64,000 nt of DNA from Actinomycetota bacterium (GCA_030840805.1 JAVEDU010000098.1:1-64000); one strand, 5' to 3'; shown: positions 1 through 64,000, numbered from the stretch's first letter. The notes: a model not told the origin generated them from the sequence alone. Numbers and translations: made by a program.

Positions 1-1
1 C

Positions 2-232
2 CAGCTCACCATCGCCTCCGCGGTGGAGGAGCAGTCCGCGACGACGAACGAGATGAACCGCAACGTCGCCGAGGCCGCCACCGGCGCCGGCGAGATCGCC
101 CAGAACATCACCGGGGTGGCCACCGCCGCCGAGGTGACCACGACGGGCGTCGCGGGGTCCCAGCAGGCCGTGGCCGAGCTGGCCCGGATGTCCTCCGACC
201 TGCAGACCGCGGTGTCCCGCTTCCGGTACTGA
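2..232 (+). CDS. Methyl-accepting chemotaxis protein, C-terminal end (partial)
   Basis: This is the 3' end of a chemotaxis receptor whose start lies outside the window. The first readable residues, QLTIASAVEEQSATTNEMNR, match the second half of the conserved signalling hairpin, where QSATTNEMNRN lies near a methylation helix. The rest is Ala/Thr/Gly-rich heptad sequence, as expected for the cytoplasmic coiled coil that forms receptor arrays and contacts CheA and CheW. It ends in SRFRY and carries no CheR-tethering pentapeptide. The sensor and HAMP parts are not visible, so the ligand is unknown. It suggests a motile stage in the organism. It converges on the DsbA-like gene across a strong hairpin. 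Confidence 0.93.
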   Translation, partial: QLTIASAVEEQSATTNEMNRNVAEAATGAGEIAQNITGVATAAEVTTTGVAGSQQAVAELARMSSDLQTAVSRFRY

Positions 233-240
233 GCCGCCCC

Positions 241-281
241 GACGATGGCGCATCCCGGACCGCGGGGTGCGCCGTCGTCGT
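241..281. terminator. Bidirectional hairpin terminator between convergent genes
   Basis: An inverted repeat with arms at 241-254 (GACGATGGCGCATC) and 266-279 (GGTGCGCCGTCGTC) forms a 14-pair stem with two G-U wobbles and a short loop. It sits exactly between the convergent receptor and DsbA-like genes and would serve both strands. The tail is only mildly T-rich, which is common in high-GC actinobacteria. Confidence 0.75.
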
Positions 282-286
282 CTTCG

Positions 287-856
287 TCAGGCGCGCTGCG
301 CCGCGGCCGCCCGGAGCACGGTGAGCAGGGCCGGGGCCTCGTACGACCCCTGATAGTGCAGACCGTTGACGAAGAACGTCGGCGTGCCCTGCACACCGCT
401 CGCCACCCCGCTCTGCAGGTGCTCGATCACGCGAGGGGCGTACGTCCGCGTCGCCAGCTCGGTCGCGAACCGGTCGACGTCCAGGCCGATCGTCGTCGCG
501 TACAGCAGCAGGTACTCCGGTTCCAGCGCCCGCTGATGGGTGAACAGCTGGTCGTGCATCTCCCAGAACAGGCCCTGTGCGCCGGCCGCCTCCGCCGCCT
601 CGGCGGCCGGCTCGGCGAAGGGGTGGGCCTCGACGAGGGGGAAGTGCCGGAACGCGAACAGGAGGTCGTCACCCATCGCGGCCTGGACGGCCTGCACGTT
701 CGGGTGGGCGGCTCCGCAGAACGGGCACTGGTAGTCGCCGTACTCGACGAGCGTGACCGGTGCGTCCGGCGAGCCCTGGAGGTGGTCCCAGCCGGGGTCG
801 ATCGGGCGGGCGAGCTGGGTGGGGGCGCCCCCGTAGTCACGGTAGGGGGTGGACAT
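287..856 (-). CDS. DsbA-family thioredoxin-fold protein
   Basis: A 189-residue thioredoxin-fold oxidoreductase. The active site CPFC lies in YGDYQCPFCGAAHPNV near residue 45. The cis-proline segment QGTPTFFVNG is near residue 160. Between them is the helical insertion typical of DsbA/FrnE proteins, containing FRHFPL. No signal peptide or membrane segment is visible, so it is probably cytoplasmic; related domains are also found fused to NhaA antiporters. The start MSTPYRDYGG is preferred over an ATG 26 codons upstream because it follows the stop of the DUF2267 gene by 11 bases and has a TAGGGA-like ribosome site. It is the last gene of the run. The substrate is unknown. Confidence 0.85.
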   Translation of the reverse strand: MSTPYRDYGGAPTQLARPIDPGWDHLQGSPDAPVTLVEYGDYQCPFCGAAHPNVQAVQAAMGDDLLFAFRHFPLVEAHPFAEPAAEAAEAAGAQGLFWEMHDQLFTHQRALEPEYLLLYATTIGLDVDRFATELATRTYAPRVIEHLQSGVASGVQGTPTFFVNGLHYQGSYEAPALLTVLRAAAAQRA

Positions 857-867
857 GGGCGCCGTCC

Positions 868-1248
868 CTAGGCCGTCGCCGGTTCGGCGATCTCGGAGTA
901 CTCGGCCGGCAGCTGGGCCATCACGTCGTCCCACTCGCCGGGAGTGACCGCCTCCCGGACTGTGATCAACACCGCGCGGACGCCTCGGCGGGCCGTCTCG
1001 CCGTCGACCTTCGCCGCGGCGGCCACCCGGCCGATGAACTCCTCGACGCCGAACCGCTCGGGCACCTTCTCGCCGGGCCGGACGTAGTGCTGGAGTTCCG
1101 GGGGGAGCTGGGACGCGAGGTCGTGCGGTTCCCCGCCGGCCAGCCGGTCGGCCAGTGTCTCCAGGGTGGCCCGGGTCAGCGTCTCCGCCATGTCCTTGGG
1201 GACGCCGGCCCGTTCGTGGACATGCTTGATGAACTCACCGTGCTTCAT
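868..1248 (-). CDS. DUF2267 family protein
   Basis: A 126-residue protein that is a single DUF2267 domain, a helical repeat of unknown biochemical role that is common in actinobacteria. Typical features are the opening MKHGEFIKHVHERAG, the central LADRLAGGEPHDLASQLPPELQHYV, and a second helical half with the same plan ending in VMAQLPAEYSEI. The start at MKHG is favoured over an ATG eight codons earlier because AGGAGG lies nine bases upstream of it. The preceding gene has a DUF2267 domain as well, so the pair may be a duplication or may work together. Soluble; no metal or catalytic motif is evident. Confidence 0.82.
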   Translation of the reverse strand: MKHGEFIKHVHERAGVPKDMAETLTRATLETLADRLAGGEPHDLASQLPPELQHYVRPGEKVPERFGVEEFIGRVAAAAKVDGETARRGVRAVLITVREAVTPGEWDDVMAQLPAEYSEIAEPATA

Positions 1249-1270
1249 CGTGGGGTCCTCCTGTTGCTCC

Positions 1271-1296
1271 ACCGTCCGACGGGCTCGCCGGACGGT
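1271..1296. other. Intergenic hairpin between the two DUF2267 genes
   Basis: Arms ACCGTCCG (1271-1278) and CGGACGGT (1289-1296) form a perfect 8-bp stem with a 10-base loop, just upstream of the ribosome site of the smaller DUF2267 gene. It could be an mRNA-processing or attenuation structure that sets different expression for the two genes. Function is inferred from position only. Confidence 0.4.
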
Positions 1297-1318
1297 CTTC
1301 GTGCCGCCGCCCCGGGTG

Positions 1319-2095
1319 CTAGAGGCGGGCGAGGATGTCGGAGATGCGTTCGGCCAGCCGCACGTCGAGCTCGGTGACGGCGTCCTGGGTGTGCGTCCAG
1401 AGCGTGAACGTGAGGTCGTGCGGCTCCTCCCGCACCTGGGCGTGGTGGTCGAGCTCGGACTCGACGTGGTGCACCCGGTCCAGCACCTCCGGCCGGTCGG
1501 CTGCGGGAAGCGTCACGGTCCGGGTGAGCCGCCGGGTGTTGCCGCGCCAGCCGGGGAGACGGGTGAGTACGCGGGCGAGCTCGTCGGCGGTCAGCTCCGT
1601 GGGCCGCACCCGGGCGGGGCGGGGCGCGGCGGGTTCCGGTTCGGCGGGTTGCGGCGGCGGCACCGGTGTCGGCGCCGGTGCCGCCGTGGACGGGCTGGGC
1701 GCCGGCCGCGGGGACTCGGCCACCGGCGCGGAGAACAGCTGCGCGAACTCGGCCGGCAGCTGTGCCCGGAGCAGCTCGGTCACCCGCGGGTCGGCGGCGT
1801 CGAGGTAGGACAGCACGGCCTGGGTGTCGTACCGCGCGCTCTCCGGCGTCGTGTCGGTGACGAACGCGACGAACTGCAGGAACCTCCCCAGGTCACCGCC
1901 CACGGTCGCGCGCGGTGACTCGAGGATGTAGCGCAACTCGGTGGGGAGCGCCTCGGCGATGACCTGCCGCTGCGGTACGTCGGACCAGTGGGCAATCCCT
2001 GCGAGTACCGCCTTCACGGCGGATCGCGCGTCGTCCTCGTCCGCGAGCTGAGCGCGCTCGGCGACCGCCCCGATCAGCTCCTGATAACGGATCAT
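1319..2095 (-). CDS. DUF2267 domain fused to a pterin-4a-carbinolamine dehydratase-like domain
   Basis: A 258-residue two-domain protein. Residues 1-125 are a DUF2267 domain (MIRYQELIGAVAERAQL, then a second half ending AQLPAEFAQLF). A low-complexity Pro/Ala/Glu linker covers about 130-170. Residues 172-258 resemble pterin-4a-carbinolamine dehydratase (PCD/DCoH): LPGWRGNTRRLTRTVTL, then ESELDHHAQVR, then LTFTLWTHTQDAVTELDVRLAERI. The family's double histidine (HH) and later TH histidine are present, so a catalytic or DCoH-like role is possible, but the usual HHP proline is Ala. The start at MIRY rather than three codons upstream is a judgement. The fusion could bind DNA partners as DCoH does, or recycle oxidised tetrahydrobiopterin; neither is shown here. 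Confidence 0.78.
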   Translation of the reverse strand: MIRYQELIGAVAERAQLADEDDARSAVKAVLAGIAHWSDVPQRQVIAEALPTELRYILESPRATVGGDLGRFLQFVAFVTDTTPESARYDTQAVLSYLDAADPRVTELLRAQLPAEFAQLFSAPVAESPRPAPSPSTAAPAPTPVPPPQPAEPEPAAPRPARVRPTELTADELARVLTRLPGWRGNTRRLTRTVTLPAADRPEVLDRVHHVESELDHHAQVREEPHDLTFTLWTHTQDAVTELDVRLAERISDILARL

Positions 2096-2117
2096 GGGCC
2101 TCACCGCCCCTGCCGTC

Positions 2118-2135
2118 GGCCGCGACGTCGCGGCC
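2118..2135. repeat. Perfect 18-bp palindrome upstream of the DUF2267 fusion gene
   Basis: GGCCGCGACGTCGCGGCC is a perfect palindrome in the 76-base gap between the glycosyltransferase stop and the fusion-gene start. It has no loop, so it fits an operator for a dimeric repressor better than a terminator. Being fully G/C-rich around ACGT it could also arise by chance in this genome. Confidence 0.35.
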
Positions 2136-2171
2136 TCCTCTCGACCGTACCCTCGCCGGTCACCGCGAACC

Positions 2172-3293
2172 TCATCCGATGTCCCTGGTGTCGTCGAGCG
2201 GACCGACCGGGCCGCGGTCCAGGGTCCGGAGCATGCTGCTGAACCGGTGCGCCCGCCGGAACCCGGCCCGCTTCGGGGCGGCCGCGACCTCCGCGTACAG
2301 GTCGAGGTGGTCGGCGACCATGCGGGCGGCCGAGAATCGGTCGGCCACCACCCGGCGGCAGGCGGACCGGTCGAGGTCCGCGGCGCCGGTCAGCGCCTCG
2401 GTCAGCCCGTCCAGGCCGGTCCGCAGGTATCCGGTGACACCGTCGTCGACGATCTCCGGCGCCGCGCCGGCCGGCGTGGTGACCACCGGCGTTCCGGTGG
2501 CCAGCGACTCGATCATCACGAGCCCGAACGGCTCCGGCCACTGGATCGGGTTGAGCAGCGCGAACGCCCCGCCGAGCAGCTCGTACTTCGCCGCACCGCC
2601 CAGCTCGCCGACGTACTCGACCTCGCCCCCGAGCATCGGTTCGACGACGTCCCGGTAGAACTCCACCTCGGCCGCCTGCCGCATCTTCGCCGCGATGACC
2701 AGCGGGACCCCGGCGCGGCGGGCGATGAGGATGGCCTCCCGGACGCCCTTGTCCGGGCTCATCCGCCCGAGGAAGCAGGCGTAGCGGCCGGTGCCGAGCC
2801 CGACCGGCACGGTGCCGAGGTCGAGCCCGTGGTGGATGACCCGGTTGATGTTCACCCCGTGCGCGGTGGACGCCTGGTGGTAGGAGATCGCCACGATCGT
2901 CACGTCGGACATGGCCTCGTACAGCTCGCCGAGGCCGTAGACGAACGTGCCGTGGTTCGTGGCGATGACCGGTAGCGCGGTGGGCCGATAGCGGTACAGC
3001 GGTCCGGCCACCGTGTGGTCGTGCACCATGTCCATACCGCGCATCGCGGAGTAGGCCGCCTTGACATGCCGCAGCTCGACCAGGCTGTGGTCGGACAGCT
3101 CCGCGTGCGCGGGGGCCACCGGCAGCCCGGACACCAGCGGCACCGGACAGCTGCTGTTGCTCGGCGCCGCCAGCAGGACCTCGTGGCCCGCCGCGGCGAG
3201 CCCCCGGGCGAGGAGGTCGACCACGAATTCGATACCGCCGTACGCCGGGGGCGGTACGGCGAGCCACGGTGGCGAGATCAGGCCGATCCGCAT
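2172..3293 (-). CDS. GT4-family glycosyltransferase
   Basis: A 373-residue GT-B retaining glycosyltransferase. The N-terminal half begins MRIGLISPPWLAVPPPAYGG, with the nucleotide-binding-fold start and the PPPAYGGIE loop common in GT4 enzymes. The C-terminal half carries FLGRMSPDKGVREAI and the signature EPFGLVMIESLATGTPVV, an E-x7-E motif that contacts the donor sugar nucleotide. No membrane segment is seen. It follows the debranching-type hydrolase by 24 bases, so the two are probably co-transcribed and linked to storage or surface glucan. Donor and acceptor cannot be named. The last 30 residues are variable. Confidence 0.88.
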   Translation of the reverse strand: MRIGLISPPWLAVPPPAYGGIEFVVDLLARGLAAAGHEVLLAAPSNSSCPVPLVSGLPVAPAHAELSDHSLVELRHVKAAYSAMRGMDMVHDHTVAGPLYRYRPTALPVIATNHGTFVYGLGELYEAMSDVTIVAISYHQASTAHGVNINRVIHHGLDLGTVPVGLGTGRYACFLGRMSPDKGVREAILIARRAGVPLVIAAKMRQAAEVEFYRDVVEPMLGGEVEYVGELGGAAKYELLGGAFALLNPIQWPEPFGLVMIESLATGTPVVTTPAGAAPEIVDDGVTGYLRTGLDGLTEALTGAADLDRSACRRVVADRFSAARMVADHLDLYAEVAAAPKRAGFRRAHRFSSMLRTLDRGPVGPLDDTRDIG

Positions 3294-3317
3294 CCCTCTC
3301 CTCTCGCCGTGGCCGCT

Positions 3318-5462
3318 CTACAACCCGCCGGCGGGGTGGATCTCGGTGACCGGCGGTCGCGGCGAATGGATGACCTCGATCCGATCGGTCAGTCCGTGGA
3401 GCCCGGCACCGTCCGGGCCCGCACTGATCGTGACGCGGCTGTTGCCGATCGGGAGGTTGTGGACCCGGATGGGCCCGTACCGCTCCGGCCAGGCCGGGGC
3501 GAAGAAGACCTCGTGGCGCGGCACCCACGGGTCCACGCGCAGCAGCGCGCGCAGGAGCTGGACCGGGGCCGCCGCCGCCCACGCCTGGGGTGAGCACGAG
3601 GTGGGGTAGGGGATGGGCATCGGGTACTCATGACGGTCGAAGCCGCAGAACAGCTCGGGCAGGCTGCCGCCGAAGACGGCCGCGGCATCGAGGATGCCCG
3701 ACGCGACGCGCTGCGCCTGCTCGACGAAGCCGTATCGCATGAGGCCGGTGGCGACGATCGCGTTGTCGTGGGGCCACACCGAGCCGTTGTGGTAGCTCAT
3801 CGGGTTGTACCGGGCCATCGTGCTGGCCAGCGTGCGGACGCCCCAGCCGGTGAACATCTCCGGTGACATCAGCTTCTCGGCAACCCGCTGGGCCTTGTCC
3901 CGGTCGACGAGGCCGGTCCACAGGCAGTGGCCCATGTTCGAGGCCAGCGCGTCGATGGGGCGCTTGTCGCGGTCCAGGCCGACGGCGAACCAGCCCTGCT
4001 CCGGAAGCCAGAACTGCTCGTTGAACGCCTCCTTGAGCTCGCCCGCCTTGCGCCCCCAGCGCGCGGCGCCGGCCAGGTCGCCCTTGGCGTGGGCGAAGTG
4101 GGAGCGGGTGACGTACGCGGAGTACACGTACGCCTGTACCTCGCACAGCGCGATCGGCGTCTCGGCGAGCGTGCCGTCGGCGAAGTTGATGCCGTCCCAG
4201 GAGTCTTTCCAGCCCTGGTTGCGCAGCCCCTTCTCGCTCCGGCGCTGGTACTCGACGAACCCGTCGCCGTCCCGGTCCCCGTAGTTCTCCACCCAGTCGA
4301 GCGCGCGGTCGGCGTTCGGGAGCAGGCCCTCGACCTCGGCCGCGGCCAGTCCCCAGCGCCGCAGCTCGCCGAGGAGGACGACGAACAGCGGGGTGGCGTC
4401 CGCGGTGCCGTAGTAGACGCTGCCTCCGCCGTGGGACAGCGGGAAGTCCAGGCCGAGGCGCGTCTCGTGCAGGATCCGGCCGGGTTCCTCCTCGGTCCGG
4501 TCGTCCACGCCGGCGCCCTGGCGCCGGGCCAGCGCCTGGAGCGTGCCGAGTGCCAGGGACTGGTCCAGCGCGATCGCCATGTAGGAGGACAGCAGCGAGT
4601 CCCGGCCGAACAGCGCCATGAACCACGGCGCGCCGGCGGCGACCGCGACGGTCGACGGCTGCGCGGGATCGAAGATCCGCAGCGCGCCGAGGTCCTCCAG
4701 GCTCTGCGCCAGGGTCCGGAGCAGGTCCGGGTCCTCGGACTCGACGGTGGGGCTTCCGGCCCGCCATGCCCGCAGCCGCACCGCGGGGGACGCCTCCTCC
4801 AGCGGTACGCCGACCGGGAAGGTGGTCGTGACGTCCTCCCCGTCCACGCTCGGGCTGACCAGGACGGTGGTGCGCCACTCGCCGCGAGCCGGGACGGTGA
4901 CCGCGAACTCGAGCCGGTCGCGTTGCGCGAGCGCTCCGGCCGCGTGGACGCGGACGCCGCGCCGTGCCTCGCCGTCCCGGAACCCGACGGCGAGCGCGTC
5001 GCCCTCGGGGGCCGTCCACACCTCGCCCCGCGCCTCGACGCGGTTCTCCTTCACCGCGAACAGATCGGCGAAGTCGGCGGCGACCTCCAGCGTCACGGTC
5101 GTGCTGATCGGGACGCCGCCGAGGTTCCGGACCCGGAGATCCTCGCGCATCCCCTCGCCGACGAGCCGGGTCCGCTCCAGGAGCAGGTCGGTCGACCCGC
5201 CCTGGGCGGCCACCCGGGAGAGGAACGTCGTGCGGTACGGCGCGCCGGGGAGCACCGAGAGCACCTGGGGCGTCTCACCCCCGATGCGCAGCCGCCATCC
5301 CGACAGGATCCGGGTGTCGCGGAAGAACAGCCCCTGCGGCGAGTCCGCGGCCACGTCACCCGACCGCCCGGTGATGCAGAACGTGGACCCTTCCACCAGG
5401 GTGACCACGCCGGTGGCGTGGACCGCCGGCTCGTCTTCGACGAGATCGAGATCGTCGCTCAC
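3318..5462 (-). CDS. Amylo-alpha-1,6-glucosidase / glycogen-debranching-like glycoside hydrolase
   Basis: A 714-residue protein of the two-domain type found in bacterial debranching-like enzymes. Residues about 15-210 form an N-terminal beta-rich domain (PF14742-like, with SPQGLFFRDTRILSGWRLRI). Residues about 240-690 form an (alpha/alpha)6 barrel with GRDSLLSSYMAIAL, GLRNQGWKDSWDGINFADG and NGSVWPHDNAI, motifs shared by amylo-alpha-1,6-glucosidases. It likely hydrolyses alpha-glucan branch stubs or related glucosides in the cytoplasm. The start is GTG with GAGGGG six bases upstream. It leads a run through the glycosyltransferase and possibly the DUF2267 and DsbA-like genes. The exact substrate is not known; proteins of this subfamily are often only automatically named. 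Confidence 0.88.
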   Translation of the reverse strand: MSDDLDLVEDEPAVHATGVVTLVEGSTFCITGRSGDVAADSPQGLFFRDTRILSGWRLRIGGETPQVLSVLPGAPYRTTFLSRVAAQGGSTDLLLERTRLVGEGMREDLRVRNLGGVPISTTVTLEVAADFADLFAVKENRVEARGEVWTAPEGDALAVGFRDGEARRGVRVHAAGALAQRDRLEFAVTVPARGEWRTTVLVSPSVDGEDVTTTFPVGVPLEEASPAVRLRAWRAGSPTVESEDPDLLRTLAQSLEDLGALRIFDPAQPSTVAVAAGAPWFMALFGRDSLLSSYMAIALDQSLALGTLQALARRQGAGVDDRTEEEPGRILHETRLGLDFPLSHGGGSVYYGTADATPLFVVLLGELRRWGLAAAEVEGLLPNADRALDWVENYGDRDGDGFVEYQRRSEKGLRNQGWKDSWDGINFADGTLAETPIALCEVQAYVYSAYVTRSHFAHAKGDLAGAARWGRKAGELKEAFNEQFWLPEQGWFAVGLDRDKRPIDALASNMGHCLWTGLVDRDKAQRVAEKLMSPEMFTGWGVRTLASTMARYNPMSYHNGSVWPHDNAIVATGLMRYGFVEQAQRVASGILDAAAVFGGSLPELFCGFDRHEYPMPIPYPTSCSPQAWAAAAPVQLLRALLRVDPWVPRHEVFFAPAWPERYGPIRVHNLPIGNSRVTISAGPDGAGLHGLTDRIEVIHSPRPPVTEIHPAGGL

Positions 5463-5641
5463 GGTTGCCCCTCTGCCGGTCCGACGTCGGCGTCGGGCGG
5501 AATGGGTCGTCCTCGAACGGGTCTGTCATCGGGAGGCTACGACGGGTGACACGTGCCCGCGCGCCCGGTCTGGGTTACGGCGATGGTGTTGAGACCAGAA
5601 TGCACCATTTTTCGGCACCGGGAACCGAACGGGACAAACGA

Positions 5642-7930
5642 TCACGCAGGCCGGGGGCGCGGCTCCAACCGGACGACGACCGACTTGGAGGTCGGCGTGT
5701 TGCTCACGTCGGCCGTACTGCCGAGCGGCACGAGGACGTTCGTCTCCGGGAAGTACGCGGCGCAGCAGCCACGGGCGGTGGGGTAGGACACGACCCGGAA
5801 CTCGGGCGCCCGCCGATCGTCGTCACCGGGCCACTCGCTGATCAGGTCCACCATCGCACCGTCCGCGACGCCGAGCTCGACGAGGTCGTCCGGGTTGACG
5901 AACACCACCCGGCGCCCCGAGGCGATGCCGCGGTAACGGTCGTCGAGGCCGTACACGGTGGTGTTGTACTGGTCGTGCGAGCGGACCGTCTGCAGCAGCA
6001 GCCGGCCCGGCGGGACGGTCAGCACCTCGAGCGTGTTGACGGTGAAGTTCGCCTTGCCGGTGGCGGTGGCGAACGTGCGGCTGTCGCGGGGCCCGTTCGG
6101 CAGCGCGAAGCCGTCGTCGAGCCGGGCGTTGAAGTCCTCGAACCCGGGGATCACGTTCGCGATCCGGTCCCGGACCACGCCGTAGTCGGTCTCGAACGCC
6201 GCCCAGTCCACAGTGGACGTGGGGAGCACGGCCCGCGCCAGCCGGGACACGATCGCGACCTCGCTGATCAGCTCGGTCGATGCCGGCGGCAGCGTGCCGC
6301 GGGAGGCGTGGACCATGCCCATCGAGTCCTCGACCGACACGACCTGCGCGCCGGTGGCCTGGGTGTCCCGTTCGGTGCGACCCAGCGTCGGCAGGATCAG
6401 GGCCGCCCGGCCGGTGATCGCGTGCGACTTGTTGAGCTTGGTGGAGACGTGCGCGGTGAGCCGGCAGCTGCGGAGCGCCGCCGCGGTCACGTCCGTGTCG
6501 GGCGTGGCGCTGACGAAGTTGCCGCCGAGGCCGAGGAACACGCTCGCCCGGCCGTCCCGCATCGCCTCGATGGCCTCGACCACGTCGTACCCGTGCCTGC
6601 GCGGCGGGTCGAACGAGAACTCGGCGCCGAGCCGGTCCAGGAACGCGGCCGCGGGCTTCTCGTAGATGCCCATCGTCCGGTCGCCCTGCACGTTGCTGTG
6701 TCCGCGGACCGGGCACACCCCCGCGCCGGGCCGGCCGATGTTGCCGCGCAGCAGCAGGAAGTTGACGATCTCGCGGATCGTCGGGACGGAGTTCTTGTGC
6801 TGCGTGAGGCCCATCGCCCAGCAGATGACGACCCGCTCCGAGGCCAGCACGCGCTGGGCGAGCTCCTCGATCTCGGCCTGGGTGAGGCCGGTCGCGGCCA
6901 GCACCTCGTCCCACGGGCTGGTCCGCACCTCGGCGGCGAACGCGTCGAAGCCGTGCGTGTGGGCGTCGATGAACTCCCGGTCCAGCACGGTCCCGGGCGC
7001 CCGGTCCTCGGCCTCCAGCAGCAGGCGGTTCAGCGCGCGGAACAGGGCCAGGTCACCGTTCAGCCGGATCTGCAGATACTGGTCGGAGAGCGCGGTGCCG
7101 TTGCCCACCACGCCGGACGCGTGCTGCGGGTTCTTGAACCGGATCAGCCCCGCCTCGGGCAGCGGGTTGACCGCGACGATCGTGCCACCGGCCCGCTTCG
7201 TCTTCTCCAGCGCCGACAGCATCCGGGGGTGGTTCGTGCCGGGGTTCTGGCCGGCGACGATCACCAGGTCGGCCGTGTGGACGTCCTCCAGGGAGACCGT
7301 CCCCTTGCCGATGCCGATCGTCTCACCGAGGGCGGAGCCGCTGGACTCGTGGCACATGTTCGAGCAGTCGGGGAGGTTGTTCGTGCCGAACTGGCGGACG
7401 AACAGCTGGTAGAGGAACGCGGCCTCGTTGCTGGTCCGGCCGGAGGTGTAGAACAGCGCCTCGTCCGGCGAGTCGAGCGAGCCCAGCTCCGCGGCCAGGA
7501 TCTCGAACACGCGGTCCCAGGACACCTGCTCGTAGTGGTCGGAGTCGGCCGGCTTGTACATGGGATGGGTGAGCCGCCCCTGCTGCCCGAGCCAGTAGTC
7601 CGACTTCTCCGCGAGCTCGTGCACCGAGTGCCGGGCGAAGAACTCCGGCGTCACGCGGCGGAGGGTGGCCTCCTCGGCAACGGCCTTGGCGCCGTTCTCA
7701 CAGAACTCCGCCAGGTGCCGGTGGTCGCCCTCGGGCCACGCGCAGCCGGGGCAGTCGAAGCCCTTCTTCTGGTTCACCGCGACCAGCGTGAGCAGCGTCC
7801 GCTTGACCCCCATCTGGTTCACCGCGTGCCGGAGCGACGAGGTCACGGCCGGCACGCCGGCGGCGTACTGCTTCGGAGCCGTGATCTTCAGGTCGTCCGG
7901 AACGTCGTCGCGGGGTGGTGCGGTGGCCAC
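5642..7930 (-). CDS. FdhF/YdeP-type molybdopterin oxidoreductase alpha subunit
   Basis: A 762-residue molybdopterin enzyme of the formate-dehydrogenase-alpha-like (YdeP, TIGR01701-type) branch. It has the branch's CPGC motif at residues 60-63 (FDCPGCAWPEGDH) in place of a full four-Cys iron-sulfur signature. Other motifs are FYTSGRTSNEA, SNMCHESSGSALGETIG (Cys193 is the likely Mo ligand region), DLVIVAGQNPGTNHPR, and a C-terminal cofactor-binding domain with QYNTTVYGLDDRYRG. There is no in-frame TGA, so no selenocysteine. The GTG start follows AAGGA and lies 10 bases after the Lrp-type gene. No iron-sulfur or cytochrome partner subunit is adjacent. The substrate is unproven; some relatives are linked to acid resistance rather than formate. 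Confidence 0.88.
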   Translation of the reverse strand: MATAPPRDDVPDDLKITAPKQYAAGVPAVTSSLRHAVNQMGVKRTLLTLVAVNQKKGFDCPGCAWPEGDHRHLAEFCENGAKAVAEEATLRRVTPEFFARHSVHELAEKSDYWLGQQGRLTHPMYKPADSDHYEQVSWDRVFEILAAELGSLDSPDEALFYTSGRTSNEAAFLYQLFVRQFGTNNLPDCSNMCHESSGSALGETIGIGKGTVSLEDVHTADLVIVAGQNPGTNHPRMLSALEKTKRAGGTIVAVNPLPEAGLIRFKNPQHASGVVGNGTALSDQYLQIRLNGDLALFRALNRLLLEAEDRAPGTVLDREFIDAHTHGFDAFAAEVRTSPWDEVLAATGLTQAEIEELAQRVLASERVVICWAMGLTQHKNSVPTIREIVNFLLLRGNIGRPGAGVCPVRGHSNVQGDRTMGIYEKPAAAFLDRLGAEFSFDPPRRHGYDVVEAIEAMRDGRASVFLGLGGNFVSATPDTDVTAAALRSCRLTAHVSTKLNKSHAITGRAALILPTLGRTERDTQATGAQVVSVEDSMGMVHASRGTLPPASTELISEVAIVSRLARAVLPTSTVDWAAFETDYGVVRDRIANVIPGFEDFNARLDDGFALPNGPRDSRTFATATGKANFTVNTLEVLTVPPGRLLLQTVRSHDQYNTTVYGLDDRYRGIASGRRVVFVNPDDLVELGVADGAMVDLISEWPGDDDRRAPEFRVVSYPTARGCCAAYFPETNVLVPLGSTADVSNTPTSKSVVVRLEPRPRPA

Positions 7931-7940
7931 TGGAGTCCTT

Positions 7941-8963
7941 TCAGGACAGAGTCGCGGACTCGATCGGCTGTACAGCGCGGTAGTAGAGGTCGAGGCAGAG
8001 CAGGAGCTCGGTGCGAGCCACCCCGGTGAGGGTACGTATCTCCGTGTCGACGAGACGCATGACGTCCTCGGAGTTTCGGCACACGGCCTCGACGAAGATG
8101 TCGAACCGCCCCGCGCACGCGACCACATAGGTGACCGAGGACAGCCGGGTGAGCGTCTGGGCGAGGTCGTTGATCCGGTGACCCGGGGAGACCCGGATGC
8201 CGACCCAGACCTGCATGGTGAAACCGAGGCTGCGCGGGTTGGCGATCGCGGTGATCCGGATCGTCTTCTCGGCGAGCATGCGCGTGACGCGCTTGCGCAC
8301 CTGGGACTCCGAGATGCCGAGCTCGTCGCCGACGACGCCGAACGGCAGCCGCCCGTCCGCGCTCAGCTCGGCGACGATCCGCCGGTCGGTGGCGTCCAGC
8401 GTCGGACGGGCCGTCGCGACGCCGTTCTCGCCCTTCTCCTGCGCCACGTCCCAGACCGGCTCCTGGTAGTGGAGCTGGAGGTACGGGAAGACCTCGGCGG
8501 ACCGGACGCCGGGCGCGCGGACGAACGAGGAGTCCACCACGCTGAGCAGCTCGTCGGTGTCCCGGCAGAGGACCTCGACCAGACCGTCGTACCGCCCGGT
8601 GGTGATCACCGCGTAGTCCACCGAGGGAAGCTCCACGATGGACTCGATCAGCGGCCGGATGCCGCGTGCACCATCCACATTGATCCCGATGAGGGCCGCG
8701 ACGGTGTAGCCGAGGACGGCCGGGTCGGCCACCGTCGTGATCTGGATGACGCGGCTCTCGAGCAGCTCGTTCACCCGGCGGCGGATCGTCTTCTCCGGCA
8801 CGCCCAGCTCGCGGGAGATCGCCGCGAACGACTGCCGGCCGTCGAGCTGGAGCATCCGGATCAGGGCACGGTCGAGCTCGGAGAGCTCGACCTCGCCGTT
8901 GTCGGCCCCGGCCGGGAACGAGGCGTGCAGGAAGCCGGAGACGACGTTGTCCGGACCGCGCAT
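7941..8963 (-). CDS. Double Lrp/AsnC-type transcriptional regulator
   Basis: About 340 residues containing two complete Lrp/AsnC modules in tandem. The first has helix-turn-helix LSELDRALIRMLQLDGRQSF with EKTIRRRVNELLES, then a RAM-like domain with GINVDGARG and YAVITTGRYDGLVEV. The second repeats the plan with LDATDRRIVAELSADGRLPF, then VWVGIRVSPGH and VVACAGRFDIFVEAV. Ordinary family members are about 150 residues with one module; such duplications exist in actinobacteria. The fused dimer could read asymmetric half-sites or two ligands. The start is uncertain: ATG at 8963 is chosen, with an alternative GTG at 9014. It lies between the amidohydrolase and the oxidoreductase and probably regulates this operon. 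Confidence 0.87.
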   Translation of the reverse strand: MRGPDNVVSGFLHASFPAGADNGEVELSELDRALIRMLQLDGRQSFAAISRELGVPEKTIRRRVNELLESRVIQITTVADPAVLGYTVAALIGINVDGARGIRPLIESIVELPSVDYAVITTGRYDGLVEVLCRDTDELLSVVDSSFVRAPGVRSAEVFPYLQLHYQEPVWDVAQEKGENGVATARPTLDATDRRIVAELSADGRLPFGVVGDELGISESQVRKRVTRMLAEKTIRITAIANPRSLGFTMQVWVGIRVSPGHRINDLAQTLTRLSSVTYVVACAGRFDIFVEAVCRNSEDVMRLVDTEIRTLTGVARTELLLCLDLYYRAVQPIESATLS

Positions 8964-9006
8964 GGCAGCCAAGATAGCCGGTTGATTGCTCCGGCCGTTC
9001 CGGGAA

Positions 9007-10680
9007 TCAAGCACCGGAACGGCCGGGCGTCTGTGGCGTCCTTTCGTGGACGAGCCGACCGGCCAGGAACACGGCGTCCACCCTCACGTCGAGCAGCTCG
9101 TCGTCGGTACAGGCGAAGGGGTCGCGGTCGAGCACGATGACGTCGGCCAGCTTGCCGGGTTCCAGCGAGCCGTACACATGCTCCTCACCCAGCGTGCGCG
9201 CGGCATTGCCGGTGTGCATCCGGAGCGCCTCGGTGAGCGTGATCCGCTGCTCGGCGTCGAGGGTCTCGCCGAGGAAGGACTCCCGGCGCAGGCAGCACCA
9301 GATGCTGAAGAACGGGTTGGTGGCCCGCTCCTCGGAGCCGATCCACACGTCGGAGCTGCCGGTGATGGCCCAGCCCTCGTCGATCAGCTGCCGGAACGGG
9401 AACCGGCCGAGGCGGCCGTAGTCCCCGAGGTAGGTGGGGAAGAAGTCGCCGAACGTGTAGAGGAAGACCGGCTGCGGGACCGGGATGATCCCGGCCTGCC
9501 GCCACAGCGCCGTCGCGGCGGCGTCGGGGAGGAAGTTGCCGGCGTGCTCGACGCGGGGCGCGGGGGCACCGGCCGGGGCGCCGCCGGCGGCGATGATCGC
9601 CTCGCAGACCTCCTCCTGCGCGCGGTCGCCGTTGGCGTGGATCGCGAGCTGGAGACCGGCGGCCGCGGTCTTGGCCAGCGCCTCGCCGATCTGGTCGCTC
9701 GACAGGGCCACCTCACCGCAGTGGTGGTGTCCGTCGTGGACATACGGCTGCTTCACCGCGGCGCTCGCGGCGGAGTACCCGCCGTCGGAGAACATCTTCA
9801 CGCCGTGGATCTTGATGAGGTTCTCGGGTGAGGCGAAGTTCGACCACTCGGCGTGCGTGCACGCCTCGTCCAGGCTGACCGTGCCGGGAGCCCAGAGGTA
9901 GATGCGCAGCCGGGCGCCGAGCTCGCCGCCCGAGTGCAGGCGGTCCATCTCGCGGAGGCCCTCGGTGGTCTCCGAGATCTCGCCGATCGTGGTGACGCCG
10001 TTCGCGGTGAACAGGTCCCGCACGCCCTCGCGGATCGCGGTGCGCAGTCCCTCGCCGGACAGCTTCGGCAGCGGCAGGAGGTTGTCCATCTCCTTCACGA
10101 CGCCGGTCGGCTCGCCGCGCTCGTCGCGGACGACGGTCGGCATGCCGGTGATGCTGTAGTCGGCCTCGCGGTAGTCGTTGTCGATGCCCGCGAGCGCCAT
10201 CGCCTTCGAGTTGAGAACGCTGACGTGGCCGCCGGCGCGGACGACGATCGCGATTTCGGTACTGACCGTGTCGAGCTCGGCGCGGGTGGGCAGGCGCTTC
10301 TCGGCGAGCTTCTGGTCGAAGAACAGGTTCGCCTGGCCGACCAGCCAGCCGTCCGTGGCCGAGCCCAGGTTGTCCCGCAGCGTGTCCAGCACGTCGGCCA
10401 CACGGCCGCAGCGGGGGGCCCGGCAGTCGACGGTCTGGTACGTGGTCCGCGCCGCGACCTCCATGTGCGCGTGCACGTCGACGAAGCCCGGCATGATCGG
10501 CGCGTCGCCGACGTCGCGGAGCTCGGTGTCCGGTCCGACGTACCGCTCGGCCTCCTCCCGGGGCCCGGTGCCGACGATCACGCCGTCGCGCACCGCGACG
10601 AAGCCCGGCGTCACCGGGTCGTCCTCGGTCAGCCAGATCACCCGGTTCGAGACCAGGACCAGGTCGGCGGTGCTCGGCAT
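9007..10680 (-). CDS. YtcJ-like amidohydrolase (Amidohydro_3 family)
   Basis: A 557-residue metal-dependent amidohydrolase. The N-terminal beta-sandwich is followed by the first metal motif VDVHAHME (His70, His72). Further ligand regions are IHANGDRAQEE, RVEHAGNFLP and a late Asp in ITGSSDVWIGSEE. The C-terminal composite domain ends GSLEPGKLADVIVLDRDPF, typical of YtcJ/exoenzyme-regulatory-type hydrolases that deacylate N-acyl compounds or open cyclic amides. The ATG follows GGGGAGTGA, five bases after the cupin stop, so the pair is translationally close. No signal peptide is seen. The substrate is unknown; the neighbourhood suggests a nitrogen-containing organic compound. Confidence 0.88.
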   Translation of the reverse strand: MPSTADLVLVSNRVIWLTEDDPVTPGFVAVRDGVIVGTGPREEAERYVGPDTELRDVGDAPIMPGFVDVHAHMEVAARTTYQTVDCRAPRCGRVADVLDTLRDNLGSATDGWLVGQANLFFDQKLAEKRLPTRAELDTVSTEIAIVVRAGGHVSVLNSKAMALAGIDNDYREADYSITGMPTVVRDERGEPTGVVKEMDNLLPLPKLSGEGLRTAIREGVRDLFTANGVTTIGEISETTEGLREMDRLHSGGELGARLRIYLWAPGTVSLDEACTHAEWSNFASPENLIKIHGVKMFSDGGYSAASAAVKQPYVHDGHHHCGEVALSSDQIGEALAKTAAAGLQLAIHANGDRAQEEVCEAIIAAGGAPAGAPAPRVEHAGNFLPDAAATALWRQAGIIPVPQPVFLYTFGDFFPTYLGDYGRLGRFPFRQLIDEGWAITGSSDVWIGSEERATNPFFSIWCCLRRESFLGETLDAEQRITLTEALRMHTGNAARTLGEEHVYGSLEPGKLADVIVLDRDPFACTDDELLDVRVDAVFLAGRLVHERTPQTPGRSGA

Positions 10681-10685
10681 CGACG

Positions 10686-11027
10686 TCACTCCCCGTCTCG
10701 CACGATCGCGAAGGTCTTCCTGATGGTCTCGGTGATGCGCCAGCGGCCGGTCCAGCCGTCCGGGAAGAACACCGCGTCGCCGGTGCGGACGGTGCGCGTC
10801 ACGCCGTCGTCGCCGATCAGCTCGGCGGCACCCGCGAGGATCTGGGAGTACTCCACGTAGCCGCGGTGGTCGGAACGGAACTCTCCCGGCGTGCAGGTCC
10901 ACAGGCCCAGCTGGTGTCGCCCGTCGTCGTACACCGCGTGCAGCGCCGCCTCCGGGCTTCCGGAGACCGCCGTCGCGACCGGCACGGGATCGGGCAGTAC
11001 GGCATCGAGGCTGTTCTGTACGAGCAT
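10686..11027 (-). CDS. Small cupin (Cupin_3 type)
   Basis: A 113-residue single-domain cupin. The core EYSQILAGAAELIGDDGVT, then VRTGDAVFFPDGWTGRWRI, matches the Cupin_3 pattern of (S)-ureidoglycine-aminohydrolase-like and DUF861 proteins, in which PxGW replaces the second histidine motif. Metal binding may therefore be weak or absent. The start has GGAGGG five bases upstream. As first gene of the operon it may be an enzyme of the same pathway as the amidohydrolase, or a small sensor. The name of the reaction cannot be given. Confidence 0.83.
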   Translation of the reverse strand: MLVQNSLDAVLPDPVPVATAVSGSPEAALHAVYDDGRHQLGLWTCTPGEFRSDHRGYVEYSQILAGAAELIGDDGVTRTVRTGDAVFFPDGWTGRWRITETIRKTFAIVRDGE

Positions 11028-11092
11028 GAAGGCCCTCCGGTGTGTCCGGCGACACGGGGCGACGGTTCACGCCCCGAAGTGCGGTTCACAGG

Positions 11093-11121
11093 ACGGTAAC
11101 CAGCCTGTAGCAGCCAGTCAA
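11093..11121 (-). promoter_or_regulatory. Housekeeping-type promoter for the cupin operon
   Basis: On the minus strand TTGACT (11121-11116) is followed after 17 bases by TACCGT (11098-11093), a good match to TTGACA and TAnnnT. The cupin start codon is about 60 bases further on. It sits back-to-back with the rightward promoter in the same 347-base gap. Confidence 0.6.
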
Positions 11122-11260
11122 TGACGGAATCTACCGCCGTCAAGCCGAAACTCGGGGGATTTGACCGGTACGTGCGCAATTTGGGCCGCTTTGCCTCCGA
11201 AAGTCGAGCCGATCGTCCGAGATACAGCCGTACGGACGACTACAACGACGGATTCCACCC

Positions 11261-11290
11261 TTGACAGTGATCCTCGTGACTGTTTACGGT
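11261..11290 (+). promoter_or_regulatory. Housekeeping-type promoter for the monooxygenase/ABC operon
   Basis: A perfect TTGACA at 11261-11266 is followed after 18 bases by TACGGT (11285-11290, fitting TAnnnT). Transcription would start about 75 bases before the monooxygenase ATG. Between them are a TGCAAC-type near-repeat (around 11332-11350) and other short repeats that could bind a regulator. Confidence 0.6.
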
Positions 11291-11374
11291 CCTCCACGTC
11301 AGATCGTTGAGTGACGGCGGTCTCACCTAATGCAACATCTACTGTGCAACTGTGGTCCCGTGGGAGGGCGTTTC

Positions 11375-12526
11375 ATGCCATCTGGAGTGCGTCATGCAGA
11401 GATCGCCGGCGGCGGCCTCGGTGGGTTGACCGTCGCGACGGCGCTGGCCCAGCGTGGTTGGAGCGTCCGTGTCCACGAGCGCGGCTCGGAGCTGCGCGAG
11501 ATCGGCGCAGGCATCTTCATGTGGGAGAACGCGGTTCGCGTCCTCGAGCACATCGGTGCCTTCGACGAGGCGCTGCACCGCGCCGAGCGCATCGAGAGCT
11601 GGCGGCTGTTCGACGAGCGCCAGCGCCCCATCCAGGACGACTGGATGAAGTCGGACGACGTCCGCCTCTACACCGTGCTGCGCACCGACCTCCACCGCGC
11701 GCTCGGCAACGCCGCCAAGCGCGCCGGCGTCGAGATCGTGACGAGCTCGATGGTCGCGGGGGCGTCCGAGGACGGCGAGATCTTCTTCGAGAACGGCACC
11801 TCGGCCAAGGCCGACCTGATCATCGGCGCGGACGGCGTCGGTTCGGCGGTCCGCAACTCCGTCGGCCTGAACATCGTGGTCCGCGACCTGATGGACGGCT
11901 GCAGCCGGCACCTCGTCCCGCGGCTCTCGCAGGACCCGGTGAACAACGCGCTGGAGTACTGGAACGGCGGCCGCAGGGTCGGCATCACGCCGGTCTCCGA
12001 CGAGCAGGTCTACATCTACACCTGCTGCCCGTCGACCGACGTCGTCGGCCGCGAGAAGCCCTTCAACGTGGAGTCGTGGAGCGAGTCGTTCCCGCACCTG
12101 CGCCACTTCTTCAGCCGCATCCCGAACGTGTCCCGCTGGGCGTCCTTCTCGGACGTCCGCTGCCACGGCTGGGTCAAGGGCCGCGTCGCCCTCGTCGGTG
12201 ACGCCGCCAGCGCGATGTCCCCCAACCTCGGCCAGGCGGCCTGCCTCGCGATGACCAACGGGTACGCGCTGGGCATGATGCTCGAGGGCGTGGAGGACAT
12301 CCCCGCCGGTCTCCTCGGCTGGGAGGCCCGGCAGCGACCGGTCACCGACGCCACCCAGAAGTACTCCCGCCTCTACGGCAAGGTCGGCACCCGCTGGCCC
12401 CGGGCCCTCACCGACCTCCGGTCGGCCGTGGTCTGGGCCGCCGGCAAGTCGAAGCCGTGGCAGGCGAAGGTCAACGTCGCCGCTCACGTCGGCGCCGAGC
12501 TCGTCGGCAAGAAGCGCAGCAACTGA
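11375..12526 (+). CDS. FAD-dependent aromatic-type monooxygenase
   Basis: A 383-residue class A flavoprotein monooxygenase (p-hydroxybenzoate/salicylate hydroxylase group). It shows the dinucleotide motif IAGGGLGGLTVATALA near residue 10, a central IIGADGVGSAVR (the DG motif for FAD and NAD(P)H), and GDAASAMSPNLGQAACLAM near residue 275, the second FAD ribose contact. It would hydroxylate an aromatic or heterocyclic substrate using NAD(P)H and O2. MPSG is chosen over an ATG 15 codons earlier because GGGAGGG lies at the right distance. It heads a rightward operon with an ABC importer, so the substrate is probably imported by it. Identity of the substrate is open. Confidence 0.87.
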   Translation: MPSGVRHAEIAGGGLGGLTVATALAQRGWSVRVHERGSELREIGAGIFMWENAVRVLEHIGAFDEALHRAERIESWRLFDERQRPIQDDWMKSDDVRLYTVLRTDLHRALGNAAKRAGVEIVTSSMVAGASEDGEIFFENGTSAKADLIIGADGVGSAVRNSVGLNIVVRDLMDGCSRHLVPRLSQDPVNNALEYWNGGRRVGITPVSDEQVYIYTCCPSTDVVGREKPFNVESWSESFPHLRHFFSRIPNVSRWASFSDVRCHGWVKGRVALVGDAASAMSPNLGQAACLAMTNGYALGMMLEGVEDIPAGLLGWEARQRPVTDATQKYSRLYGKVGTRWPRALTDLRSAVVWAAGKSKPWQAKVNVAAHVGAELVGKKRSN

Positions 12527-12572
12527 TCGTCCTCAGACCTACTCCTGTACGACCGATCAAACGGAGATGACC

Positions 12573-13790
12573 ATGCCGAGAGGTAAGGCGACGGCAGCGG
12601 CAGCGCTGCTGGCCGCGGCCACGCTCCTGCTCTCTGCCTGCGGTTCGGGCAGCGACAGCGGTGGCAGCAGCAAGTACGACCCCAACAAGCCCATCCCGGG
12701 TTCGACCGAGGGCACCTTCAAGGCGTCCGCGGACGAGGTCCGCGCGGGCCTGAAGAAGGACGCCTGGTGGTACCCCACCCTCTTCGTCGACTGCAAGGAC
12801 GCGAAGACGGACAAGAAGGGCTGTAACGGCGAGCGGACGGAGGGCGTCTACAACGCCATCCCGAAGGACCTCGTCTCGAAGAACTGGAAGATCTGCTTCG
12901 CGGTCCCGCACGTCTCCGACCCGTACTGGGTCGCGGCGGACTTCGGCGCGGTGACCGAGGCCAAGCGCCTCGGCGTCACCCTCGACGTCTACGAGGCCGG
13001 CGGCTACACCGAGCTGTCCAAGCAGCTCAACCAGATCGACGACTGCGTCGCCGGTGGGGCCGAGGCCATCGTGATCGGGGCCATCAGCTTCGACGGTCTC
13101 GACGCCAAGGTGAAGGAGCTCACCGACCTGGGCATCGTCGTCATCGACGGCCTGAACGGCATCTCGAGCGAGAAGGTCAGCGCCCGCGCCGTCCTCAACT
13201 GGCGTGAGATGGGTGCCGCGGCCGGTGACTACCTCGCCAAGAAGGGCGCCACGAACAACGTCGCCTGGTTCCCCGGCCCGCCCGGGGCAGGCTGGGCCGA
13301 GGACGCGAACAGCGGCCTCAAGGACGCCCTGAAGGGCAGCAAGTCGACGGTATCCGCGACCAAGTACGGCGACACCTCCAAGGAAGTGCAGCTCAAGCTG
13401 CTGGAGGACACCCTCCAGGCCGACCCGAACGTGAACGTCATCGTCGGCACCGCCGTGACCGCCGAGGCCGCCGTCGCCGGTGGGTACGCGGGTAAGAAGC
13501 AGATCATCGCCGACTACCTGATCCCCTCGACGTACGCCGAGATCAAGAAGGGCACCGTCACCTGCGGTGTCTCGGACCAGCCGGTCATCCAGGCCCGGAT
13601 GGCGATCGACATGGCCGTCCGCCTGCTGGAGAAGATCCCGCTGGACGACAAGATGGGTCGCGCCTTCCCGGCGCCGATCCTGGTGTGCGGTCCCGGTGCG
13701 GGCGCCGACGCGAACATCGACTCCTTCATCCCGGAGACGACCTTCGCGACGACGGGCTTCAAGCCGGTCTTCAGCGTCAGCGGTAAGTGA
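12573..13790 (+). CDS. Sugar-type ABC transporter substrate-binding lipoprotein (TorT-like)
   Basis: About 405 residues of a periplasmic-binding-protein type I fold on a lipoprotein anchor. The leader has a hydrophobic stretch and the lipobox LSAC, giving an acylated Cys on the outer face of the membrane. The mature part contains KICFAVPHVSDPYWVAADFGA, AEAIVIGAISFDGLD and MAIDMAVRLLEKIP, as in TorT and ribose-binding-like proteins. An insert with paired Cys (FVDCKDAKTDKKGCNG) near residue 75 is unusual. The second of two close ATGs is better spaced from GGAG. It lies immediately upstream of the ATPase and permease. The ligand is unknown; the adjacent catabolic enzymes argue for an aromatic or amide compound as much as a sugar. 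Confidence 0.88.
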   Translation: MPRGKATAAAALLAAATLLLSACGSGSDSGGSSKYDPNKPIPGSTEGTFKASADEVRAGLKKDAWWYPTLFVDCKDAKTDKKGCNGERTEGVYNAIPKDLVSKNWKICFAVPHVSDPYWVAADFGAVTEAKRLGVTLDVYEAGGYTELSKQLNQIDDCVAGGAEAIVIGAISFDGLDAKVKELTDLGIVVIDGLNGISSEKVSARAVLNWREMGAAAGDYLAKKGATNNVAWFPGPPGAGWAEDANSGLKDALKGSKSTVSATKYGDTSKEVQLKLLEDTLQADPNVNVIVGTAVTAEAAVAGGYAGKKQIIADYLIPSTYAEIKKGTVTCGVSDQPVIQARMAIDMAVRLLEKIPLDDKMGRAFPAPILVCGPGAGADANIDSFIPETTFATTGFKPVFSVSGK

Positions 13791-13809
13791 GTTCGGGAGA
13801 ATCTGACAG

Positions 13810-15351
13810 ATGAACACTCACGAGGAGGGCGTGGTTCTCCGCGCCGAACGGATCACCAAGCGGTACTCGGGGGTCAAGGCACTCGACAGCGTGTCGTTCG
13901 ACCTCCGGCGGGGCGAGATCCACGCCCTCCTCGGTGAGAACGGCGCGGGGAAGTCGACGCTGATCAAGTCGATCTCCGGGTCGGTACGACCGGACGAGGG
14001 CGAGATTTTCATCGATGGGAAGAGCGTCGGGGCGCTGACCCCGACGACCGCGGCGTCGCACGGCGTCGGCACGGTCTTCCAGGAGATGAGCCTGGTCAAG
14101 CACCTGTCCATCGCCGAGAACATCTACCTCGCCCGGGAGCAGCGCCGGGGCGGGCTGCTCAACAAGGGCTCGATGCTCGCCGGCGCCCGTGACGCGCTGG
14201 ACCGGGTGGGCATGACGATCGACCCGCGGACGAAGGTCGGCGGGCTCTCCCGGGCGCAGATGCAGCTCGTGGAGATCGCCCGGGTCCTGCACTGGGACTC
14301 GGCGATCCTGATCCTGGACGAGCCGACGGCGTCGCTGAGCCTCGGCGAGTCCCGCAAGCTGTTCGAGCTGCTGCACGGCCTGCGCGACCGGGGCATCGGG
14401 ATCATCTACATCAGCCACCGCCTCGCCGAGATCAAGGAGATGGCGGACCGCGTCACCGTGCTCCGGGACGGCCAGAAGATCGGCACGATCCCGGTCGAGG
14501 GCGTCACCGACGACACGCTCGTCGAGATGATGTCCGGCCGCACGCTGGAGAAGCTGTACCCGCGGATCGACGCGAACCCGGGCAAGGTCCGCCTGCGGGT
14601 CGACGGGCTCAGCAACGGGCTCCTCAAGGATGTCTCCTTCGAGGTGCGCGCCGGCGAGATCGTCGGGCTCGCGGGGCTGGTCGGGTCCGGGAAGTCGGAG
14701 ATCGGCCGGGCCTGCTTCGGTCTCGAGGCGTTGGACTCCGGCACGGTGGAGATCGACGGCAAGACCGTCGCGAAGCCGAACCCGAAGAAGGCCATGCGGC
14801 ACGGGATGATCTACTACCCGGCCGACCGGCACGTCGAGGGCCTGGTCACGACCGCGACGCTGCGCGACAACATCACGCTCCCGTCGATCGCGCTCGGCTC
14901 CACGGCCCGCGCCGGGATCGTGAACCGGAAGGCCGGCACCGCGTTGACGAACCGCGTGGTGGAGGCCCTGTCCGTCAAGCCCGCCGACCCGGGACGCCAG
15001 ATCCTCGGGTTCTCCGGCGGCAACCAGCAGAAGGCGCTGCTCGCGCGGTCCTTCGCCCGGAACTTCCCGGTCCACGTCTTCGACGAGCCGACCGTCGGCA
15101 TCGACATCGGCGCCAAGGCGGACGTCTACAACCACATGAACCGGCTGTGCGAAGAGGGTGCCGCGGTGGTGCTCATCTCGTCCGACACCGAGGAGATCCT
15201 CGGCATGTCGCATCGGATCTACGCAGTGCGTGAGGGGCAGGTCGTCGCCGACCTGCGCGGTGACGACGTCACCGAGGAAAACGTCGTCCGCGCGTTCTTC
15301 GGCTCGCGCGAGGTATCTGTCACTTCAGGGGAGATGAACCGTGACGCTTGA
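13810..15351 (+). CDS. Ribose/xylose-type ABC transporter ATPase (two ATPase domains)
   Basis: A 513-residue RbsA/XylG-type protein with two tandem ATPase domains. Domain 1 has Walker A GENGAGKST near residue 42, signature LSRAQMQL (a variant of LSGGQ) and Walker B ILILDEPTAS. Domain 2 has the degenerate P-loop GLVGSGKSE, signature FSGGNQQKALLAR and VFDEPTVGIDIGAK, as is usual for this family where the second site is altered. It energises import by the adjacent permease and binding protein. Its end overlaps the permease start by 11 bases, showing translational coupling. Confidence 0.95.
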   Translation: MNTHEEGVVLRAERITKRYSGVKALDSVSFDLRRGEIHALLGENGAGKSTLIKSISGSVRPDEGEIFIDGKSVGALTPTTAASHGVGTVFQEMSLVKHLSIAENIYLAREQRRGGLLNKGSMLAGARDALDRVGMTIDPRTKVGGLSRAQMQLVEIARVLHWDSAILILDEPTASLSLGESRKLFELLHGLRDRGIGIIYISHRLAEIKEMADRVTVLRDGQKIGTIPVEGVTDDTLVEMMSGRTLEKLYPRIDANPGKVRLRVDGLSNGLLKDVSFEVRAGEIVGLAGLVGSGKSEIGRACFGLEALDSGTVEIDGKTVAKPNPKKAMRHGMIYYPADRHVEGLVTTATLRDNITLPSIALGSTARAGIVNRKAGTALTNRVVEALSVKPADPGRQILGFSGGNQQKALLARSFARNFPVHVFDEPTVGIDIGAKADVYNHMNRLCEEGAAVVLISSDTEEILGMSHRIYAVREGQVVADLRGDDVTEENVVRAFFGSREVSVTSGEMNRDA

Positions 15352-16366
15352 CATGGACACGCGGTCGGCCGAGTCGGCCGGCACCGCGGGCACCAACTCG
15401 AACCCGGCGAAGGAGTCGGGCGGGGCCCGGTTCGTCGCCGGTCTGCTGCGGGTCGGCCTGCTCCCGGTGCTGCTGGTCGCCGGCCTGGCCTACTTCTCCT
15501 TGATGTCGGACAACTTCTTCCAGGAGCGGAACGCCACCAACATCGGCCGGCAGCTCTCGTTCCTGCTGATCGTCACGATGGCCCAGATGCTGGTGCTGCT
15601 GACCGCCGAGATCGACATGTCGGTGGGCTTCACGATCGCGCTGACCAGCGTGGTCTCCTCGAAGATGATGGTGGACCACGGCGTCCTGGTCGGCATCCTG
15701 GCCGGGCTGGCGGTCGGCCTGGTGATCGGCCTGATCAACGGCGTGATCGTGGCGCGGTTCCGGGTGCCGTCCTTCATCGTCACGATCGGCATGGGGTCGA
15801 TCGCGTTCGGCCTGGCGCTGCAGATCTCGAGCGGCAGCCCGATCAGCGGCCTGCCGGAGTCGTTCACCAGCGCGCTGGGCAACTCCAACCTCGGCATCGT
15901 GCCGGTGTCGCTGCTCATCGCCCTGGGCGTGTTCGCGGTGCTGTACCTGGTGCTGAACTGGACGACCCTCGGCCGGTACTTCTACGCGGTCGGCGGCGGC
16001 GAGAACGCGGCACGCCTCGTCGGCGTCCCGGTGTTCCGCACCAAGGTGCTCGCGTTCGTGCTCTGCAGCGTGCTCACCTCGCTGGCCGGCATCCTGCTCA
16101 CCGCCCGGGTGTCCTCCGGCGAGCCCAACCTGGGCGGCGACCTGCTGATCATGTCGATCGCTGCCGCGGTGCTCGGTGGCACCTCGTTCTTCGGTGGCGA
16201 GGGCCGGCTCGGGCTGGTGGCGGTCGGCGCGCTGTTCCTGGTCGTGCTGAACAACGGCATGAACCTGATCCGGGTGTCGAGCTACACGCAGGGCATCGTC
16301 CTCGGTGTGCTGCTCGTCACCGCCGTGGTGATCGACCGGCTGCGGAGCGGCGCCGGGGCAAGATAG
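15341..16366 (+). CDS. Ribose-type ABC transporter permease
   Basis: A 341-residue RbsC-like inner-membrane permease (BPD_transp_2). After about 30 polar residues come many hydrophobic helices, including LLPVLLVAGLAYFSLM and LAGILLTARVSSGEPNLGGD. The latter with IAAAVLGGTSFFGGEGRLG is the cytoplasmic loop that contacts the ATPase. A conserved NGVIVARFRVPSFIVTIGM segment is also present. It starts with GTG inside the 3' end of the ATPase gene. A homodimer of it would form the channel. Confidence 0.94.
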   Translation: MTLDMDTRSAESAGTAGTNSNPAKESGGARFVAGLLRVGLLPVLLVAGLAYFSLMSDNFFQERNATNIGRQLSFLLIVTMAQMLVLLTAEIDMSVGFTIALTSVVSSKMMVDHGVLVGILAGLAVGLVIGLINGVIVARFRVPSFIVTIGMGSIAFGLALQISSGSPISGLPESFTSALGNSNLGIVPVSLLIALGVFAVLYLVLNWTTLGRYFYAVGGGENAARLVGVPVFRTKVLAFVLCSVLTSLAGILLTARVSSGEPNLGGDLLIMSIAAAVLGGTSFFGGEGRLGLVAVGALFLVVLNNGMNLIRVSSYTQGIVLGVLLVTAVVIDRLRSGAGAR

Positions 16367-16464
16367 GCCCGCGGGGCCGGTGGCGCCCCGCCCCCGTACG
16401 CACGGCCGGGCCGGATCCCCCTCTGGCCTGGCCGTGCCCCCCGTTCTCCAGGAAGAGGCTGTTG

Positions 16465-17907
16465 ATGTCCGACGTGCGCGCGTTCTATGTGGCCGGCCGT
16501 CCCGCGACCGGCGACGAGACGCTGGAGGTCCGGAACCCGTACGACGGCAACCCGGTCGCGACCGTGTCCGTGCCCACCGCGGCACAGGTCGAGGAGGCCG
16601 TGGCCGCCGCGCACGCGGTGGCGGCGGAGGCGGCGGGGCTCCCGGCGTACGTGCGCTCCGACGCGCTCGGCCACATCGCCGACCGGCTCGCCGAGCGGTC
16701 CGAGGAGCTCGCGCGACTGATCACCGGCGAGAACGGCAAGCCGCTGAGGTGGGCGCGCGGCGAGGTGGCCCGCGCCGTGTCGACGTTCCGCTGGGCGGCC
16801 GAGGAGGCCCGGCGCTGGTCCGGTGACGTGCAGCGGCTCGACACCGAGGCGCCGACGACCGGGCGGCTCGCGCTGACCCGCCGGTTCCCGCGCGGGCCCG
16901 TGCTGGCGATCGCGCCGTTCAACTTCCCGCTCAACCTCGTCGCGCACAAGGTCGCCCCGGCGATCGCGGTGGGCGCTCCGGTGATCATCAAGCCGGCCCC
17001 GAAGACGCCGCTGTCCGCGCTGCTGCTCGGCGAGATCCTCGCGGAGTGCGGCCTCCCGAACGGGATGTGGTCGGTGCTGCCGCTGCTCAACGAGGCGACC
17101 GCCGCGCTGGTGAGCGACCCCCGGCTACCGGTGGTCTCGTTCACCGGGTCCGGCCCGGTCGGCTGGAGCATCCAGGCCTCGGTGCCCCGCAAGCACGTCA
17201 CGCTGGAGCTGGGCGGGAACGCCGCCGCGGTGGTGTGCCCGGACTGGTCCTCCGCCGCCGACCTGGACACGGCCGCCACCCGGATCGCGATGTTCGCGAA
17301 CTACCAGGCCGGCCAGTCCTGCATCTCGGTGCAGCGGGTGTTCGCCGATCGGTCGGTGTACTCGGCACTGACCGAGCGCATCGTCGCGGCCGTCGAGGAG
17401 CTGCGTACGGGCGATCCGTGGGACGACGCGACCGATGTCGGCCCGCTGATCGACGAGGCCGCGGCGGTGCGCGTCGAGTCGTGGGTCGCGGAGGCGGTCG
17501 CCGCCGGGGCGAAGCTCCTCACCGGCGGTACGCGGTCCGGCGCCACGATGGCCCCGACCGTGCTCGTCGACGTACCGGCGGACGCCAAGGTGTCCTGCGA
17601 GGAGGTCTTCGGGCCCGTGCTGGTGATCGAGGCCGTCGACGGGGTGGACGAGGCGTTCGCCCGGGTCAACGCCTCGCAGTACGGCCTCCAGGCCGGCGTG
17701 TTCACCCGGGACCTGCCGACCGCGTTCCGGGCGCACCGCGAGCTGGAGGTCGGCGGCGTGGTGATCGGCGACGTGCCCTCCTACCGCGCGGACCAGATGC
17801 CGTACGGCGGCGTGAAGGAGTCCGGCGTCGGCCGGGAGGGCGTGCGGTACGCGATGGAGGACTACACCTACGAGCGGGTGATGGTGCTCAGCGGCATCGA
17901 CCTCTGA
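16465..17907 (+). CDS. NAD(P)-dependent aldehyde dehydrogenase
   Basis: A 480-residue aldehyde dehydrogenase superfamily enzyme. The NAD-binding motif SFTGSGPVGW, the general base Glu in LELGGNAAAV, and the nucleophile Cys in YQAGQSCISVQR are all present, as is EEVFGPVLV. The sequence style is close to lactaldehyde/succinate-semialdehyde/phosphonoacetaldehyde dehydrogenases. Start ATG follows GGAAGAGG; a TTG one codon earlier is less likely. About 100 bases after the permease, it is probably part of the same operon and oxidises an aldehyde formed by the monooxygenase pathway. A role as the semialdehyde dehydrogenase of the benzoyl-CoA pathway at 51-57 kb cannot be excluded. Confidence 0.92.
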   Translation: MSDVRAFYVAGRPATGDETLEVRNPYDGNPVATVSVPTAAQVEEAVAAAHAVAAEAAGLPAYVRSDALGHIADRLAERSEELARLITGENGKPLRWARGEVARAVSTFRWAAEEARRWSGDVQRLDTEAPTTGRLALTRRFPRGPVLAIAPFNFPLNLVAHKVAPAIAVGAPVIIKPAPKTPLSALLLGEILAECGLPNGMWSVLPLLNEATAALVSDPRLPVVSFTGSGPVGWSIQASVPRKHVTLELGGNAAAVVCPDWSSAADLDTAATRIAMFANYQAGQSCISVQRVFADRSVYSALTERIVAAVEELRTGDPWDDATDVGPLIDEAAAVRVESWVAEAVAAGAKLLTGGTRSGATMAPTVLVDVPADAKVSCEEVFGPVLVIEAVDGVDEAFARVNASQYGLQAGVFTRDLPTAFRAHRELEVGGVVIGDVPSYRADQMPYGGVKESGVGREGVRYAMEDYTYERVMVLSGIDL

Positions 17908-17913
17908 CCTTTC

Positions 17914-17978
17914 GCGTTGATCATGGGCTTTTCAACAGACACGCCGGCGTGTCGTGTTGCAAAGCCCATGATCAACGC
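17914..17978. repeat. Long palindrome, family A copy 1
   Basis: A 65-base near-perfect inverted repeat. The outer arms are GCGTTGATCATGGGCTTT and its complement; the centre is ACACGCCGGCGTGT. It lies between the convergent aldehyde dehydrogenase and membrane-protein genes and supplies the stop codon (TGA of TTGATCA) of the latter. A second copy with the same ends and centre is at 58677-58735. It probably acts as a bidirectional terminator and may be a dispersed repetitive element. Confidence 0.85.
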
Positions 17979-18757
17979 GGGGGTGGGTCGCGGCGCAGGA
18001 CCGCGAAGTACAGCTCGATCAGCAGCAGGCAGAGGAACGCCTCGGTGATGCGGACCGCGTACCGCACGGTGTCCCCGCCCACGCCGACCCGGTACTCCAG
18101 CGTCGAGAACACGATCGGCGCCACGACGAGGAACGCGTACCAGGCGCGCCGCCATGCCACCGACGGCCGCGCCGAGCCGTCGAGGATCGCCCGGTCGACG
18201 AGGTCGAGGGCGATCGGGGCGAGCAGGAGCACGCCGAGCACCTCGGCGAGGTCCGTGACCGACTGCGTCCGCTCGCCGAACACCATCACGGCGAGTGTTC
18301 CGGCCGTGATCGCGCCCGCCACGGAGGTCCGCAGGGGGCGCCGCAACTGGACGTAGGGGATCAGCAGGGCCGCCGCGAGGAACGCCTCGTTCAGCGTCCG
18401 CACCCTGGACGGCAGATCCGTGACCAGCAGGAACACCCCGAGCGCGGCGCACACGGCCGCGACGGCGGCGGTGACCGGCCACTCCCGCGCGGTCCCGGCC
18501 AGGCGCGGGCGTACGAACTGGATCCACGGCGCGAGGAGGAGCGCGAGCAGGAAGCCCTCGCTGTTGTGCCCGACCCGGACCGAGATCGCGGGCGGCAGGA
18601 GCGCCGGCCACAGACCCGCCAGGATGCCGCCGAGCACGACGACCAGGCCACCGTAGAAGACCGCGCCCATGATCATCCGGTTCCGCACGGGGCGAGCGTA
18701 CAAAGCACGGGCCACCCGTTCGGAGCCGGGCACCCGGGCCGGCCGGGGAGCTGTCAC
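17972..18757 (-). CDS. Multi-pass membrane protein of unknown function
   Basis: A 261-residue integral membrane protein with about eight hydrophobic segments, for example GAVFYGGLVVVLGGILAGLW, VTAAVAAVCAALGVFLLVT, VAGAITAGTLAVMVFGE and AFLCLLLIELYFAVL. I do not recognise a family; low-temperature-requirement-A-like or polymer-biosynthesis membrane proteins have similar texture, but no diagnostic motif is seen. The GTG start has GAAGGGG six bases upstream. Its stop codon lies inside palindrome family A copy 1. The divergent neighbour is a small membrane protein gene. Confidence 0.75.
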   Translation of the reverse strand: MTAPRPARVPGSERVARALYARPVRNRMIMGAVFYGGLVVVLGGILAGLWPALLPPAISVRVGHNSEGFLLALLLAPWIQFVRPRLAGTAREWPVTAAVAAVCAALGVFLLVTDLPSRVRTLNEAFLAAALLIPYVQLRRPLRTSVAGAITAGTLAVMVFGERTQSVTDLAEVLGVLLLAPIALDLVDRAILDGSARPSVAWRRAWYAFLVVAPIVFSTLEYRVGVGGDTVRYAVRITEAFLCLLLIELYFAVLRRDPPPR

Positions 18758-18792
18758 GATGTACCCCTTCGAGCCCCGAGGGAGGCGCTGCC

Positions 18793-18966
18793 ATGGGCCG
18801 CTCCGTACTCAGCGGAACCGTCGTCGTCCTGATCGTCCTCGCCGTGGTCTTCGGGATCATCGCCGTTCTGGTGAAGGCCCTGAAATGGCTCCTCATCATC
18901 GCGGTGCTGCTGCTGATCCTCGGGATCGTGCGCGGCGTCCAGGGTGCCCAGCGCCGCGATCGGTGA
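18793..18966 (+). CDS. Small one- to two-helix membrane protein
   Basis: A 57-residue open frame (MGRSVLSGTVVVLIVLAVVF, then GIIAVLVKALKWLLIIAVLL and a basic RRDR tail). It starts 10 bases after GGAGG and nearly every third base is G or C, which supports coding. It encodes two hydrophobic stretches separated by KALKW, so a hairpin in the membrane is likely. It resembles the small hydrophobic proteins common in streptomycetes. Function unknown; it precedes the cyclic-di-GMP enzyme by 130 bases. Confidence 0.7.
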   Translation: MGRSVLSGTVVVLIVLAVVFGIIAVLVKALKWLLIIAVLLLILGIVRGVQGAQRRDR

Positions 18967-19095
18967 GCCCCGGACCCCGCCGTGGCGGCCTCCGGGGCTG
19001 AGTCCACCCGGGCGACCCCGCTCAAGGGGGTCCCCGGCGATGCCGACATGAACCGAGGCAGGGCGACCGGCGCCCGCGGCCGGGGAGGCCGACTC

Positions 19096-21963
19096 ATGGC
19101 GGAGCGGGAGACGTCCGGGATCACCACCCGGCTGCTCCTCCACTATGTGCGCACGGACTCCGGTGACGAGGCCGTCGCGGAGATGCTCCGCCGGGCGGAC
19201 GTCGGCCACTCGGTCGCCGAACTCGAGGACGAGTTCGCCTGGGTCAGCTACGACACCAAGATCCGGCTCTTCGCCGCCGCGGTGGACGTGCTCGGCAACC
19301 CCGCCGCGATGTACGAGATGGGCGCGGCCGCGCTCCGGCACAGCGTCAACCCCTCCCTGCTCCTCCTGCTGCGCGCCCTCGGGTCGCCGCGACAGGTGTT
19401 CCGGCAGGTACCGCGCACCTCCCCGAAGTTCTCCGCCGCGGCGGTCATGGAGGTGCTGGAGTCCAGCGCGACCCACGCGATGGTGCGATACCTCCTGCGC
19501 CCCGGCTACACCCCGAGCCGGCTGGACTGCGCGTACACCGAGGGGCTGCTCGCGGTCGTCCCGGAGATCTTCGGCCTGCCGTCCGCCCACGTGGTGCACG
19601 ACGAGTGCCAGTCCGACGGGTTCGACGCATGCCTGTTCCACGTGACGTGGTCGCGGTGGTCCCGCCTGCCGTGGCGCCGCCGCTGGCTCCGCAGCTCGGT
19701 GGACGCCGAGATCATCGCGCTCCGTGGCCAGCTCCAGGCGCTCCAGTCCGCCGCGGCGGACCTCGCCGACAGCGACGACCTCGACGGTGTCCTCGCCCGC
19801 ATCCCCGAGCGGGCCGCGTCCGCGGTGCTCGCCCAGGGTTACCTGCTGGCGGTCGACCCGCCCAACGGCGGGCCGCCCCTGGTGCACAGCGCGGGTCTGG
19901 AGCCCGGCCGGGCCGCCGAGCTGGCGACCGCGCTGCTCGCCGGGGAGGACCTCGGTCCGGAGGCCGTCGTCACCGATGTCGCCACCAGCCGCCGTCACCA
20001 CGGGCGGCTCGCCGCGCTGTACGCGCCCGGCCACCGCGGGATGGCGGACGAACGTGAGCTGCTCGCCGCGTACGCGGGGCATGCCGCCGCCGTGCTGGAC
20101 CTGCACATGGCGGTCGAGGCGAGCCGGCACGGCGAGAGCCGGGCCCGCGCGCTGCTCGCGCTCTCCCACGAGCTCGCCGGCGCGGACGAGAGCGGCCAGG
20201 TGGCGGATCGGGTCGTCGACGCCCTGCCCGGCATCGTCGGCTGCGACAAGGCGGCGGTGCTGCTCTGGGACGCGGACAACGGGGTGCTGCGCCCGGCCGC
20301 GGCGCACGGGCTCACCCCCGACGAGGAGCAGCTGCTGTTCGCGGTCACGCTGAGCCCGTCCGACACCCCCGAGCTGATGGACCTGCTCGCCCGGCTCGAA
20401 CCGCTGGTGGTCGACCCCCGGACCGCGACCCCGGGGCTCGCGCAGCTGCTGACGACGCTGGGCATCGGCGGCGTGCTCGTCGTCCCGCTGCTCGCCGGCG
20501 GCAGCCTGCTCGGCGTCACGGTGTCCGCGTGGGGCGGCGGACCGGTGCCGACCGACCGCCTGACCGAGGCGTTGGCCCGGATGCGCGGTCTCGCCGACCA
20601 GGCGGCGACCGCGCTCCAGAAGGCCCGGCTCGTCGAGGCCGTCCGGCACCAGTCGCTGCACGACGCGCTCACCTCGCTGCCGAACCGGGTGCTGTTCGCC
20701 GACCGGCTGGAGCACGCGCTGCGCACCGCCGGCGGGTCCGGGGGCGCCGCCGTCCTGTTCTGTGACCTCGACCGGTTCAAGCAGGTCAACGACGCCCTCG
20801 GACACGCCGCGGGGGACGAGCTGCTCCGGCAGGTCGCCGCCCGGCTGCGCGGTGCGCTGCGCCCGGGTGACACCGTCGGCCGGCTGTCCGGCGACGAGTT
20901 CGCGGTGCTGCTACCGGGCGTGACCGACGAGGCCGCGGCGGACGAGGTGGCCCGGCGCGTGGTCGGGTGCTTCGACGAGCCCTTCCGGATCGAGGGCAGC
21001 CAGCTCCGCGTCACGACGAGCGTCGGCGTGGCCGTGCACGCCGGGCCGGACGGTCGCGGCGACTGGCTGCTCCGCGCGGCCGACACCGCGATGTATGTCG
21101 CGAAGCGCCGCGGCCGAAATCAGATCGCGTACGACGAGGGCGGTGTCGGCGGGGCGCTGTCGGTGGGTCCGTCGCTGGAGGAGGAGCTCGGCAAGGCGGT
21201 CGACGGCGGCCAGCTCCGGCTCGTGTTCCAGCCGGTCGTGAACGTCGCCGAGGGCCGGACCGTGGGCGCGGAGGCGCTGCTGCGGTGGGAGCACCCACGG
21301 CTCGGCCTGCTGGCGCCGGGCAGCTTCATCCCGCTCGCCGAGGAGAACGGCCTGATCGTCTCGCTGGACCTGTGGGCGCTCCGCACGGCCTGCCGGGAGG
21401 CCGCCCGATGGATGTCCGACGGCATCGGTTTCGGCCGACACGTGGCCGTCAACCTCTCCGGCCGCACGCTCGGCGAGCCCAGCCTGGTCGAGGCGGTACG
21501 GACGGCGCTGGTCGACAGTGGACTGCCGGCCGAGCAGCTCCAGCTCGAGGTCGTGGAGAGCAGGTCCCTTGTGGACCTGCCCGGAGTCGTGGACCGGCTT
21601 TCCGCGATCCGGCACCTCGGGGTCCGCGTCGCGCTGGACGACTTCGGCACCGGGTTCTCGACGCTGAGCTGGCTTCAGCGCCTGCCGGTCGACCGGATCA
21701 AGGTGGACCGCAGCTTCACCGCGATGCTGCCCGCCGACCGCGCCTCCGCGGCCCTGCTGCGCGGTGTGGTGGCGCTCGGGGCAGAGCTGGGCGTGGAGGT
21801 GGTCGCCGAGGGCGTCGAGACGCCGGAGCAGCTGGCCACGATCCGGTCGGCGGGCTGCCATCTGGTGCAGGGGTTCCTGCTGGGCCGGCCGATGCCGCCC
21901 GAGCAGCTGCGGTCCCGACTGGTCGAGGACACCCCGACCCCGTCGTCGCCGTCCGCCGTCTGA
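19096..21963 (+). CDS. Hybrid cyclic-di-GMP enzyme: V4R-like, GAF, GGDEF and EAL domains
   Basis: A 955-residue multidomain signalling protein. Residues about 5-180 form a V4R/heme-NO-like sensor ending [20 protein letters not shown] and [16 protein letters not shown], with two Cys (near 169 and 176) in the usual V4R spots. Two GAF-like regions cover about 200-500. The GGDEF domain has [20 protein letters not shown] and the active-site variant SGDEF at 598; RPGD lies five residues before it, matching the inhibitory I-site. The EAL domain has EALLRW (Glu726), [18 protein letters not shown] and AEGVETPEQ, so phosphodiesterase residues appear intact. Both synthesis and breakdown of c-di-GMP are possible. 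MAERE is chosen as start because GGGGAGG precedes it; an ATG 16 codons earlier is an alternative. Confidence 0.93.
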
Positions 21964-22138
21964 GCGGTGCTCTCCGGCCTGGTGTCCGAATGGTGGACCC
22001 CACCGGCGATTTCGATGTCACGGCGCTCTGCCGCCTGCGCGCGCAGTGTCGCAACCACGTCCCGCCGACCACCACCGGTTCGTTGCCCAAACACCGCGAA
22101 TGGGACGTCAAACGTTGGTTGACCGTTTACCCACACGG

Positions 22139-22168
22139 TTCACAACGGGACATCTCTGCCCCTACGTT
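22139..22168 (+). promoter_or_regulatory. Likely promoter of the secretion-like operon
   Basis: TTCACA (22139-22144) is followed after 18 bases by TACGTT (22163-22168, TAnnnT). It would give a leader of about 125 bases before the first small gene. That leader contains an unused AGGAGG at 22193 with no start codon in range and G/C-rich short hairpins. The 336-base gap (21964-22299) holds no convincing gene. Confidence 0.45.
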
Positions 22169-22299
22169 GTCTTCTGCACCGGCCGTCTCACAAGGAGGAT
22201 CCGGGCACAGAACGGCGCGGGCTCGACCGCACGCGCGACGCGCGGTCAGGGGAATCGGGTGCCGCCTCGCGCGGCGCCGACACAGGGGAGGTCGTGCCG

Positions 22300-22548
22300 A
22301 TGTCCATCCATACCCCCACGCTGGCATTGATCAACTGGAAGGCCATCGAGGGCGAGATCAGCGGCGCCCTCACGGTGCTCGGCCTGGCGGTCGTCGGCGT
22401 CGTGATCTGGGCGGCGGTGTCGGGCAACATCAAGAAGGTCGTGATGATCATCGGCGGTGTGGTCGGCGCGGGTGTCGTCGCCGCCCTGATCGGGCTGATC
22501 ATCAACCCAGCGCAGACGCAGAAGCTGTTCAGCGGGTTCTTCAGCTGA
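22300..22548 (+). CDS. VirB2/TrbC-like small membrane protein
   Basis: An 82-residue protein with two hydrophobic helices, GALTVLGLAVVGVVIWAAV and VVMIIGGVVGAGVVAALIGLII, joined by the basic loop SGNIKK. A small two-helix protein as first gene before VirB3-like and VirB4-like genes is the usual place and form of a VirB2/TrbC-type pilin or its Gram-positive counterpart. No long signal peptide is evident. The ATG at 22300 is nine bases after GGGGAGG, while a GTG two codons earlier is too close. The pilin role is inferred from context and topology only. Confidence 0.75.
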   Translation: MSIHTPTLALINWKAIEGEISGALTVLGLAVVGVVIWAAVSGNIKKVVMIIGGVVGAGVVAALIGLIINPAQTQKLFSGFFS

Positions 22549-22558
22549 GGCGCTGACC

Positions 22559-23056
22559 GTGCAGCCCGCCGGCACCCGGCAGCTCGTCCAGTCCGACGAC
22601 TGGATCACCAAGTTCCAGGGGACGTGGGTCTCCTCCCAGGGCAAGGCGATGTTCGTTCAGGCGCGGTACGTCGCCTGGGTCGTCTTCGCCTTCGTGTTGC
22701 CGGCGGTCATCCTGGTCGACTACGCCGTGACCGGCTCGGTGTCGTTGCTGCCGCTGACCGACGCCGCCATCGCCGTCCTGCTGACGTACGGCATCGCGAA
22801 CCTCACCAACGGCGAGGTGACGCTCGCCCATGTCGGTGTGTACCTGCTGCGCTGGGGACGGCAGGTCTCGACCCGGGTCGCCGCGCGGTTCCGGACGCCC
22901 CGGTCGGCGCGGCCACGCCGCACGACCGACCGGCTTCGCGTCCGGCTGATGCCGGCTCCCGACCGTCTGACCGAAACCGGCAGCGCCGCCGGCCCATTGC
23001 CGGGGCGTGACCTCGTGGTTGCACGGCCCGGCCCGAAACCGGGGGTTGTCCGATGA
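22559..23056 (+). CDS. VirB3/PrgI-like membrane protein
   Basis: A 165-residue protein with an N-terminal soluble part (DDWITKFQGTWVSSQGKAMF), two close hydrophobic helices (VAWVVFAFVLPAVILVDYAV; VSLLPLTDAAIAVLLTYGIA), and a basic, Pro/Arg-rich cytoplasmic tail. Actinobacterial and Gram-positive T4SS operons encode such a protein (VirB3/PrgI-like) directly before the VirB4 ATPase. It starts with GTG 10 bases after the pilin-like stop and overlaps the ATPase gene by four bases (ATGA). Assignment rests on topology and position; sequence similarity cannot be measured here. Confidence 0.68.
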   Translation: MQPAGTRQLVQSDDWITKFQGTWVSSQGKAMFVQARYVAWVVFAFVLPAVILVDYAVTGSVSLLPLTDAAIAVLLTYGIANLTNGEVTLAHVGVYLLRWGRQVSTRVAARFRTPRSARPRRTTDRLRVRLMPAPDRLTETGSAAGPLPGRDLVVARPGPKPGVVR

Positions 23057-25671
23057 GACGCAGCGGCGGCGGAACGGTCCACGAGAGGCCGGACCGGCCT
23101 ATCCCGACCACGTTTGCCCGGGAGACGACGACGCTGGCGCTGCGGGGGGTGTGTGACTTCCTCACCTGGGACGAGCGCACCGTGTTCGCCTGGTACCGCC
23201 TCGACCCACAGCGCTGGAGCTTCCTCACCACTGACGACCGGCGCGCGATCCTGTCCGAGCAGGCGACCGGGTACGGGGATCTGCTCGGGCGGCAGATGAA
23301 GCTGCGCACCACGTTCCGGCCGTACCCGGCGTATGCGTGGGCCGAGCAGATGGACTACCGGACACCGCATCCGATCGACGGCCGGGCGTTCGACGCGCTG
23401 CTCACCGAGTCGCAGCGGCTGCTCCACTCGATGGACAACAGCGAGGCCGAGCACTACCTGGGGGTGGAGGTCGGCGCGCGCGCCCCGATCGACCGGATCG
23501 CGGCGCGGCTCAAACCCGAGGCGCTGTACCACCGTTGGGGACTGCACGAGCGCACGGTGCGGCGCCTGCACGAGGACATCGCGCTGGTGGACCGCGCGGT
23601 CACGCAGTCGGTCGGCGGCCGCCGGGTCACGCCCCAGGAGCTGGACTGGCTGATCGACCGGTCCCGGGCGCTGGGCGTCCCGCCGGTCGTCCCGCCGCAG
23701 CCGGACCCGTCCGGGTTGTGGACCACCAGCGACCTGCACGCGTACACCGACGGCATCGAGATCGAGGAGCGTCCGTTCGGGCCGTACGTCGTCGTGCGGG
23801 ACCGGCGCGGCAGCCGGGACGTCGAGCGGTACGTCACGGTGCTGACCCTCGGCCGGGTCGATGCGGTGGAATGGCCGCCCCTGGACCTGCCGCTGCTGGC
23901 GGTGCCGCTGGCCTGCGGGTTCCCGGTGGAGCTGTCGATCACGGGGCAGCTGCTCACCGGCCGGGCGGTCGCGCGGAACCTCCGCCGCACCATCACCCGC
24001 ATCCACACCCAGATGGAGGACTACACCGACGCGCGGATGACGGCCCCGCCGGGCATGCACAACCGCGCCGACCACGCCCAGTCCGTCGGCGACGAGCTGG
24101 AGTCCCCTGTGGACTCGACCGCGGGGCGCTGGCGCGGCTGGGTGCGCTTCGCCGTCTCGGGGTCGAGCCCGGAGGAGGTGGCCGACCGTGCGGACCGGCT
24201 GCGGAAGGCGTTCGCCCGCCGGCACGTCCCGGTCGTCCGCGAACCGCAGTGTCGTGAGCTGGTAGCCGAGTTCATCCCGCACGAGCCGGTGGCCTACGGG
24301 TCGTACGTGCGGCAGTGGCCGGCCCGGATGTTCGCGGCCACGCTCCCGCAGGTCACCAGCTCGATCGGTGACCGGCGCGGCTTCGTCATCGGTCACACCG
24401 TGATCGGTCCACGTCGACCGGTCATGATGGACCCGAACTACGGGCCCATGGAGCTGTCCGCCCCCGGCCTGTGCCCGGTGATCGCCGGCCTCGGCGGCGG
24501 CAAGTCCTTCCTGCTGGGACTGATCGCCGAGCAGGCCGCGACCGCGGGGATCGGGACGACGATCCTCGACCCGTCGCAGGGCGCGTTCGCCCGGCTGACC
24601 CAGCTCGACCATCTCCGCCGGGGCTCGCGGCTGCTCGACCTCGCGTACGGCAAGCCGGGTTCGATGTCGCCGTGGGCCGTCATCGCCGACCCCCGCCGGG
24701 ACCACTTCCCGCCGGGGCAGCCCGGCGAGGAGCAGTGGAACGACGCCCGCGCCGAGGCCGCGCGGGAGCGGATGGTGCTCGCCGAGGACGTCTGCCGCGC
24801 GCTGCTGCCGCCGGACCTGGCCGACTCCGGTGACGTCCGGCTGATGCTCACCGACGCCGTCAGCGCGGTGGGGGGCATCCCCGGGTCGAGCCTGTTCGAC
24901 GTCATCGACGAGCTGGGCAAGCTCGGCGATCTCGCGTCCCGCGTCGGACGGCATCTGCGGAACCTCGCCGACTACCCGCGCGCCCGGCTGTTCTTCGATC
25001 CCGGCCGGGTGGAGCCGATCGACGAGGCGCTCGTCGTCATCACGTTCTCCGGGTTGGTGATCCCGCAGCTCGGCACCGACCGGATGCAGTGGACGACCGA
25101 GGAGCAGATCGCCGTCCCGCTGCTGAACCTCGCCACCGCGCTGACGTTCCGGCGGGTCGCCCGCAAGCCCAAGGACGAGCGGCATCTCGCGATCTTCGAC
25201 GAGCTGGGCATCCTCGAACAGTTCAGCTCGTTCCGTGCGGTGTTCACCCGGTTCTCCCGGGACTCCCGGAAGCTGAACACGTTCGTCGGCAAGGCGGACC
25301 AGACGCCGCACGGGATCGCCCGGCTGGGGCTGCTGCCGTTCGTCGGGTCGGCCTTCGTCGGCGTCGCCGACTCCGACGACGCGGCGATGGGGTCGCTGGA
25401 CATCCTGAAGGTGAAGCCCGATCCGTCCTATGCGGACGTCATCGCCCGGCTGCCGAGGCCCAAGCCGTCGCGCCCGCTGCCGTACCGGGACTTCATCTAC
25501 CGCGACGCCACCGGGGTCGTGGACCGCATCCGGGTCCGGGCGGAACACCGGCCCGGGCTTGCCGAGCTCCTCGACACCACGCCGCGGCCCGTCGAGGGCG
25601 GCGGCCGGGCGGTCTCCGCTGTGGAGGGTGGGCCGCCCTCGCTGGCTGCGGTCGTGGCGGAGGGGGCATGA
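23053..25671 (+). CDS. VirB4-like secretion ATPase
   Basis: An 872-residue ATPase of the VirB4/TraE/ConE group. The N-terminal ~430 residues form the region preceding the ATPase core, with the typical RLHEDIALVDRAV and the motif SGSSPEEVADRADRLRKAF. The C-terminal core has a Walker A sequence AGLGGGKS around residues 478-485 and a Walker B sequence HLAIFDELGIL around 712-720. A later segment, NTFVGKADQTPHG, is at the place of the conserved Q of related motors. It would drive substrate or pilus-subunit movement at the membrane. It overlaps both neighbours by four bases. This is the most certain member of the operon. Confidence 0.88.
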   Translation: MRRSGGGTVHERPDRPIPTTFARETTTLALRGVCDFLTWDERTVFAWYRLDPQRWSFLTTDDRRAILSEQATGYGDLLGRQMKLRTTFRPYPAYAWAEQMDYRTPHPIDGRAFDALLTESQRLLHSMDNSEAEHYLGVEVGARAPIDRIAARLKPEALYHRWGLHERTVRRLHEDIALVDRAVTQSVGGRRVTPQELDWLIDRSRALGVPPVVPPQPDPSGLWTTSDLHAYTDGIEIEERPFGPYVVVRDRRGSRDVERYVTVLTLGRVDAVEWPPLDLPLLAVPLACGFPVELSITGQLLTGRAVARNLRRTITRIHTQMEDYTDARMTAPPGMHNRADHAQSVGDELESPVDSTAGRWRGWVRFAVSGSSPEEVADRADRLRKAFARRHVPVVREPQCRELVAEFIPHEPVAYGSYVRQWPARMFAATLPQVTSSIGDRRGFVIGHTVIGPRRPVMMDPNYGPMELSAPGLCPVIAGLGGGKSFLLGLIAEQAATAGIGTTILDPSQGAFARLTQLDHLRRGSRLLDLAYGKPGSMSPWAVIADPRRDHFPPGQPGEEQWNDARAEAARERMVLAEDVCRALLPPDLADSGDVRLMLTDAVSAVGGIPGSSLFDVIDELGKLGDLASRVGRHLRNLADYPRARLFFDPGRVEPIDEALVVITFSGLVIPQLGTDRMQWTTEEQIAVPLLNLATALTFRRVARKPKDERHLAIFDELGILEQFSSFRAVFTRFSRDSRKLNTFVGKADQTPHGIARLGLLPFVGSAFVGVADSDDAAMGSLDILKVKPDPSYADVIARLPRPKPSRPLPYRDFIYRDATGVVDRIRVRAEHRPGLAELLDTTPRPVEGGGRAVSAVEGGPPSLAAVVAEGA

Positions 25672-27557
25672 CGCTCCCGCGGCGGCTGACGGTCGTCGCG
25701 CTCGCGGCCCTCGCCGCCGTCCTGCTGTGCGGTGGGGCGGCGGACGCGCTCGGCCCGGACTGCAAGGAGGCCCCGGCCGCCACCGCCCCCGGCAACCCGA
25801 TCGGCGGCAACCCGGCGCAGCGGCCGACCGGGGAGGACCCGTTCGCGGACAAGGCGACGACCACCGTGTACCGGGAGTACGGGCTCGCCGTCCCGAGCTG
25901 GAGCACCTACGACCTCGGCTGCGGCGCCGCCCTGTCGCGGGACCCCACCGCGGTCGTCACCACGTTCTTCGCCAACGGGCTCGAGGCGATGCCCACGATG
26001 GCCGGCGGCACGACGATGTCCGCACTCGCGCACGGGGTGCTCGGCTGGACCGGGCTGGAGGCCGTCGACCGCGCGCTCGCCGGCATCTCGGCCGATCTCC
26101 GGGACGCGGTGTGGTCCGACGCGGTCACCGTCGTCGGGATGCTGATCCTGGTGTGGTGGATGATCCAGCTGCTCCGCGGCAACCTGCGGCGGCTCACCAC
26201 CGCGACGGTGTACGTGGTCGCCGCGGTGGCGTTCTTCGCCCTGCTGATCGGGTACCCGCAGAAGGCGGGGGCGTTCTTCGACGACGTCATGCGGTCCGCC
26301 GTCGGCACCGCGTACGGCGTACCGGCCGGTGCCGGTGCGGACGCCGGCAGCGGTGCCGCGGGGAGAGCCGCCGCCGACGTGCTGGTCGCGGACCTGTACC
26401 ACTCCGCGAGCTACCGGACCTGGTGCTGGGGAATGGTCGGCACCGACTCGGCCGTCGGCCGCGAGTACTGTCCACAGCTCTGGAAGGCCACGCATTTCAG
26501 CTACGCGGAGACCAACCTGCCGGCCAACCGGCAGGGCGATCTGCGTGATCGCAAGGCCGCGGACTTCGAGCAGGCCGCCGAGCGGCTGCAGTCGGCCCAC
26601 CCGGGGTCCTACCAAATCCTCCAAGGCAAGGACTGGGTCGCCCGCAGCGCCGCGGCCGGGCTGTCGGCGGTGCTGTGGGTGCTGCTGTCGCTGTACCCGA
26701 TCTGGGGCCTCGGGATGGTGTTCGGCTCGCTGCTGCTGTTCCGGCTGACCGTGGCACTCGCCCCCGCGCTCGGCCCGGTCTTCCTGCACCCGGCGATGGC
26801 ACGGTCGGCGAAGGCGATGGGCAACGTGCTGTTCGGCGGCGCGGTGAACACGATCGTCTTCACGTTCGCCACCGCCGTGTACCTGCGGCTCGCGGCGTCC
26901 CTCACCGGCGACGGCACGGGGATGGACCTGCCGTTGCGGCTCGCCCTGTTGCTGATCCTCACGGTGGCGCTGTGGGTGCTGACCAAGCCGTGGCGGCGCC
27001 TCACCGGGCTCGGCAAGGACCTCACCCGGGTCATCGAGCGGGTCGGGTACCGGGTGAGCGGCGACGGCATCCGCGACGGTGCCGTGGCGGCGGCCCGGGG
27101 CGCCGCCACGGTCGGCGCGGCGGCCTCCGGCGCCGGCTCGGTGATGACGGCGATGACCCTCGCGGAGATGGCCGACGCACCGGACGGCGCGACGCGGTTC
27201 GCGCCCACCCCGCCCGTGCCGCGCGGCGGGAGTGGCGTGGTGTTCGTCCCGTCCACCCGGGAGCCCGCCGTCGTGCCCGCCGCGCTGCCGGCCGGCTCCG
27301 GCGGGGGCCCGGCCGCGGCCGGGCTCGCGGAGTACCACGCGGAACGCGGTGGCCGGGCCGACCCGGTGGCGCCGCCGCGCGGCGGGGGCCTCCGGCCGGC
27401 CGTGACGACGCTGGCCGCGGACGGCTCGGAGGTCTACGCGATCTACTCGGCGAGCGACCACTCGATGCACGCGAACTTCCTCGCCGAGGAGCAGCCCGCC
27501 GCGCCGGAGGAGCCGGCCGAGAACGTCGGCCCGACGGTCTACCGCCGGGGGTCGTGA
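25668..27557 (+). CDS. VirB6/TrbL-like polytopic membrane protein
   Basis: A 629-residue protein with a signal peptide (MTLPRRLTVVALAALAAVLL, cleavage near ADALG), an extracytoplasmic region, then about six membrane helices between residues 150 and 450, including VTVVGMLILVWWMIQLL, VYVVAAVAFFALLIGY, LSAVLWVLLSLYPIWGLG and FGGAVNTIVFTFATAVYL. A 170-residue Ala/Pro/Gly-rich cytoplasmic tail follows. Actinobacterial secretion clusters have such a VirB6/TrbL-type channel protein after VirB4. Paired Cys in the exterior loop (TWCWGMVG, REYCPQ) may form a disulfide. It overlaps the ATPase gene (ATGA) and the next gene (TGATG). Confidence 0.75.
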   Translation: MTLPRRLTVVALAALAAVLLCGGAADALGPDCKEAPAATAPGNPIGGNPAQRPTGEDPFADKATTTVYREYGLAVPSWSTYDLGCGAALSRDPTAVVTTFFANGLEAMPTMAGGTTMSALAHGVLGWTGLEAVDRALAGISADLRDAVWSDAVTVVGMLILVWWMIQLLRGNLRRLTTATVYVVAAVAFFALLIGYPQKAGAFFDDVMRSAVGTAYGVPAGAGADAGSGAAGRAAADVLVADLYHSASYRTWCWGMVGTDSAVGREYCPQLWKATHFSYAETNLPANRQGDLRDRKAADFEQAAERLQSAHPGSYQILQGKDWVARSAAAGLSAVLWVLLSLYPIWGLGMVFGSLLLFRLTVALAPALGPVFLHPAMARSAKAMGNVLFGGAVNTIVFTFATAVYLRLAASLTGDGTGMDLPLRLALLLILTVALWVLTKPWRRLTGLGKDLTRVIERVGYRVSGDGIRDGAVAAARGAATVGAAASGAGSVMTAMTLAEMADAPDGATRFAPTPPVPRGGSGVVFVPSTREPAVVPAALPAGSGGGPAAAGLAEYHAERGGRADPVAPPRGGGLRPAVTTLAADGSEVYAIYSASDHSMHANFLAEEQPAAPEEPAENVGPTVYRRGS

Positions 27558-28114
27558 TGGGGCTGCCCGTGTTCCACGGCCGGGTCCTCGGCGGCGCCCC
27601 ACGCCCGCGGTTCCTGGTGCAGGCCGCCGCGGTGGTCGCAATCCTCGTCGTCGTCCTCGTGGTTCGACCGGGCACCCACCGGGAGCCGGTGCCGGGCCAG
27701 GGTGGGCCCGCGACGTCCCCGTCCACTGTGGAGACCTCGGCGCCGCCCGCGGACGAGGGCGGCGTGTACGTGCCGGTCCCCGGTTCCGCGGCCGCCACGG
27801 GCCGAGCGGTCCGGGTCGCGGAGTCGTTCGCGACCGCCTGGGCACGGCCGACCCTGCCGGCCGCCACCTGGTGGCGCGGCGTGTCCGCGTACGCCGAACC
27901 GGGGTACGCGGCGCTGCTGCGCACCGTCGATCCGGCCAACGTGCCGGCCGACCGGGTCACCGGCGCGGGGAGCACGGTCAGTACCGCCGACGGGCTGGTC
28001 GTGGTGGACGTCCCGACCGATGCCGGGACCTGCCGCGTCACCGTCGCCGACACGGGCGGAACAGGAGAGTGGAAGGTCTCGACCCACAGCTGGCGACCGG
28101 GGGGCCGGAGATGA
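27557..28114 (+). CDS. VirB8/TcpC-like bitopic protein
   Basis: A 185-residue protein with a short basic N-terminus, one membrane helix (FLVQAAAVVAILVVVLVV), a Pro/Thr/Ser-rich linker, and a C-terminal domain of about 110 residues (VRVAESFATAWARPTLPAAT, WWRGVSAYAEPGYAALLRTV, then beta-rich GLVVVDVPTDAGTCRVTV). This is the plan of VirB8/TcpC-like NTF2-fold proteins that scaffold T4SS channels. No sequence signature proves it. It overlaps the previous gene by one base and the next by four. Confidence 0.68.
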   Translation: MGLPVFHGRVLGGAPRPRFLVQAAAVVAILVVVLVVRPGTHREPVPGQGGPATSPSTVETSAPPADEGGVYVPVPGSAAATGRAVRVAESFATAWARPTLPAATWWRGVSAYAEPGYAALLRTVDPANVPADRVTGAGSTVSTADGLVVVDVPTDAGTCRVTVADTGGTGEWKVSTHSWRPGGRR

Positions 28115-29274
28115 GCCGAGGCAGGATCGTCGCGGTGGTCGCCGGTGGCTGTGCCGCCGCGCTGCTGGTGGTGGGAGTGGGTGTGGGCGCGACGGCGCTC
28201 ATGCTGTTCGGCGGCGGGTCGACGGCCCTGACCGGCGGCGACTGCGGGTACGACGTCCCGGCGGGCGGCCCGGAGATCCTCGCGGCCACCGGCGCGGTGC
28301 CCGGGTCCCCGTCGCCCACCCCGTCGGCGACGGCGTCGGCCCCGGCGCGGATCGAGCCGATCGGGCAGTGGGCGACCGAGCAGGTCGGCAACGCGGCCGT
28401 CGTCGTCGCGGTCGGCCGCGAGCTCGGCGTACCGCCGCGGGGCTGGGTGGTGGCGGTGGCGACCGCGATGCAGGAGTCCGGCCTGCGGAACCTCCCCGGC
28501 GGTGACCGTGACTCGATCGGGCTCCTGCAACAGCGGCCGTCGATGGGCTGGGGCACCCCGGAGCAGCTCGGCAGCCCGGAGTACCAGGCCCGGCAGTTCT
28601 ACGCGCGCCTGCTGCGCATCGACGGCTGGGCGTCGATGCGGCTCACCGATGCCGCCCAGAGCGTGCAGCGCTCGGCCACGCCGGAGGCGTACCAGCGCTG
28701 GGAGACGGAGGCCGAGGCCGTCGTCGCCGGAGTGCTCGGCGTCGCGTCGGTGGACCTCCTCGGCGGCGGGTTCCCGGCCGCGCCGTGCGGGGTGGCGGCC
28801 CTGTCCGCGGCTGTCGTCCCGGCGGGGACCTGGACGACGCCGGTGCCGGCGGCGATCGGCTCGGGGTTCCGCACGCCGGCCCGGCCCGGCCACGACGGCG
28901 TGGACTTCGTGGCCGCGCGGTACACCCCGGTCCACGCCGCCAGCAGCGGCACCGTCCTCACCGTGCTGTGCAATGCGAGCACCGGGGACTGCGACCGCGA
29001 CGGCGGGATGTCCGTACGGGGCTGCGGCTGGTATGTCGAGATCCTGCACGCCGACGACGTCGTGACGAGGTACTGCCATCTCGTGCGCCGGCCCGAGGTG
29101 TCGGTCGGAGACACCGTGGCGGGCGGCCAGGTGCTCGGGTTCGTCGGGTCGTCGGGCAACTCCAGCGGCCCGCACCTGCACTTCGAGGTGCATCTCGGGA
29201 CCACCGCGACCTCGGCCAACGCCGTCGACCCGGTGCCGTTCCTGGCCCGGATGGGGGTACCGCTCGGCGCCTGA
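28111..29274 (+). CDS. VirB1-like cell-wall hydrolase: transglycosylase plus M23 peptidase
   Basis: A 387-residue anchored or exported wall enzyme. An N-terminal hydrophobic helix (IVAVVAGGCAAALLVVGVGV) precedes a Ser/Pro/Thr linker. A transglycosylase-like domain follows, with catalytic Glu122 in ATAMQESGLRN and SIGLLQQRPSMGWG. The C-terminal M23 peptidase has metal motif HDGVD (His261, Asp265) and HLHFE (His355, His357), both intact. Such bifunctional enzymes open peptidoglycan for Gram-positive T4SS. Four Cys in the peptidase region (LCNASTGDC, RGCGW, RYCHL) may form disulfides. It ends the six-gene run; a weak G/C hairpin follows before the formaldehyde dehydrogenase. Confidence 0.9.
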   Translation: MSRGRIVAVVAGGCAAALLVVGVGVGATALMLFGGGSTALTGGDCGYDVPAGGPEILAATGAVPGSPSPTPSATASAPARIEPIGQWATEQVGNAAVVVAVGRELGVPPRGWVVAVATAMQESGLRNLPGGDRDSIGLLQQRPSMGWGTPEQLGSPEYQARQFYARLLRIDGWASMRLTDAAQSVQRSATPEAYQRWETEAEAVVAGVLGVASVDLLGGGFPAAPCGVAALSAAVVPAGTWTTPVPAAIGSGFRTPARPGHDGVDFVAARYTPVHAASSGTVLTVLCNASTGDCDRDGGMSVRGCGWYVEILHADDVVTRYCHLVRRPEVSVGDTVAGGQVLGFVGSSGNSSGPHLHFEVHLGTTATSANAVDPVPFLARMGVPLGA

Positions 29275-29401
29275 GCGGCGTCCTCCGTCCGCTGTGCGGA
29301 AAAGTGCCCGCTTGGGCCTGCGGTGGCCCGCCGGTGCTGGTTCCATCGACTCCCCGGCATGTTCCGGCGAATGCTCAGCAGAGAGACGGGAAGGGAACAG
29401 C

Positions 29402-30625
29402 ATGGCTAACGGCAACCGCGGTGTGGCCTACATGGGACCCGGCAAGGTCGAGGTGCAGAGCTTCGACTACCCCGGCTTCGAGCTGAAGGACGGTCCCGGC
29501 GTCAACCCCGCCAACGTCGGCCGCAAGGTCCCGCACGGCGTGATCCTGAAGTCCGTCGCGACGAACATCTGCGGCAGCGACCAGCACATGGTCCGCGGCC
29601 GGACCACCGCCCCGGCCGGGCTCGTGCTCGGCCACGAGATCACCGGCGAGGTGGTCGAGACCGGCCCGGACGTGGAGTTCGTCAAGAAGGGCGACCTCGT
29701 CTCGGTGCCGTTCAACATCTCGTGTGGACGGTGCCGCAACTGCAAGGAGGGCAAGACGGGAGTCTGCCTGAACGTGAACCCCGACCGCCCCGGTTCGGCG
29801 TACGGGTACGTCGACATGGGCGGCTGGGTGGGCGGCCAGGCCGAGTACGTGCTGGTGCCGTACGCCGACTGGAACGTCCTCAAGTTCCCCGACAAGGACC
29901 GGGCGATGGAGAAGATCCTCGACCTGGCGATGTTGTCGGACATCTTCCCGACCGGGTTCCACGGGTGCCACACGGCGGGCGTCCGGCCCGGCGTGTCCGT
30001 CTACATCGCCGGTGCGGGGCCGGTCGGCATCGCGGCCGCGGTGTCCGCCTTCCTGCTCGGCGCGGCGGTCGTCATCGTCGGCGACCTCAACCCGGACCGG
30101 CTCGCGCAGGCCCGCGCCATCGGCTGCGAGACCGTGGACGTGTCGAAGGGTGACCCGAAGGAGCAGGTCACCGCGATCACCGGCGACCCCGAGGGCGTCG
30201 ACTGCGCCGTGGACGCGGTGGGCTTCGAGGCGCGCGGGCACGGTGCGAACGCGGGCGAGGAGCAGCCGGCCACGGTGCTCAACAGCGTCATGGACCTGAC
30301 CCGCGCGGGCGGGGCCATCGGCATCCCGGGGCTGTACGTGACCGGTGACCCGGGCGCGGTGGACGAGGCGGCGAAGCAGGGCTCGCTGTCCATCCGGCTC
30401 GGCCTCGGCTGGGCGAAGTCGCACGCGTTCATGACCGGCCAGTGCCCGGTCATGAGGTACAACCACTACCTGATGCAGGCGATCCTGCACGACCGCGTCC
30501 AGATCGCGAAGGCGGTCAACGCGACGCCCATCTCGCTCGACGACGCGCCGCGGGGGTACGCCGAGTTCGACAAGGGGGCCGCCCGCAAGTTCGTCCTCGA
30601 CCCGCACGGGATGATCAAGGCCTAG
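29402..30625 (+). CDS. fdhA: Glutathione-independent formaldehyde dehydrogenase
   Basis: A 407-residue zinc-dependent medium-chain dehydrogenase close in motifs to the Pseudomonas putida type enzyme, which oxidises formaldehyde to formate without glutathione using NAD tightly bound. Catalytic zinc region ICGSDQHMVRG and GHEITGEV, structural zinc Cys cluster CGRCRNCKEGKTGVC, and the NAD motif IAGAGPVGIAAA are all visible, as is the long insertion DAVGFEARGHGANAGEEQPA characteristic of this subgroup. ATG follows AAGGGA. Position beside a vanillate-demethylase-like pair suggests removal of the formaldehyde released by O-demethylation. Confidence 0.92.
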   Translation: MANGNRGVAYMGPGKVEVQSFDYPGFELKDGPGVNPANVGRKVPHGVILKSVATNICGSDQHMVRGRTTAPAGLVLGHEITGEVVETGPDVEFVKKGDLVSVPFNISCGRCRNCKEGKTGVCLNVNPDRPGSAYGYVDMGGWVGGQAEYVLVPYADWNVLKFPDKDRAMEKILDLAMLSDIFPTGFHGCHTAGVRPGVSVYIAGAGPVGIAAAVSAFLLGAAVVIVGDLNPDRLAQARAIGCETVDVSKGDPKEQVTAITGDPEGVDCAVDAVGFEARGHGANAGEEQPATVLNSVMDLTRAGGAIGIPGLYVTGDPGAVDEAAKQGSLSIRLGLGWAKSHAFMTGQCPVMRYNHYLMQAILHDRVQIAKAVNATPISLDDAPRGYAEFDKGAARKFVLDPHGMIKA

Positions 30626-30648
30626 CGGGCGCCCGCTAGGCCTGCCCA

Positions 30649-30700
30649 TGATCACCACCGCTTTGTGGGCGCTGTAGCACCCCCGAAGCGGTGGTGATCA
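30649..30700. repeat. Long palindrome, family B copy 1
   Basis: A 52-base inverted repeat with perfect 15-base arms TGATCACCACCGCTT and a centre GCGCTGTAGCACC that pairs GCT with AGC. It lies between the convergent formaldehyde dehydrogenase and IclR genes. Copy 2 is at 47874-47929 with the same arms and centre. It likely terminates both genes. Confidence 0.85.
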
Positions 30701-30726
30701 GCAGCGTGCGGTGCGCGGCCGGCCGG

Positions 30727-31485
30727 TCACCTCCGCAGCGTGGGCGTGCCGAGCGTCCTGGAGATGCCGCGGGCGGCGGCACGGACCACCGGGACGAGCG
30801 TGGTCGGCGGCACGTCCCCGGCGTGGACGACGACCGAGATCGCCGCGACCACGGTGCCGGCCGGCCCGTACACCGGGGCGGCCACCGACACGGCGTCGAT
30901 CGTCACCTGCCGGTCGCTGATCGCCACGCCCGTGCGCCGTACCTCCGCCAGCAGCTGCCGGAGCAGCCGCGGCGAGACGATCGTCCTGTCGGTGAACCGG
31001 GCCAGGGGCGCGGCCAGCACCTCCTCCTGCACCTCCGCGGGCGCGTGGGCCAGCAGCACCAGTCCCACCCCGGTCGGCGGCATCGGGAATCGGCCCCCGA
31101 CCCGGGTGAGCACGGGGATCGCCGTCCGTCCCGCGATCCGCTCGACGTAGACGACGTCGAGCGCGTCCCGTACGGCGAGCTGGACGTTCTCCTGGGTGAC
31201 CTGGGAAAGATCCTCCAGGAACGGCAGGGCCAGTTCGCGGAGCCCGAGGCCGCGGGGCGCCAGCGACGCCGTCTCCCACAGGCGCAGCCCGATCCGGTAC
31301 CGGCCGTCCCCGTCGCGTTCCAGGGCGCCCCAGGAGGCGAGGTCGCTCACCAGCCGATGGGCGGTGGTGAGCGGGAGACCGGCCCGGCGGGCGAGCTCGG
31401 TGAGGGTCAGCTCGGGCTGCTCCGGGCTGAACGCCCCGAGCAGCCGCAGCGCGCGGACGATCACCGACCCGGTCTGTGCGCCCAC
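30727..31485 (-). CDS. IclR-family transcriptional regulator
   Basis: A 252-residue IclR-type protein. Its winged helix is LTLTELARRAGLPLTTAHRLVSDLASWGALE (residues about 26-56), followed by the ligand-binding domain with LAVRDALDVVYVERIAG and ending TTLVPVVRAAARGISRTLG. It lies 15 bases after the reductase gene in the same orientation, so it is probably the last gene of the demethylase operon. The two palindromes at 33784-33820 are its most likely targets. The ligand would be a substrate or product of the oxygenase; not proven. Start is GTG with a weak ribosome site. Confidence 0.9.
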   Translation of the reverse strand: MGAQTGSVIVRALRLLGAFSPEQPELTLTELARRAGLPLTTAHRLVSDLASWGALERDGDGRYRIGLRLWETASLAPRGLGLRELALPFLEDLSQVTQENVQLAVRDALDVVYVERIAGRTAIPVLTRVGGRFPMPPTGVGLVLLAHAPAEVQEEVLAAPLARFTDRTIVSPRLLRQLLAEVRRTGVAISDRQVTIDAVSVAAPVYGPAGTVVAAISVVVHAGDVPPTTLVPVVRAAARGISRTLGTPTLRR

Positions 31486-31500
31486 GTCACCGCCCGTCGC

Positions 31501-32469
31501 TCACAGGTCGAGGACCAGCCTCGGTCCGCATGATCGTGACACGCAGATGAACATGGTGTCGTTCGCCGCCTGTTCCTCGGGGGTCAGGAGCGAGTCGCGG
31601 TGCTCCGGCTCGCCCTCGAGCACCGCCGTCTCGCAGGTCCCGCAGGTGCCCTCCCGGCAGGACGAGAGCACCTGTACCCCGGCGTCCTCGACCACCGACA
31701 GGATCGAACGGTCCGGCGGCACCTCCAGCGTCAGCCCGGACCGGGACAGCTCGACCTCGAACTGTCCGGCGCGTACCGGCGCTCCCGCCGCCTTCGGCGC
31801 GAACCTCTCCACGTGCAGGGCCCCCGCCGGCCACCGGTCGCGGCAGCGCTCCTCGACCGCGGCGATCAGCGGCTCGGGCCCGCAGCAGTACACCAGGGTG
31901 CCGGAGTCCGGCCGGGCGAGCAGGGTGTCGAGGTCGAGCAGCCCGGTCTCGTCCTGGGGCCAGATCGCCACCCGCCCGCCGTACCGCTCGGTCAGCTCCG
32001 TGCGGAACGCCATCGACCCGGCGGCCCGCCCGCCGTACACCAGCCGCCAGTCGGCCCCGGCCGCCGCCGCGGCCGCCACCATCGGGACGAGCGGGGTGAT
32101 TCCGATCCCCCCGGCGATGAACAGGTACCGCGGTGCGGGCTCCAGCGGGAAGTGGTTCCGCGGTCCCCGCACGTGCACGGCCGCCCCGGCGGCGAGCGCC
32201 TCGTGGACGTGCTCGGACCCGCCCCGGCCCGCCGGCTCCCGCAGGACGGCGACCGTCCACGTGAGCCGGTCCGCGGGGTCGCCGCACAGGGAGTACTGCC
32301 GGACCAGGTCGGGACCGAGCACGAGGTCCACATGCGCTCCGGGCTCCCACGGTGGGAGCTCGACCCCCGTCGGGTCGCGCAGTGCCAGGACCGTCACGCC
32401 GTCCGCCGCGGTCTGCTTCCCGTCGACGACGAGGTCGAGCTCGACCTCGGTGGTGGTCATCGTGTGCAT
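31501..32469 (-). CDS. Vanillate-demethylase-like ferredoxin reductase
   Basis: A 322-residue class IA oxygenase reductase (VanB-like). An N-terminal FNR-type flavin domain has RQYSLCGDP (flavin binding), then the NAD domain with FIAGGIGITPLVPM and YCCGPEPLI. The C-terminal plant-type ferredoxin has CREGTCGTCETAVLEG and a later Cys in FICVSRS, giving four cluster Cys. It passes electrons from NAD(P)H to the Rieske oxygenase encoded two genes upstream. The start ATG at 32469 is just beyond the stop of the small Cys/His gene; another ATG three codons later is possible. Confidence 0.92.
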   Translation of the reverse strand: MHTMTTTEVELDLVVDGKQTAADGVTVLALRDPTGVELPPWEPGAHVDLVLGPDLVRQYSLCGDPADRLTWTVAVLREPAGRGGSEHVHEALAAGAAVHVRGPRNHFPLEPAPRYLFIAGGIGITPLVPMVAAAAAAGADWRLVYGGRAAGSMAFRTELTERYGGRVAIWPQDETGLLDLDTLLARPDSGTLVYCCGPEPLIAAVEERCRDRWPAGALHVERFAPKAAGAPVRAGQFEVELSRSGLTLEVPPDRSILSVVEDAGVQVLSSCREGTCGTCETAVLEGEPEHRDSLLTPEEQAANDTMFICVSRSCGPRLVLDL

Positions 32470-32471
32470 GG

Positions 32472-32696
32472 TTACGCGAGCACCGGCTCTCGTCGTGGGG
32501 CGATCGGTACGTCGGGCGCGGAGCCGACGGGACAGCCGCCGTGGGAGTCCCGGTGGTCCAGCAGCCACTCCCACATCGCGATCGGGTCCTCGGCGTCGTG
32601 GGTGGCGCCGCAGAAGCAGGTGCCGCGCAGCCGATCGGCCCCGGGCACCCACTCGACGCGGAGCACCCGGGGGCCGGGCAGCATGCGCGTCGTCAC
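32472..32696 (-). CDS. Small Cys/His protein in the Rieske operon
   Basis: A 74-residue protein inferred from an open frame starting GTG inside the last codon of the oxygenase gene (GTGA overlap) and ending two bases before the reductase start. It contains GTCFCGATHDAEDPIAMWEW and HRDSHGGCPVGS: a CxCxxxH element, then H and C, which could bind zinc or an iron-sulfur cluster. I do not recognise a named family. Its tight coupling on both sides argues that it is expressed and used with the oxygenase, as an assembly factor, small electron carrier or stabiliser. Confidence 0.72.
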   Translation of the reverse strand: MTTRMLPGPRVLRVEWVPGADRLRGTCFCGATHDAEDPIAMWEWLLDHRDSHGGCPVGSAPDVPIAPRREPVLA

Positions 32697-33739
32697 GTCG
32701 TCACCTCCGCGGGCGCCTCGGCCAACCGCCTGAGGATGCGGCGGGCGGCGAGGCCACCGGTGTCGATGTTGATGCTGAGCTCCTGGACGCCGGCCGGCTC
32801 GGCCGCGACGACCTTCTCCAGGATGTTCAGGGCGGTGACGTCCTGGAGTACCACCGTGCGGTTGTTCTCCCGGAGGAAGTCCGAGACGCCCTCGTCGGCC
32901 AGCGCGAAGTCGCGGGCGACGGCCCAGAAGTCGTACGTCGAGTGCTCCGTGGACGGCGTGATCGCGTAGACCACCTCGACGTGGAACGCCCGGTCGTCCG
33001 GCCCGTCCGAGGGCGGCAGGACGCCCTGCGGCGCGATGCGGCTGTGCAGCAGGTACAGGCACGGCGGGTGGTACTCGATGTCCTGCCACCGCGTGATCCG
33101 GCCCTGGATACCGGTGGACTCCGAGTAGAACGGCGGGCAGTCCGCGTCGTCCATGTGCCTGCTCACGAAGACGATCCCGGCGTCGTCGTCGACCTCGGTC
33201 GTCATCGGGGTGTTCGCGACCTCCGGCGTGCCGATGTAGCCGCCGTGCAGGTACGTCTCGTGCGACAGGTCCATCAGGTTGTCGACGAGCAGCGAGTAGC
33301 GCGCGTCGAGCGGCTCCATGCCACAGACCGTCGCGTAGTTCGGGTCGTCCAGCCACGGGGCCCGGGGGATCCGGGCGGGGTCGGCCTTCGCGTGGTCGCC
33401 GATCCACACCCAGACGAACGAGTCCTGCTCCACGATCGGGTACGACGAGACCCGGGCGGTCCGCGGGATGCGCTGCTGGCCCGGCACGAAGACGCACGAG
33501 CCGGCCTTGTCGTAGGTGAACCCGTGGTAGCCGCAGACCACGTTGTCGCCGTCCAGCCGGCTCTCCGACAGCGGGAAGCGGCGGTGCACGCAACGGTCCG
33601 CGAGCGCCACGGCCTCGCCGGCCTCGGTCCGGTAGAGCGCGATCGGCTCGTCGAGGATCGTGCGGCCGAGGATGGCCTCGCGGCCCACCTCGTGCGAGTA
33701 CGCGGCGACGTACCACTGGTCGCGGACGAATGACGTCAT
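32693..33739 (-). CDS. Rieske non-heme-iron oxygenase, vanillate-O-demethylase-like
   Basis: A 348-residue VanA-type ring-hydroxylating/demethylating oxygenase subunit. The Rieske centre is CVHRRFPL with CGYHGFTYDK (C-x-H ... C-x2-H). The mononuclear iron site follows as NLMDLSHETYLHGG, with two His and a nearby Asp. Such enzymes remove O- or N-methyl groups with release of formaldehyde; whether vanillate is the substrate is not certain. The ATG is preceded by GAGGGGAAG. Upstream lie two perfect palindromes at operator-like spacing. Confidence 0.9.
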   Translation of the reverse strand: MTSFVRDQWYVAAYSHEVGREAILGRTILDEPIALYRTEAGEAVALADRCVHRRFPLSESRLDGDNVVCGYHGFTYDKAGSCVFVPGQQRIPRTARVSSYPIVEQDSFVWVWIGDHAKADPARIPRAPWLDDPNYATVCGMEPLDARYSLLVDNLMDLSHETYLHGGYIGTPEVANTPMTTEVDDDAGIVFVSRHMDDADCPPFYSESTGIQGRITRWQDIEYHPPCLYLLHSRIAPQGVLPPSDGPDDRAFHVEVVYAITPSTEHSTYDFWAVARDFALADEGVSDFLRENNRTVVLQDVTALNILEKVVAAEPAGVQELSINIDTGGLAARRILRRLAEAPAEVTT

Positions 33740-33783
33740 GAACTTCCCCTCGGTCGGCGTTGGTCCGAGGGTGACCGCCGTCA

Positions 33784-33820
33784 CTTCCGATGCGGAAGGT
33801 GCTCTTCCGGATACCGGAAG
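33784..33820. promoter_or_regulatory. Twin palindromic operator upstream of the Rieske gene
   Basis: Two perfect palindromes: CTTCCGATGCGGAAG (33784-33798) and CTTCCGGATACCGGAAG (33804-33820). They share the half-site CTTCCG/CGGAAG. Their centres (33791 and 33812) are 21 bp apart, two helical turns, so two dimers would bind the same face of DNA. They lie 45-81 bases before the oxygenase start. The IclR protein of the operon is the natural candidate; this is inferred. Confidence 0.7.
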
Positions 33821-33825
33821 TTCGG

Positions 33826-34038
33826 TCAGGGCTCGTCGAGGCGGAAGCCGACCTTGAGGCCCACCTGGAAGTGCTGTACCCGGCCGTCCACGATGTGCCC
33901 GCGGACCTGGGTGACCTCGAACCAGTCCAGGTTCCGCAGCGTCTGCGCCGCGCGGGTCACCCCGTTCTCGATGGCCTCGTCGATGGTGTTCCCCGAGGTG
34001 CCGACGATCTCGGTGACCCGGTAGGTGTTCTCGTTCAC
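33826..34038 (-). CDS. Dodecin
   Basis: A 70-residue dodecin, the small flavin-binding and CoA-binding protein that forms hollow 12-mers and stores or buffers flavin. The sequence NTYRVTEIVGTSGNTIDEAI, RNLDWFEVTQVRGHI and VQHFQVGLKVGFRLDE follows the family, including the Trp (DWFEV) that stacks on flavin. GTG start with GGGAG upstream. Its stop is only six bases before the twin palindrome. It may be separately expressed from the oxygenase operon. Confidence 0.93.
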   Translation of the reverse strand: MNENTYRVTEIVGTSGNTIDEAIENGVTRAAQTLRNLDWFEVTQVRGHIVDGRVQHFQVGLKVGFRLDEP

Positions 34039-34144
34039 GGTGGCTCCCGTCGATTCGGTGTCCGTGAGTGCGGATCGTAGGGGCGCGTGGCACCGTCGGC
34101 GCGGTGGGCCGGATCCACTCGATGCGGGTGCGACGATCCGGGCC

Positions 34145-34903
34145 ATGAGACGTACCGCCGTGGTCACGGGCGTGAGCCGCCGGATCGGGATCGGGGCCGC
34201 GATCTCCCGCCGGCTCGCGGCCGACGGGTTCGACCTGCTGCTGCACTCCTGGGCGCCGCACGACGCCGAACAGCCCTGGGGCGCCGACGAGGGCTGGACC
34301 GACGAGTTCACCCGTGAGCTGCGGGAGACCGGCGCACGGGTCGAGCACGTCGCGGCCGACCTCGCCGATCCCCGCGCCCCCGCGGAGCTGGTCCGGCGGG
34401 CGGTGGAGGCGTACGGGCACCTGGACGTGGTCGTCGCGAACCACGCCCGGGGCGTGGGCCAGGCCCTGGAGGACCTCACGGCGACGGAGCTCGACCTGAC
34501 GTACGCGGTCAACACCCGCGCGACGCTGCTGCTGGTCCAGCAGTTCGCGGCGCAGCACGACGGCCGGCCGGGCGGCCGGATCGTCCTGATGACCTCCGGC
34601 CAGCACCGGGGCCCGATGCCGGGCGAGCTGCCGTACATCGCGTCCAAGGGTGCGCTGCACCAGCTCACCGGGAGCCTGTCGGCGCACCTGGCCCCTCGCG
34701 GCATCACGGTCAACACCGTGGACCCCGGCGCCACCGACACCGGGTACGCGTCCGACGCGGTGCTGCGGGCCGTGCTCGCCGAGGAGCCGCAGGGCCGGTG
34801 GGGCGAGCCGGACGACGCCGCGCGCCTCGTCGCGTGGCTCGCCGGCGAGGAGTCCCGGTGGGTCACCGGCCAGGTCATCGTCTCCTCCGGCGGAGGTCCC
34901 TGA
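34145..34903 (+). CDS. Short-chain dehydrogenase/reductase
   Basis: A 252-residue classical SDR. It opens with VVTGVSRRIGIGAAISRRLA, a form of the TGxxxGxG dinucleotide motif. The catalytic set is Ser in LMTSGQHRG and YIASKGAL (Tyr-x3-Lys). The C-terminus has DPGATDTGY and WVTGQVIVSSGGG. An insertion HSWAPHDAEQPWGADEGWTD near residue 32 is typical of a subgroup sometimes annotated as 3-ketoacyl reductase. It converges on an acetyltransferase gene with only six bases between stops. Substrate unknown. Confidence 0.9.
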   Translation: MRRTAVVTGVSRRIGIGAAISRRLAADGFDLLLHSWAPHDAEQPWGADEGWTDEFTRELRETGARVEHVAADLADPRAPAELVRRAVEAYGHLDVVVANHARGVGQALEDLTATELDLTYAVNTRATLLLVQQFAAQHDGRPGGRIVLMTSGQHRGPMPGELPYIASKGALHQLTGSLSAHLAPRGITVNTVDPGATDTGYASDAVLRAVLAEEPQGRWGEPDDAARLVAWLAGEESRWVTGQVIVSSGGGP

Positions 34904-34909
34904 GCGGCG

Positions 34910-35422
34910 TCAGGCGCGGTACTCCCAGGTGGCGAGCTCGGTCCGCCGGCCCTTCAGGTCGCGCCGGACGAGCGGTTCGCCGGTGAGCCGGAAGCCGCAC
35001 GCCGTCGCGACCCGCTGACTCGCGACGTTGCCCGGCGCGATCCGCAGCACGAACCGCCGCGACCCGTGCACCTCGCCGGCGTGGGCCAGCAGCAGCCGCA
35101 GCCCGCGGGCCGCGAGCCGGGCGCCACGGTGGTCCAAACCCACGGCGTAGCCGAGTTCCGCCGTCTCCTCGCGGGGGAACAGGAGAACCTCGCCCAGCGG
35201 GGTCACGCCGTCGGTGGTGATGGCCAGCTGCACGCCCGCCCCGCCCGCCCCCAGGGCCCGGGCGCGCGCGACGTACCGCGTGGCCGCGTCCACATCGAAC
35301 GGTGCCTCCAGCGGAGTCCACTCGTCGATCGACGGCTCGTCGAACAGCCGCACCATCGCCGGCACGTCGGCGTCCGTCCACTCGCGAAGGACGAGGCCGT
35401 CCCCCCGGAGCACCAGGGTCAC
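34910..35422 (-). CDS. GNAT N-acetyltransferase (RimJ/RimL-like)
   Basis: A 170-residue acetyltransferase. It begins LVLRGDGLVLREWTDADV, as in RimJ/RimL-type proteins. The acetyl-CoA loop is near LGYAVGLDHRGARLAARGLRL (the RGxGxA-like turn is RGARLAA), and the C-terminal GNVASQRVATACGFRLTGE is the usual N-x-x-S-x-x-x-x-x-x-x-GF segment. It would acetylate a protein N-terminus or small amine. GTG start. The gene faces the SDR gene tail to tail. Confidence 0.87.
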   Translation of the reverse strand: MTLVLRGDGLVLREWTDADVPAMVRLFDEPSIDEWTPLEAPFDVDAATRYVARARALGAGGAGVQLAITTDGVTPLGEVLLFPREETAELGYAVGLDHRGARLAARGLRLLLAHAGEVHGSRRFVLRIAPGNVASQRVATACGFRLTGEPLVRRDLKGRRTELATWEYRA

Positions 35423-35444
35423 GCGGACCGCCTGCCCTGCTCGG

Positions 35445-35867
35445 TCAGGAGACGTCGGCCGCGTTGCGCGGCGCGGAACCCCACCCGTGCCACCGGTCCA
35501 CGTCGATCCACGCGTTGACGCGCTTGCGGTCCCGCTGGGGGTAGTCGTTTCCGGTGTAGTGGCGGGACAGCCGGTCGATGCCGGACAGGTCCGGGTCGTC
35601 CTCGATCTGCGTCACCCGTCCCTGCAGGCTGACGTGGGTGTGCCAGTCGCCGTCGTCGAGGACCGTGAGCGAGACCCGGGGGTCGTTGCGGAGGTAGTCG
35701 AGCCGCTTCCGGCCCTCGTCCATGTTGACGAAGACGCGGCCGTCGTCGTCGAGGATGTACCACGTCGCCACCGACACCGGCTGCCCGTCGGGGCGGACTG
35801 CGGTGATCACGGCCGGGTTCGGCTTGGCCAGCATCTCGGTGACCTGGTCGGGGAGGGGCGACGACAT
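35445..35867 (-). CDS. PPOX-class flavin/F420-binding enzyme
   Basis: A 140-residue split-barrel protein of the pyridoxamine-oxidase-like class. Recognisable segments are PNPAVITAVRPDGQPVSVAT, GRVFVNMDEGRKRLDYLRND and VSLQGRVTQIEDDPDL. The set matches the group often called probable F420-dependent enzymes (Rv1155-like), which reduce or sense unknown substrates. No membrane segment. Start MSSPLPDQ chosen because AAAGG lies upstream. It is 22 bases upstream of the acetyltransferase gene and probably co-transcribed with it. Confidence 0.85.
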   Translation of the reverse strand: MSSPLPDQVTEMLAKPNPAVITAVRPDGQPVSVATWYILDDDGRVFVNMDEGRKRLDYLRNDPRVSLTVLDDGDWHTHVSLQGRVTQIEDDPDLSGIDRLSRHYTGNDYPQRDRKRVNAWIDVDRWHGWGSAPRNAADVS

Positions 35868-36336
35868 CGGAGGGCCTTTCGTCGGGTGCCGGGGGACAGG
35901 TTCCACGCTCGCACGACCGCGCGTGGGTCGCCACGTGATCCAACCCCCTCACCGGGAAGAGGGAGTGACGGGGGCGGAGTCGGACCGTCAGGACCGCGAT
36001 CGGCGTCCTCGGCCGATCACCGATCGCCGCCGGGTGTGCCAGCCGGTCCGGCCCGGCTCCGGCCGCCACGACGGTCGTCCTTGTCGTTTGTCTGTATGTC
36101 CTCACTGCGTTCTTTGGACCCGGGGAGATCACGAGCGACATCGCTCCCTTCGACTGACTCCCCGTGGGCAGCCCGCGTCACGTCCGTGCAGTTGGCGTGC
36201 CACAGCGCCCCGTGCGATCTACGTGCGATAGGGGTCGGCGATCTGCGGTCTGGCGCGGTCACGGCGATACTTGGACAGGATATGGCGAAGGGCCGCCGTA
36301 GCGGCCCTGACCTGCGGTTCCACCGGGGAGAGTGAG
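35868..36336. other. Gene-free stretch between the PPOX gene and tRNA-Phe
   Basis: About 470 bases with no open frame showing coding bias on either strand. It should contain the promoter of the PPOX gene. The sequence is a little less G/C-rich around 36080-36120. Near the tRNA end a short hairpin serves as terminator. Nothing else was recognised. Confidence 0.6.
36290..36307 (-). terminator. Hairpin downstream of tRNA-Phe
   Basis: GGGCCGC and GCGGCCC flank a four-base loop, a perfect 7-bp stem 30 bases past the 3' end of tRNA-Phe. No T-run follows, as is usual for this genome. Confidence 0.55.
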
Positions 36337-36410
36337 TGGCCAGGGGCGGGGTCGAACCGCCGACCTTCCGATTTTCAGTCGGACGCTCGTACCAACTGAG
36401 CTACCTGGCC
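36337..36410 (-). tRNA. tRNA-Phe (anticodon GAA)
   Basis: The minus strand folds into a standard 74-base cloverleaf: acceptor GGCCAGG/CCTGGCC with discriminator A, D arm GCTC...GAGC, anticodon loop CTGAAAA on stem TCCGA/TCGGA, variable AGGTC, and T arm GGCGG TTCGACC CCGCC. No CCA is encoded. Discriminator and anticodon fit phenylalanine. Confidence 0.97.
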
Positions 36411-36577
36411 GCATGGTCGCACCGTCTCGGCGCGAAACCGGTTGTCACGATACAGCACCGGCGGCCGCCTCCGCCGCGCCGCCCTCGGCCCCGAACCTTC
36501 ACCTGATCGTCAGCCCGGGGTCGTCGACGGCGGGGCCGGCGGTGGTTCGGTGGAACGACCCCGGCGATGGAGGTTCC

Positions 36578-38122
36578 ATGTCCCGTCTCGCGCTGGCGGC
36601 CGCGGCCGCCCTGCTCGCGCTCGCCGCCCCGGCGCCGGCCCGGGCCACCGCGGAGCGGGCCACCACGACCCCGCTCCGGCACGTCCTCGTGGTCTTCCAG
36701 GAGAATGTCTCCTTCGACCACTACTTCGCCACCTACCCGCACGCGGCCAACCCGCCGGGCGAGCCGGCCTTCCACCCGCGCCGGGGCACGCCGCGGGTGA
36801 ACGGCCTCCGCGGTGCTCTCCTCGACCACAACCCGAACAGCGTCCAGCCCTTCCGGCTGGCCCGTTCCCAGGCGCTGACCTGCGATCAGGACCACGGGTA
36901 CACCGACGAGCAGAAGGCGTTCGACGACCTGCGGATGGACAGGTTCGTCGAGCACACCTCGGTGGACTCGTGCTCGCCGCCGCGGTACGGCCACCGGGGT
37001 CTCGTGATGGGCTACTACGACGGCAACACCGTCACGGCCCTGTGGAACTACGCGCAACGCTTCGCCATGAGCGACAACTCCTTCAACACCACGTTCGGCC
37101 CCTCGACGCCCGGCGCGCTGAACGTGGTCTCGGGTCAGACCTGGGGGGCGACCGCGTACGACCACCAGGGAAACCCGACGGCCGACGCGTACGCCGTGGT
37201 GGACCCGAACGCCGACGGCGTGGGAACGGTGATCAACGACCCCGACCCGGCCTACGACGACTGCTCGGATCCGGCCCACCACACGATCGGCATGGCGGGC
37301 CGGAACATCGGTGACCTGCTGGCCACCGCGCACGTCAGCTGGGGCGCGTTCATGGGCGGCTTCACGCCGACCGCCCCGGCGAGCGGCCGACACCCCGCGG
37401 TCTGCGGCAGCGCGCACCGCAACATCGGGAACGTGTCGGTCGCCGACTACATCCCGCACCACGCGTGGTTCCAGTACTACCGGACGACCGCGAACCCCCA
37501 CCACGTCCCGCCGGCGAGCCTGCGCGAGATCGGCCACGCCGGCCCGGCGAACCACAACTACGACCTGTCGTACCTGTACCGCGCGCTCGACCACGGCGCA
37601 CTGCCGGGCGTGAGCTTTGTGAAGGCGAGCGCCTACCAGGACGGGCACGCGGCGTACTCCGACCCGCTGGACGAGCAGCGCTTCCTCGTCGGCCTGCTCA
37701 ACCGGGTCCAGTCCTCGCGGTACTGGCACGACACCGCGGTGATCGTCGCGTACGACGACTCCGACGGCTGGTACGACCACGCGCCGCCCCCGATCGTGAA
37801 CCCGTCCGGCTCCGCGGCCCACGACGCGCTGACGGCGCCCGGGGTGTGCGGCCACGGCACGCCGCTGGGCGGCCACCCGGACCGGTGCGGGTACGGCCCC
37901 CGGCTGCCGCTCCTGGTGATCTCGCCGTACGCCCGGCGCAACGCGGTGGACCACCGCGTGACCGACCAGTCCTCGGTGCTGCGGTTCGTCGAGGACAACT
38001 GGCGCCTGCCGCGGGTGGACGACAGCTCGTTCGACCGGCTCGCCGGCCCGCTCGGCGGGCTGTTCGACTGGCGGCATCCGCGGCCCGCCCCGCTGATCCT
38101 CGACCCGGCAACGGGACGTTGA
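36578..38122 (+). CDS. Secreted phosphoesterase (phospholipase C / acid phosphatase family)
   Basis: A 514-residue exported enzyme of the phosphoesterase family PF04185, which includes phospholipase C and acid phosphatases. A signal peptide (MSRLALAAAAALLALAAPAP, cleavage after ARA) is followed by the metal-site motif VVFQENVSFDHYFATYP. Later motifs are MSDNSFNTTFGPSTPGALN, DYIPHHAWFQYY, and VIVAYDDSDGWYDHAPPP, where Asp and His of YDDSDGWYDH are typical metal ligands. It likely releases phosphate from phospholipids or phosphate esters outside the cell. ATG follows GGAGG. The gene lies between tRNA-Asp and tRNA-Phe on the opposite strand. Confidence 0.92.
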   Translation: MSRLALAAAAALLALAAPAPARATAERATTTPLRHVLVVFQENVSFDHYFATYPHAANPPGEPAFHPRRGTPRVNGLRGALLDHNPNSVQPFRLARSQALTCDQDHGYTDEQKAFDDLRMDRFVEHTSVDSCSPPRYGHRGLVMGYYDGNTVTALWNYAQRFAMSDNSFNTTFGPSTPGALNVVSGQTWGATAYDHQGNPTADAYAVVDPNADGVGTVINDPDPAYDDCSDPAHHTIGMAGRNIGDLLATAHVSWGAFMGGFTPTAPASGRHPAVCGSAHRNIGNVSVADYIPHHAWFQYYRTTANPHHVPPASLREIGHAGPANHNYDLSYLYRALDHGALPGVSFVKASAYQDGHAAYSDPLDEQRFLVGLLNRVQSSRYWHDTAVIVAYDDSDGWYDHAPPPIVNPSGSAAHDALTAPGVCGHGTPLGGHPDRCGYGPRLPLLVISPYARRNAVDHRVTDQSSVLRFVEDNWRLPRVDDSSFDRLAGPLGGLFDWRHPRPAPLILDPATGR

Positions 38123-38130
38123 CACAGAAT

Positions 38131-38162
38131 GAAGCCCCTCCCACCGTGGTGGGAGGGGCTTC
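38131..38162. terminator. Strong bidirectional hairpin terminator
   Basis: GAAGCCCCTCCCACC and its exact complement (38148-38162) surround a two-base centre, forming a 15-arm perfect inverted repeat with T-rich flank (TTCGTTCG). It lies between the phosphoesterase stop and the 3' end of tRNA-Asp, so it ends both transcripts. Confidence 0.9.
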
Positions 38163-38171
38163 GTTCGCGAG

Positions 38172-38245
38172 CGACCCCGACCGGGCTCGAACCGGCGACC
38201 TCCGCCGTGACAGGGCGGCGCGCTAACCAACTGCGCTACGGGGCC
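38172..38245 (-). tRNA. tRNA-Asp (anticodon GTC)
   Basis: A 74-base cloverleaf on the minus strand: acceptor GGCCCCG/CGGGGTC with discriminator G, D arm GCGC...GCGC, anticodon loop CTGTCAC on stem CCGCC/GGCGG, T arm GCCGG TTCGAGC CCGGT. No encoded CCA. It follows tRNA-Glu by 28 bases, so both come from one precursor. Confidence 0.97.
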
Positions 38246-38273
38246 TCGACCGTGCTGTACATCGTATCCTGCG

Positions 38274-38346
38274 TGCCCCCAACGGGATTCGAACCCGTGC
38301 TACCGCCTTGAAAGGGCGGGGTCCTGGGCCGCTAGACGATGGGGGC
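38274..38346 (-). tRNA. tRNA-Glu (anticodon TTC)
   Basis: A 73-base cloverleaf on the minus strand: acceptor GCCCCCA/TGGGGGC with discriminator A, anticodon loop CTTTCAA on stem CCGCC/GGCGG, T arm ACGGG TTCGAAT CCCGT. First gene of the tRNA transcript. Confidence 0.97.
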
Positions 38347-38421
38347 GTCCCGGTTGGTCCATGTTGGCACATGGCCCTGTCCGGACCGCACCCGACCGGC
38401 GGACCCGTCGAGAGCCCGCTC

Positions 38422-38451
38422 AGCATACGGGACGAGGGCGGCTGGCTCCAA
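38422..38451 (-). promoter_or_regulatory. Candidate promoter of the tRNA-Glu/Asp transcript
   Basis: On the minus strand TTGGAG (38451-38446) is followed after 18 bases by TATGCT (38427-38422). The start point would be about 70 bases before tRNA-Glu. The -10 is a good TAnnnT; the -35 is only partial. Confidence 0.45.
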
Positions 38452-38461
38452 AACGGCCCCC

Positions 38462-39598
38462 TCACCCCCGCGGCGTGATGCGCAGGATCCGGTCCCCGGA
38501 GCCGTTGTCGGTCGTGATGTACAGGCTCCCGTCGGGTCCGGTCTGGGCAGCCCGCAGCCGCCCGAACGTCCGGTCGGTCGCCGCGAGCGTCTCGGCGCGG
38601 GTGATCGTCGTCCCGTCCCGGGTCAGGATGAGGACCCTGGACCCCTTCAGGGTGGCCACCGCCAGGGCGCCCCGCCAGCGACCCCACGGGGCGCCGACCA
38701 GGAACGACGCTCCCGAGGTCGCCACCGTGGGGCTCCCGGAGGACCACCGCGCGCGCAGGGCGTTCGGGAACTTGGCCAGGTCGGTCATCGGCACGCTCTC
38801 GTCGTACCCCGGCACCGGGTTCCAGCCGTAGTTGGCGCCCTTGACCAGCAGGTTCACCTCATCGTCGAGGCCGGGACCGTGCTCGACGTTCCACATCTGG
38901 TCGGTGCCCGGGCGCAGCGCCATGCCCTGCACGTTCCGGTGCCCGTACGTGAAGACGAGCCGCTTGTTCTGGTCGGCGTCGCGGGCGAACGGGTTGTCGG
39001 TCGGTACCGCACCGGTGGGCCGGATCCGCAGTGTCTTGCCGCCGAGCGAGCGGAGGTTCTGCGGGTTGGTGCCGGTCGCCGCGTCCCCGGTGCCGATCTG
39101 CAGGGCCCCGGTGCGGTCGAACCGGAGCCGGCAGCCTCCGTGGCGCCCCGAGGTGGTCGGGATGCCGCTGACAAGGGTCCGGACCCGGGTTGCGGTGGTG
39201 AACGCGGTGTTGATGCGCCACGCGAGGACGCGGATGTCCTTGGTGGTCCCGGCGTAGCCCTGGCAGGTGTAGATCCGCCGGTTGTCGCGGTAGTGCGGGT
39301 CGACCGCGAGGCCCATCAGCCCGGTCTCGCCGCTGGCGAACAGGTCGGAGAAGTTCGCCGACAGGCGGCGCACGGTACCGCCGGGCGACCGGTAGCCGAG
39401 CCCGCCGCCGCGCTGCGTGTACAGCAGCGTGCCACCGGGCGTGAACGCCACGTCCCACGGATGCGACAGTCCGCTCACCACCGTCGTGACGGTCACGGCC
39501 GGTGTGGTGGCGGCCGTGACGGGTGGCGCGGCGATGAGCGTCGCGGTGACTCCGACGAGCGCCGCCACGGCGAGCGCACGTCCCCGGCTGAGCGGCAT
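38462..39598 (-). CDS. Secreted PQQ-type glucose/sorbosone dehydrogenase
   Basis: A 378-residue exported beta-propeller of the glucose/sorbosone dehydrogenase family (PF07995). A signal peptide (RALAVAALVGVTATLIAAPP, cleavage near TAA) is followed by the propeller start VVSGLSHPWDVAFTPGGTLL, a conserved TGLMGLAVDPHY, LRFDRTGALQIGTGD, FTYGHRNVQGMAL and EHGPGLDDEVNLL. The His and Arg in these segments fit PQQ and substrate binding; the cofactor is inferred. It may oxidise an aldose to the lactone outside the cell. The divergent gluconate kinase and permease genes make this biologically coherent. ATG with GGAGG upstream. Confidence 0.87.
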   Translation of the reverse strand: MPLSRGRALAVAALVGVTATLIAAPPVTAATTPAVTVTTVVSGLSHPWDVAFTPGGTLLYTQRGGGLGYRSPGGTVRRLSANFSDLFASGETGLMGLAVDPHYRDNRRIYTCQGYAGTTKDIRVLAWRINTAFTTATRVRTLVSGIPTTSGRHGGCRLRFDRTGALQIGTGDAATGTNPQNLRSLGGKTLRIRPTGAVPTDNPFARDADQNKRLVFTYGHRNVQGMALRPGTDQMWNVEHGPGLDDEVNLLVKGANYGWNPVPGYDESVPMTDLAKFPNALRARWSSGSPTVATSGASFLVGAPWGRWRGALAVATLKGSRVLILTRDGTTITRAETLAATDRTFGRLRAAQTGPDGSLYITTDNGSGDRILRITPRG

Positions 39599-39787
39599 CG
39601 CGTCCTCCAGGTGATGGTCACCAGGTGTGACCGGTCCGAACCCTTTGTAGTCCTTCGGGTGTCGCGACGCGAGCGATACGACAGCCGGGCCCGACCACCC
39701 TGCCGCGGCCCGGCGCACGGCGGTGTGCGGGTGGCACCGCGGATCCCTACGGTGGGGGCGTCCGAGCGACCGCGTGGGGGCGAGGGG

Positions 39788-40318
39788 ATGGGCGACGACC
39801 CGGCCGAGCCGACGACGCTGGTCGTGATGGGCGTCTCCGGCTCGGGCAAGACGACGGTGGCCCGTGGGGTGGCGGATGCCCTCGGCTGGGCGTATGCCGA
39901 GGGCGACGAGTTCCACCCGCGCGAGAACGTGGCGAAGATGGCCGCCGGGCAGCCGCTCGACGACGCGGACCGCTGGCCGTGGCTGCGGGCGATCGCGGAT
40001 TCCATCGGGGCGGCCGAGGAGGTCCGGGAGAACCAGGTCGTCACGTGCTCCGCGCTCAAGCGGTCGTACCGGGACCTGCTGCGGGACGGGCACCCCTCGG
40101 TGCGGTTCTGCCTGCTCGACGTGTCACCGGACGAGCTCCGCCGCCGCCTGGAGTCCCGGCGCGGGCACTACATGCCGGCGTCCCTGCTCGACAGCCAGCT
40201 CGCCACGCTGGAACCGCTCGGCGCCGACGAACCGGGCATCACCGTGCCGGCCGACACCGACCCGGACGGGGTCCGCGCCGCCGTGCTGGACGCCCTCCGC
40301 ACCGGGGCGGGGAGCTGA
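39788..40318 (+). CDS. gntK: Gluconokinase
   Basis: A 176-residue GntK-type kinase that makes 6-phosphogluconate from gluconate and ATP. Walker A is MGVSGSGKTTVARGVADALG near residue 17; the acidic substrate segment is EGDEFHPRENVAKMAAGQPLDDADRWPWL, highly characteristic of this family; LESRRGHYMPASLLDSQLATLE is the lid. Length and motifs fit. Its stop shares one base with the start of the permease gene (TGATG). With the permease it feeds external gluconate into the pentose phosphate or Entner-Doudoroff route. Confidence 0.95.
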   Translation: MGDDPAEPTTLVVMGVSGSGKTTVARGVADALGWAYAEGDEFHPRENVAKMAAGQPLDDADRWPWLRAIADSIGAAEEVRENQVVTCSALKRSYRDLLRDGHPSVRFCLLDVSPDELRRRLESRRGHYMPASLLDSQLATLEPLGADEPGITVPADTDPDGVRAAVLDALRTGAGS

Positions 40319-41751
40319 TGGAGACCGTCCTCGCCGCCCGGTGGTCCGCGCACGACTCGCGCCTCGCGATCGCCGCGCTGCTGGGCATCGCCGTCGTCGT
40401 GCTGCTGATCACCTGGGCGAAGCTGCATCCGTTCCTGGCCCTGATCCTCGGGTCCGGGACGCTCGGGGTGGTGGCCGGGCTGGGCCCGGCGGACACCGTC
40501 ACGAGCTTCACGGCCGGGGTCGGCTCCACGGTGGGCAGCGTCGGCCTGCTGATCGCGCTCGGCGCGATGATCGGGGCTCTCCTCGCGGACTCCGGCGGCG
40601 CGGACAGCATCGTGGCGGCGTTCCTGGCGAGGGTGCCCACCCGGCGGCTGCCCTGGGCGATGGCGCTCGTCGCCGCGATCATCGGGCTGCCGCTGTTCTT
40701 CGAGGTCGGCGTGGTCCTGCTCGTCCCGGTCGTCCTGCTCGTCGCGACCCGCAGCCGGCTCCCGCTGCTGCTGGTCGGCCTCCCGGCGCTCGCCGGCCTG
40801 TCGGTCCTGCACGGCCTCGTGCCGCCGCACCCCGGTCCGCTCATCGCGATCGACGCGCTCGAGGCGGACCTCGGCCGCACGCTCGCGCTCGGGCTGCTCG
40901 TCGCGATCCCGACCGTGATCGTCGCGGGGCCGGTGTTCGCCGCCTTCATCAGCCGGTACGTGGCCGCCGAGGTGCCCGCCGTGCTGATCCCCGCCCGCGA
41001 GCCGGGCCCGGTCACGGCGGGCGGGGAAGGCGGCGGCGTACCGGCCGACGCCGCAACCGGCACGGCTGCAGAGCCCTCCCACCGCCGTCCGGGTTTCCTC
41101 CCGACCCTGCTCACCGTGCTGTTGCCGGTCGTCCTGATGCTGCTCCGCGCCGTGGGTGAACTGGCCCTCCCGGCGGGGAACTCCCTCCGCGCCGCCCTGG
41201 ACATCGCCGGTACCCCGATGGTGGCACTGCTCGCCGGCGTCCTGGTGGCGATCTTCACGCTCGGTGTGCGCGCCGGCCTGGGCAGGCGGCGGATCGCCGA
41301 CTCCGTGGGCGGGGCGCCGGCGCTGATCGCCGGCATCCTGCTGATCGTCGCGGCGGGCGGCGGGTTCAAGCAGACGCTGGTGGACGCGGGCGTCGGGGAC
41401 CTGATCGGCGAGCTGGCGAAGGGCGCGCACCTCTCCGCCATCGTGCTCGGCTGGCTCGTCGCGGTGGGCATCCGGGTCGCGACGGGCTCGGCGACGGTGG
41501 CGACGATCGCGGCCTCCGGCATCGTCGCCCCGGTGGCGGCGGGTCTGTCCGGCACGGACCTGGCGCTGGTCGTGCTGGCGGTCGGCGCGGGGTCGCTGTT
41601 CTTCTCGCACGTGAACGACGCCGGGTTCTGGCTGGTCAAGGAGTACTTCGGGCTCACCGTCGGGCAGACGATCGCGACCTGGTCGGTGCTGGAGACGATC
41701 ATCTCCGTCGTCGGCCTGATCTCGGTCCTGGCCCTGCACCTGATCCTGTGA
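40318..41751 (+). CDS. gntP: Gluconate:proton symporter (GntP family)
   Basis: A 477-residue permease with about 12-14 hydrophobic segments in the GntP/GntT plan. Conserved features are LIALGAMIGALLADSGGAD, GLPLFFEVGVVLLVPVV, GLVPPHPGPLIAID, GTPMVALLAGVLVAI, RVATGSATVATIAA and SHVNDAGFWLVKEYFG. It imports gluconate with protons. A Glu/Pro/Gly-rich loop of about 45 residues in the middle (EPGPVTAGGEGGGVPADAAT) is a little longer than usual. Translationally coupled to the kinase gene. Confidence 0.94.
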   Translation: METVLAARWSAHDSRLAIAALLGIAVVVLLITWAKLHPFLALILGSGTLGVVAGLGPADTVTSFTAGVGSTVGSVGLLIALGAMIGALLADSGGADSIVAAFLARVPTRRLPWAMALVAAIIGLPLFFEVGVVLLVPVVLLVATRSRLPLLLVGLPALAGLSVLHGLVPPHPGPLIAIDALEADLGRTLALGLLVAIPTVIVAGPVFAAFISRYVAAEVPAVLIPAREPGPVTAGGEGGGVPADAATGTAAEPSHRRPGFLPTLLTVLLPVVLMLLRAVGELALPAGNSLRAALDIAGTPMVALLAGVLVAIFTLGVRAGLGRRRIADSVGGAPALIAGILLIVAAGGGFKQTLVDAGVGDLIGELAKGAHLSAIVLGWLVAVGIRVATGSATVATIAASGIVAPVAAGLSGTDLALVVLAVGAGSLFFSHVNDAGFWLVKEYFGLTVGQTIATWSVLETIISVVGLISVLALHLIL

Positions 41752-41780
41752 CGGCGGCCGGCTCCTCGTGGCCGGGGTGA

Positions 41781-42568
41781 TGCATCCCGCAGGTCCGCCC
41801 CCTGGTCGACGGGCGGGTCGAGGGGGGCGTCGTCACGTTCACCGACGCCACCGAGCGCCGGGCCGCACTCGACCGCCTCCGTACCAGCGAGGAACGGTTC
41901 CGGCTCCAGGTCCGGCACGCGACCGTCGGGATCGTCAGCGCTATGCGCGACGGCCGCTACCGGCAGGTGAACCCGGCGTACTGCGAGATCGTGGGGTTCG
42001 CCGAAGAGCAGCTCCTGGGCCGCTCCGTCTTCGACCTGATGGAACCGGCGGACGAGGCCGCCTTCCGGACGAAGGCCGGTGTCCTGACCGCCGGAGCCGC
42101 CGACACCGTCGAGCTCGAGATGCGGTAGGTCCCTCCGGGCGGCTCGGCGGTGTGGGTTGGTGGAGAACCTGACGCTGACGCCGGACGAGAGGGCGCGCCG
42201 GCCCACCTCCAGGCGATCGTGCAGGACATCACGACCCGCACGCGCATCGAGGCGGAGCTGGCCCGGCGCGCCACCCACGACCCCCTCACCGACCTGCCGA
42301 ACCGTGCCCTGCTCGCGGACCGGCTGACACCGGCCCTGACCGGAGCCGGGGCGCACCCCCGGGATCGCTGGCGGTGCTGTCGTCGACCTCGACAACGTCA
42401 AGCTCGTCGACGACAGCTTCGGACGCCGATGCCGCGATGCTCGCCGCGACGTCACGCGGCCGGGCGCGGCACGCGTTCTTCGACGCGGCGCTGCGGGGCC
42501 GGGAGCGGCTGGAGGCCGTCAACGAGCTCCGGGGCGTGGTCGTCACGGCGGGCCGCCGCGCCGGTTGA
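41781..42568 (+). pseudogene. Decayed PAS-PAS-GGDEF cyclic-di-GMP gene
   Basis: Fragments of one signalling protein lie in order but in changing frames. First frame: GRVEGGVVTFTDATERRAAL (end of a PAS domain), LRTSEERFRLQVRHATVG and DGRYRQVNPAYCEIVGF (a second PAS) until a TAG at 42126. Then in another frame: HLQAIVQDITTRTRIEAELA and ATHDPLTDLPNRALLADRL (the start of GGDEF). A frameshift leads to VVDLDNVKLVDDSFG, and in a further frame DADAAMLAATSRGRARHAFF with LRGRERLEAVNELRG, which is normally the junction of GGDEF to EAL. The GGDEF active-site stretch between these last two pieces (about 90 residues) and all of EAL are gone. No start codon or intact product remains. Confidence 0.85.
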
Positions 42569-42643
42569 CCTGCCGCCCCGGGGACCTCGGGGTACGGTCG
42601 GGGCCGCCCGTGACCAGGGGCGATCGAGAGGGGCAGGGCGGGC

Positions 42644-43207
42644 GTGGAAGAGAACCAGGATCGCGCGGTCGCGTTCGGGAACAGGCTGCTCCGGATCGTC
42701 GAGGACGTCGTCTACGTCGCGATCGCGGCCCTCCTCGCCGTCGGCGCGGCGGTGCTGCTCATCGAGGCCGGTGGCCAGGTCGTCCGCGCCACGACCAAGG
42801 GCGATGTCAGCGGCGCGATGCTGGACATGCTCGACACGCTGCTGCTGGTCTTCATCTTCGCCGAGCTGCTGTTCGCCGTCCGCTCCACGCTCGCCCAGCG
42901 CCGGATCGTCGCGGAGCCGTTCCTCATCGTCGGCATCCTGGCGGCGATCAAGGAGATCGTGGTGCTGTCGGTGAAGGCCGCGAGCATTCTCGACGACGGA
43001 GCGCAGTTCGCGCGTGCCGCCGTCGAGATCGGCATCCTCGGTGGGCTGGTCCTGGTGCTGTCGGTGTCCGCGGTCCTGCTCCGCGTGAAGGAGCGGGAGC
43101 CGGAGGAGAACGAGGAGGACGACGACCCGGAGCAGGCGCGGAAACGGAACGGCAGCCGCGGTCAGGCGTCCGGCGCCGGGGCGACGAAGGTCCGGCCCTC
43201 GGCGTAG
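42644..43207 (+). CDS. PsiE-like membrane protein
   Basis: A 187-residue inner-membrane protein with four hydrophobic helices (VVYVAIAALLAVGAAVLLIE; MLDTLLLVFIFAELLFAV; IVAEPFLIVGILAAIKEIVVL; VEIGILGGLVLVLSVSAVLL). The arrangement and FAELLFAVRSTLAQRRIVAEPFL match phosphate-starvation-inducible PsiE (PF06146). A 40-residue acidic then basic tail (EREPEENEEDDDPEQARKR) is added. Function in phosphate stress is unclear even in E. coli. The GTG start follows a G-rich ribosome site. No Pho box was recognised. Confidence 0.8.
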   Translation: MEENQDRAVAFGNRLLRIVEDVVYVAIAALLAVGAAVLLIEAGGQVVRATTKGDVSGAMLDMLDTLLLVFIFAELLFAVRSTLAQRRIVAEPFLIVGILAAIKEIVVLSVKAASILDDGAQFARAAVEIGILGGLVLVLSVSAVLLRVKEREPEENEEDDDPEQARKRNGSRGQASGAGATKVRPSA

Positions 43208-43277
43208 TCGATTCCGCCCCGACCGTTTGTGCGTCTCCCCGGCCTGCGCGAGCATGGAACCGGAGAGGACGGCGCCG

Positions 43278-43583
43278 ATGACCGAGGACGTGCCCGAGCC
43301 CGCACCACGGGATGAGCTGACGGACCTGGAACAGCAGATCGCCGAGCTGCGCCGGCAGTCCGCGGAGGTCCGTCGACGGGTCGGTCAGCAGTGGGACGCC
43401 CCGACCGACTCCGCCGAGATCGCCACCGAGCTCCAGGGCGCCGAGGAGGCCGAGGCCTTCCTGCGGGCCCTGGAGGCGCGCCGGGACGCGGTGCTGGAGA
43501 AGCTCGGGATCAACCCGGTCCGGTACCGGCGGGAGCACGGTGAGCTGTCCGACGACCGTCCACGTGAGAGGTTCGATCCGTAG
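43278..43583 (+). CDS. Small coiled-coil protein of unknown function
   Basis: A 101-residue soluble protein. The first part (DELTDLEQQIAELRRQSAEV) is a clear coiled coil; a second helix is IATELQGAEEAEAFLRALEA with RRDAVLEKLGI. No family is recognised. Start MTEDVPEP is preferred, with AGGA upstream; an ATG eight codons earlier is possible. It converges on the duplicated-ABM gene. Confidence 0.68.
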   Translation: MTEDVPEPAPRDELTDLEQQIAELRRQSAEVRRRVGQQWDAPTDSAEIATELQGAEEAEAFLRALEARRDAVLEKLGINPVRYRREHGELSDDRPRERFDP

Positions 43584-43590
43584 GCCGCGG

Positions 43591-44202
43591 TCAGCCCCGG
43601 CGTACCGAGGTCGACAGCAGCCGGTACTCCTCGACCGCGCGTACGGCGCTGCCCGTCGCCGTGACCGTCTCGACCCGGATGGCGGCGGAGGCGCTGCGGC
43701 TCGCGGCGAGCGCGTTCGCGTCCCGCCACACGGTCTCGCTGACCGACCGTCCGGTCCGCCGGTCCACGTACAGCATCGCCTCGCAGAATCCGTCGGTCTC
43801 GGTGAACCACGGAACGGCGGTGTCCTGGTACGCGGTGACGGCGTGGTCGACCCGGGCCGGGTCGGTGTCGAGCCGGACGAGCCGCACGCCGGCTCCGGGG
43901 TGCGGGCGTGCGGTCCGTGCGTAGGTCCCGATCTCGAAGCGCTCGACCGACGTGGTGGCGACCGCCGTCTTCGCCGCCCGCATCCGGATGAGGTCCTCGG
44001 TCCTCTCGGTGTCGCGCATCGCGTCGCCCGACACCCACCACGTCTCGATCACGGCGACGCCGAGCTCGGCGTTCTCGCTGAGGGAGAGCCCGAGGCTGCC
44101 GACCTCGCTCTCGAGCTGCGGGCGGCCCTCCTCCTCGTAGAGGCCGAGGGCGTTGCCGAGCCGGGCCGGGTCCCCCGGCATGAGGGTGAAGCGAACGTGC
44201 AC
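43591..44202 (-). CDS. Duplicated ABM/Dabb-like alpha-beta protein
   Basis: A 203-residue protein of two similar halves of about 95 residues, each with the beta-alpha-beta-beta style of antibiotic-monooxygenase or stress-response Dabb domains. The halves begin VRFTLMPGDPARLGNALGLY and VRLVRLDTDPARVDHAVTAY, and both contain W or ETVW strands (VIETWWVSG; SVSETVWRD). Such domains often bind hydrophobic small molecules or heme, but no clear metal-binding histidine set is visible. GTG start with GGGAGGGG upstream. Function unknown. Confidence 0.72.
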   Translation of the reverse strand: MHVRFTLMPGDPARLGNALGLYEEEGRPQLESEVGSLGLSLSENAELGVAVIETWWVSGDAMRDTERTEDLIRMRAAKTAVATTSVERFEIGTYARTARPHPGAGVRLVRLDTDPARVDHAVTAYQDTAVPWFTETDGFCEAMLYVDRRTGRSVSETVWRDANALAASRSASAAIRVETVTATGSAVRAVEEYRLLSTSVRRG

Positions 44203-44373
44203 GGCCCCTCCCGGATGACTCGCGCGGCGCGGACCGACCCGTCATCACGCTGCCCCCGCCCCGCGGGGGCGGCAACCCGGCGGCCGACGAGTTGCTCTGC
44301 GGCCGGTCGGGGCACACGATGGATCCGGCCCGTACGCCCAGATGCCGGCCCGGCCGGCGAGGGGATGGTCACG

Positions 44374-44715
44374 ATGACCGACACCTCCACCGTCGACCAC
44401 AGTCAGTGGGTCTCCCTGATGGACCAGCTGACCAAGGACCACGAGGGCGAGGACGTCACGATCGAGGTGCTCGACCCGACCTACGGCGACAATCCCCAGG
44501 TCGAACGGCTGCCGTTCCAGTATGCCGCCTACGACTACAAGGACGACGTGGCGTTCGTGGTGGTCGGCGGGAAGACGCCCCGGTACCCGGTGGCGCTGCG
44601 CCACATGGTCCCGCATCCGAAAGACCTGACCGCGACGATGGATCCACCGGCCGTACGGGTGGTCGACCCCGAGGGGACCACCACGCTGGTGAGCTTCTTT
44701 CCCGCGGCCACCTGA
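44374..44715 (+). CDS. DUF5335 family protein
   Basis: A 113-residue protein matching the actinobacterial DUF5335 pattern: WVSLMDQLTKDHEGEDVTIE, VLDPTYGDNPQVERLPFQYA, YDYKDDVAFVVVGG and VRHMVPHP-like RHMVPHPKDL. Soluble, predicted alpha/beta. No enzyme motif. It is four bases upstream of the NYN-nuclease gene, so the two are co-transcribed. The first in-frame ATG three codons earlier is also possible. Confidence 0.82.
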   Translation: MTDTSTVDHSQWVSLMDQLTKDHEGEDVTIEVLDPTYGDNPQVERLPFQYAAYDYKDDVAFVVVGGKTPRYPVALRHMVPHPKDLTATMDPPAVRVVDPEGTTTLVSFFPAAT

Positions 44716-44719
44716 GGCC

Positions 44720-45118
44720 ATGCCCGGTACACCTCTGCTCGTGGTCGACGCCGCGAACGTGATGGGCGCCCGGCCGGACGGGTGGTGGCGCGACCGGGCG
44801 GGCGCGGTGCGCCGGTTGCTCCCCGCGCTGTCGCGCGGACTGTCCGGCGACGACGGCGACGTCGTCCTGGTGCTCGAGGGCGCGGCCCGCAAGGGTGCGG
44901 ACGTGGGCGTGGTCGACGGCGTGCGGGTCGTCCACGCCCCACGGTCCGGGGACGATCAGATCGTCGACATCGTGTCCGCCGCGACCGCCGCGGACGGCGG
45001 TCGGCCGGTGACCGTGGTGACCGCGGACCGGGGCCTGCGTGACCGGGTGACGGCGCTCGGCGCGGACACGATGGGGCCCCGGACGCTCTGGGAGCGCTTG
45101 GATCGCGGGCCGGAGTAG
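44720..45118 (+). CDS. NYN-domain ribonuclease-like protein
   Basis: A 132-residue NYN/PIN-fold protein. The N-terminus LLVVDAANVMGARPDGWWRD has the D-x-x-N-x-x-G metal motif; GDDQIVDIVSAA has further acidic residues; VTVVTADRGLRDRVTALGAD supplies the TADR motif. These acidic residues coordinate magnesium in RNA cleavage. Likely a cytoplasmic RNase or RNA-processing factor. Ends 17 bases from the convergent oxidoreductase gene. Confidence 0.87.
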   Translation: MPGTPLLVVDAANVMGARPDGWWRDRAGAVRRLLPALSRGLSGDDGDVVLVLEGAARKGADVGVVDGVRVVHAPRSGDDQIVDIVSAATAADGGRPVTVVTADRGLRDRVTALGADTMGPRTLWERLDRGPE

Positions 45119-45135
45119 TCAGAGTGGCGGAGTGG

Positions 45136-46017
45136 TCAGACCCCGACGGTCAGGTCCGTCTCGGCGGCCTCGATCACCTGCTGAAGATGCCGGCCCCGTC
45201 GTATGTCGAGCTCGTGCGGCGTCCCGGAGCTGACCGCGCCGGCGAACTCGGCGTACATCCGGTCATAGGTGAGCGGGCCGACGACGTCCGTGCAGTCCAC
45301 CCGGGCGGATCCCGCCGGCCCGTGCACCTCGACCTCCGCGCGGTGGGTGGTCGGCGGCGCGAGCGCGTACATGGACGCCTCGCTGACGTGGCCGATCTGC
45401 TGTTCCAGCAGCAGGCCGACCCAGCCCCGCGGGTCGCCGTGCGCCCGCACACCGACGATCGGGCCGAGCGCCGCGTCGAGGAGGTCGAGGAGGTCCGCGC
45501 CCTCGTCGCGGAGCACGCCCCGTTCCGCCCGCAGGGTGCTCACGCCCGAGCCGGGCGCAAAGGCTCCGGACACCAGCCGCCCGGACCCGCCGACCGGCTC
45601 GGTCCCGGGCACCTCGGAGTGGAGGAAGTGCCGTACGGCGGCGGCGTACCGCCACACCAGGGCGACCTGCGAGACGACCTGCGCCCGCTCGACGGCGAGG
45701 GTCAGCTCCTCGGCGCCCGCGACGTCGCCGGCGATCGGCCGCTGGACCAGGACCGCCTTTCCGTGGCGGGCCGCGTCGGCGGCGTACTCGGCCTGGGCCG
45801 CCGGGGGTATCGAGAACGCCACGGCATCGCAGTTCCGGACGAGGTCGTCGAACGTGGCGTACGGCGTGGTGCCGTGCGAGGCGGCGAGCCGGCGGGCCCC
45901 CTCGGTCTCGCGGCCCCACACACCGGCGAACGTGATCTCGGGACATGCGGCGAGGGCGGGGGCGTGGACCTCGACGGCCCTGCGACCGGTACCGACCAGG
46001 CCCACTCTGGCTGCCAT
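45136..46017 (-). CDS. GFO/IDH/MocA-type oxidoreductase lacking the usual lysine
   Basis: A 293-residue NAD(P)-dependent dehydrogenase-like protein. The Rossmann motif is VGLVGTGRRAVEVHAPAL; the middle has FSIPPAAQAEYAADAARHGK. The family's catalytic motif E-K-P appears here as VQRPIAG, so Gln-Arg replaces Glu-Lys. That casts doubt on ordinary dehydrogenase activity; it may bind NAD without catalysis or use a different residue. The C-terminal domain has GPAGSARVDCTDVVGPLTYD. Shorter than many family members (330-380). Start ATG has GTGAGG upstream. Confidence 0.83.
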   Translation of the reverse strand: MAARVGLVGTGRRAVEVHAPALAACPEITFAGVWGRETEGARRLAASHGTTPYATFDDLVRNCDAVAFSIPPAAQAEYAADAARHGKAVLVQRPIAGDVAGAEELTLAVERAQVVSQVALVWRYAAAVRHFLHSEVPGTEPVGGSGRLVSGAFAPGSGVSTLRAERGVLRDEGADLLDLLDAALGPIVGVRAHGDPRGWVGLLLEQQIGHVSEASMYALAPPTTHRAEVEVHGPAGSARVDCTDVVGPLTYDRMYAEFAGAVSSGTPHELDIRRGRHLQQVIEAAETDLTVGV

Positions 46018-46132
46018 GTCCTCACCGTAGATCCGGCGCGGCAACCTGACGCGTCGAGACCGCCTCTCGGGGTACCACGACGGCAGGTTGCCCCAGTGGC
46101 TCAATGAAGTGGTTCACCTTCGGAGGCATGGC

Positions 46133-46981
46133 ATGACCACAACCGCTGTCCGTACCGTCGCCCTGCCGTCGGGTGACCTCATCCCGGCCCTCGGGATGGG
46201 GACGTGGCACATGGGCGAGGATCCGCTCCGGCGGGACACCGAGATCACCGCCCTGCGGCTGGGACTCGATCTCGGCCTCACGCTGGTCGACACCGCGGAG
46301 ATGTACGGCGACGGCCTCACCGAGGAACTGGTCGGCGAGGCGCTCGCCGGTCGCCGCGACGAGGCGTTCCTGGTCAGCAAGGTCATGCCGCACCACGCCA
46401 CCCGGGGTGGCACCGTGGCCGCCTGCACGGCGAGCCTCCACCGGCTCCGCACCGACCACCTCGACCTGTACCTGCTGCACTGGCGCGGCCGGGTGCCGCT
46501 GGCCGAGACGCTCGCCGGTTTCGCGGACCTCCTGCGGGACGGCCGGATCCGGCAGTGGGGCGTGAGCAACTTCGACACCGACGACATGATCGAGCTGATG
46601 TCCCTCCCCGGCGGCGACGCCGTCCAGGTGGACCAGGTGCTCTACAACCTCATGCGCCGGGGCATCGAGTACGACCTGCTGCCGTGGTGCGCGGGGGTGG
46701 GCATCCCGGTCATGGCGTACTCGCCGGTCGAGCAGGGGCTGCTGCTGGGCCACCCCGCGGTGCGCGGCGTGGCGGAGCGGCACGGCGTGAGCGCGGCGCA
46801 GGTCGCCCTCGCGTGGGTGCTGCGCCTGGACCTCGTGAACGCGATCCCCAAGGCCGGTACGCCGAAGCACGTGCACGAGGACCGGGCGGCGGCCGCCCTG
46901 CGGCTCACCCCGGCCGACCTGCGGGAGCTGAACCTCGCGTTCCCGCCGCCGGACCACAAGGTGCCGCTCGAGATGCACTGA
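46133..46981 (+). CDS. Aldo/keto reductase
   Basis: A 282-residue aldo/keto reductase. Catalytic tetrad: Asp and Tyr in LVDTAEMYGDG, Lys in FLVSKVMPHH, His in YLLHWRG. The NADPH-binding end has IPKAGTPKHVHEDRAAAALR. The active-site set is complete. GGAGG lies eight bases before the ATG. It reduces carbonyl compounds of unknown identity. It overlaps nothing and ends five bases from the convergent DUF72 gene. Confidence 0.93.
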   Translation: MTTTAVRTVALPSGDLIPALGMGTWHMGEDPLRRDTEITALRLGLDLGLTLVDTAEMYGDGLTEELVGEALAGRRDEAFLVSKVMPHHATRGGTVAACTASLHRLRTDHLDLYLLHWRGRVPLAETLAGFADLLRDGRIRQWGVSNFDTDDMIELMSLPGGDAVQVDQVLYNLMRRGIEYDLLPWCAGVGIPVMAYSPVEQGLLLGHPAVRGVAERHGVSAAQVALAWVLRLDLVNAIPKAGTPKHVHEDRAAAALRLTPADLRELNLAFPPPDHKVPLEMH

Positions 46982-46985
46982 CCCG

Positions 46986-47876
46986 TCAGCCCGGGACGCC
47001 GAGCTTCTCCGCCAGCGCCTTCGCGTCGAACGGGGCCCGCACCTTCACGTCGTTGTCGAAGTAGACGAACACCTCCCGCTCCCGCACCGGGGCGGGCGGT
47101 GCGAGGGTGTGGCCGTCCGCCGGGGTCCCGCCGGCCCGCCAGGTGCGGACCTTGTCCGCCCACTGCTCCAGCGCCTCGTCGCCGTATCCGCTGACGTACA
47201 GCTCCTCGCCACCGTGCAGCCGTACGTACACGAAGTCCGAGGTCACGTCGTCGAGCATCGGCCACTTGCCGGCGGTGTCCGCACTGACCAGCCCGATGTC
47301 GTGGGCGCGGAGCAGCTCGACGAACTCCGGGGTCTCGAACGAGGGGTGCCGCACCTCCAGCGAGTGCCGGAGCGGGCGGTCGACGTCCGTGGCCGTGAGG
47401 GCGCGGCCCTCCATCCGGTCCTCGTGCCGGGCGGCCAGCTCGGCGGCCTCGCCGGTGGTCCGGGGGAGCTGGGCGAAGAACGCGGCGAGCCGGTCCGCGT
47501 CGTACCCGAGGTTCGGCGGCAGCTGCCACAGCATCGGGCCGAGCTTCTCGCCGAGGGCGAGCACCCCGGAGGCGTAGAAGTTCGCCAGCGCGCCCTCCAC
47601 CCCGGCGAGCTTCTTCATGTGCGTGATGAACCGCGGGCCCTTGACCGAGAACACGAACCCGTCGGGTGTCTCGTCATGCCAGGACCGGTACGAGTCCGGC
47701 CGCTGCAGCGCGTAGAACGAGCCGTTGATCTCGATGGAGTTCAGCTGCCGGGACGCGTGCTCCAGCTCGCGGCGCTGGACCAGGTCGGGCGGGTAGAAGA
47801 CGCCGCGCCAGGGGGCGTATCGCCAGCCGGAGATCCCGACGTGGAGCGGGCTCTCCGGCCAGGTCTCGATCCCCAT
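46986..47876 (-). CDS. DUF72 family protein (YecE-like TIM barrel)
   Basis: A 296-residue DUF72 protein. It has the family opening LHVGISGWRYAPWRGVFYP, then LNSIEINGSFYALQRPDSY, FVFSVKGPRFITHMKK, and the C-terminal FVYVRLHGGEELYVSGYGD with VFVYFDNDVKVRAP. The biochemical function is unknown. Its likely start ATG lies inside palindrome family B copy 2, along with an alternative GTG three codons earlier, so the repeat also supplies the leader. Confidence 0.9.
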   Translation of the reverse strand: MGIETWPESPLHVGISGWRYAPWRGVFYPPDLVQRRELEHASRQLNSIEINGSFYALQRPDSYRSWHDETPDGFVFSVKGPRFITHMKKLAGVEGALANFYASGVLALGEKLGPMLWQLPPNLGYDADRLAAFFAQLPRTTGEAAELAARHEDRMEGRALTATDVDRPLRHSLEVRHPSFETPEFVELLRAHDIGLVSADTAGKWPMLDDVTSDFVYVRLHGGEELYVSGYGDEALEQWADKVRTWRAGGTPADGHTLAPPAPVREREVFVYFDNDVKVRAPFDAKALAEKLGVPG

Positions 47877-47929
47877 GATCACCACCGCTTTTTCCGCGCT
47901 GTAGCACCCAAAATACGGTGGTGATCATG
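47874..47929. repeat. Long palindrome, family B copy 2
   Basis: A 56-base inverted repeat with perfect arms CATGATCACCACCG and centre GCGCTGTAGCACC, matching copy 1 at 30649-30700. It lies between the acyltransferase 3' end and the DUF72 5' end (same strand), and its left arm contains the DUF72 start codon. Unlike the other copies it is not between convergent genes. Confidence 0.85.
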
Positions 47930-47946
47930 GACGATTCATGCGGGGG

Positions 47947-48525
47947 TTACGCGGGCGGCGCCCCGCGGGTCTCCTCGCGGAGCCGCGGCTCGCTCCGCTT
48001 CGCCGGGTGCACCCCGTGCTTGTCCGCGTAGAACGCCCGCACCAGGTCCATGTCGGCGGCCAGGTCCCCGGAGGGGGAGAACGTCGGCCCGACCCCGGTC
48101 GTCTTCGTCGGCCCGTCCACGAAGGCCAGCGTGATGGGCAGTCCGGTCTGCTGCGCGATGCGGTAGAACCCCGACTTCCAGTGGTCGGTCTTCTCCCGGG
48201 TGCCCTCCGCGGCCAGGATCAGCAGGAACGGCGCGCCGCTCTGCGCCTCCGCCACGAGTTCGCGCACCACGCCGCCGGGATTGCGGCGGTCGAGCGGGAT
48301 GCCGCCGGTCGCGCGCAGGAGCCACGCCAGCGGGCCGCGGAACAGCTCCTTCTTCACGAGCACCCGGGGCGGTACACCGCCGTGCCACATCACCATCAGC
48401 ATGAACACGAAGTCCCAGTTGGACGTGTGCGGGGCGCCGACGAGGATGCCGGTACGGGGTACCTCGCCGACCATCCGCCAGCCCGAGAGGCGGAACACGA
48501 GGCGCGCGAGCTTCTGCCGGAACAT
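47947..48525 (-). CDS. 1-acyl-glycerol-3-phosphate acyltransferase-like protein
   Basis: A 192-residue lysophospholipid acyltransferase-like protein. The catalytic H-x4-D motif is HTSNWDF; the acceptor-binding motif is AAEGTREK; a hydrophobic N-terminal stretch would lie at the membrane. It is shorter than classical PlsC (about 240), close to the small actinobacterial group. The acyl donor and acceptor are not known. Its 3' end is followed by palindrome family B copy 2. Confidence 0.87.
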   Translation of the reverse strand: MFRQKLARLVFRLSGWRMVGEVPRTGILVGAPHTSNWDFVFMLMVMWHGGVPPRVLVKKELFRGPLAWLLRATGGIPLDRRNPGGVVRELVAEAQSGAPFLLILAAEGTREKTDHWKSGFYRIAQQTGLPITLAFVDGPTKTTGVGPTFSPSGDLAADMDLVRAFYADKHGVHPAKRSEPRLREETRGAPPA

Positions 48526-48622
48526 GACGCTGACCTTAGGCGGTGGTTCGTCAGCGCACGGGGTGGCGGGTCATCATGCTGGGGCAGGTCCGGAGTCCCG
48601 AGGTCACGAAGGAGCGTCGCCG

Positions 48623-50584
48623 GTGTCGGACGAGTACGTGGGTGAGCCGATGTGGGTGCCGGACCGGGAGACGGCGGCGGCCTCGCAGCTCGCCGCCTTC
48701 GCCGCGTGGGCGCCGGGGTACCGCGGCGACCCGCTCGACTACGCCGCCCTCTGGGAGTGGTCGACCGAGGACATCGTCGGGTTCTGGGCGGCCGTCTGGG
48801 AGTTCTTCGGCCTCCGCGGCGACGGCTCGACCGCGAGGGTGCTGACCGGGGACGCGATGCCGGGCGCGCGGTGGTTCCCGGACATGGCCGTGAACTACAC
48901 CGAGCACGTGTTCCGCGCGGACCGGGACGCCGGCGCGGTCGCGATCGTCGGTACGTCCGAGGAAGGCGCCGCGGTCGAGCTGACCTGGGGCGAGCTCCGG
49001 CGGCAGGTGGCCGCGGTGGCGGCCACCCTGACCGAGCTGGGGGTACGGCGGGGCGACCGGGTCGTCGGCTTCCTGCCGAACATCCCCGAGGCGGTGATCG
49101 CCTTCCTCGCCACCGCCGCGCTGGGCGCGGTGTGGTCCGCGGTCGGGCAGGACTACGCGGCGCCCGCGGTGCTGGACCGGTTCGCCCAGCTGGAGCCGGT
49201 GGTGCTCCTCGGCGCCGACGGGTACCGCTTCGGCGGGAAGGTCCACGACCGGCGCGCGGCCCTCGCGGAGGTGCGGGCGGGGCTGCCGACCGTGCGATCG
49301 GTGATCGCCGTGTCCCGGTTGGGACTGCCGGTCGCGGACGCGGTGCCGTGGTCCTCGGCGATCGCGGGGGAGGCCGAACTGGCGCCGGTCCGGGTGCCGT
49401 TCGACCACCCGCTGTGGGTGCTCTTCTCCTCCGGCACGACCGGGATGCCCAAGGGGATCGTGCACGGCCACGGCGGGGTCGTGCTCGAACACACCAAGAC
49501 GATGGCGCTGCAGCTCGACCTGCGGCCGGCCGACCGGTTCTTCTGGTTCACCAGCCCCAGCTGGATGATGTGGAACTACCTCGTCTCCGGCCTGCTCGCC
49601 GGTGCCGCGATCGTCGCGTACGACGGCAGCCCGACGCTGGACGGGTCGGACCGGCTGTGGGCGCTCGCCGAGCGCCACGGCGTCACGGTCCTCGGTGTCA
49701 GCCCCGCGTACCTGGCGGGGAGCGCCCGCGCCGGGCTGTCCCCGGGCACCGATCACGACCTGTCCCCCCTGCGGGTCCTCGGCGTCACCGGTTCGGTGCT
49801 GCCGGCGGCGAGCTTCGACTGGGTGTCCGACCACGTGGGCCCCGGCGTGCAGCTGGTGTCCACCACCGGCGGCACCGACGTGGTGACCGGCTTCGCGGGT
49901 GGGGCACCGACCGTGCCGGTGTACCGCGGCGAGATCTCGGCGCGGTGCCTCGGCGTGGCGCTGGAGGCGTGGGACGGCGACGGCAAGCCGATGGTCGACC
50001 GGGTCGGGGAGATGGTCATCACGCGGCCGCTGCCGTCGATGCCGGTCGGGTTCTGGAACGACCCGACCGGCGAGCGGTACCGCGACGCCTACTTCGACGT
50101 GTACCCCGGCATCTGGCGGCACGGCGACTGGGTGACCGTGACCGAGCGCGGCAGTCTCGTGGTGCACGGCCGGTCGGACTCGACGCTGAACCGGCACGGC
50201 ATCCGGATGGGCAGCGCGGACATCTACCAGGTCGTGGAGCGGCGCGACGACATCGTGGAGGCGCTGGTCATCGGGGCCGAGCGGCCGGACGGGTCCTACT
50301 GGATGCCGCTGTTCGTGGTGCTGCCCGACGGGCAGGTGCTGACCGAGGAGCTGGCGGCCTCGCTGCGGGAGGCGATCCGCGCGGAGGCCTCGCCCCGGCA
50401 TGTGCCGGACGAGATCCGCCAGGTGCCGGGACTGCCGCACACCCGTACCGGCAAGAAGCTGGAGGTGCCGATCAAGCGGCTGCTCCAGGGCGCGCCGCTG
50501 GAGCAGGTGGTGAACCTCGGGTCGGTGGACGAGCCGGCGCTGCTGGACTACTTCACCGCGCTGGCCGCCGAACGCCGCGGTTAG
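48623..50584 (+). CDS. Acetoacetyl-CoA synthetase
   Basis: A 653-residue ANL-superfamily ligase. The length and opening EPMWVPDRETAAASQLAAFA match acetoacetate-CoA ligases. AMP-binding motifs are LFSSGTTGMPKGIVHGHGG, FWFTSPSWMMWNYLVSGL, STTGGTDVVTGF and RHGDWVTVTERGSLVVHGRSD; the adenylation lysine is in HTRTGKKLEVPIK. It activates acetoacetate or a related 3-oxoacid with ATP and CoA. GTG start with GAAGGAG upstream. It ends in a four-base overlap with the convergent thioesterase gene (TTAG). Confidence 0.9.
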   Translation: MSDEYVGEPMWVPDRETAAASQLAAFAAWAPGYRGDPLDYAALWEWSTEDIVGFWAAVWEFFGLRGDGSTARVLTGDAMPGARWFPDMAVNYTEHVFRADRDAGAVAIVGTSEEGAAVELTWGELRRQVAAVAATLTELGVRRGDRVVGFLPNIPEAVIAFLATAALGAVWSAVGQDYAAPAVLDRFAQLEPVVLLGADGYRFGGKVHDRRAALAEVRAGLPTVRSVIAVSRLGLPVADAVPWSSAIAGEAELAPVRVPFDHPLWVLFSSGTTGMPKGIVHGHGGVVLEHTKTMALQLDLRPADRFFWFTSPSWMMWNYLVSGLLAGAAIVAYDGSPTLDGSDRLWALAERHGVTVLGVSPAYLAGSARAGLSPGTDHDLSPLRVLGVTGSVLPAASFDWVSDHVGPGVQLVSTTGGTDVVTGFAGGAPTVPVYRGEISARCLGVALEAWDGDGKPMVDRVGEMVITRPLPSMPVGFWNDPTGERYRDAYFDVYPGIWRHGDWVTVTERGSLVVHGRSDSTLNRHGIRMGSADIYQVVERRDDIVEALVIGAERPDGSYWMPLFVVLPDGQVLTEELAASLREAIRAEASPRHVPDEIRQVPGLPHTRTGKKLEVPIKRLLQGAPLEQVVNLGSVDEPALLDYFTALAAERRG

Positions 50585-51006
50585 CTCGCGGGCTTGCCCA
50601 GCCGGTCGGCGTCGGTGATGTTCTGCAGCCGGACCTGGCCCTTGGACACCAGCCGGTCCTGCTCGTCGGTGATCTCCACGGTCCACAGCTGCTGGAGCCG
50701 TCCCCGGTGTACCGGCGTCGCCGTCGCGGTGAGCACCCCGTCCCGGACGGCGCGCAGGAAGTCGGTCTGGTTGCTCACGCCGACGACCTGACCGCGCTCC
50801 GCGAGCCACAGGGCCCCGCCGACGCTGGCGGCGGTCTCCACCACGGAGCAGTAGACGCCGCCGTGCATGATCCCGTACGGCTGGTGCAGCTCGGGCCTGA
50901 CCTTCCAGCGGATGACCACGCGGTCGCCGTTGGCCTCGGTGAACTCCAGCCCGAGGAAGTCGGCGAAGCCGCCGAGCGAGCCGGGGTTGTCGTGAGCGTC
51001 CGACAT
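50581..51006 (-). CDS. PaaI-type hotdog thioesterase
   Basis: A 141-residue hotdog-fold acyl-CoA thioesterase. The motif HQPYGIMHGGVYCSVVETAAS contains the HGG turn and the Glu of the PaaI group; VSNQTDFLRAVRDGVL is the usual second conserved stretch. It would hydrolyse aromatic or short acyl-CoA, for example a dead-end benzoyl-type thioester from the neighbouring pathway. ATG at 51006 with GGAGG ten bases upstream. Confidence 0.9.
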   Translation of the reverse strand: MSDAHDNPGSLGGFADFLGLEFTEANGDRVVIRWKVRPELHQPYGIMHGGVYCSVVETAASVGGALWLAERGQVVGVSNQTDFLRAVRDGVLTATATPVHRGRLQQLWTVEITDEQDRLVSKGQVRLQNITDADRLGKPAS

Positions 51007-51122
51007 GGGGTGGGCCTCCACTGGTCCGAGACAGGTGCTACCCGTCATTGACACACACCCTGCGGCCGGAGGAAATTGCGGGGGCCGGTGAAGCGCGCCA
51101 CAGTCCCGCCCGAGGAGCCGGT

Positions 51123-51380
51123 GTGGACACCCTCGAACGGAATGCCGCGCGACGGTGCGCGGACGCCGTCGCGGCCCTGCAGGCCGTGTCGTACCTGCTC
51201 GCCGTGGGTGAGGCCAGCCCGCGGGCGGGCGATGTGGATCCCGCCCTGCGGCTGATGGCCGCGGTCGAGGCGGTACAGGTCGCCGAGCGGGCCGTCCACG
51301 AGCTGCGCGGCCTGATGGTCGAGCTGGCGATCGACAACGGAGCGCCGCCGAACGCCGTCGGTCGCGACCCGGACGGCTGA
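51123..51380 (+). CDS. Small helical protein of unknown function
   Basis: An 85-residue, Ala-rich helical protein (MDTLERNAARRCADAVAALQ, VEAVQVAERAVHELRGLMVE). The GTG start follows GAGGAG. It has strong G/C third-position bias, which supports coding. No family recognised. It precedes boxB by about 90 bases in the same direction. Confidence 0.6.
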   Translation: MDTLERNAARRCADAVAALQAVSYLLAVGEASPRAGDVDPALRLMAAVEAVQVAERAVHELRGLMVELAIDNGAPPNAVGRDPDG

Positions 51381-51466
51381 ACCCCTTGCCGGTCTCCTCG
51401 ACCTGCGACAGACTCATCGTGTTACGCGCCGCCGTTGTAGAACGTGAGCAGTCGAGGAGGACCACC

Positions 51467-52939
<1,473 letters not shown>

Positions 52940-52944
52940 GCCGC

Positions 52945-52959
52945 CGGACCCTCGGTCCG
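52945..52959. terminator. Short convergent hairpin between boxB and the PaaX-like gene
   Basis: CGGACC and GGTCCG flank a three-base loop, filling most of the 20-base gap between the convergent stops. Six perfect pairs; no T-run. Confidence 0.5.
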
Positions 52960-53859
52960 CTAGCGAGGGGTGAGCGACTCCCAGTGCTCCTGAGCGGCCT
53001 CGTGCCAGTCGTCGTGCAGCCGGTGGAACAGGTCCGCGGCCCGCCGGCCCGCCCACTCGTGGTCGAGCAGGGCCGGGGGCAGCGCCGGATCGAGGAACGG
53101 GAACCGGCGCCACTCCTGGATCAGCCGCACCTGCCAGGCGAAGGCGTCGGCCGGGTCTGCCGGGGTCACCGCCGAGAACCGCGCGATGAAGTCGCAGTAC
53201 CGCCCCTCCACGTCCGCGAGGGACCATGCCTCGCTGACCAGCCGGCGCTCGTCGGCGAAGGGGGCGGTCGACCCGACCCACGCGTACGCGTGCTCGGCGA
53301 CGCCCAGGTCGCTGATGACGGCCGCGACCTCGGCTTCCTTGCCCGCGTCGGGCACCACCCACAGGCCGGGTACGGGCGAACCGAGCCCCGCCCACGTCAG
53401 CCGCGTCCGCAGCCGGTGTCGGAGCTTGCGCTGGGTCTCCGGGATCGCGACCGTGAGCACGAGCCAGCGGCCGTCCCACGGCGTCGCCACGCGCATGAAC
53501 CCGTAGATGCGCCGGGTGCCCTCCGTCAGCAGGCCGGTACCGGCCATGGTCAGGGACCACTGCGCCCGGCGTCCGTGCCGCGACGGCTCCAGCAGCCCCT
53601 CCCCGGCCGTCCGGGCCAGGGCCTGCCGGGCGGACTTCTCCTCGACCCCGACCAGGCCGAGGGCCTCGACCAGGACGGCCGTCCACACCGGCGCGCGGCG
53701 CGGGTGGACGAACTCCCCGAGCACGGTGAGCAGCAGCGATCGCGCGCTGTCCGCGGCGACCTCGCGGCGCCGGGAACCGGCCGTGGCCGGTCCCTCCGGA
53801 GCGGCGGGCTCACCCACCCCCTCGACGGCATCTCGCGGCATGGGGACAGCCAAGCACAT
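52960..53859 (-). CDS. PaaX-family transcriptional regulator
   Basis: About 299 residues of a PaaX-like regulator, the family that senses aryl-CoA such as phenylacetyl-CoA. The N-terminal winged helix region has LLLTVLGEFVHPRRAPVWTA with VEEKSARQALARTAGEGLLE; the centre has WDGRWLVLTVAIPETQRKLR and LRTRLTWAGLGSPVPGLWV; the C-terminal domain has RFSAVTPADPADAFAWQVRL. It is divergent from boxC and convergent with boxB, so it probably represses this set and is induced by benzoyl-CoA. Start ATG is at 53859 or six codons later. Confidence 0.87.
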   Translation of the reverse strand: MCLAVPMPRDAVEGVGEPAAPEGPATAGSRRREVAADSARSLLLTVLGEFVHPRRAPVWTAVLVEALGLVGVEEKSARQALARTAGEGLLEPSRHGRRAQWSLTMAGTGLLTEGTRRIYGFMRVATPWDGRWLVLTVAIPETQRKLRHRLRTRLTWAGLGSPVPGLWVVPDAGKEAEVAAVISDLGVAEHAYAWVGSTAPFADERRLVSEAWSLADVEGRYCDFIARFSAVTPADPADAFAWQVRLIQEWRRFPFLDPALPPALLDHEWAGRRAADLFHRLHDDWHEAAQEHWESLTPR

Positions 53860-53881
53860 GTCCCCGATCTACTACAAAGTA

Positions 53882-53909
53882 TTGACGGATCTTTCCTTCT
53901 GCGTAGTGT
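53882..53909 (+). promoter_or_regulatory. Promoter of the boxC operon
   Basis: TTGACG (53882-53887) and TAGTGT (53904-53909, TAnnnT) are separated by 16 bases. An inverted ACTAC (53871-53875) / GTAGT (53903-53907) pair spans this promoter and could be the PaaX-like operator. The local sequence is A/T-richer than the surroundings. Confidence 0.6.
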
Positions 53910-53947
53910 TTCCGATCAGGCCCCCGACCGGATCGCGAGAGGTCGAC

Positions 53948-55618
53948 ATGTCCGTTGTCACCACCCCCAGCACCAGCGACCCCGCCGTGGACTTCGACAC
54001 CGCGCCGGACCGGTACCGCCACTGGCGTCTCGCCGTCGACGGTCCCGTCGCGACCCTGACCCTCACCGTCGACCCGGCCGGCGGCATCGTGCCCGGGTAC
54101 GAGCTGAAGATGAACTCCTACGACCTCGGCGTCGACATCGAGCTGTACGACGCGGTGCAGCGGCTCCGGTTCGAGCATCCCGGGGTGAAGGCCGTGGTGA
54201 TCACCGGTGGCCTGGAGCGGATGTTCTGTGCCGGGGCGAACATCCGGATGCTGGCCCAGTCCTCGCACGCGTGGAAGGTGAACTTCTGCAAGTTCACCAA
54301 CGAGACCCGTAACGGCATCGAGGACGCCAGCGAGCACAGTGGACAGGTCTACCTCGCCGCGCTGAACGGCGCGGCGGCCGGCGGCGGGTACGAGCTCGCG
54401 CTCGCCTGCGAGACCATCGTCCTCGTGGACGACGGCTCCTCCGCCGTGTCGCTCCCGGAGGTACCGCTGCTCGGCGTCCTGCCCGGCACGGGTGGCCTCA
54501 CCCGCGTGGTCGACAAGCGGCTGGTCCGCCGGGACCGCGCCGACGTGTTCGCGACCAAGACCGAGGGCATCCGCGGCGAGACCGCCGTCCGGTGGGGGCT
54601 GGTGGACGAGGCCGTGCCCCGGGGCCGCTTCGACGAGCGCATCGCCGCGCTGGCCGCGGACGCCGTCGCGCGGTCGTCCCGGCCGGACGGGGTGGCCGGC
54701 GTGCGGCTCACCCCGCTGCGCCGCGAGGTGACCGCCGACGCGATCACCTACCCGCACGTCCGCGCGACGATCGACCGGACCGCGCGCCGCGTCGACATCA
54801 CCGTGGCCGGTCCCGCCGAGGGGCCGCCGGACGACCCCGGGGCGCAGGGCGTGGACTACTGGCCCCTCGCCGTCACCCGTGCCCTGGACGACCTCATCCT
54901 CCGGCTCCGCACCAACGAGCCGGAGCTCGGCACCTGGGTGTTCCGCACCCGCGGCGACCTCGACACCGTGCTCGCCCACGACGCGGCCCTCGGCGGCGAC
55001 GGGTGGTTCGCGGGCGAGGTCCGGCACTACTGGAAGCGCACGCTGAAGCGGCTCGACGTCACCAGCCGCAGTCTCGTCGCGGTGGTGGACCCGGGGAGCT
55101 GCTTCGGTGGGCTGCTCGCGGAGCTGCTCTGGGCGGCCGACCGGCAGTACATGCTCGACGGGGTCTACGAGGACGTGGACGCGGACGCCGAACCGGCCGA
55201 CGTGGTGGTGACCGAGGCCAACCTCGGCACGTACCGGATGGGCAACGGTCTGTCCCGGCTGGAGTCGCGGTTCTGGGGGCACCCGGAGCTGCTGGCGGCG
55301 GTACCCGTCGGGGAACGTCTCGACGCGCGCGCCGCCGAGGAACTGGGCCTCGTCACGATGGCGCTGGATGACATCGACTTCGACGACGAGCTGCGGATCG
55401 CGCTGGAGGAACGGGCGTCGCTGTCCCCGGACGCGCTCACCGGGATGGAGGCCAGCAACCGGTTCGTCGGGCCGGAGACGGTGGAGACCAAGGTCTTCGG
55501 CCGGCTCACCGCCTGGCAGAACTGGATCTTCGTCCGGCCGAACGCCTCTGGTCCGGACGGCGCGCTGCGGCGCTTCGGCACCGGGCAGCGCGCGGACTTC
55601 GACCCGAAGCGGGTGTGA
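53948..55618 (+). CDS. boxC: Benzoyl-CoA-dihydrodiol lyase / epoxide hydrolase BoxC
   Basis: A 556-residue crotonase-fold enzyme with two enoyl-hydratase-like halves, as in BoxC. The first half has VITGGLERMFCAGANIRMLA (oxyanion-hole segment) and NGAAAGGGYELALACETI; the second has SLVAVVDPGSCFGGLLAELL. The very conserved opening YRHWRLAVDGPVATLTLTVD and WKVNFCKFTNETRNGIEDAS match the family. It opens the 2,3-epoxybenzoyl-CoA ring to a semialdehyde plus formate. ATG with GAGAGG upstream; the ligase gene follows after one base. Confidence 0.93.
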   Translation: MSVVTTPSTSDPAVDFDTAPDRYRHWRLAVDGPVATLTLTVDPAGGIVPGYELKMNSYDLGVDIELYDAVQRLRFEHPGVKAVVITGGLERMFCAGANIRMLAQSSHAWKVNFCKFTNETRNGIEDASEHSGQVYLAALNGAAAGGGYELALACETIVLVDDGSSAVSLPEVPLLGVLPGTGGLTRVVDKRLVRRDRADVFATKTEGIRGETAVRWGLVDEAVPRGRFDERIAALAADAVARSSRPDGVAGVRLTPLRREVTADAITYPHVRATIDRTARRVDITVAGPAEGPPDDPGAQGVDYWPLAVTRALDDLILRLRTNEPELGTWVFRTRGDLDTVLAHDAALGGDGWFAGEVRHYWKRTLKRLDVTSRSLVAVVDPGSCFGGLLAELLWAADRQYMLDGVYEDVDADAEPADVVVTEANLGTYRMGNGLSRLESRFWGHPELLAAVPVGERLDARAAEELGLVTMALDDIDFDDELRIALEERASLSPDALTGMEASNRFVGPETVETKVFGRLTAWQNWIFVRPNASGPDGALRRFGTGQRADFDPKRV

Positions 55619-55619
55619 G

Positions 55620-57245
55620 ATGGGGTTCAACGCCAGCGCCTATCTGGTCGATGCCCGGCTCGCCGAGGGTGCCGGTGACCGCGTCGCGATCCGCCACGGC
55701 GACGAGATCCTGACCTATGCCCAGCTGTGCCGGCTCGGCGCCGAGGTCGCGGCCGCCCTGCGCGCGCTCGACGTCCGCCGGGAGGAGCGCGTCCTGTTCG
55801 TCATGTCCGACGGTGTGGAGCTGCTCGGCGGCATCCTCGGTGCGTTCCGGGCGGGGGCGGTCGCGGTACCGGTGTCCACGATGTACAACGGCGACGAGCT
55901 GGGCGAGATCCTGGCCGACTCGGGTGCGCGGACGTTGGTCGTGACGGCGGAGTTCGCCGCGGCGGTGGCCGGGGCCGTCCCGGCGGCGCCCGAGCTCGCG
56001 CAGGTGGTCGTGGTCGGCGCGGCCGACGTACCGGTGCCGCCGGGCGTGCGACGGTACGGCTGGGACGAGTTCCTGGCGGGAGGCGCGGGGGCGTCCGGCG
56101 AGATCGCCCCGACCACGGAGGACAGTCCGGCGCTGTGGCTGTACACGTCCGGCACGACCGGGACGCCGAAGGCCGCGATGCACCGCCATGCGAACATCCG
56201 GCACGTCGTGGAGACGTACGGCAGACAGGTCCTCGAGATCACGCCGGACGACGTGTGCTTCTCGGTGGCGAAGATGTTCTTCGCGTACGGGATCGGCAAC
56301 TCGGTGTTCTTCCCGCTCGCGGTCGGCGCGAGCGCGGTGCTGGAACCGCGCCGGCCGTCGCCCGCGGTGGTGGCCGAGGTGATGGCCCGGCACTCGCCGA
56401 CGCTGTTCTTCTCCGGCCCGACGTTCTTCGCGGCGCTCCTCGCCGCGGATCTGCCCGCCGACACGTTCGCGCCGGTGCGCAGTTGCGTGTCCGCCGGGGA
56501 GGCGCTGCCGCCCGCGCTGTACCGCCGGTTCGTGGGCCGGTTCGAGGTCGACATCCTCGACGGCATCGGCTCCACGGAATGCCTGCACATCTTCATCTCG
56601 AACCGGACCGGCGACGTCCGGCCGGGCACGTCCGGGCTGCCGGTGCCGGGCTACGACGTCGAGCTGCGCAACGAGAGCGGCGTGATCGCCGAGGACGAGG
56701 TGCCCGGCGCGCTGTACGTGCGCGGCGCCTCGATCGCCCTCGGGTACTGGTGCCGCACGGAGGCGACCCGCTCCGTGTTCCAGGGCGAGTGGCTGCGTAC
56801 CGGTGACACGTACGTGCGCACCAAGGAGGGCTACTACGCCTGCCTCGGCCGGGACAACGACCTGCTCAAGGCCGGCGGCATCTGGGTGTCGCCGAGCGAG
56901 GTGGAGGACCGCCTGCTCCAGCACCCCACCGTCGCGGAGGTGGTGGTGGTCGGGGTGCCCGACGCGGACGGCCTGGACAAGCCGGTGGCCTGTGTCGTGC
57001 CGGCCGCGGGGCAGACGGTGGACGCCGAGGAGCTGATCGCGTTCTGCCGGGACGGGATGGCGTCGTTCAAGCGGCCCCGCGCGGTCCTCGTGGTGGACGC
57101 CCTGCCGAAGACCGCCACCGGGAAGATGCAGCGCTACCGCGTCCGGGAGCTCGTGACCGAGCGGCATCCCGACCTCGGCGTGGCGCCCCCCGGGGTGGAC
57201 GCGGGCGGCTCCGGGGTCCCGGCCGGGGCGGGGCTGGTCTCGTGA
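55620..57245 (+). CDS. Benzoate-CoA ligase
   Basis: A 541-residue benzoate/aryl-CoA ligase. AMP motifs are LWLYTSGTTGTPKAAMHRH near residue 174, FFAYGIGNSVFFPLAVG, DGIGSTECLHIFISN and WLRTGDTYVRTKEGYYACLG; the adenylation lysine lies in KTATGKMQRYRVRE. The length and FNASAYLVDARLAEGAGDRV opening fit the benzoate-CoA ligase group. It makes benzoyl-CoA for BoxB. One base separates it from boxC, so they form one transcript. Confidence 0.92.
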   Translation: MGFNASAYLVDARLAEGAGDRVAIRHGDEILTYAQLCRLGAEVAAALRALDVRREERVLFVMSDGVELLGGILGAFRAGAVAVPVSTMYNGDELGEILADSGARTLVVTAEFAAAVAGAVPAAPELAQVVVVGAADVPVPPGVRRYGWDEFLAGGAGASGEIAPTTEDSPALWLYTSGTTGTPKAAMHRHANIRHVVETYGRQVLEITPDDVCFSVAKMFFAYGIGNSVFFPLAVGASAVLEPRRPSPAVVAEVMARHSPTLFFSGPTFFAALLAADLPADTFAPVRSCVSAGEALPPALYRRFVGRFEVDILDGIGSTECLHIFISNRTGDVRPGTSGLPVPGYDVELRNESGVIAEDEVPGALYVRGASIALGYWCRTEATRSVFQGEWLRTGDTYVRTKEGYYACLGRDNDLLKAGGIWVSPSEVEDRLLQHPTVAEVVVVGVPDADGLDKPVACVVPAAGQTVDAEELIAFCRDGMASFKRPRAVLVVDALPKTATGKMQRYRVRELVTERHPDLGVAPPGVDAGGSGVPAGAGLVS

Positions 57246-57290
57246 GCAACACTGGGCTGGTCAGCGCACCCGACGGCTGAAGGGGTCCCC

Positions 57291-58148
57291 GTGCTCGACG
57301 GCCATTTCTTCGTGGACGCGCACGTCCACGTGCCGCGGCTGGACTCGCTGCGACCGGCGTGGGTGACCTGGGCGCAGCAGTTCGGCCCGAGCGGCATCCT
57401 CGGCGACGTGTGGGACGCCGACGGCGTGCCGCGACCGGACCGGCTGGACGAGCTGTTCGCCGCGGAGGGCGTCGACGTGGCGCTGCTGTTCTGTGAGTAC
57501 AGCCCCAAGGCGACCGGCATGCAGCTGTTCGACGACCTGCTGCCGCTGGTGGAGCAGAACCCCCGGCGCTTCCGTCCGGTCGCCAACGTGAACCCGCACC
57601 TGCACTACCCGATCCGTACCGAGCTGCGGAGGCAGCTGGACCTCGGCGCGGCGGCGCTGAAGCTCCATCCGGTACACGGCGGCTTCACGATGGCCGATGC
57701 CGCGCTCTACCCGGCGTACGCGCTGCTGGAGGAGGAGGGCATCCCGGTGGTCGTCCACTGTGGAACCTCCACGTTCCCGGGCTCCACCAACTCCTACGCG
57801 AACCCGGAACTGCTGACCCCGGTCCTGCGGGACTTCCCCGGGCTGAACGTCGTGCTGGCCCACGGCGGGCGGGGCTGGTGGTACGACGCCGCCGCGTTCC
57901 TGGCACTCACCCACGAGACGGTGTGGATCGAGCTGTCCGGGCTGCCGCCGAAGCGGCTGCCGGAGTACTACGCCAAGTTCGACCTCGGCCGGCTCGCCCG
58001 GCGCTGGATCTACGCGACGGACTGGCCGGGGGTGCCCGGCGTCGCGGCGAACGCCCGCGCGGTCGCCAGCCTGGGACTGCCGGCGGACGTGGTGCCGCTG
58101 GTGTGGGGCGGCAACGCCCGGCGCGTCTACCGCGGGCTGGAGGCCTGA
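57291..58148 (+). CDS. ACMSD-like amidohydrolase-2 family protein
   Basis: A 285-residue TIM-barrel metal-dependent hydrolase/decarboxylase (amidohydrolase-2). The metal motif is FVDAHVHVPR (H-x-H); a later His is in VVVHCGTSTFPG; VLAHGGRGWW and YATDWPGVPG supply the remaining His and Asp. Such proteins decarboxylate or hydrolyse ring-cleavage products. It is 45 bases after the ligase and probably in the same operon, so a role downstream of BoxC or on a side product is likely. GTG start. Confidence 0.87.
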   Translation: MLDGHFFVDAHVHVPRLDSLRPAWVTWAQQFGPSGILGDVWDADGVPRPDRLDELFAAEGVDVALLFCEYSPKATGMQLFDDLLPLVEQNPRRFRPVANVNPHLHYPIRTELRRQLDLGAAALKLHPVHGGFTMADAALYPAYALLEEEGIPVVVHCGTSTFPGSTNSYANPELLTPVLRDFPGLNVVLAHGGRGWWYDAAAFLALTHETVWIELSGLPPKRLPEYYAKFDLGRLARRWIYATDWPGVPGVAANARAVASLGLPADVVPLVWGGNARRVYRGLEA

Positions 58149-58669
58149 TGCCGATCTACGCCCTCGACGACCTCGTGCCGGAGATCAGCCCGACCGCGTA
58201 CGTCCATCCGGACGCGGTCCTGATCGGCGCCGTGGTGCTCGGCGACGAGGCCTCGGTGTGGCCGGGCGCGGTGCTGCGGGCCGACTACGGGCGGATCGTC
58301 GTCGGTGCCCGGACCTCCGTCCAGGACGGCTCGGTGCTGCACACGACCGAGCGGTGGCACACGACGATCGGCGCCGACTGCGTGGTCGGACACAACGCCC
58401 ACCTGGAGGGCTGCGTGATCGAGGACGCCTGTCTGGTCGGGTCCGGCTCGGTGGTGCTCAACCGGGCGCGGGTGGGCACCGGCAGCGTGGTGGGGGCGTC
58501 CGCGCTCGTACCGCAGGGCTTCGAGGTACCGCCGGGCTCGATGGCACTCGGCGTACCGGTGACGACCCGGCCGCTCGACGCCGCGGCGCACCGGGAGCGC
58601 ATCGAGTACGGCGTGGGGATGTACCGCAAGAACGCGTCGCGGTACCGGGACGGTCTCCGCCAGCTCTGA
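58148..58669 (+). CDS. Gamma-class carbonic anhydrase-like protein (PaaY type)
   Basis: A 173-residue left-handed beta-helix protein with hexapeptide repeats (SPTAYVHPDAVLIGAVVLGD, GRIVVGARTSVQDGSVLHTT). Zinc histidines are in VLHTTERWH and GHNAHLEG. Members include gamma carbonic anhydrases and PaaY, a thioesterase of phenylacetate catabolism. Given its benzoyl-CoA neighbours, a PaaY-like protective thioesterase is plausible. Its start overlaps the amidohydrolase stop by one base (TGATG). Confidence 0.87.
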   Translation: MPIYALDDLVPEISPTAYVHPDAVLIGAVVLGDEASVWPGAVLRADYGRIVVGARTSVQDGSVLHTTERWHTTIGADCVVGHNAHLEGCVIEDACLVGSGSVVLNRARVGTGSVVGASALVPQGFEVPPGSMALGVPVTTRPLDAAAHRERIEYGVGMYRKNASRYRDGLRQL

Positions 58670-58676
58670 CCCCGGA

Positions 58677-58735
58677 TTGATCATGGGGTTTTCCACACGA
58701 CACGCCGGCGTGTCCGCCGAAAGCCCCATGATCAA
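58677..58735. repeat. Long palindrome, family A copy 2
   Basis: A 59-base inverted repeat with outer arms TTGATCATGGGG and complement, inner GACACGCC/GGCGTGTC. Same ends and centre as copy 1 at 17914-17978. It immediately follows the carbonic-anhydrase-like gene and probably terminates it. Confidence 0.85.
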
Positions 58736-58749
58736 CTCTGCGCTGGAGG

Positions 58750-58914
58750 TCAGTCCGGCGGGAGGGGCACCGGGTCGAACGGGGTCGGCACCGGGTCCGC
58801 GTCGGGTTCGGCCGGCCCGGGCGTGGCGGGACTGATCGGGCTCGGCGGCACCGGATCGGGACGCGCGGGGTCCGGGTGGGGCCGGGCCGGGGAGTGCGCC
58901 GTCGGTGCTGTCAT
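58750..58914 (-). CDS. Possible small proline-rich protein
   Basis: An open frame of 54 codons (MTAPTAHSPARPHPDPARPD, ending DPVPTPFDPVPLPPD). About 90% of its third bases are G or C, and the product is a Pro/Asp/Ala-rich acidic peptide. GGAGG lies only one base before the ATG, which is too close for an ideal ribosome site. No homologous family is known to me. It lies divergent from the cupin gene and stops next to palindrome A copy 2. Could be chance in a G/C-rich gap. Confidence 0.4.
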   Translation of the reverse strand: MTAPTAHSPARPHPDPARPDPVPPSPISPATPGPAEPDADPVPTPFDPVPLPPD

Positions 58915-59024
58915 GCCTCCGCTGTACTCGCGTCGGATGCCGACGGCAACCCCGGGACGGCCGAAGTCGCCCCCGCCGTGGCGCCCACCAGGCAGGATGG
59001 AGGTCCGACGGAGGGAGCGTGGTC

Positions 59025-59402
59025 GTGACCGAACCGGTACGCGTGGTGCGGGAGAGTGAGGCGGTGGACGCCGATCCGACGCCGGGCATGCGCCGTCGGC
59101 AGGCGTTCACCGCGCCCGGCCTGTGGGCGGGCGTGGTCCACACCGAGCCCGGTGCCACCTCCGGGTGGCACCATCACAGCGGGCACGAGACCAGCCTGTA
59201 CGTCGTGGCCGGCCGGATGCGGCTGGAGTTCGGACCGGGTGGCGGGGAGGTTGTCGAGGCCGGCCCCGGCGACTTCATCCACGTGCCCGCGGGGGCGATC
59301 CACCGGGAGTCGAACCCGGACGACGGGCCGTCGACCGCCGTGATCGCCCGCACCGGCGAGGGACCTCCGACGGTGAACGTGGACGGCCCGGCACCCGCCT
59401 GA
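59025..59402 (+). CDS. Small cupin (Cupin_2 type)
   Basis: A 125-residue cupin. The metal motif is WHHHSGHETSLYVVAGRMRL (H, H, E), the second half PGDFIHVPAGAIHRESNPD (H). Metal ligands appear complete. The third of three in-frame GTG codons (VTEPVRVV) is best spaced from GGAGGG. Product likely a small dioxygenase-like or regulatory protein. Convergent with the XRE gene after four bases. Confidence 0.85.
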   Translation: MTEPVRVVRESEAVDADPTPGMRRRQAFTAPGLWAGVVHTEPGATSGWHHHSGHETSLYVVAGRMRLEFGPGGGEVVEAGPGDFIHVPAGAIHRESNPDDGPSTAVIARTGEGPPTVNVDGPAPA

Positions 59403-59406
59403 TCGC

Positions 59407-60723
59407 TCAGTCGGACAGGACGCGCGCCCGTTCCTCGAACACATCGACCTGGGGCTGTCCTCGGTGCGGGCGCAGGAGTCGGCGGAGCAGCAGCACCCGC
59501 CCGGCGCTCCGTACGCTGGCCACTCCCGCGGACAGCTCGGCCACCCGGGTGGCCACCGCGGCGGCCTGATCGATCTCGCCGGCGTGAACATGGGCCTCGG
59601 CGAGCCACGACAGGTAGAGCGCCAGTTCGCGTGCGTGCGTGGTGTCGTAGCCGCCGGTCACCGGGACCAGGAGCGCGATGGCGCGGCGCGGGCGGCGTAG
59701 CTCGGTCAGGCAGCGGCCGGCCATGACGTCGACCTCCGCCCTCGTCAGCCAGTACGCCCAGGACGGCCCGTCACCCGGCTCTGCCGCGGCGAAGGCATCG
59801 TCGGCGGCGCCGAGGGCCTGTTCCGTGGCCCGCACGTCACCGAGTCGGGCGTGCGCCCAGGCGACGCGTTCGAGCAGGAGCGCTCGCGCCGGGGGAGTGG
59901 CGTGCCGTTCGCCCTCCGCGTACGCGCCTGCCGCGAGCAGGACAGCCTCGCGTGGGTCACCCACGTTCGCCGTCTGGTAGGACAACGACGAGAGCAGGTT
60001 GGCCGCGAGCGACGCGCTCCGGGCGGCGTGGGCCGCCGACACGCCGCCGAGGAGGTAGCGCTCGGCCTGGCGGATCAGGCCCGCATCCGCGGCCACCCAT
60101 CCGGCGAGCTGACAGAGGTCGGCCACCGCGGCCAGCAGGGCGCGACCCGCCTCCGCCGAGTAGGTGGCCTCCCGGACCGCGTCCAGCGTGAGCAGCAGCT
60201 CCGTGCGCACCAGGTCGTACAGGTCGCCACCGCCGAGGACGTCATCCATGCGGCGGAGCAGGCCGACTCGTTCACCCACGAGCTGTGCGAGCCGTTCGCC
60301 GACCCGGCGACCGGCCCGCATCTGGACGACCTGCGGCGCCTCGGTGGTCCGCCACTCCTGGGCGAGTCGCAGCGCGCTCCCGGCGGCGAGCGGCCGGTCG
60401 TCGGCGAGGAAGCGGGCGAGGTCGCCGGTGGCATCACGTCCCCAGCCGGTGTGCCGCAGGCCCGGCGCGGCGTCGTGCCCGGGGCCAACCCGGGTCAGCC
60501 CCGTCTCGAAACGAGTGCGGGCATCGTTGTCCGCGCGCTCCAGGGCGGTGTCGAGGACACGTTGCAGGTCCGGGCGTGGGTGGACCTCCCCGGCACCCGA
60601 CTCCCACGTGGAGATGGTGCGTGGGGCGACACCGAGGTACGCCGCGAAGTCGCGGACGCTCAGCCGCAGGGCGGCGCGCAGCGCACGGGCCTGGTGTCCC
60701 GACCACCTCTCCACAGCTGCCAC
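59407..60723 (-). CDS. XRE-family regulator with TPR-like C-terminus
   Basis: A 438-residue regulator. The N-terminal helix-turn-helix is LRLSVRDFAAYLGVAPRTIS with STWESGAG (residues about 18-48). The rest is an all-helical, Ala/Leu-rich array that resembles tetratricopeptide repeats (AERYLLGGVSAAHAARSASL; GDPREAVLLAAGAYAEGERH; LGDVRATEQALGAADDAFAA). This pattern is frequent in actinobacterial regulators of development or secondary metabolism. GTG start with GAGGT upstream. Signal and targets unknown. Confidence 0.83.
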   Translation of the reverse strand: MAAVERWSGHQARALRAALRLSVRDFAAYLGVAPRTISTWESGAGEVHPRPDLQRVLDTALERADNDARTRFETGLTRVGPGHDAAPGLRHTGWGRDATGDLARFLADDRPLAAGSALRLAQEWRTTEAPQVVQMRAGRRVGERLAQLVGERVGLLRRMDDVLGGGDLYDLVRTELLLTLDAVREATYSAEAGRALLAAVADLCQLAGWVAADAGLIRQAERYLLGGVSAAHAARSASLAANLLSSLSYQTANVGDPREAVLLAAGAYAEGERHATPPARALLLERVAWAHARLGDVRATEQALGAADDAFAAAEPGDGPSWAYWLTRAEVDVMAGRCLTELRRPRRAIALLVPVTGGYDTTHARELALYLSWLAEAHVHAGEIDQAAAVATRVAELSAGVASVRSAGRVLLLRRLLRPHRGQPQVDVFEERARVLSD

Positions 60724-61040
60724 GGCAGTACCTCACTCCGGCGGCGGTACGGCCAGCGTAGGCCCGCGAGGTGCAGCGAGAGTGCGACGCGCGGACCTGT
60801 CCCGGCGTCCCGGCGCGGGCGAGGCTGGCCACGGCCGGACCGGCGATGCTGCCCCCTCGACCGTCGCCGGTCCGGTCCGGTCCGGTCGGGGCGAGGTGAG
60901 ACCCGTGAGCTGATCGAGCTACCGCGGCCGCGCTCGCGAAGCGGGGCCCCGGATTCCCTGCCGGCGATCGTGACGTCCCACGCGCGGGACGGCCCCGGGT
61001 TACGGTGCCCAAACGATCCACCGAGGACGGGGAGTGCGCC
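60724..61040. other. Gene-free divergent gap
   Basis: 317 bases between the divergent XRE and serine-hydrolase genes, expected to hold both promoters. It contains a short tandem run of CCGGT (four units, about 60867-60887) and nothing else recognisable. Confidence 0.5.
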
Positions 61041-62273
61041 GTGGGACAGCTGCAGGTCGAGGTCGAGGCCGCCGAGGTCGGAATGGACGCCGGTCGGTTG
61101 TCCCGAGTGGACAGCCACCTCGCGCGGTACGTCGACGAGGGGCGGCTGCCCGGTTGGCTTGTCATGGTGTCGCGCGGGGGCAAGGTCGCACACCTGTCCA
61201 CGTACGGCCGGCGGCACGTGGAGGACGGGCTCGACGTCGAGGTCGACTCGATGTTCCGGATCTACTCGATGACCAAGCCGATCACCTCGGTCGCGGCGCT
61301 CATGCTGTACGAGGAGGGAGCGTTCGAGCTGACCGATCCGGTCAGTCGCTTCATCCCGTCCTTCGCCGACATGCGGGTGTGGACGGGTGGCTCGGATCTG
61401 CGGCCCGTCACCGTGCCGGCCACCGAGCCGGTCCGGATCTGGCACCTGCTCACCCATACCGCGGGGCTCACGTACGGGTTCCACCGCAGCCACCCCGTCG
61501 ACGCGCGGTACCGGGCCGCCGGGTACGAGTTCGCCACCCCGCCCGGCGCCGACCTCGCCCAGGTGTGCGACGACTGGGCCGCGCAGCCGCTGCTGTTCCA
61601 GCCCGGCGCCGAGTGGAACTACTCCGTGGCCACCGACGTCCTCGGCCGGGTCGTCGAGGTCGCGTCGGGACAGTCGCTGGACGAGTTCTTCGCCGAGCGC
61701 ATCCTCGGTCCACTGGGGATGACCGACACCGCGTTCAGTGTGGAGGGTCCGGCCGCCGACCGGCTCGGGCGGCTGTACGTCGCCACCCCGGGGGGTGGCA
61801 TGGCGCCGTTCGACCAGCTCGGGGCGGCGGCGCTGAGCCGGCCGGACTTCCTGTCCGGGGGCGCGGGGCTGGTGTCCACGGCGGCGGACTACCACCGGTT
61901 CACCCAGCTGCTGCTGCGCGGCGGGGAGCTGGACGGCGTACGACTGCTCAGCCCGCGGACCGTCGGATACATGACCCGCAACCACCTCCCCGGCGGCGCG
62001 GACCTGGAGTCGTTCGGGCGTCCGCTGTACGCCGAGACGCCGTTCAGCGGGGTCGGGTTCGGCCTCGGGGTGTCGGTCGTGGACGACCCCGTGGCGTACC
62101 GCGTCCTGACCAGCGCGGGGGAGTACGGCTGGGGCGGGCTCGCGAGCACGGCGTTCTGGATCGACCCGGCCGAGGACCTCACCGTGCTGTTCATGACCCA
62201 GCTGGTGCCGTCCAGCGCCCTGCCGGTCCGGTCGTACCTGCGCCAGCTCGTGCAGCAGGCCCTGATCGGGTGA
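61041..62273 (+). CDS. Serine beta-lactamase-fold esterase-like hydrolase
   Basis: A 410-residue class C beta-lactamase-fold protein of the esterase EstB type. The nucleophile motif is IYSMTKPITS (S-x-x-K); the second motif is WNYSVATDVLGRVVE (Tyr, without the Asn of true beta-lactamases); the third is WGG in YGWGGLASTAFWIDP. It lacks an obvious signal peptide. It is therefore more likely an esterase or D-aminopeptidase-like enzyme than a resistance enzyme. GTG start chosen with GGGGAG seven bases upstream. Confidence 0.87.
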   Translation: MGQLQVEVEAAEVGMDAGRLSRVDSHLARYVDEGRLPGWLVMVSRGGKVAHLSTYGRRHVEDGLDVEVDSMFRIYSMTKPITSVAALMLYEEGAFELTDPVSRFIPSFADMRVWTGGSDLRPVTVPATEPVRIWHLLTHTAGLTYGFHRSHPVDARYRAAGYEFATPPGADLAQVCDDWAAQPLLFQPGAEWNYSVATDVLGRVVEVASGQSLDEFFAERILGPLGMTDTAFSVEGPAADRLGRLYVATPGGGMAPFDQLGAAALSRPDFLSGGAGLVSTAADYHRFTQLLLRGGELDGVRLLSPRTVGYMTRNHLPGGADLESFGRPLYAETPFSGVGFGLGVSVVDDPVAYRVLTSAGEYGWGGLASTAFWIDPAEDLTVLFMTQLVPSSALPVRSYLRQLVQQALIG

Positions 62274-62362
62274 AAGAAGGGGGGTCCCCGCGTCCCGCCG
62301 GGTTGTGTCATCGTTCAGGATGTGAGCGCCGTCACCTTCGGCGCCGGACGAACGGAGCCCGT

Positions 62363-63202
62363 GTGCGCATCCCCCTCCGCAGTGTGTCGGCGACCGGCGC
62401 GGCCGTCGTCGCGGCCGTCGTCCTGTCCGGCGTGGTGCCCTCGAGCGCTGTGGCGGCACCCAGGTGGGCGCCCGCTGCCAGCGCCACCGTGCACCCCGGC
62501 GTCGTCACGGACACCGCGGGAGGCCAGTGCACGTCCAACTTCGTGTTCACCGGGAGCGACGGCTCGGTGTACCTCGGCCAGGCCGCGCACTGTGCCGGTA
62601 CGGGCGCCGCGACCGAGACCGACGGGTGCGGCGCGGGCTCGCTCCCGCTCGGTACGCCGGTCGCCGTCGACGGGGCGACCCGGCCCGGTGAGCTGGTGTA
62701 CAGCTCGTGGCGCGCCATGCAGGCGCGCGGCGAGACCGACCCCGGCACCTGCGCGTTCAACGACCTGGCGCTGGTGCGGATCGACCCCGCCGACGTCGGC
62801 AGGGTGAACCCGAGCGTGCCGTACTGGGGCGGACCTACCGGGCTCGGCGCCGGGTCCACCGCGGCCGGGGACCTCGTGTACTCGTACGGCAACTCGCCGC
62901 TGCGGCAGGGCGTGTCGGCGCTCAGCCCCAAGCAGGGCGCGAGCCTCGGGGACGACGGCAACGGCTGGAGCCACACGGTGCTCACACTGACGCCGGGCGT
63001 GCCGGGTGACTCGGGCAGCGCGTTCCTCGACGCGAACGGCCGGGCCATCGGCGTGCTGGCGACGCTGGCCCTGCTGCCCGTGCCGACGAGCAACGGGGTC
63101 GGTGACCTGCCGCGCGAGCTGGCGTACGCGCAGCGGACGAGCGGGATCGACGGGCTGCAACTCGCGCTGGGCACCGAACCGTTCCAGCCGCCGCTGCTCT
63201 GA
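62363..63202 (+). CDS. Secreted trypsin-like serine protease
   Basis: A 279-residue exported chymotrypsin-fold protease. A signal peptide (RSVSATGAAVVAAVVLSGVV, cleavage near AVAAP) precedes the catalytic triad: His in LGQAAHCAG, Asp in FNDLALVRID, Ser in GVPGDSGSAFLD. Two to three Cys pairs (GGQCTS with AAHC; TDGCG and GTCAF) may bond. The GTG start has GGAG upstream. The target is unknown; the next gene starts in its stop codon region. Confidence 0.9.
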   Translation: MRIPLRSVSATGAAVVAAVVLSGVVPSSAVAAPRWAPAASATVHPGVVTDTAGGQCTSNFVFTGSDGSVYLGQAAHCAGTGAATETDGCGAGSLPLGTPVAVDGATRPGELVYSSWRAMQARGETDPGTCAFNDLALVRIDPADVGRVNPSVPYWGGPTGLGAGSTAAGDLVYSYGNSPLRQGVSALSPKQGASLGDDGNGWSHTVLTLTPGVPGDSGSAFLDANGRAIGVLATLALLPVPTSNGVGDLPRELAYAQRTSGIDGLQLALGTEPFQPPLL

Positions 63203-63720
63203 ACCGCCGGCCGGGGCCGACCGGTCCGGCGCGGGCCTGGCTCGTTCGGGCCGGCCGGTACGGCGAGGACGAGGCGCTCGCGCTCGATGCCGGGATCGCC
63301 GTGGTCGGCTGGTCCGAGCTGGGCGACCTCGGGGCGCTCGAGTCCCGCGCGGAACTGTTCGACCTGCTCCGGGACACCTATCCGGGGGCGCCGCGGGCGA
63401 GGCTGATCAACTGGCGGGGTCAGCTGTGGGCGTTTCGCGGCGCGATGACCCCCGGAGACCTGGTGGCCCTACCGCTGAAGACGACCGGCGAGGTGGCGAT
63501 CGGCCGGGTGACCGGCGGCTATGCGTACCGCCCCGAACCACCACCCACCGCGCGGCACGTCCGTCCGGTCGAGTGGCTGGTCACCGACGCGCCGAGGGCC
63601 TCGATCCGCGACGACCTGCTGCACACGCTCGGCGCCGGCATGACGGTGTGCGAGGTGCGGCGGCACCGTGGCGCGCACCGGCTGGCGGCCCTGGCGGCGA
63701 CCGGGGCCGACCCGGGCTGA
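63199..63720 (+). CDS. Mrr-N-like domain protein without a nuclease domain
   Basis: About 173 residues resembling the N-terminal domain found before Mrr-type nuclease domains: WLVRAGRYGEDEALALDAGI, LINWRGQLWAFRGAMTPGDL, LPLKTTGEVAIGRVTGGYAY and LLHTLGAGMTVCEVRRHRG. The catalytic Mrr domain (D-ExK) is absent and the frame ends here, so it is probably a DNA/RNA-binding or modified-base reader alone. No ATG, GTG or TTG precedes the first conserved part; the only well-placed start is CTG at 63199 (CTGA overlap with the protease stop), otherwise GTG at 63301 would remove conserved N-terminus. The start is therefore uncertain. Confidence 0.68.
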   Translation: MNRRPGPTGPARAWLVRAGRYGEDEALALDAGIAVVGWSELGDLGALESRAELFDLLRDTYPGAPRARLINWRGQLWAFRGAMTPGDLVALPLKTTGEVAIGRVTGGYAYRPEPPPTARHVRPVEWLVTDAPRASIRDDLLHTLGAGMTVCEVRRHRGAHRLAALAATGADPG

Positions 63721-63721
63721 G

Positions 63722-64000
63722 TCACCCCGCCGGACGGAGCACATGGTCCGCCCGGGCGGCGGTGGTGCGAACCAGCTCGGCGTTGCGCTCGTCGGTGCCC
63801 CGTGCCCAGCGGTACGCCGCCTCGGCGTCGCGACCGTGCGCGCGGTGCCGCGCCGCCAGCCGTTCCAGCCTCAGCCCCCGGTCGACATCGAGGAACCAGG
63901 CCTCGTCCAGCAGGGGACGGACCGCCTCCCAGCCGCCGTGGTCGTGGAGGAGGTAGTTCCCCTCGGTGATCACCAGCGGGACGCCCGCCGGTACCGCGAT
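63722..64000 (-). CDS. Nucleoside/uridine kinase-like P-loop protein, C-terminal part (partial)
   Basis: The last 92 residues of a kinase of the uridine kinase/pantothenate kinase-like group. Visible parts are PLVITEGNYLLHDHGGWEAV, LDEAWFLDVDRGLRLERLAA and RHRAHGRDAEAAYRWARGTD with ERNAEL. These match the mid and C-terminal conserved segments of small actinobacterial nucleotide/fructose-type kinases (EGNYLL; RH...G). The Walker A end lies outside the window. Convergent with the Mrr-N-like gene, one base between stops. Confidence 0.85.
   Translation of the reverse strand: MAVPAGVPLVITEGNYLLHDHGGWEAVRPLLDEAWFLDVDRGLRLERLAARHRAHGRDAEAAYRWARGTDERNAELVRTTAARADHVLRPAG

What the first reader, a model, noticed from the sequence alone, without database searches (positions are those of the whole stretch)
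22139..29274. Six-gene type IV secretion-like operon without coupling protein or relaxase
Tiny overlaps (ATGA, TGATG) tie most of these six genes together: VirB2-, VirB3-, VirB4-, VirB6-, VirB8-like and a VirB1-like transglycosylase/M23 protein. No VirD4/TraG, relaxase, VirB11, integrase or replication gene is within 20 kb on either side, and base composition matches the chromosome. This looks like a resident export or DNA/protein delivery machine rather than a transferable element. Its cargo is unknown; the long disordered tail of the VirB6-like protein may be involved.
Basis: partly seen in the sequence, partly recalled or inferred. Interest (0 to 1): 0.75.

Follow-up and report, generated by a model that had tools for sequence, protein, structure and literature searches.

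The report
Motorless type IV secretion operon, chromosomal
Six joined genes on this actinomycete chromosome encode the core of a DNA/protein-transfer machine (a type IV secretion system) without the usual loading motor or DNA-nicking enzyme beside it; the same gene set is fixed on the chromosomes of several related families, and also sits near an FtsK-type DNA pump on linear plasmids, so it looks like a resident version of a plasmid-transfer apparatus whose cargo is still unknown.

Summary
Window 22294-29274 carries six co-directional genes: a VirB2-sized two-helix peptide, a VirB3/PrgI-position protein, VirB4, VirB6, VirB8 and a two-domain wall hydrolase. VirB4 is identified by sequence; VirB6 and VirB8 by predicted fold. 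VirB2 and VirB3 rest on size, position and family conservation. No coupling protein, relaxase, integrase or FtsK gene was found in the window; the neighbours are metabolic genes. Two VirD4/TraG + MobF-relaxase modules exist on other contigs, so 'without' is true locally, not genome-wide.

The same six-gene order occurs at about 91 other chromosomal-type loci (Micromonosporaceae, Glycomycetaceae, Kineosporiaceae, Nocardioides and others), all-or-none by family and with locked synteny in Micromonosporaceae. None has an FtsK, TraG or MobF neighbour. Ten of ten linear plasmids examined with the set have an FtsK-type motor nearby. Half of 16 operon-bearing genomes have no clear VirD4/TraG. I conclude this is a resident T4SS scaffold related to linear-plasmid transfer modules, without a dedicated motor. 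A distant Streptomyces cousin (cmdA-F) affects sporulation and chromosome segregation. Cargo is undetermined; a DNA-linked role with chromosomal FtsK is my preferred but unproven reading.

The parts
22294..22548 (+). VirB2-position gene (82-84 aa, two predicted helices; start GTG 22294 or ATG 22300)
   Evidence: Size and position only; same-sized two-helix gene precedes the VirB3-position gene at 84 other loci; no profile match to the window protein
22559..23056 (+). VirB3/PrgI-position protein (165 aa)
   Evidence: Profile of 84 other loci without the window matches it, E 6.9e-9; no Pfam VirB3/PrgI match
23053..25671 (+). VirB4 ATPase (872 aa; Walker A AGLGGGKS 478-485, Walker B LAIFDE 712-717, RDSRK 736-740)
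   Evidence: Pfam AAA_10 2.2e-12; TcpF 7.6e-14; best solved relative VirB4 4AG5; motif residues invariant in family
25668..27557 (+). VirB6 (629 aa; helical membrane core, disordered tail 481-629 with a YAIY motif near residue 590)
   Evidence: Leave-out profile E 2.9e-61; AlphaFold core matches R388 TrwI/VirB6, Z 14.0 over 251-264 residues
27557..28114 (+). VirB8/TcpC-type protein (185 aa; one helix plus NTF2-like domain 78-181; alternative start GTG 27554)
   Evidence: Leave-out profile E 8.1e-32; AlphaFold domain matches TraM(pIP501) Z 11.6, 3ub1 Z 11.5, VirB8 Z 10-11
28111..29274 (+). VirB1-like wall hydrolase (387 aa): transglycosylase-like domain (AMQESGL 119-125) + M23 endopeptidase (GHDGVD 260-265, HLHFEVH 355-361)
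   Evidence: Pfam Peptidase_M23 7.6e-23; leave-out profile E 2.3e-121; motifs

Best explanation
The six genes encode a minimal monoderm-type (MPF_FA/FATA-like) T4SS: a membrane platform (VirB3-position protein, VirB4 ATPase, VirB6, VirB8), a small pilin-like peptide and a secreted two-domain wall hydrolase that opens the peptidoglycan. It is the chromosomal, motorless form of a gene set that on linear actinomycete plasmids sits near an FtsK/SpoIIIE-type DNA pump. Shown: gene identities for four of six genes, fixed order across families, absence of a linked motor or relaxase. Inferred: that VirB4 powers assembly or operation of an envelope-spanning channel, and that any motor acts in trans or is not needed. 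For substrate, I think DNA handling in partnership with the cell's own FtsK (for example at cross-walls) is the single most likely mode, about 0.35; VirD4-independent protein or pilus export about 0.3; use by visiting TraG+MobF elements about 0.15. The confidence below is for the resident motorless T4SS scaffold, not for any one substrate.
For: VirB4 by sequence; VirB6 and VirB8 by predicted fold; leave-out profiles for B3, B6, B8 and the hydrolase. All-or-none by family in the order: 20/20 genomes in six families, 0/38 in nine others. folB/folK/folP beside the operon at 64 loci. FtsK nearby on 10/10 linear plasmids, at 0/91 chromosomal-type loci. 8/16 operon-bearing genomes have no clear VirD4/TraG, including a one-contig 9.2 Mb genome. 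The own genome has one VirB4 and only the ordinary chromosomal FtsK. The cmd operon of Streptomyces, distantly related through CmdB, is needed for sporulation and chromosome segregation but not for SLP2 transfer (PMC2782261).
Against: No experiment on this operon or its close relatives. The window protein is on a long branch (1.7) with modest support (SH-aLRT 80) next to the chromosomal clade, and two same-family genomes lack a close copy, so long residence in this lineage is not proven. The Cmd link rests on the VirB4 ATPase half; CmdC and CmdD gave no match to the window's families, and Cmd, unlike the window, carries a TraG-like protein. The genome is a draft in 111 contigs, so a larger element cannot be fully excluded.
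Confidence: 0.72

Rival explanations
1. VirD4-independent exporter or pilus/surface-appendage assembler, working like Ptl, ComB or Bartonella Trw: substrates reach the wall side by Sec/Tat, or the pilin-like peptide is itself the product.
For: No coupling protein linked at any chromosomal-type locus and none clear in 8/16 genomes; T4SSs without VirD4 that secrete toxin, take up DNA or make pili are known (PMC12857230).
Against: Known examples are Gram-negative; the VirB2-like peptide is unproven as a pilin; I saw no cargo candidate recurring next to the operon across families.
Confidence: 0.3
2. Helper mating apparatus: the chromosomal operon supplies the channel for visiting elements that carry only TraG and a MobF relaxase, such as those on contigs C84 and C98.
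For: The genome has two TraG+MobF modules and only one VirB4, that of the operon.
Against: Half of the operon-bearing genomes have no clear TraG. Both modules end at contig ends, so their own VirB4 could be unassembled; a helper role alone would hardly fix the operon across families.
Confidence: 0.15
3. A decayed or captured fragment of a conjugative linear plasmid or ICE, recently inserted and without function.
For: Same six genes on linear plasmids; absent as a close copy from two same-family genomes; long branch.
Against: All six frames intact; Walker A/B and hydrolase motifs kept; no integrase or remnant genes around it; the tree groups it with the chromosomal rather than the plasmid clade, weakly.
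Confidence: 0.1

Closest known systems
Six-gene operons on linear plasmids (Streptomyces NZ_CP029542, NZ_CP050694, NZ_CP109057, pSSFR2; Rhodococcus pNSL1, pN1, NZ_CP014942; Gordonia pSMJS1.2; Nonomuraea NZ_CP107854; Pseudonocardia NZ_CP080522)
   Same: Same genes in the same order; VirB4 27-33% identical
   Different: Plasmids have an FtsK/SpoIIIE gene nearby, usually with ParA; hydrolase is NlpC/P60 (C40) in several, split in Gordonia. The window has no FtsK and an M23 hydrolase
cmdABCDEF (SCO4126-4131), Streptomyces coelicolor chromosome (PMC2782261)
   Same: Chromosomal six-gene membrane operon with a VirB4-type ATPase; CmdB aligns with the C-terminal half of the VirB4 family (E 1.4e-6)
   Different: Different gene order, CmdB only ~475 aa, TraG-like CmdA at the end; CmdC and CmdD show no detectable match
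Monoderm conjugation T4SS (pCW3 Tcp, pIP501 Tra, pCF10 Prg)
   Same: VirB4 (TcpF), VirB6, VirB8 (TcpC/TraM/PrgL fold) and a two-domain wall hydrolase
   Different: Those carry a coupling protein, relaxase and accessory genes; none is linked here
VirD4-less T4SSs: Bordetella Ptl, Helicobacter ComB, Bartonella Trw, Brucella VirB
   Same: VirB4-based machine without a coupling protein
   Different: Gram-negative with outer-membrane parts VirB7/9/10; not seen here
Micromonospora lupini MiLup08_42651 'VirB4-like protein' (PMC4182475)
   Same: Annotated VirB4 in Micromonospora, flanked by unknown proteins; probably the same locus type (sequence not compared)
   Different: Reported as a single gene, not as a six-gene system

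Membership tests
Monoderm T4SS (MPF_FA/FATA type) | VirB4 ATPase with Walker A/B | tested here: met
Monoderm T4SS (MPF_FA/FATA type) | VirB6-type polytopic channel protein | tested here: met
   AlphaFold core; Foldseek top 9 rows and VIA top 3 rows are R388 VirB6 chains
Monoderm T4SS (MPF_FA/FATA type) | VirB8/TcpC-type protein | tested here: met
   VIA top 21 rows are T4SS VirB8-family proteins, Z 9.4-11.6; Foldseek E-values weak
Monoderm T4SS (MPF_FA/FATA type) | VirB3/PrgI protein and VirB2-like pilin | tested here: inconclusive
   Size, position and family conservation only; no Pfam match
Monoderm T4SS (MPF_FA/FATA type) | VirB1-like wall hydrolase | tested here: met
   Peptidase_M23 and transglycosylase-like motif
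Conjugative element (ICE or plasmid) | Linked coupling protein | tested here: not met
   None in the 64 kb window; TraG only on contigs C84 and C98
Conjugative element (ICE or plasmid) | Linked relaxase | tested here: not met
   No MobF in the window; MobF-type proteins seen on C84 and C98. Other relaxase families were not searched by profile beyond the Pfam scans of neighbours
Conjugative element (ICE or plasmid) | Linked integrase or replication gene | tested here: not met
   40 flanking genes scanned with Pfam, none found; some small genes not scanned
Linear-plasmid six-gene + FtsK module | Six genes in the same order | tested here: met
Linear-plasmid six-gene + FtsK module | Nearby FtsK/SpoIIIE motor | tested here: not met
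   own genome has only the chromosomal FtsK
Cmd system (SCO4126-4131) | VirB4-type ATPase related to CmdB | tested here: met
   hhalign probability 90.5%, E 1.4e-6
Cmd system (SCO4126-4131) | Same gene order, short CmdB, TraG-like CmdA | tested here: not met
VirD4-less T4SS acting as exporter or uptake machine | Demonstrated export, uptake or pilus | not testable with these tools
   Needs mutants and microscopy

The most novel reading that the evidence does not exclude
A T4SS scaffold fixed in several actinomycete families has become a cellular housekeeping machine that works with chromosomal FtsK to move or manage the cell's own DNA across septa or between hyphal compartments: a domesticated conjugation apparatus used for development rather than for horizontal transfer.
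Probability: 0.2. Interest if true: 0.85.

Novelty: new variant of a known kind. Interest (0 to 1): 0.56.

Why it matters
T4SSs in monoderm bacteria are known mainly as conjugation machines. A motorless six-gene version, fixed on the chromosomes of whole actinomycete families with locked synteny, implies a cell-level job that does not need a dedicated coupling protein. Because the same set occurs near an FtsK-type pump on linear plasmids, it offers a natural comparison between transfer and resident forms, and makes testable whether T4SS parts take part in actinomycete development, export or DNA handling. In the open-access papers I searched I found only a single-gene mention of this type (PMC4182475) and the distant Cmd operon (PMC2782261).

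Tried and rejected
Close relatives by peptide patterns in genome contigs: none; the alignment-based scan worked. Orthology to cmdA-F: first looked for among AAA_10 hits in f34 genomes, which proved to be another locus type (L176); the cmd locus was then found through the Walker A motif read from the paper's primers (21 genomes, all of one genus, presumably Streptomyces). The motif matches K90 of CmdB. SLP2 itself (NC_003904) is not in the plasmid collection, so the SLP2 transfer genes were not compared directly. Overlap of C84/C98 ends: both end in the same TraG repeat, so what lies upstream of TraG stays unknown. Pfam for the VirB3, VirB6 and VirB8 families: no usable match, TrbL/VirB6 only once at 0.01. 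Promoter and terminator scan: nothing found. PDB sequence profiles for VirB6 and VirB8: nothing.

Full report
WHAT IS THERE. Six genes run in one direction from 22294 (or 22300) to 29274. The first two are 10 bp apart; the next four junctions are ATGA, ATGA, GTGATG and ATGA. Coding scores are high for all six. GC is 73.7% against 72.3% for the window; GC3 is 0.90-0.96 against 0.95 +/- 0.02 for the other long genes.

IDENTITY OF THE PARTS. VirB4 (872 aa) matches Pfam AAA_10 at 2.2e-12 and TcpF at 7.6e-14. A 13-sequence family profile finds the solved VirB4 4AG5 best among PDB sequences, E 4.5e-5, ahead of HerA and TrwB. Walker A (K484, S485) and Walker B (D716, E717) are invariant in the family. 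The VirB8-like protein has no Pfam match. Its AlphaFold model (mean pLDDT 82, domain mostly above 90) gives weak Foldseek E-values, but in the VIA-align second look the top 21 rows are T4SS VirB8-family proteins: TraM of pIP501 Z 11.6, 3ub1 Z 11.5, Brucella VirB8 Z 11.2, DotI, TraE and others, above unrelated NTF2-like proteins at 9.4 and below. The VirB6-like model is fairly confident for the helical core and below pLDDT 50 for residues 481-629. The nine best Foldseek rows and the three best VIA rows are chains of VirB6 (TrwI) of the R388 machine, Z 13.5-14.0 over 251-264 residues. The tool warns that helical models can reach Z 13-14 by common arrangement, but these rows stand clear of the next at 10.6 and are one biologically relevant family. 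The last gene has an M23 domain (7.6e-23) and a transglycosylase-like motif AMQESGL. The VirB3-position protein matches the profile of 84 other loci at 6.9e-9; the VirB2-position peptide does not match by sequence. These two names therefore rest on place and size.

SURROUNDINGS. Forty flanking genes scanned with Pfam are transporters, dehydrogenases, regulators, a GGDEF-EAL protein, Rieske/Fer2 oxygenase parts and phenylacetate-type genes (two gave no match). There are four ordinary tRNAs. FtsK, TraG and MobF searches give no hit in the window. The contig is 66,264 bp, of which the window is the first 64,000; the last 2.3 kb were searched with the same three queries (locus L006) but not annotated.

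REST OF THE GENOME. Only one VirB4 or AAA_10 protein over cut-off exists: this one. TraG occurs twice, at the ends of contigs C84 and C98, each followed by a large MobF-type protein (the TrwC domain is recognised in the C98 copy, and the C84 copy is homologous to it). Both contigs end in the same TraG sequence, so what precedes TraG is not known. The only match to the plasmid-type FtsK profile at E 1e-10 is the usual chromosomal FtsK on C64 (that it is the housekeeping FtsK is my reading of its size and uniform presence across genomes).

RELATIVES. In 61 genomes of the order, strong VirB4 matches (E below 1e-100) are all-or-none by family: 20 of 20 genomes in f6, f8, f10, f12, f14 and f15, and 0 of 38 in f2, f3, f4, f5, f7, f9, f11, f13 and f16. 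In the window's own family f1 only the window genome has it; two others have a distant VirB4 of another type. A named scan gave 80 loci from Kineosporia, Actinoplanes, Dactylosporangium, Micromonospora, Salinispora, Catellatospora, Stackebrandtia, Nocardioides and others. The six-gene order recurs. Leave-out profiles match the window proteins: B3 6.9e-9, B6 2.9e-61, B8 8.1e-32, hydrolase 2.3e-121. In 64 loci, nearly all Micromonosporaceae, folB, folK and folP are beside the operon; in f10/f12 it lies between hisG and infC/rplT. This is vertical inheritance in those families. The 91 chromosomal-type loci may include some genomes twice, under a number and a name.

PLASMID FORM. Against 72,556 plasmids, VirB4 relatives occur on 91, all from seven actinomycete genera. 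Ten that I opened are all linear and carry the same genes in order (Gordonia has the hydrolase split in two). All ten have an FtsK/SpoIIIE-type gene within the stretch: close in nine, further downstream and weaker in Pseudonocardia, and annotated 'hypothetical' but similar in sequence to the others in pSSFR2. None of the 91 chromosomal-type loci has one, nor TraG nor MobF, within the flanks held, which are up to 10 kb and shorter at contig ends. In the VirB4 tree the plasmid copies lie in a clade (SH-aLRT 99) that also holds f6 and f14 chromosomes and one Streptomyces contig. The window falls with the Micromonosporaceae, Kineosporia and Nocardioides chromosomes (support 80, end branch 1.7), so its exact place is unsure.

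IS A COUPLING PROTEIN NEEDED? Of 16 operon-bearing genomes, eight have a strong TraG match (E below 1e-19) and eight do not, including the one-contig 9.2 Mb genome G013. The marginal matches (E 1e-4 to 4e-3) were not followed up. So VirD4 in trans cannot be obligatory, unless a divergent one was missed.

CMD. The cmd operon of Streptomyces coelicolor affects aerial growth, septation and chromosome segregation, and its deletion does not affect SLP2 transfer (PMC2782261). I located cmd in 21 genomes of one genus by its Walker A motif and read five loci. CmdB aligns with the ATPase half of the window VirB4 family. CmdE shows a weak 25-column match to the VirB8 family. CmdC and CmdD show none. CmdA is TraG-like (E 1.9e-18; Pfam below cut-off). 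Cmd is therefore a distant cousin with a different layout, not the same system; its phenotype is a lead only.

MECHANISM. Shown: parts, order, conservation, absence of a linked motor and relaxase. Inferred from family knowledge: VirB3/4/6/8 form the inner-membrane platform; the hydrolase opens the wall; VirB4 supplies energy. Not shown: the substrate. T4SSs without VirD4 can export toxin, take up DNA or make pili (PMC12857230). FtsK-type pumps move double-stranded plasmid DNA in Streptomyces (PMC12857230), and relaxase-less linear mycobacterial plasmids with T4SS genes have been interpreted that way (PMC12803027). The nearby FtsK gene on ten linear plasmids suggests that this six-gene scaffold works with such a pump there. 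On chromosomes the pump could be FtsK in trans, or the scaffold could have another use. I give 0.35, 0.3 and 0.15 to the FtsK-linked, exporter and helper readings.

TAIL. The VirB6 tail is disordered but holds, near its end, a short conserved motif, Y-x-[IV]-Y followed mostly by RP: 40 of 76 family tails match my pattern, and the window has YAIYS. It may be a docking site; not tested.

VERDICT. A real T4SS-type operon. Its novelty is the family-wide chromosomal, motorless form and its link to linear-plasmid FtsK modules. I rate it a new variant of a known kind, interest 0.56.

Noticed in passing
Own genome contigs C84 (L004:1-7313) and C98 (L005:12958-19955): Two related TraG + large MobF-type protein modules, both ending in the same TraG sequence at contig ends; possibly two mobilizable or conjugative elements. 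In the C84 copy Pfam does not recognise the TrwC domain.
   Followed up: partly
window 27420-27450 (VirB6 tail) and family: A short motif Y-x-[IV]-Y-R-P lies near the C-terminus of otherwise disordered VirB6 tails in many families; the window has YAIYS.
   Followed up: partly
L218:10248-11858 and homologues (CmdA): CmdA of the Streptomyces cmd operon is TraG/VirD4-like by sequence; the passages of the 2009 paper I read call it only a membrane protein.
   Followed up: partly
L176, L177, L178 (f34 genomes): Another chromosomal VirB4 locus type with VirB2-, VirB3- and VirB6-position genes, flanked by DnaJ-like genes and, divergently, what look like CpaE/TadA-type pilus genes (by eye).
   Followed up: no
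L052, L053, L054: A distant VirB4 operon type (25% identical to the window) in the window's own family and in f10; TraG-like matches lie beside it in L053 and L054.
   Followed up: no
window 18982-21963: A GAF-GGDEF-EAL (cyclic-di-GMP) protein immediately upstream of the operon on the same strand.
   Followed up: no
window 7941-8963: A regulator with two complete Lrp/AsnC units in tandem in one protein.
   Followed up: no
L045, L046, L050 (f6, f14 chromosomes): Chromosomal copies that fall in the plasmid VirB4 clade, suggesting at least one separate move between plasmid and chromosome.
   Followed up: no
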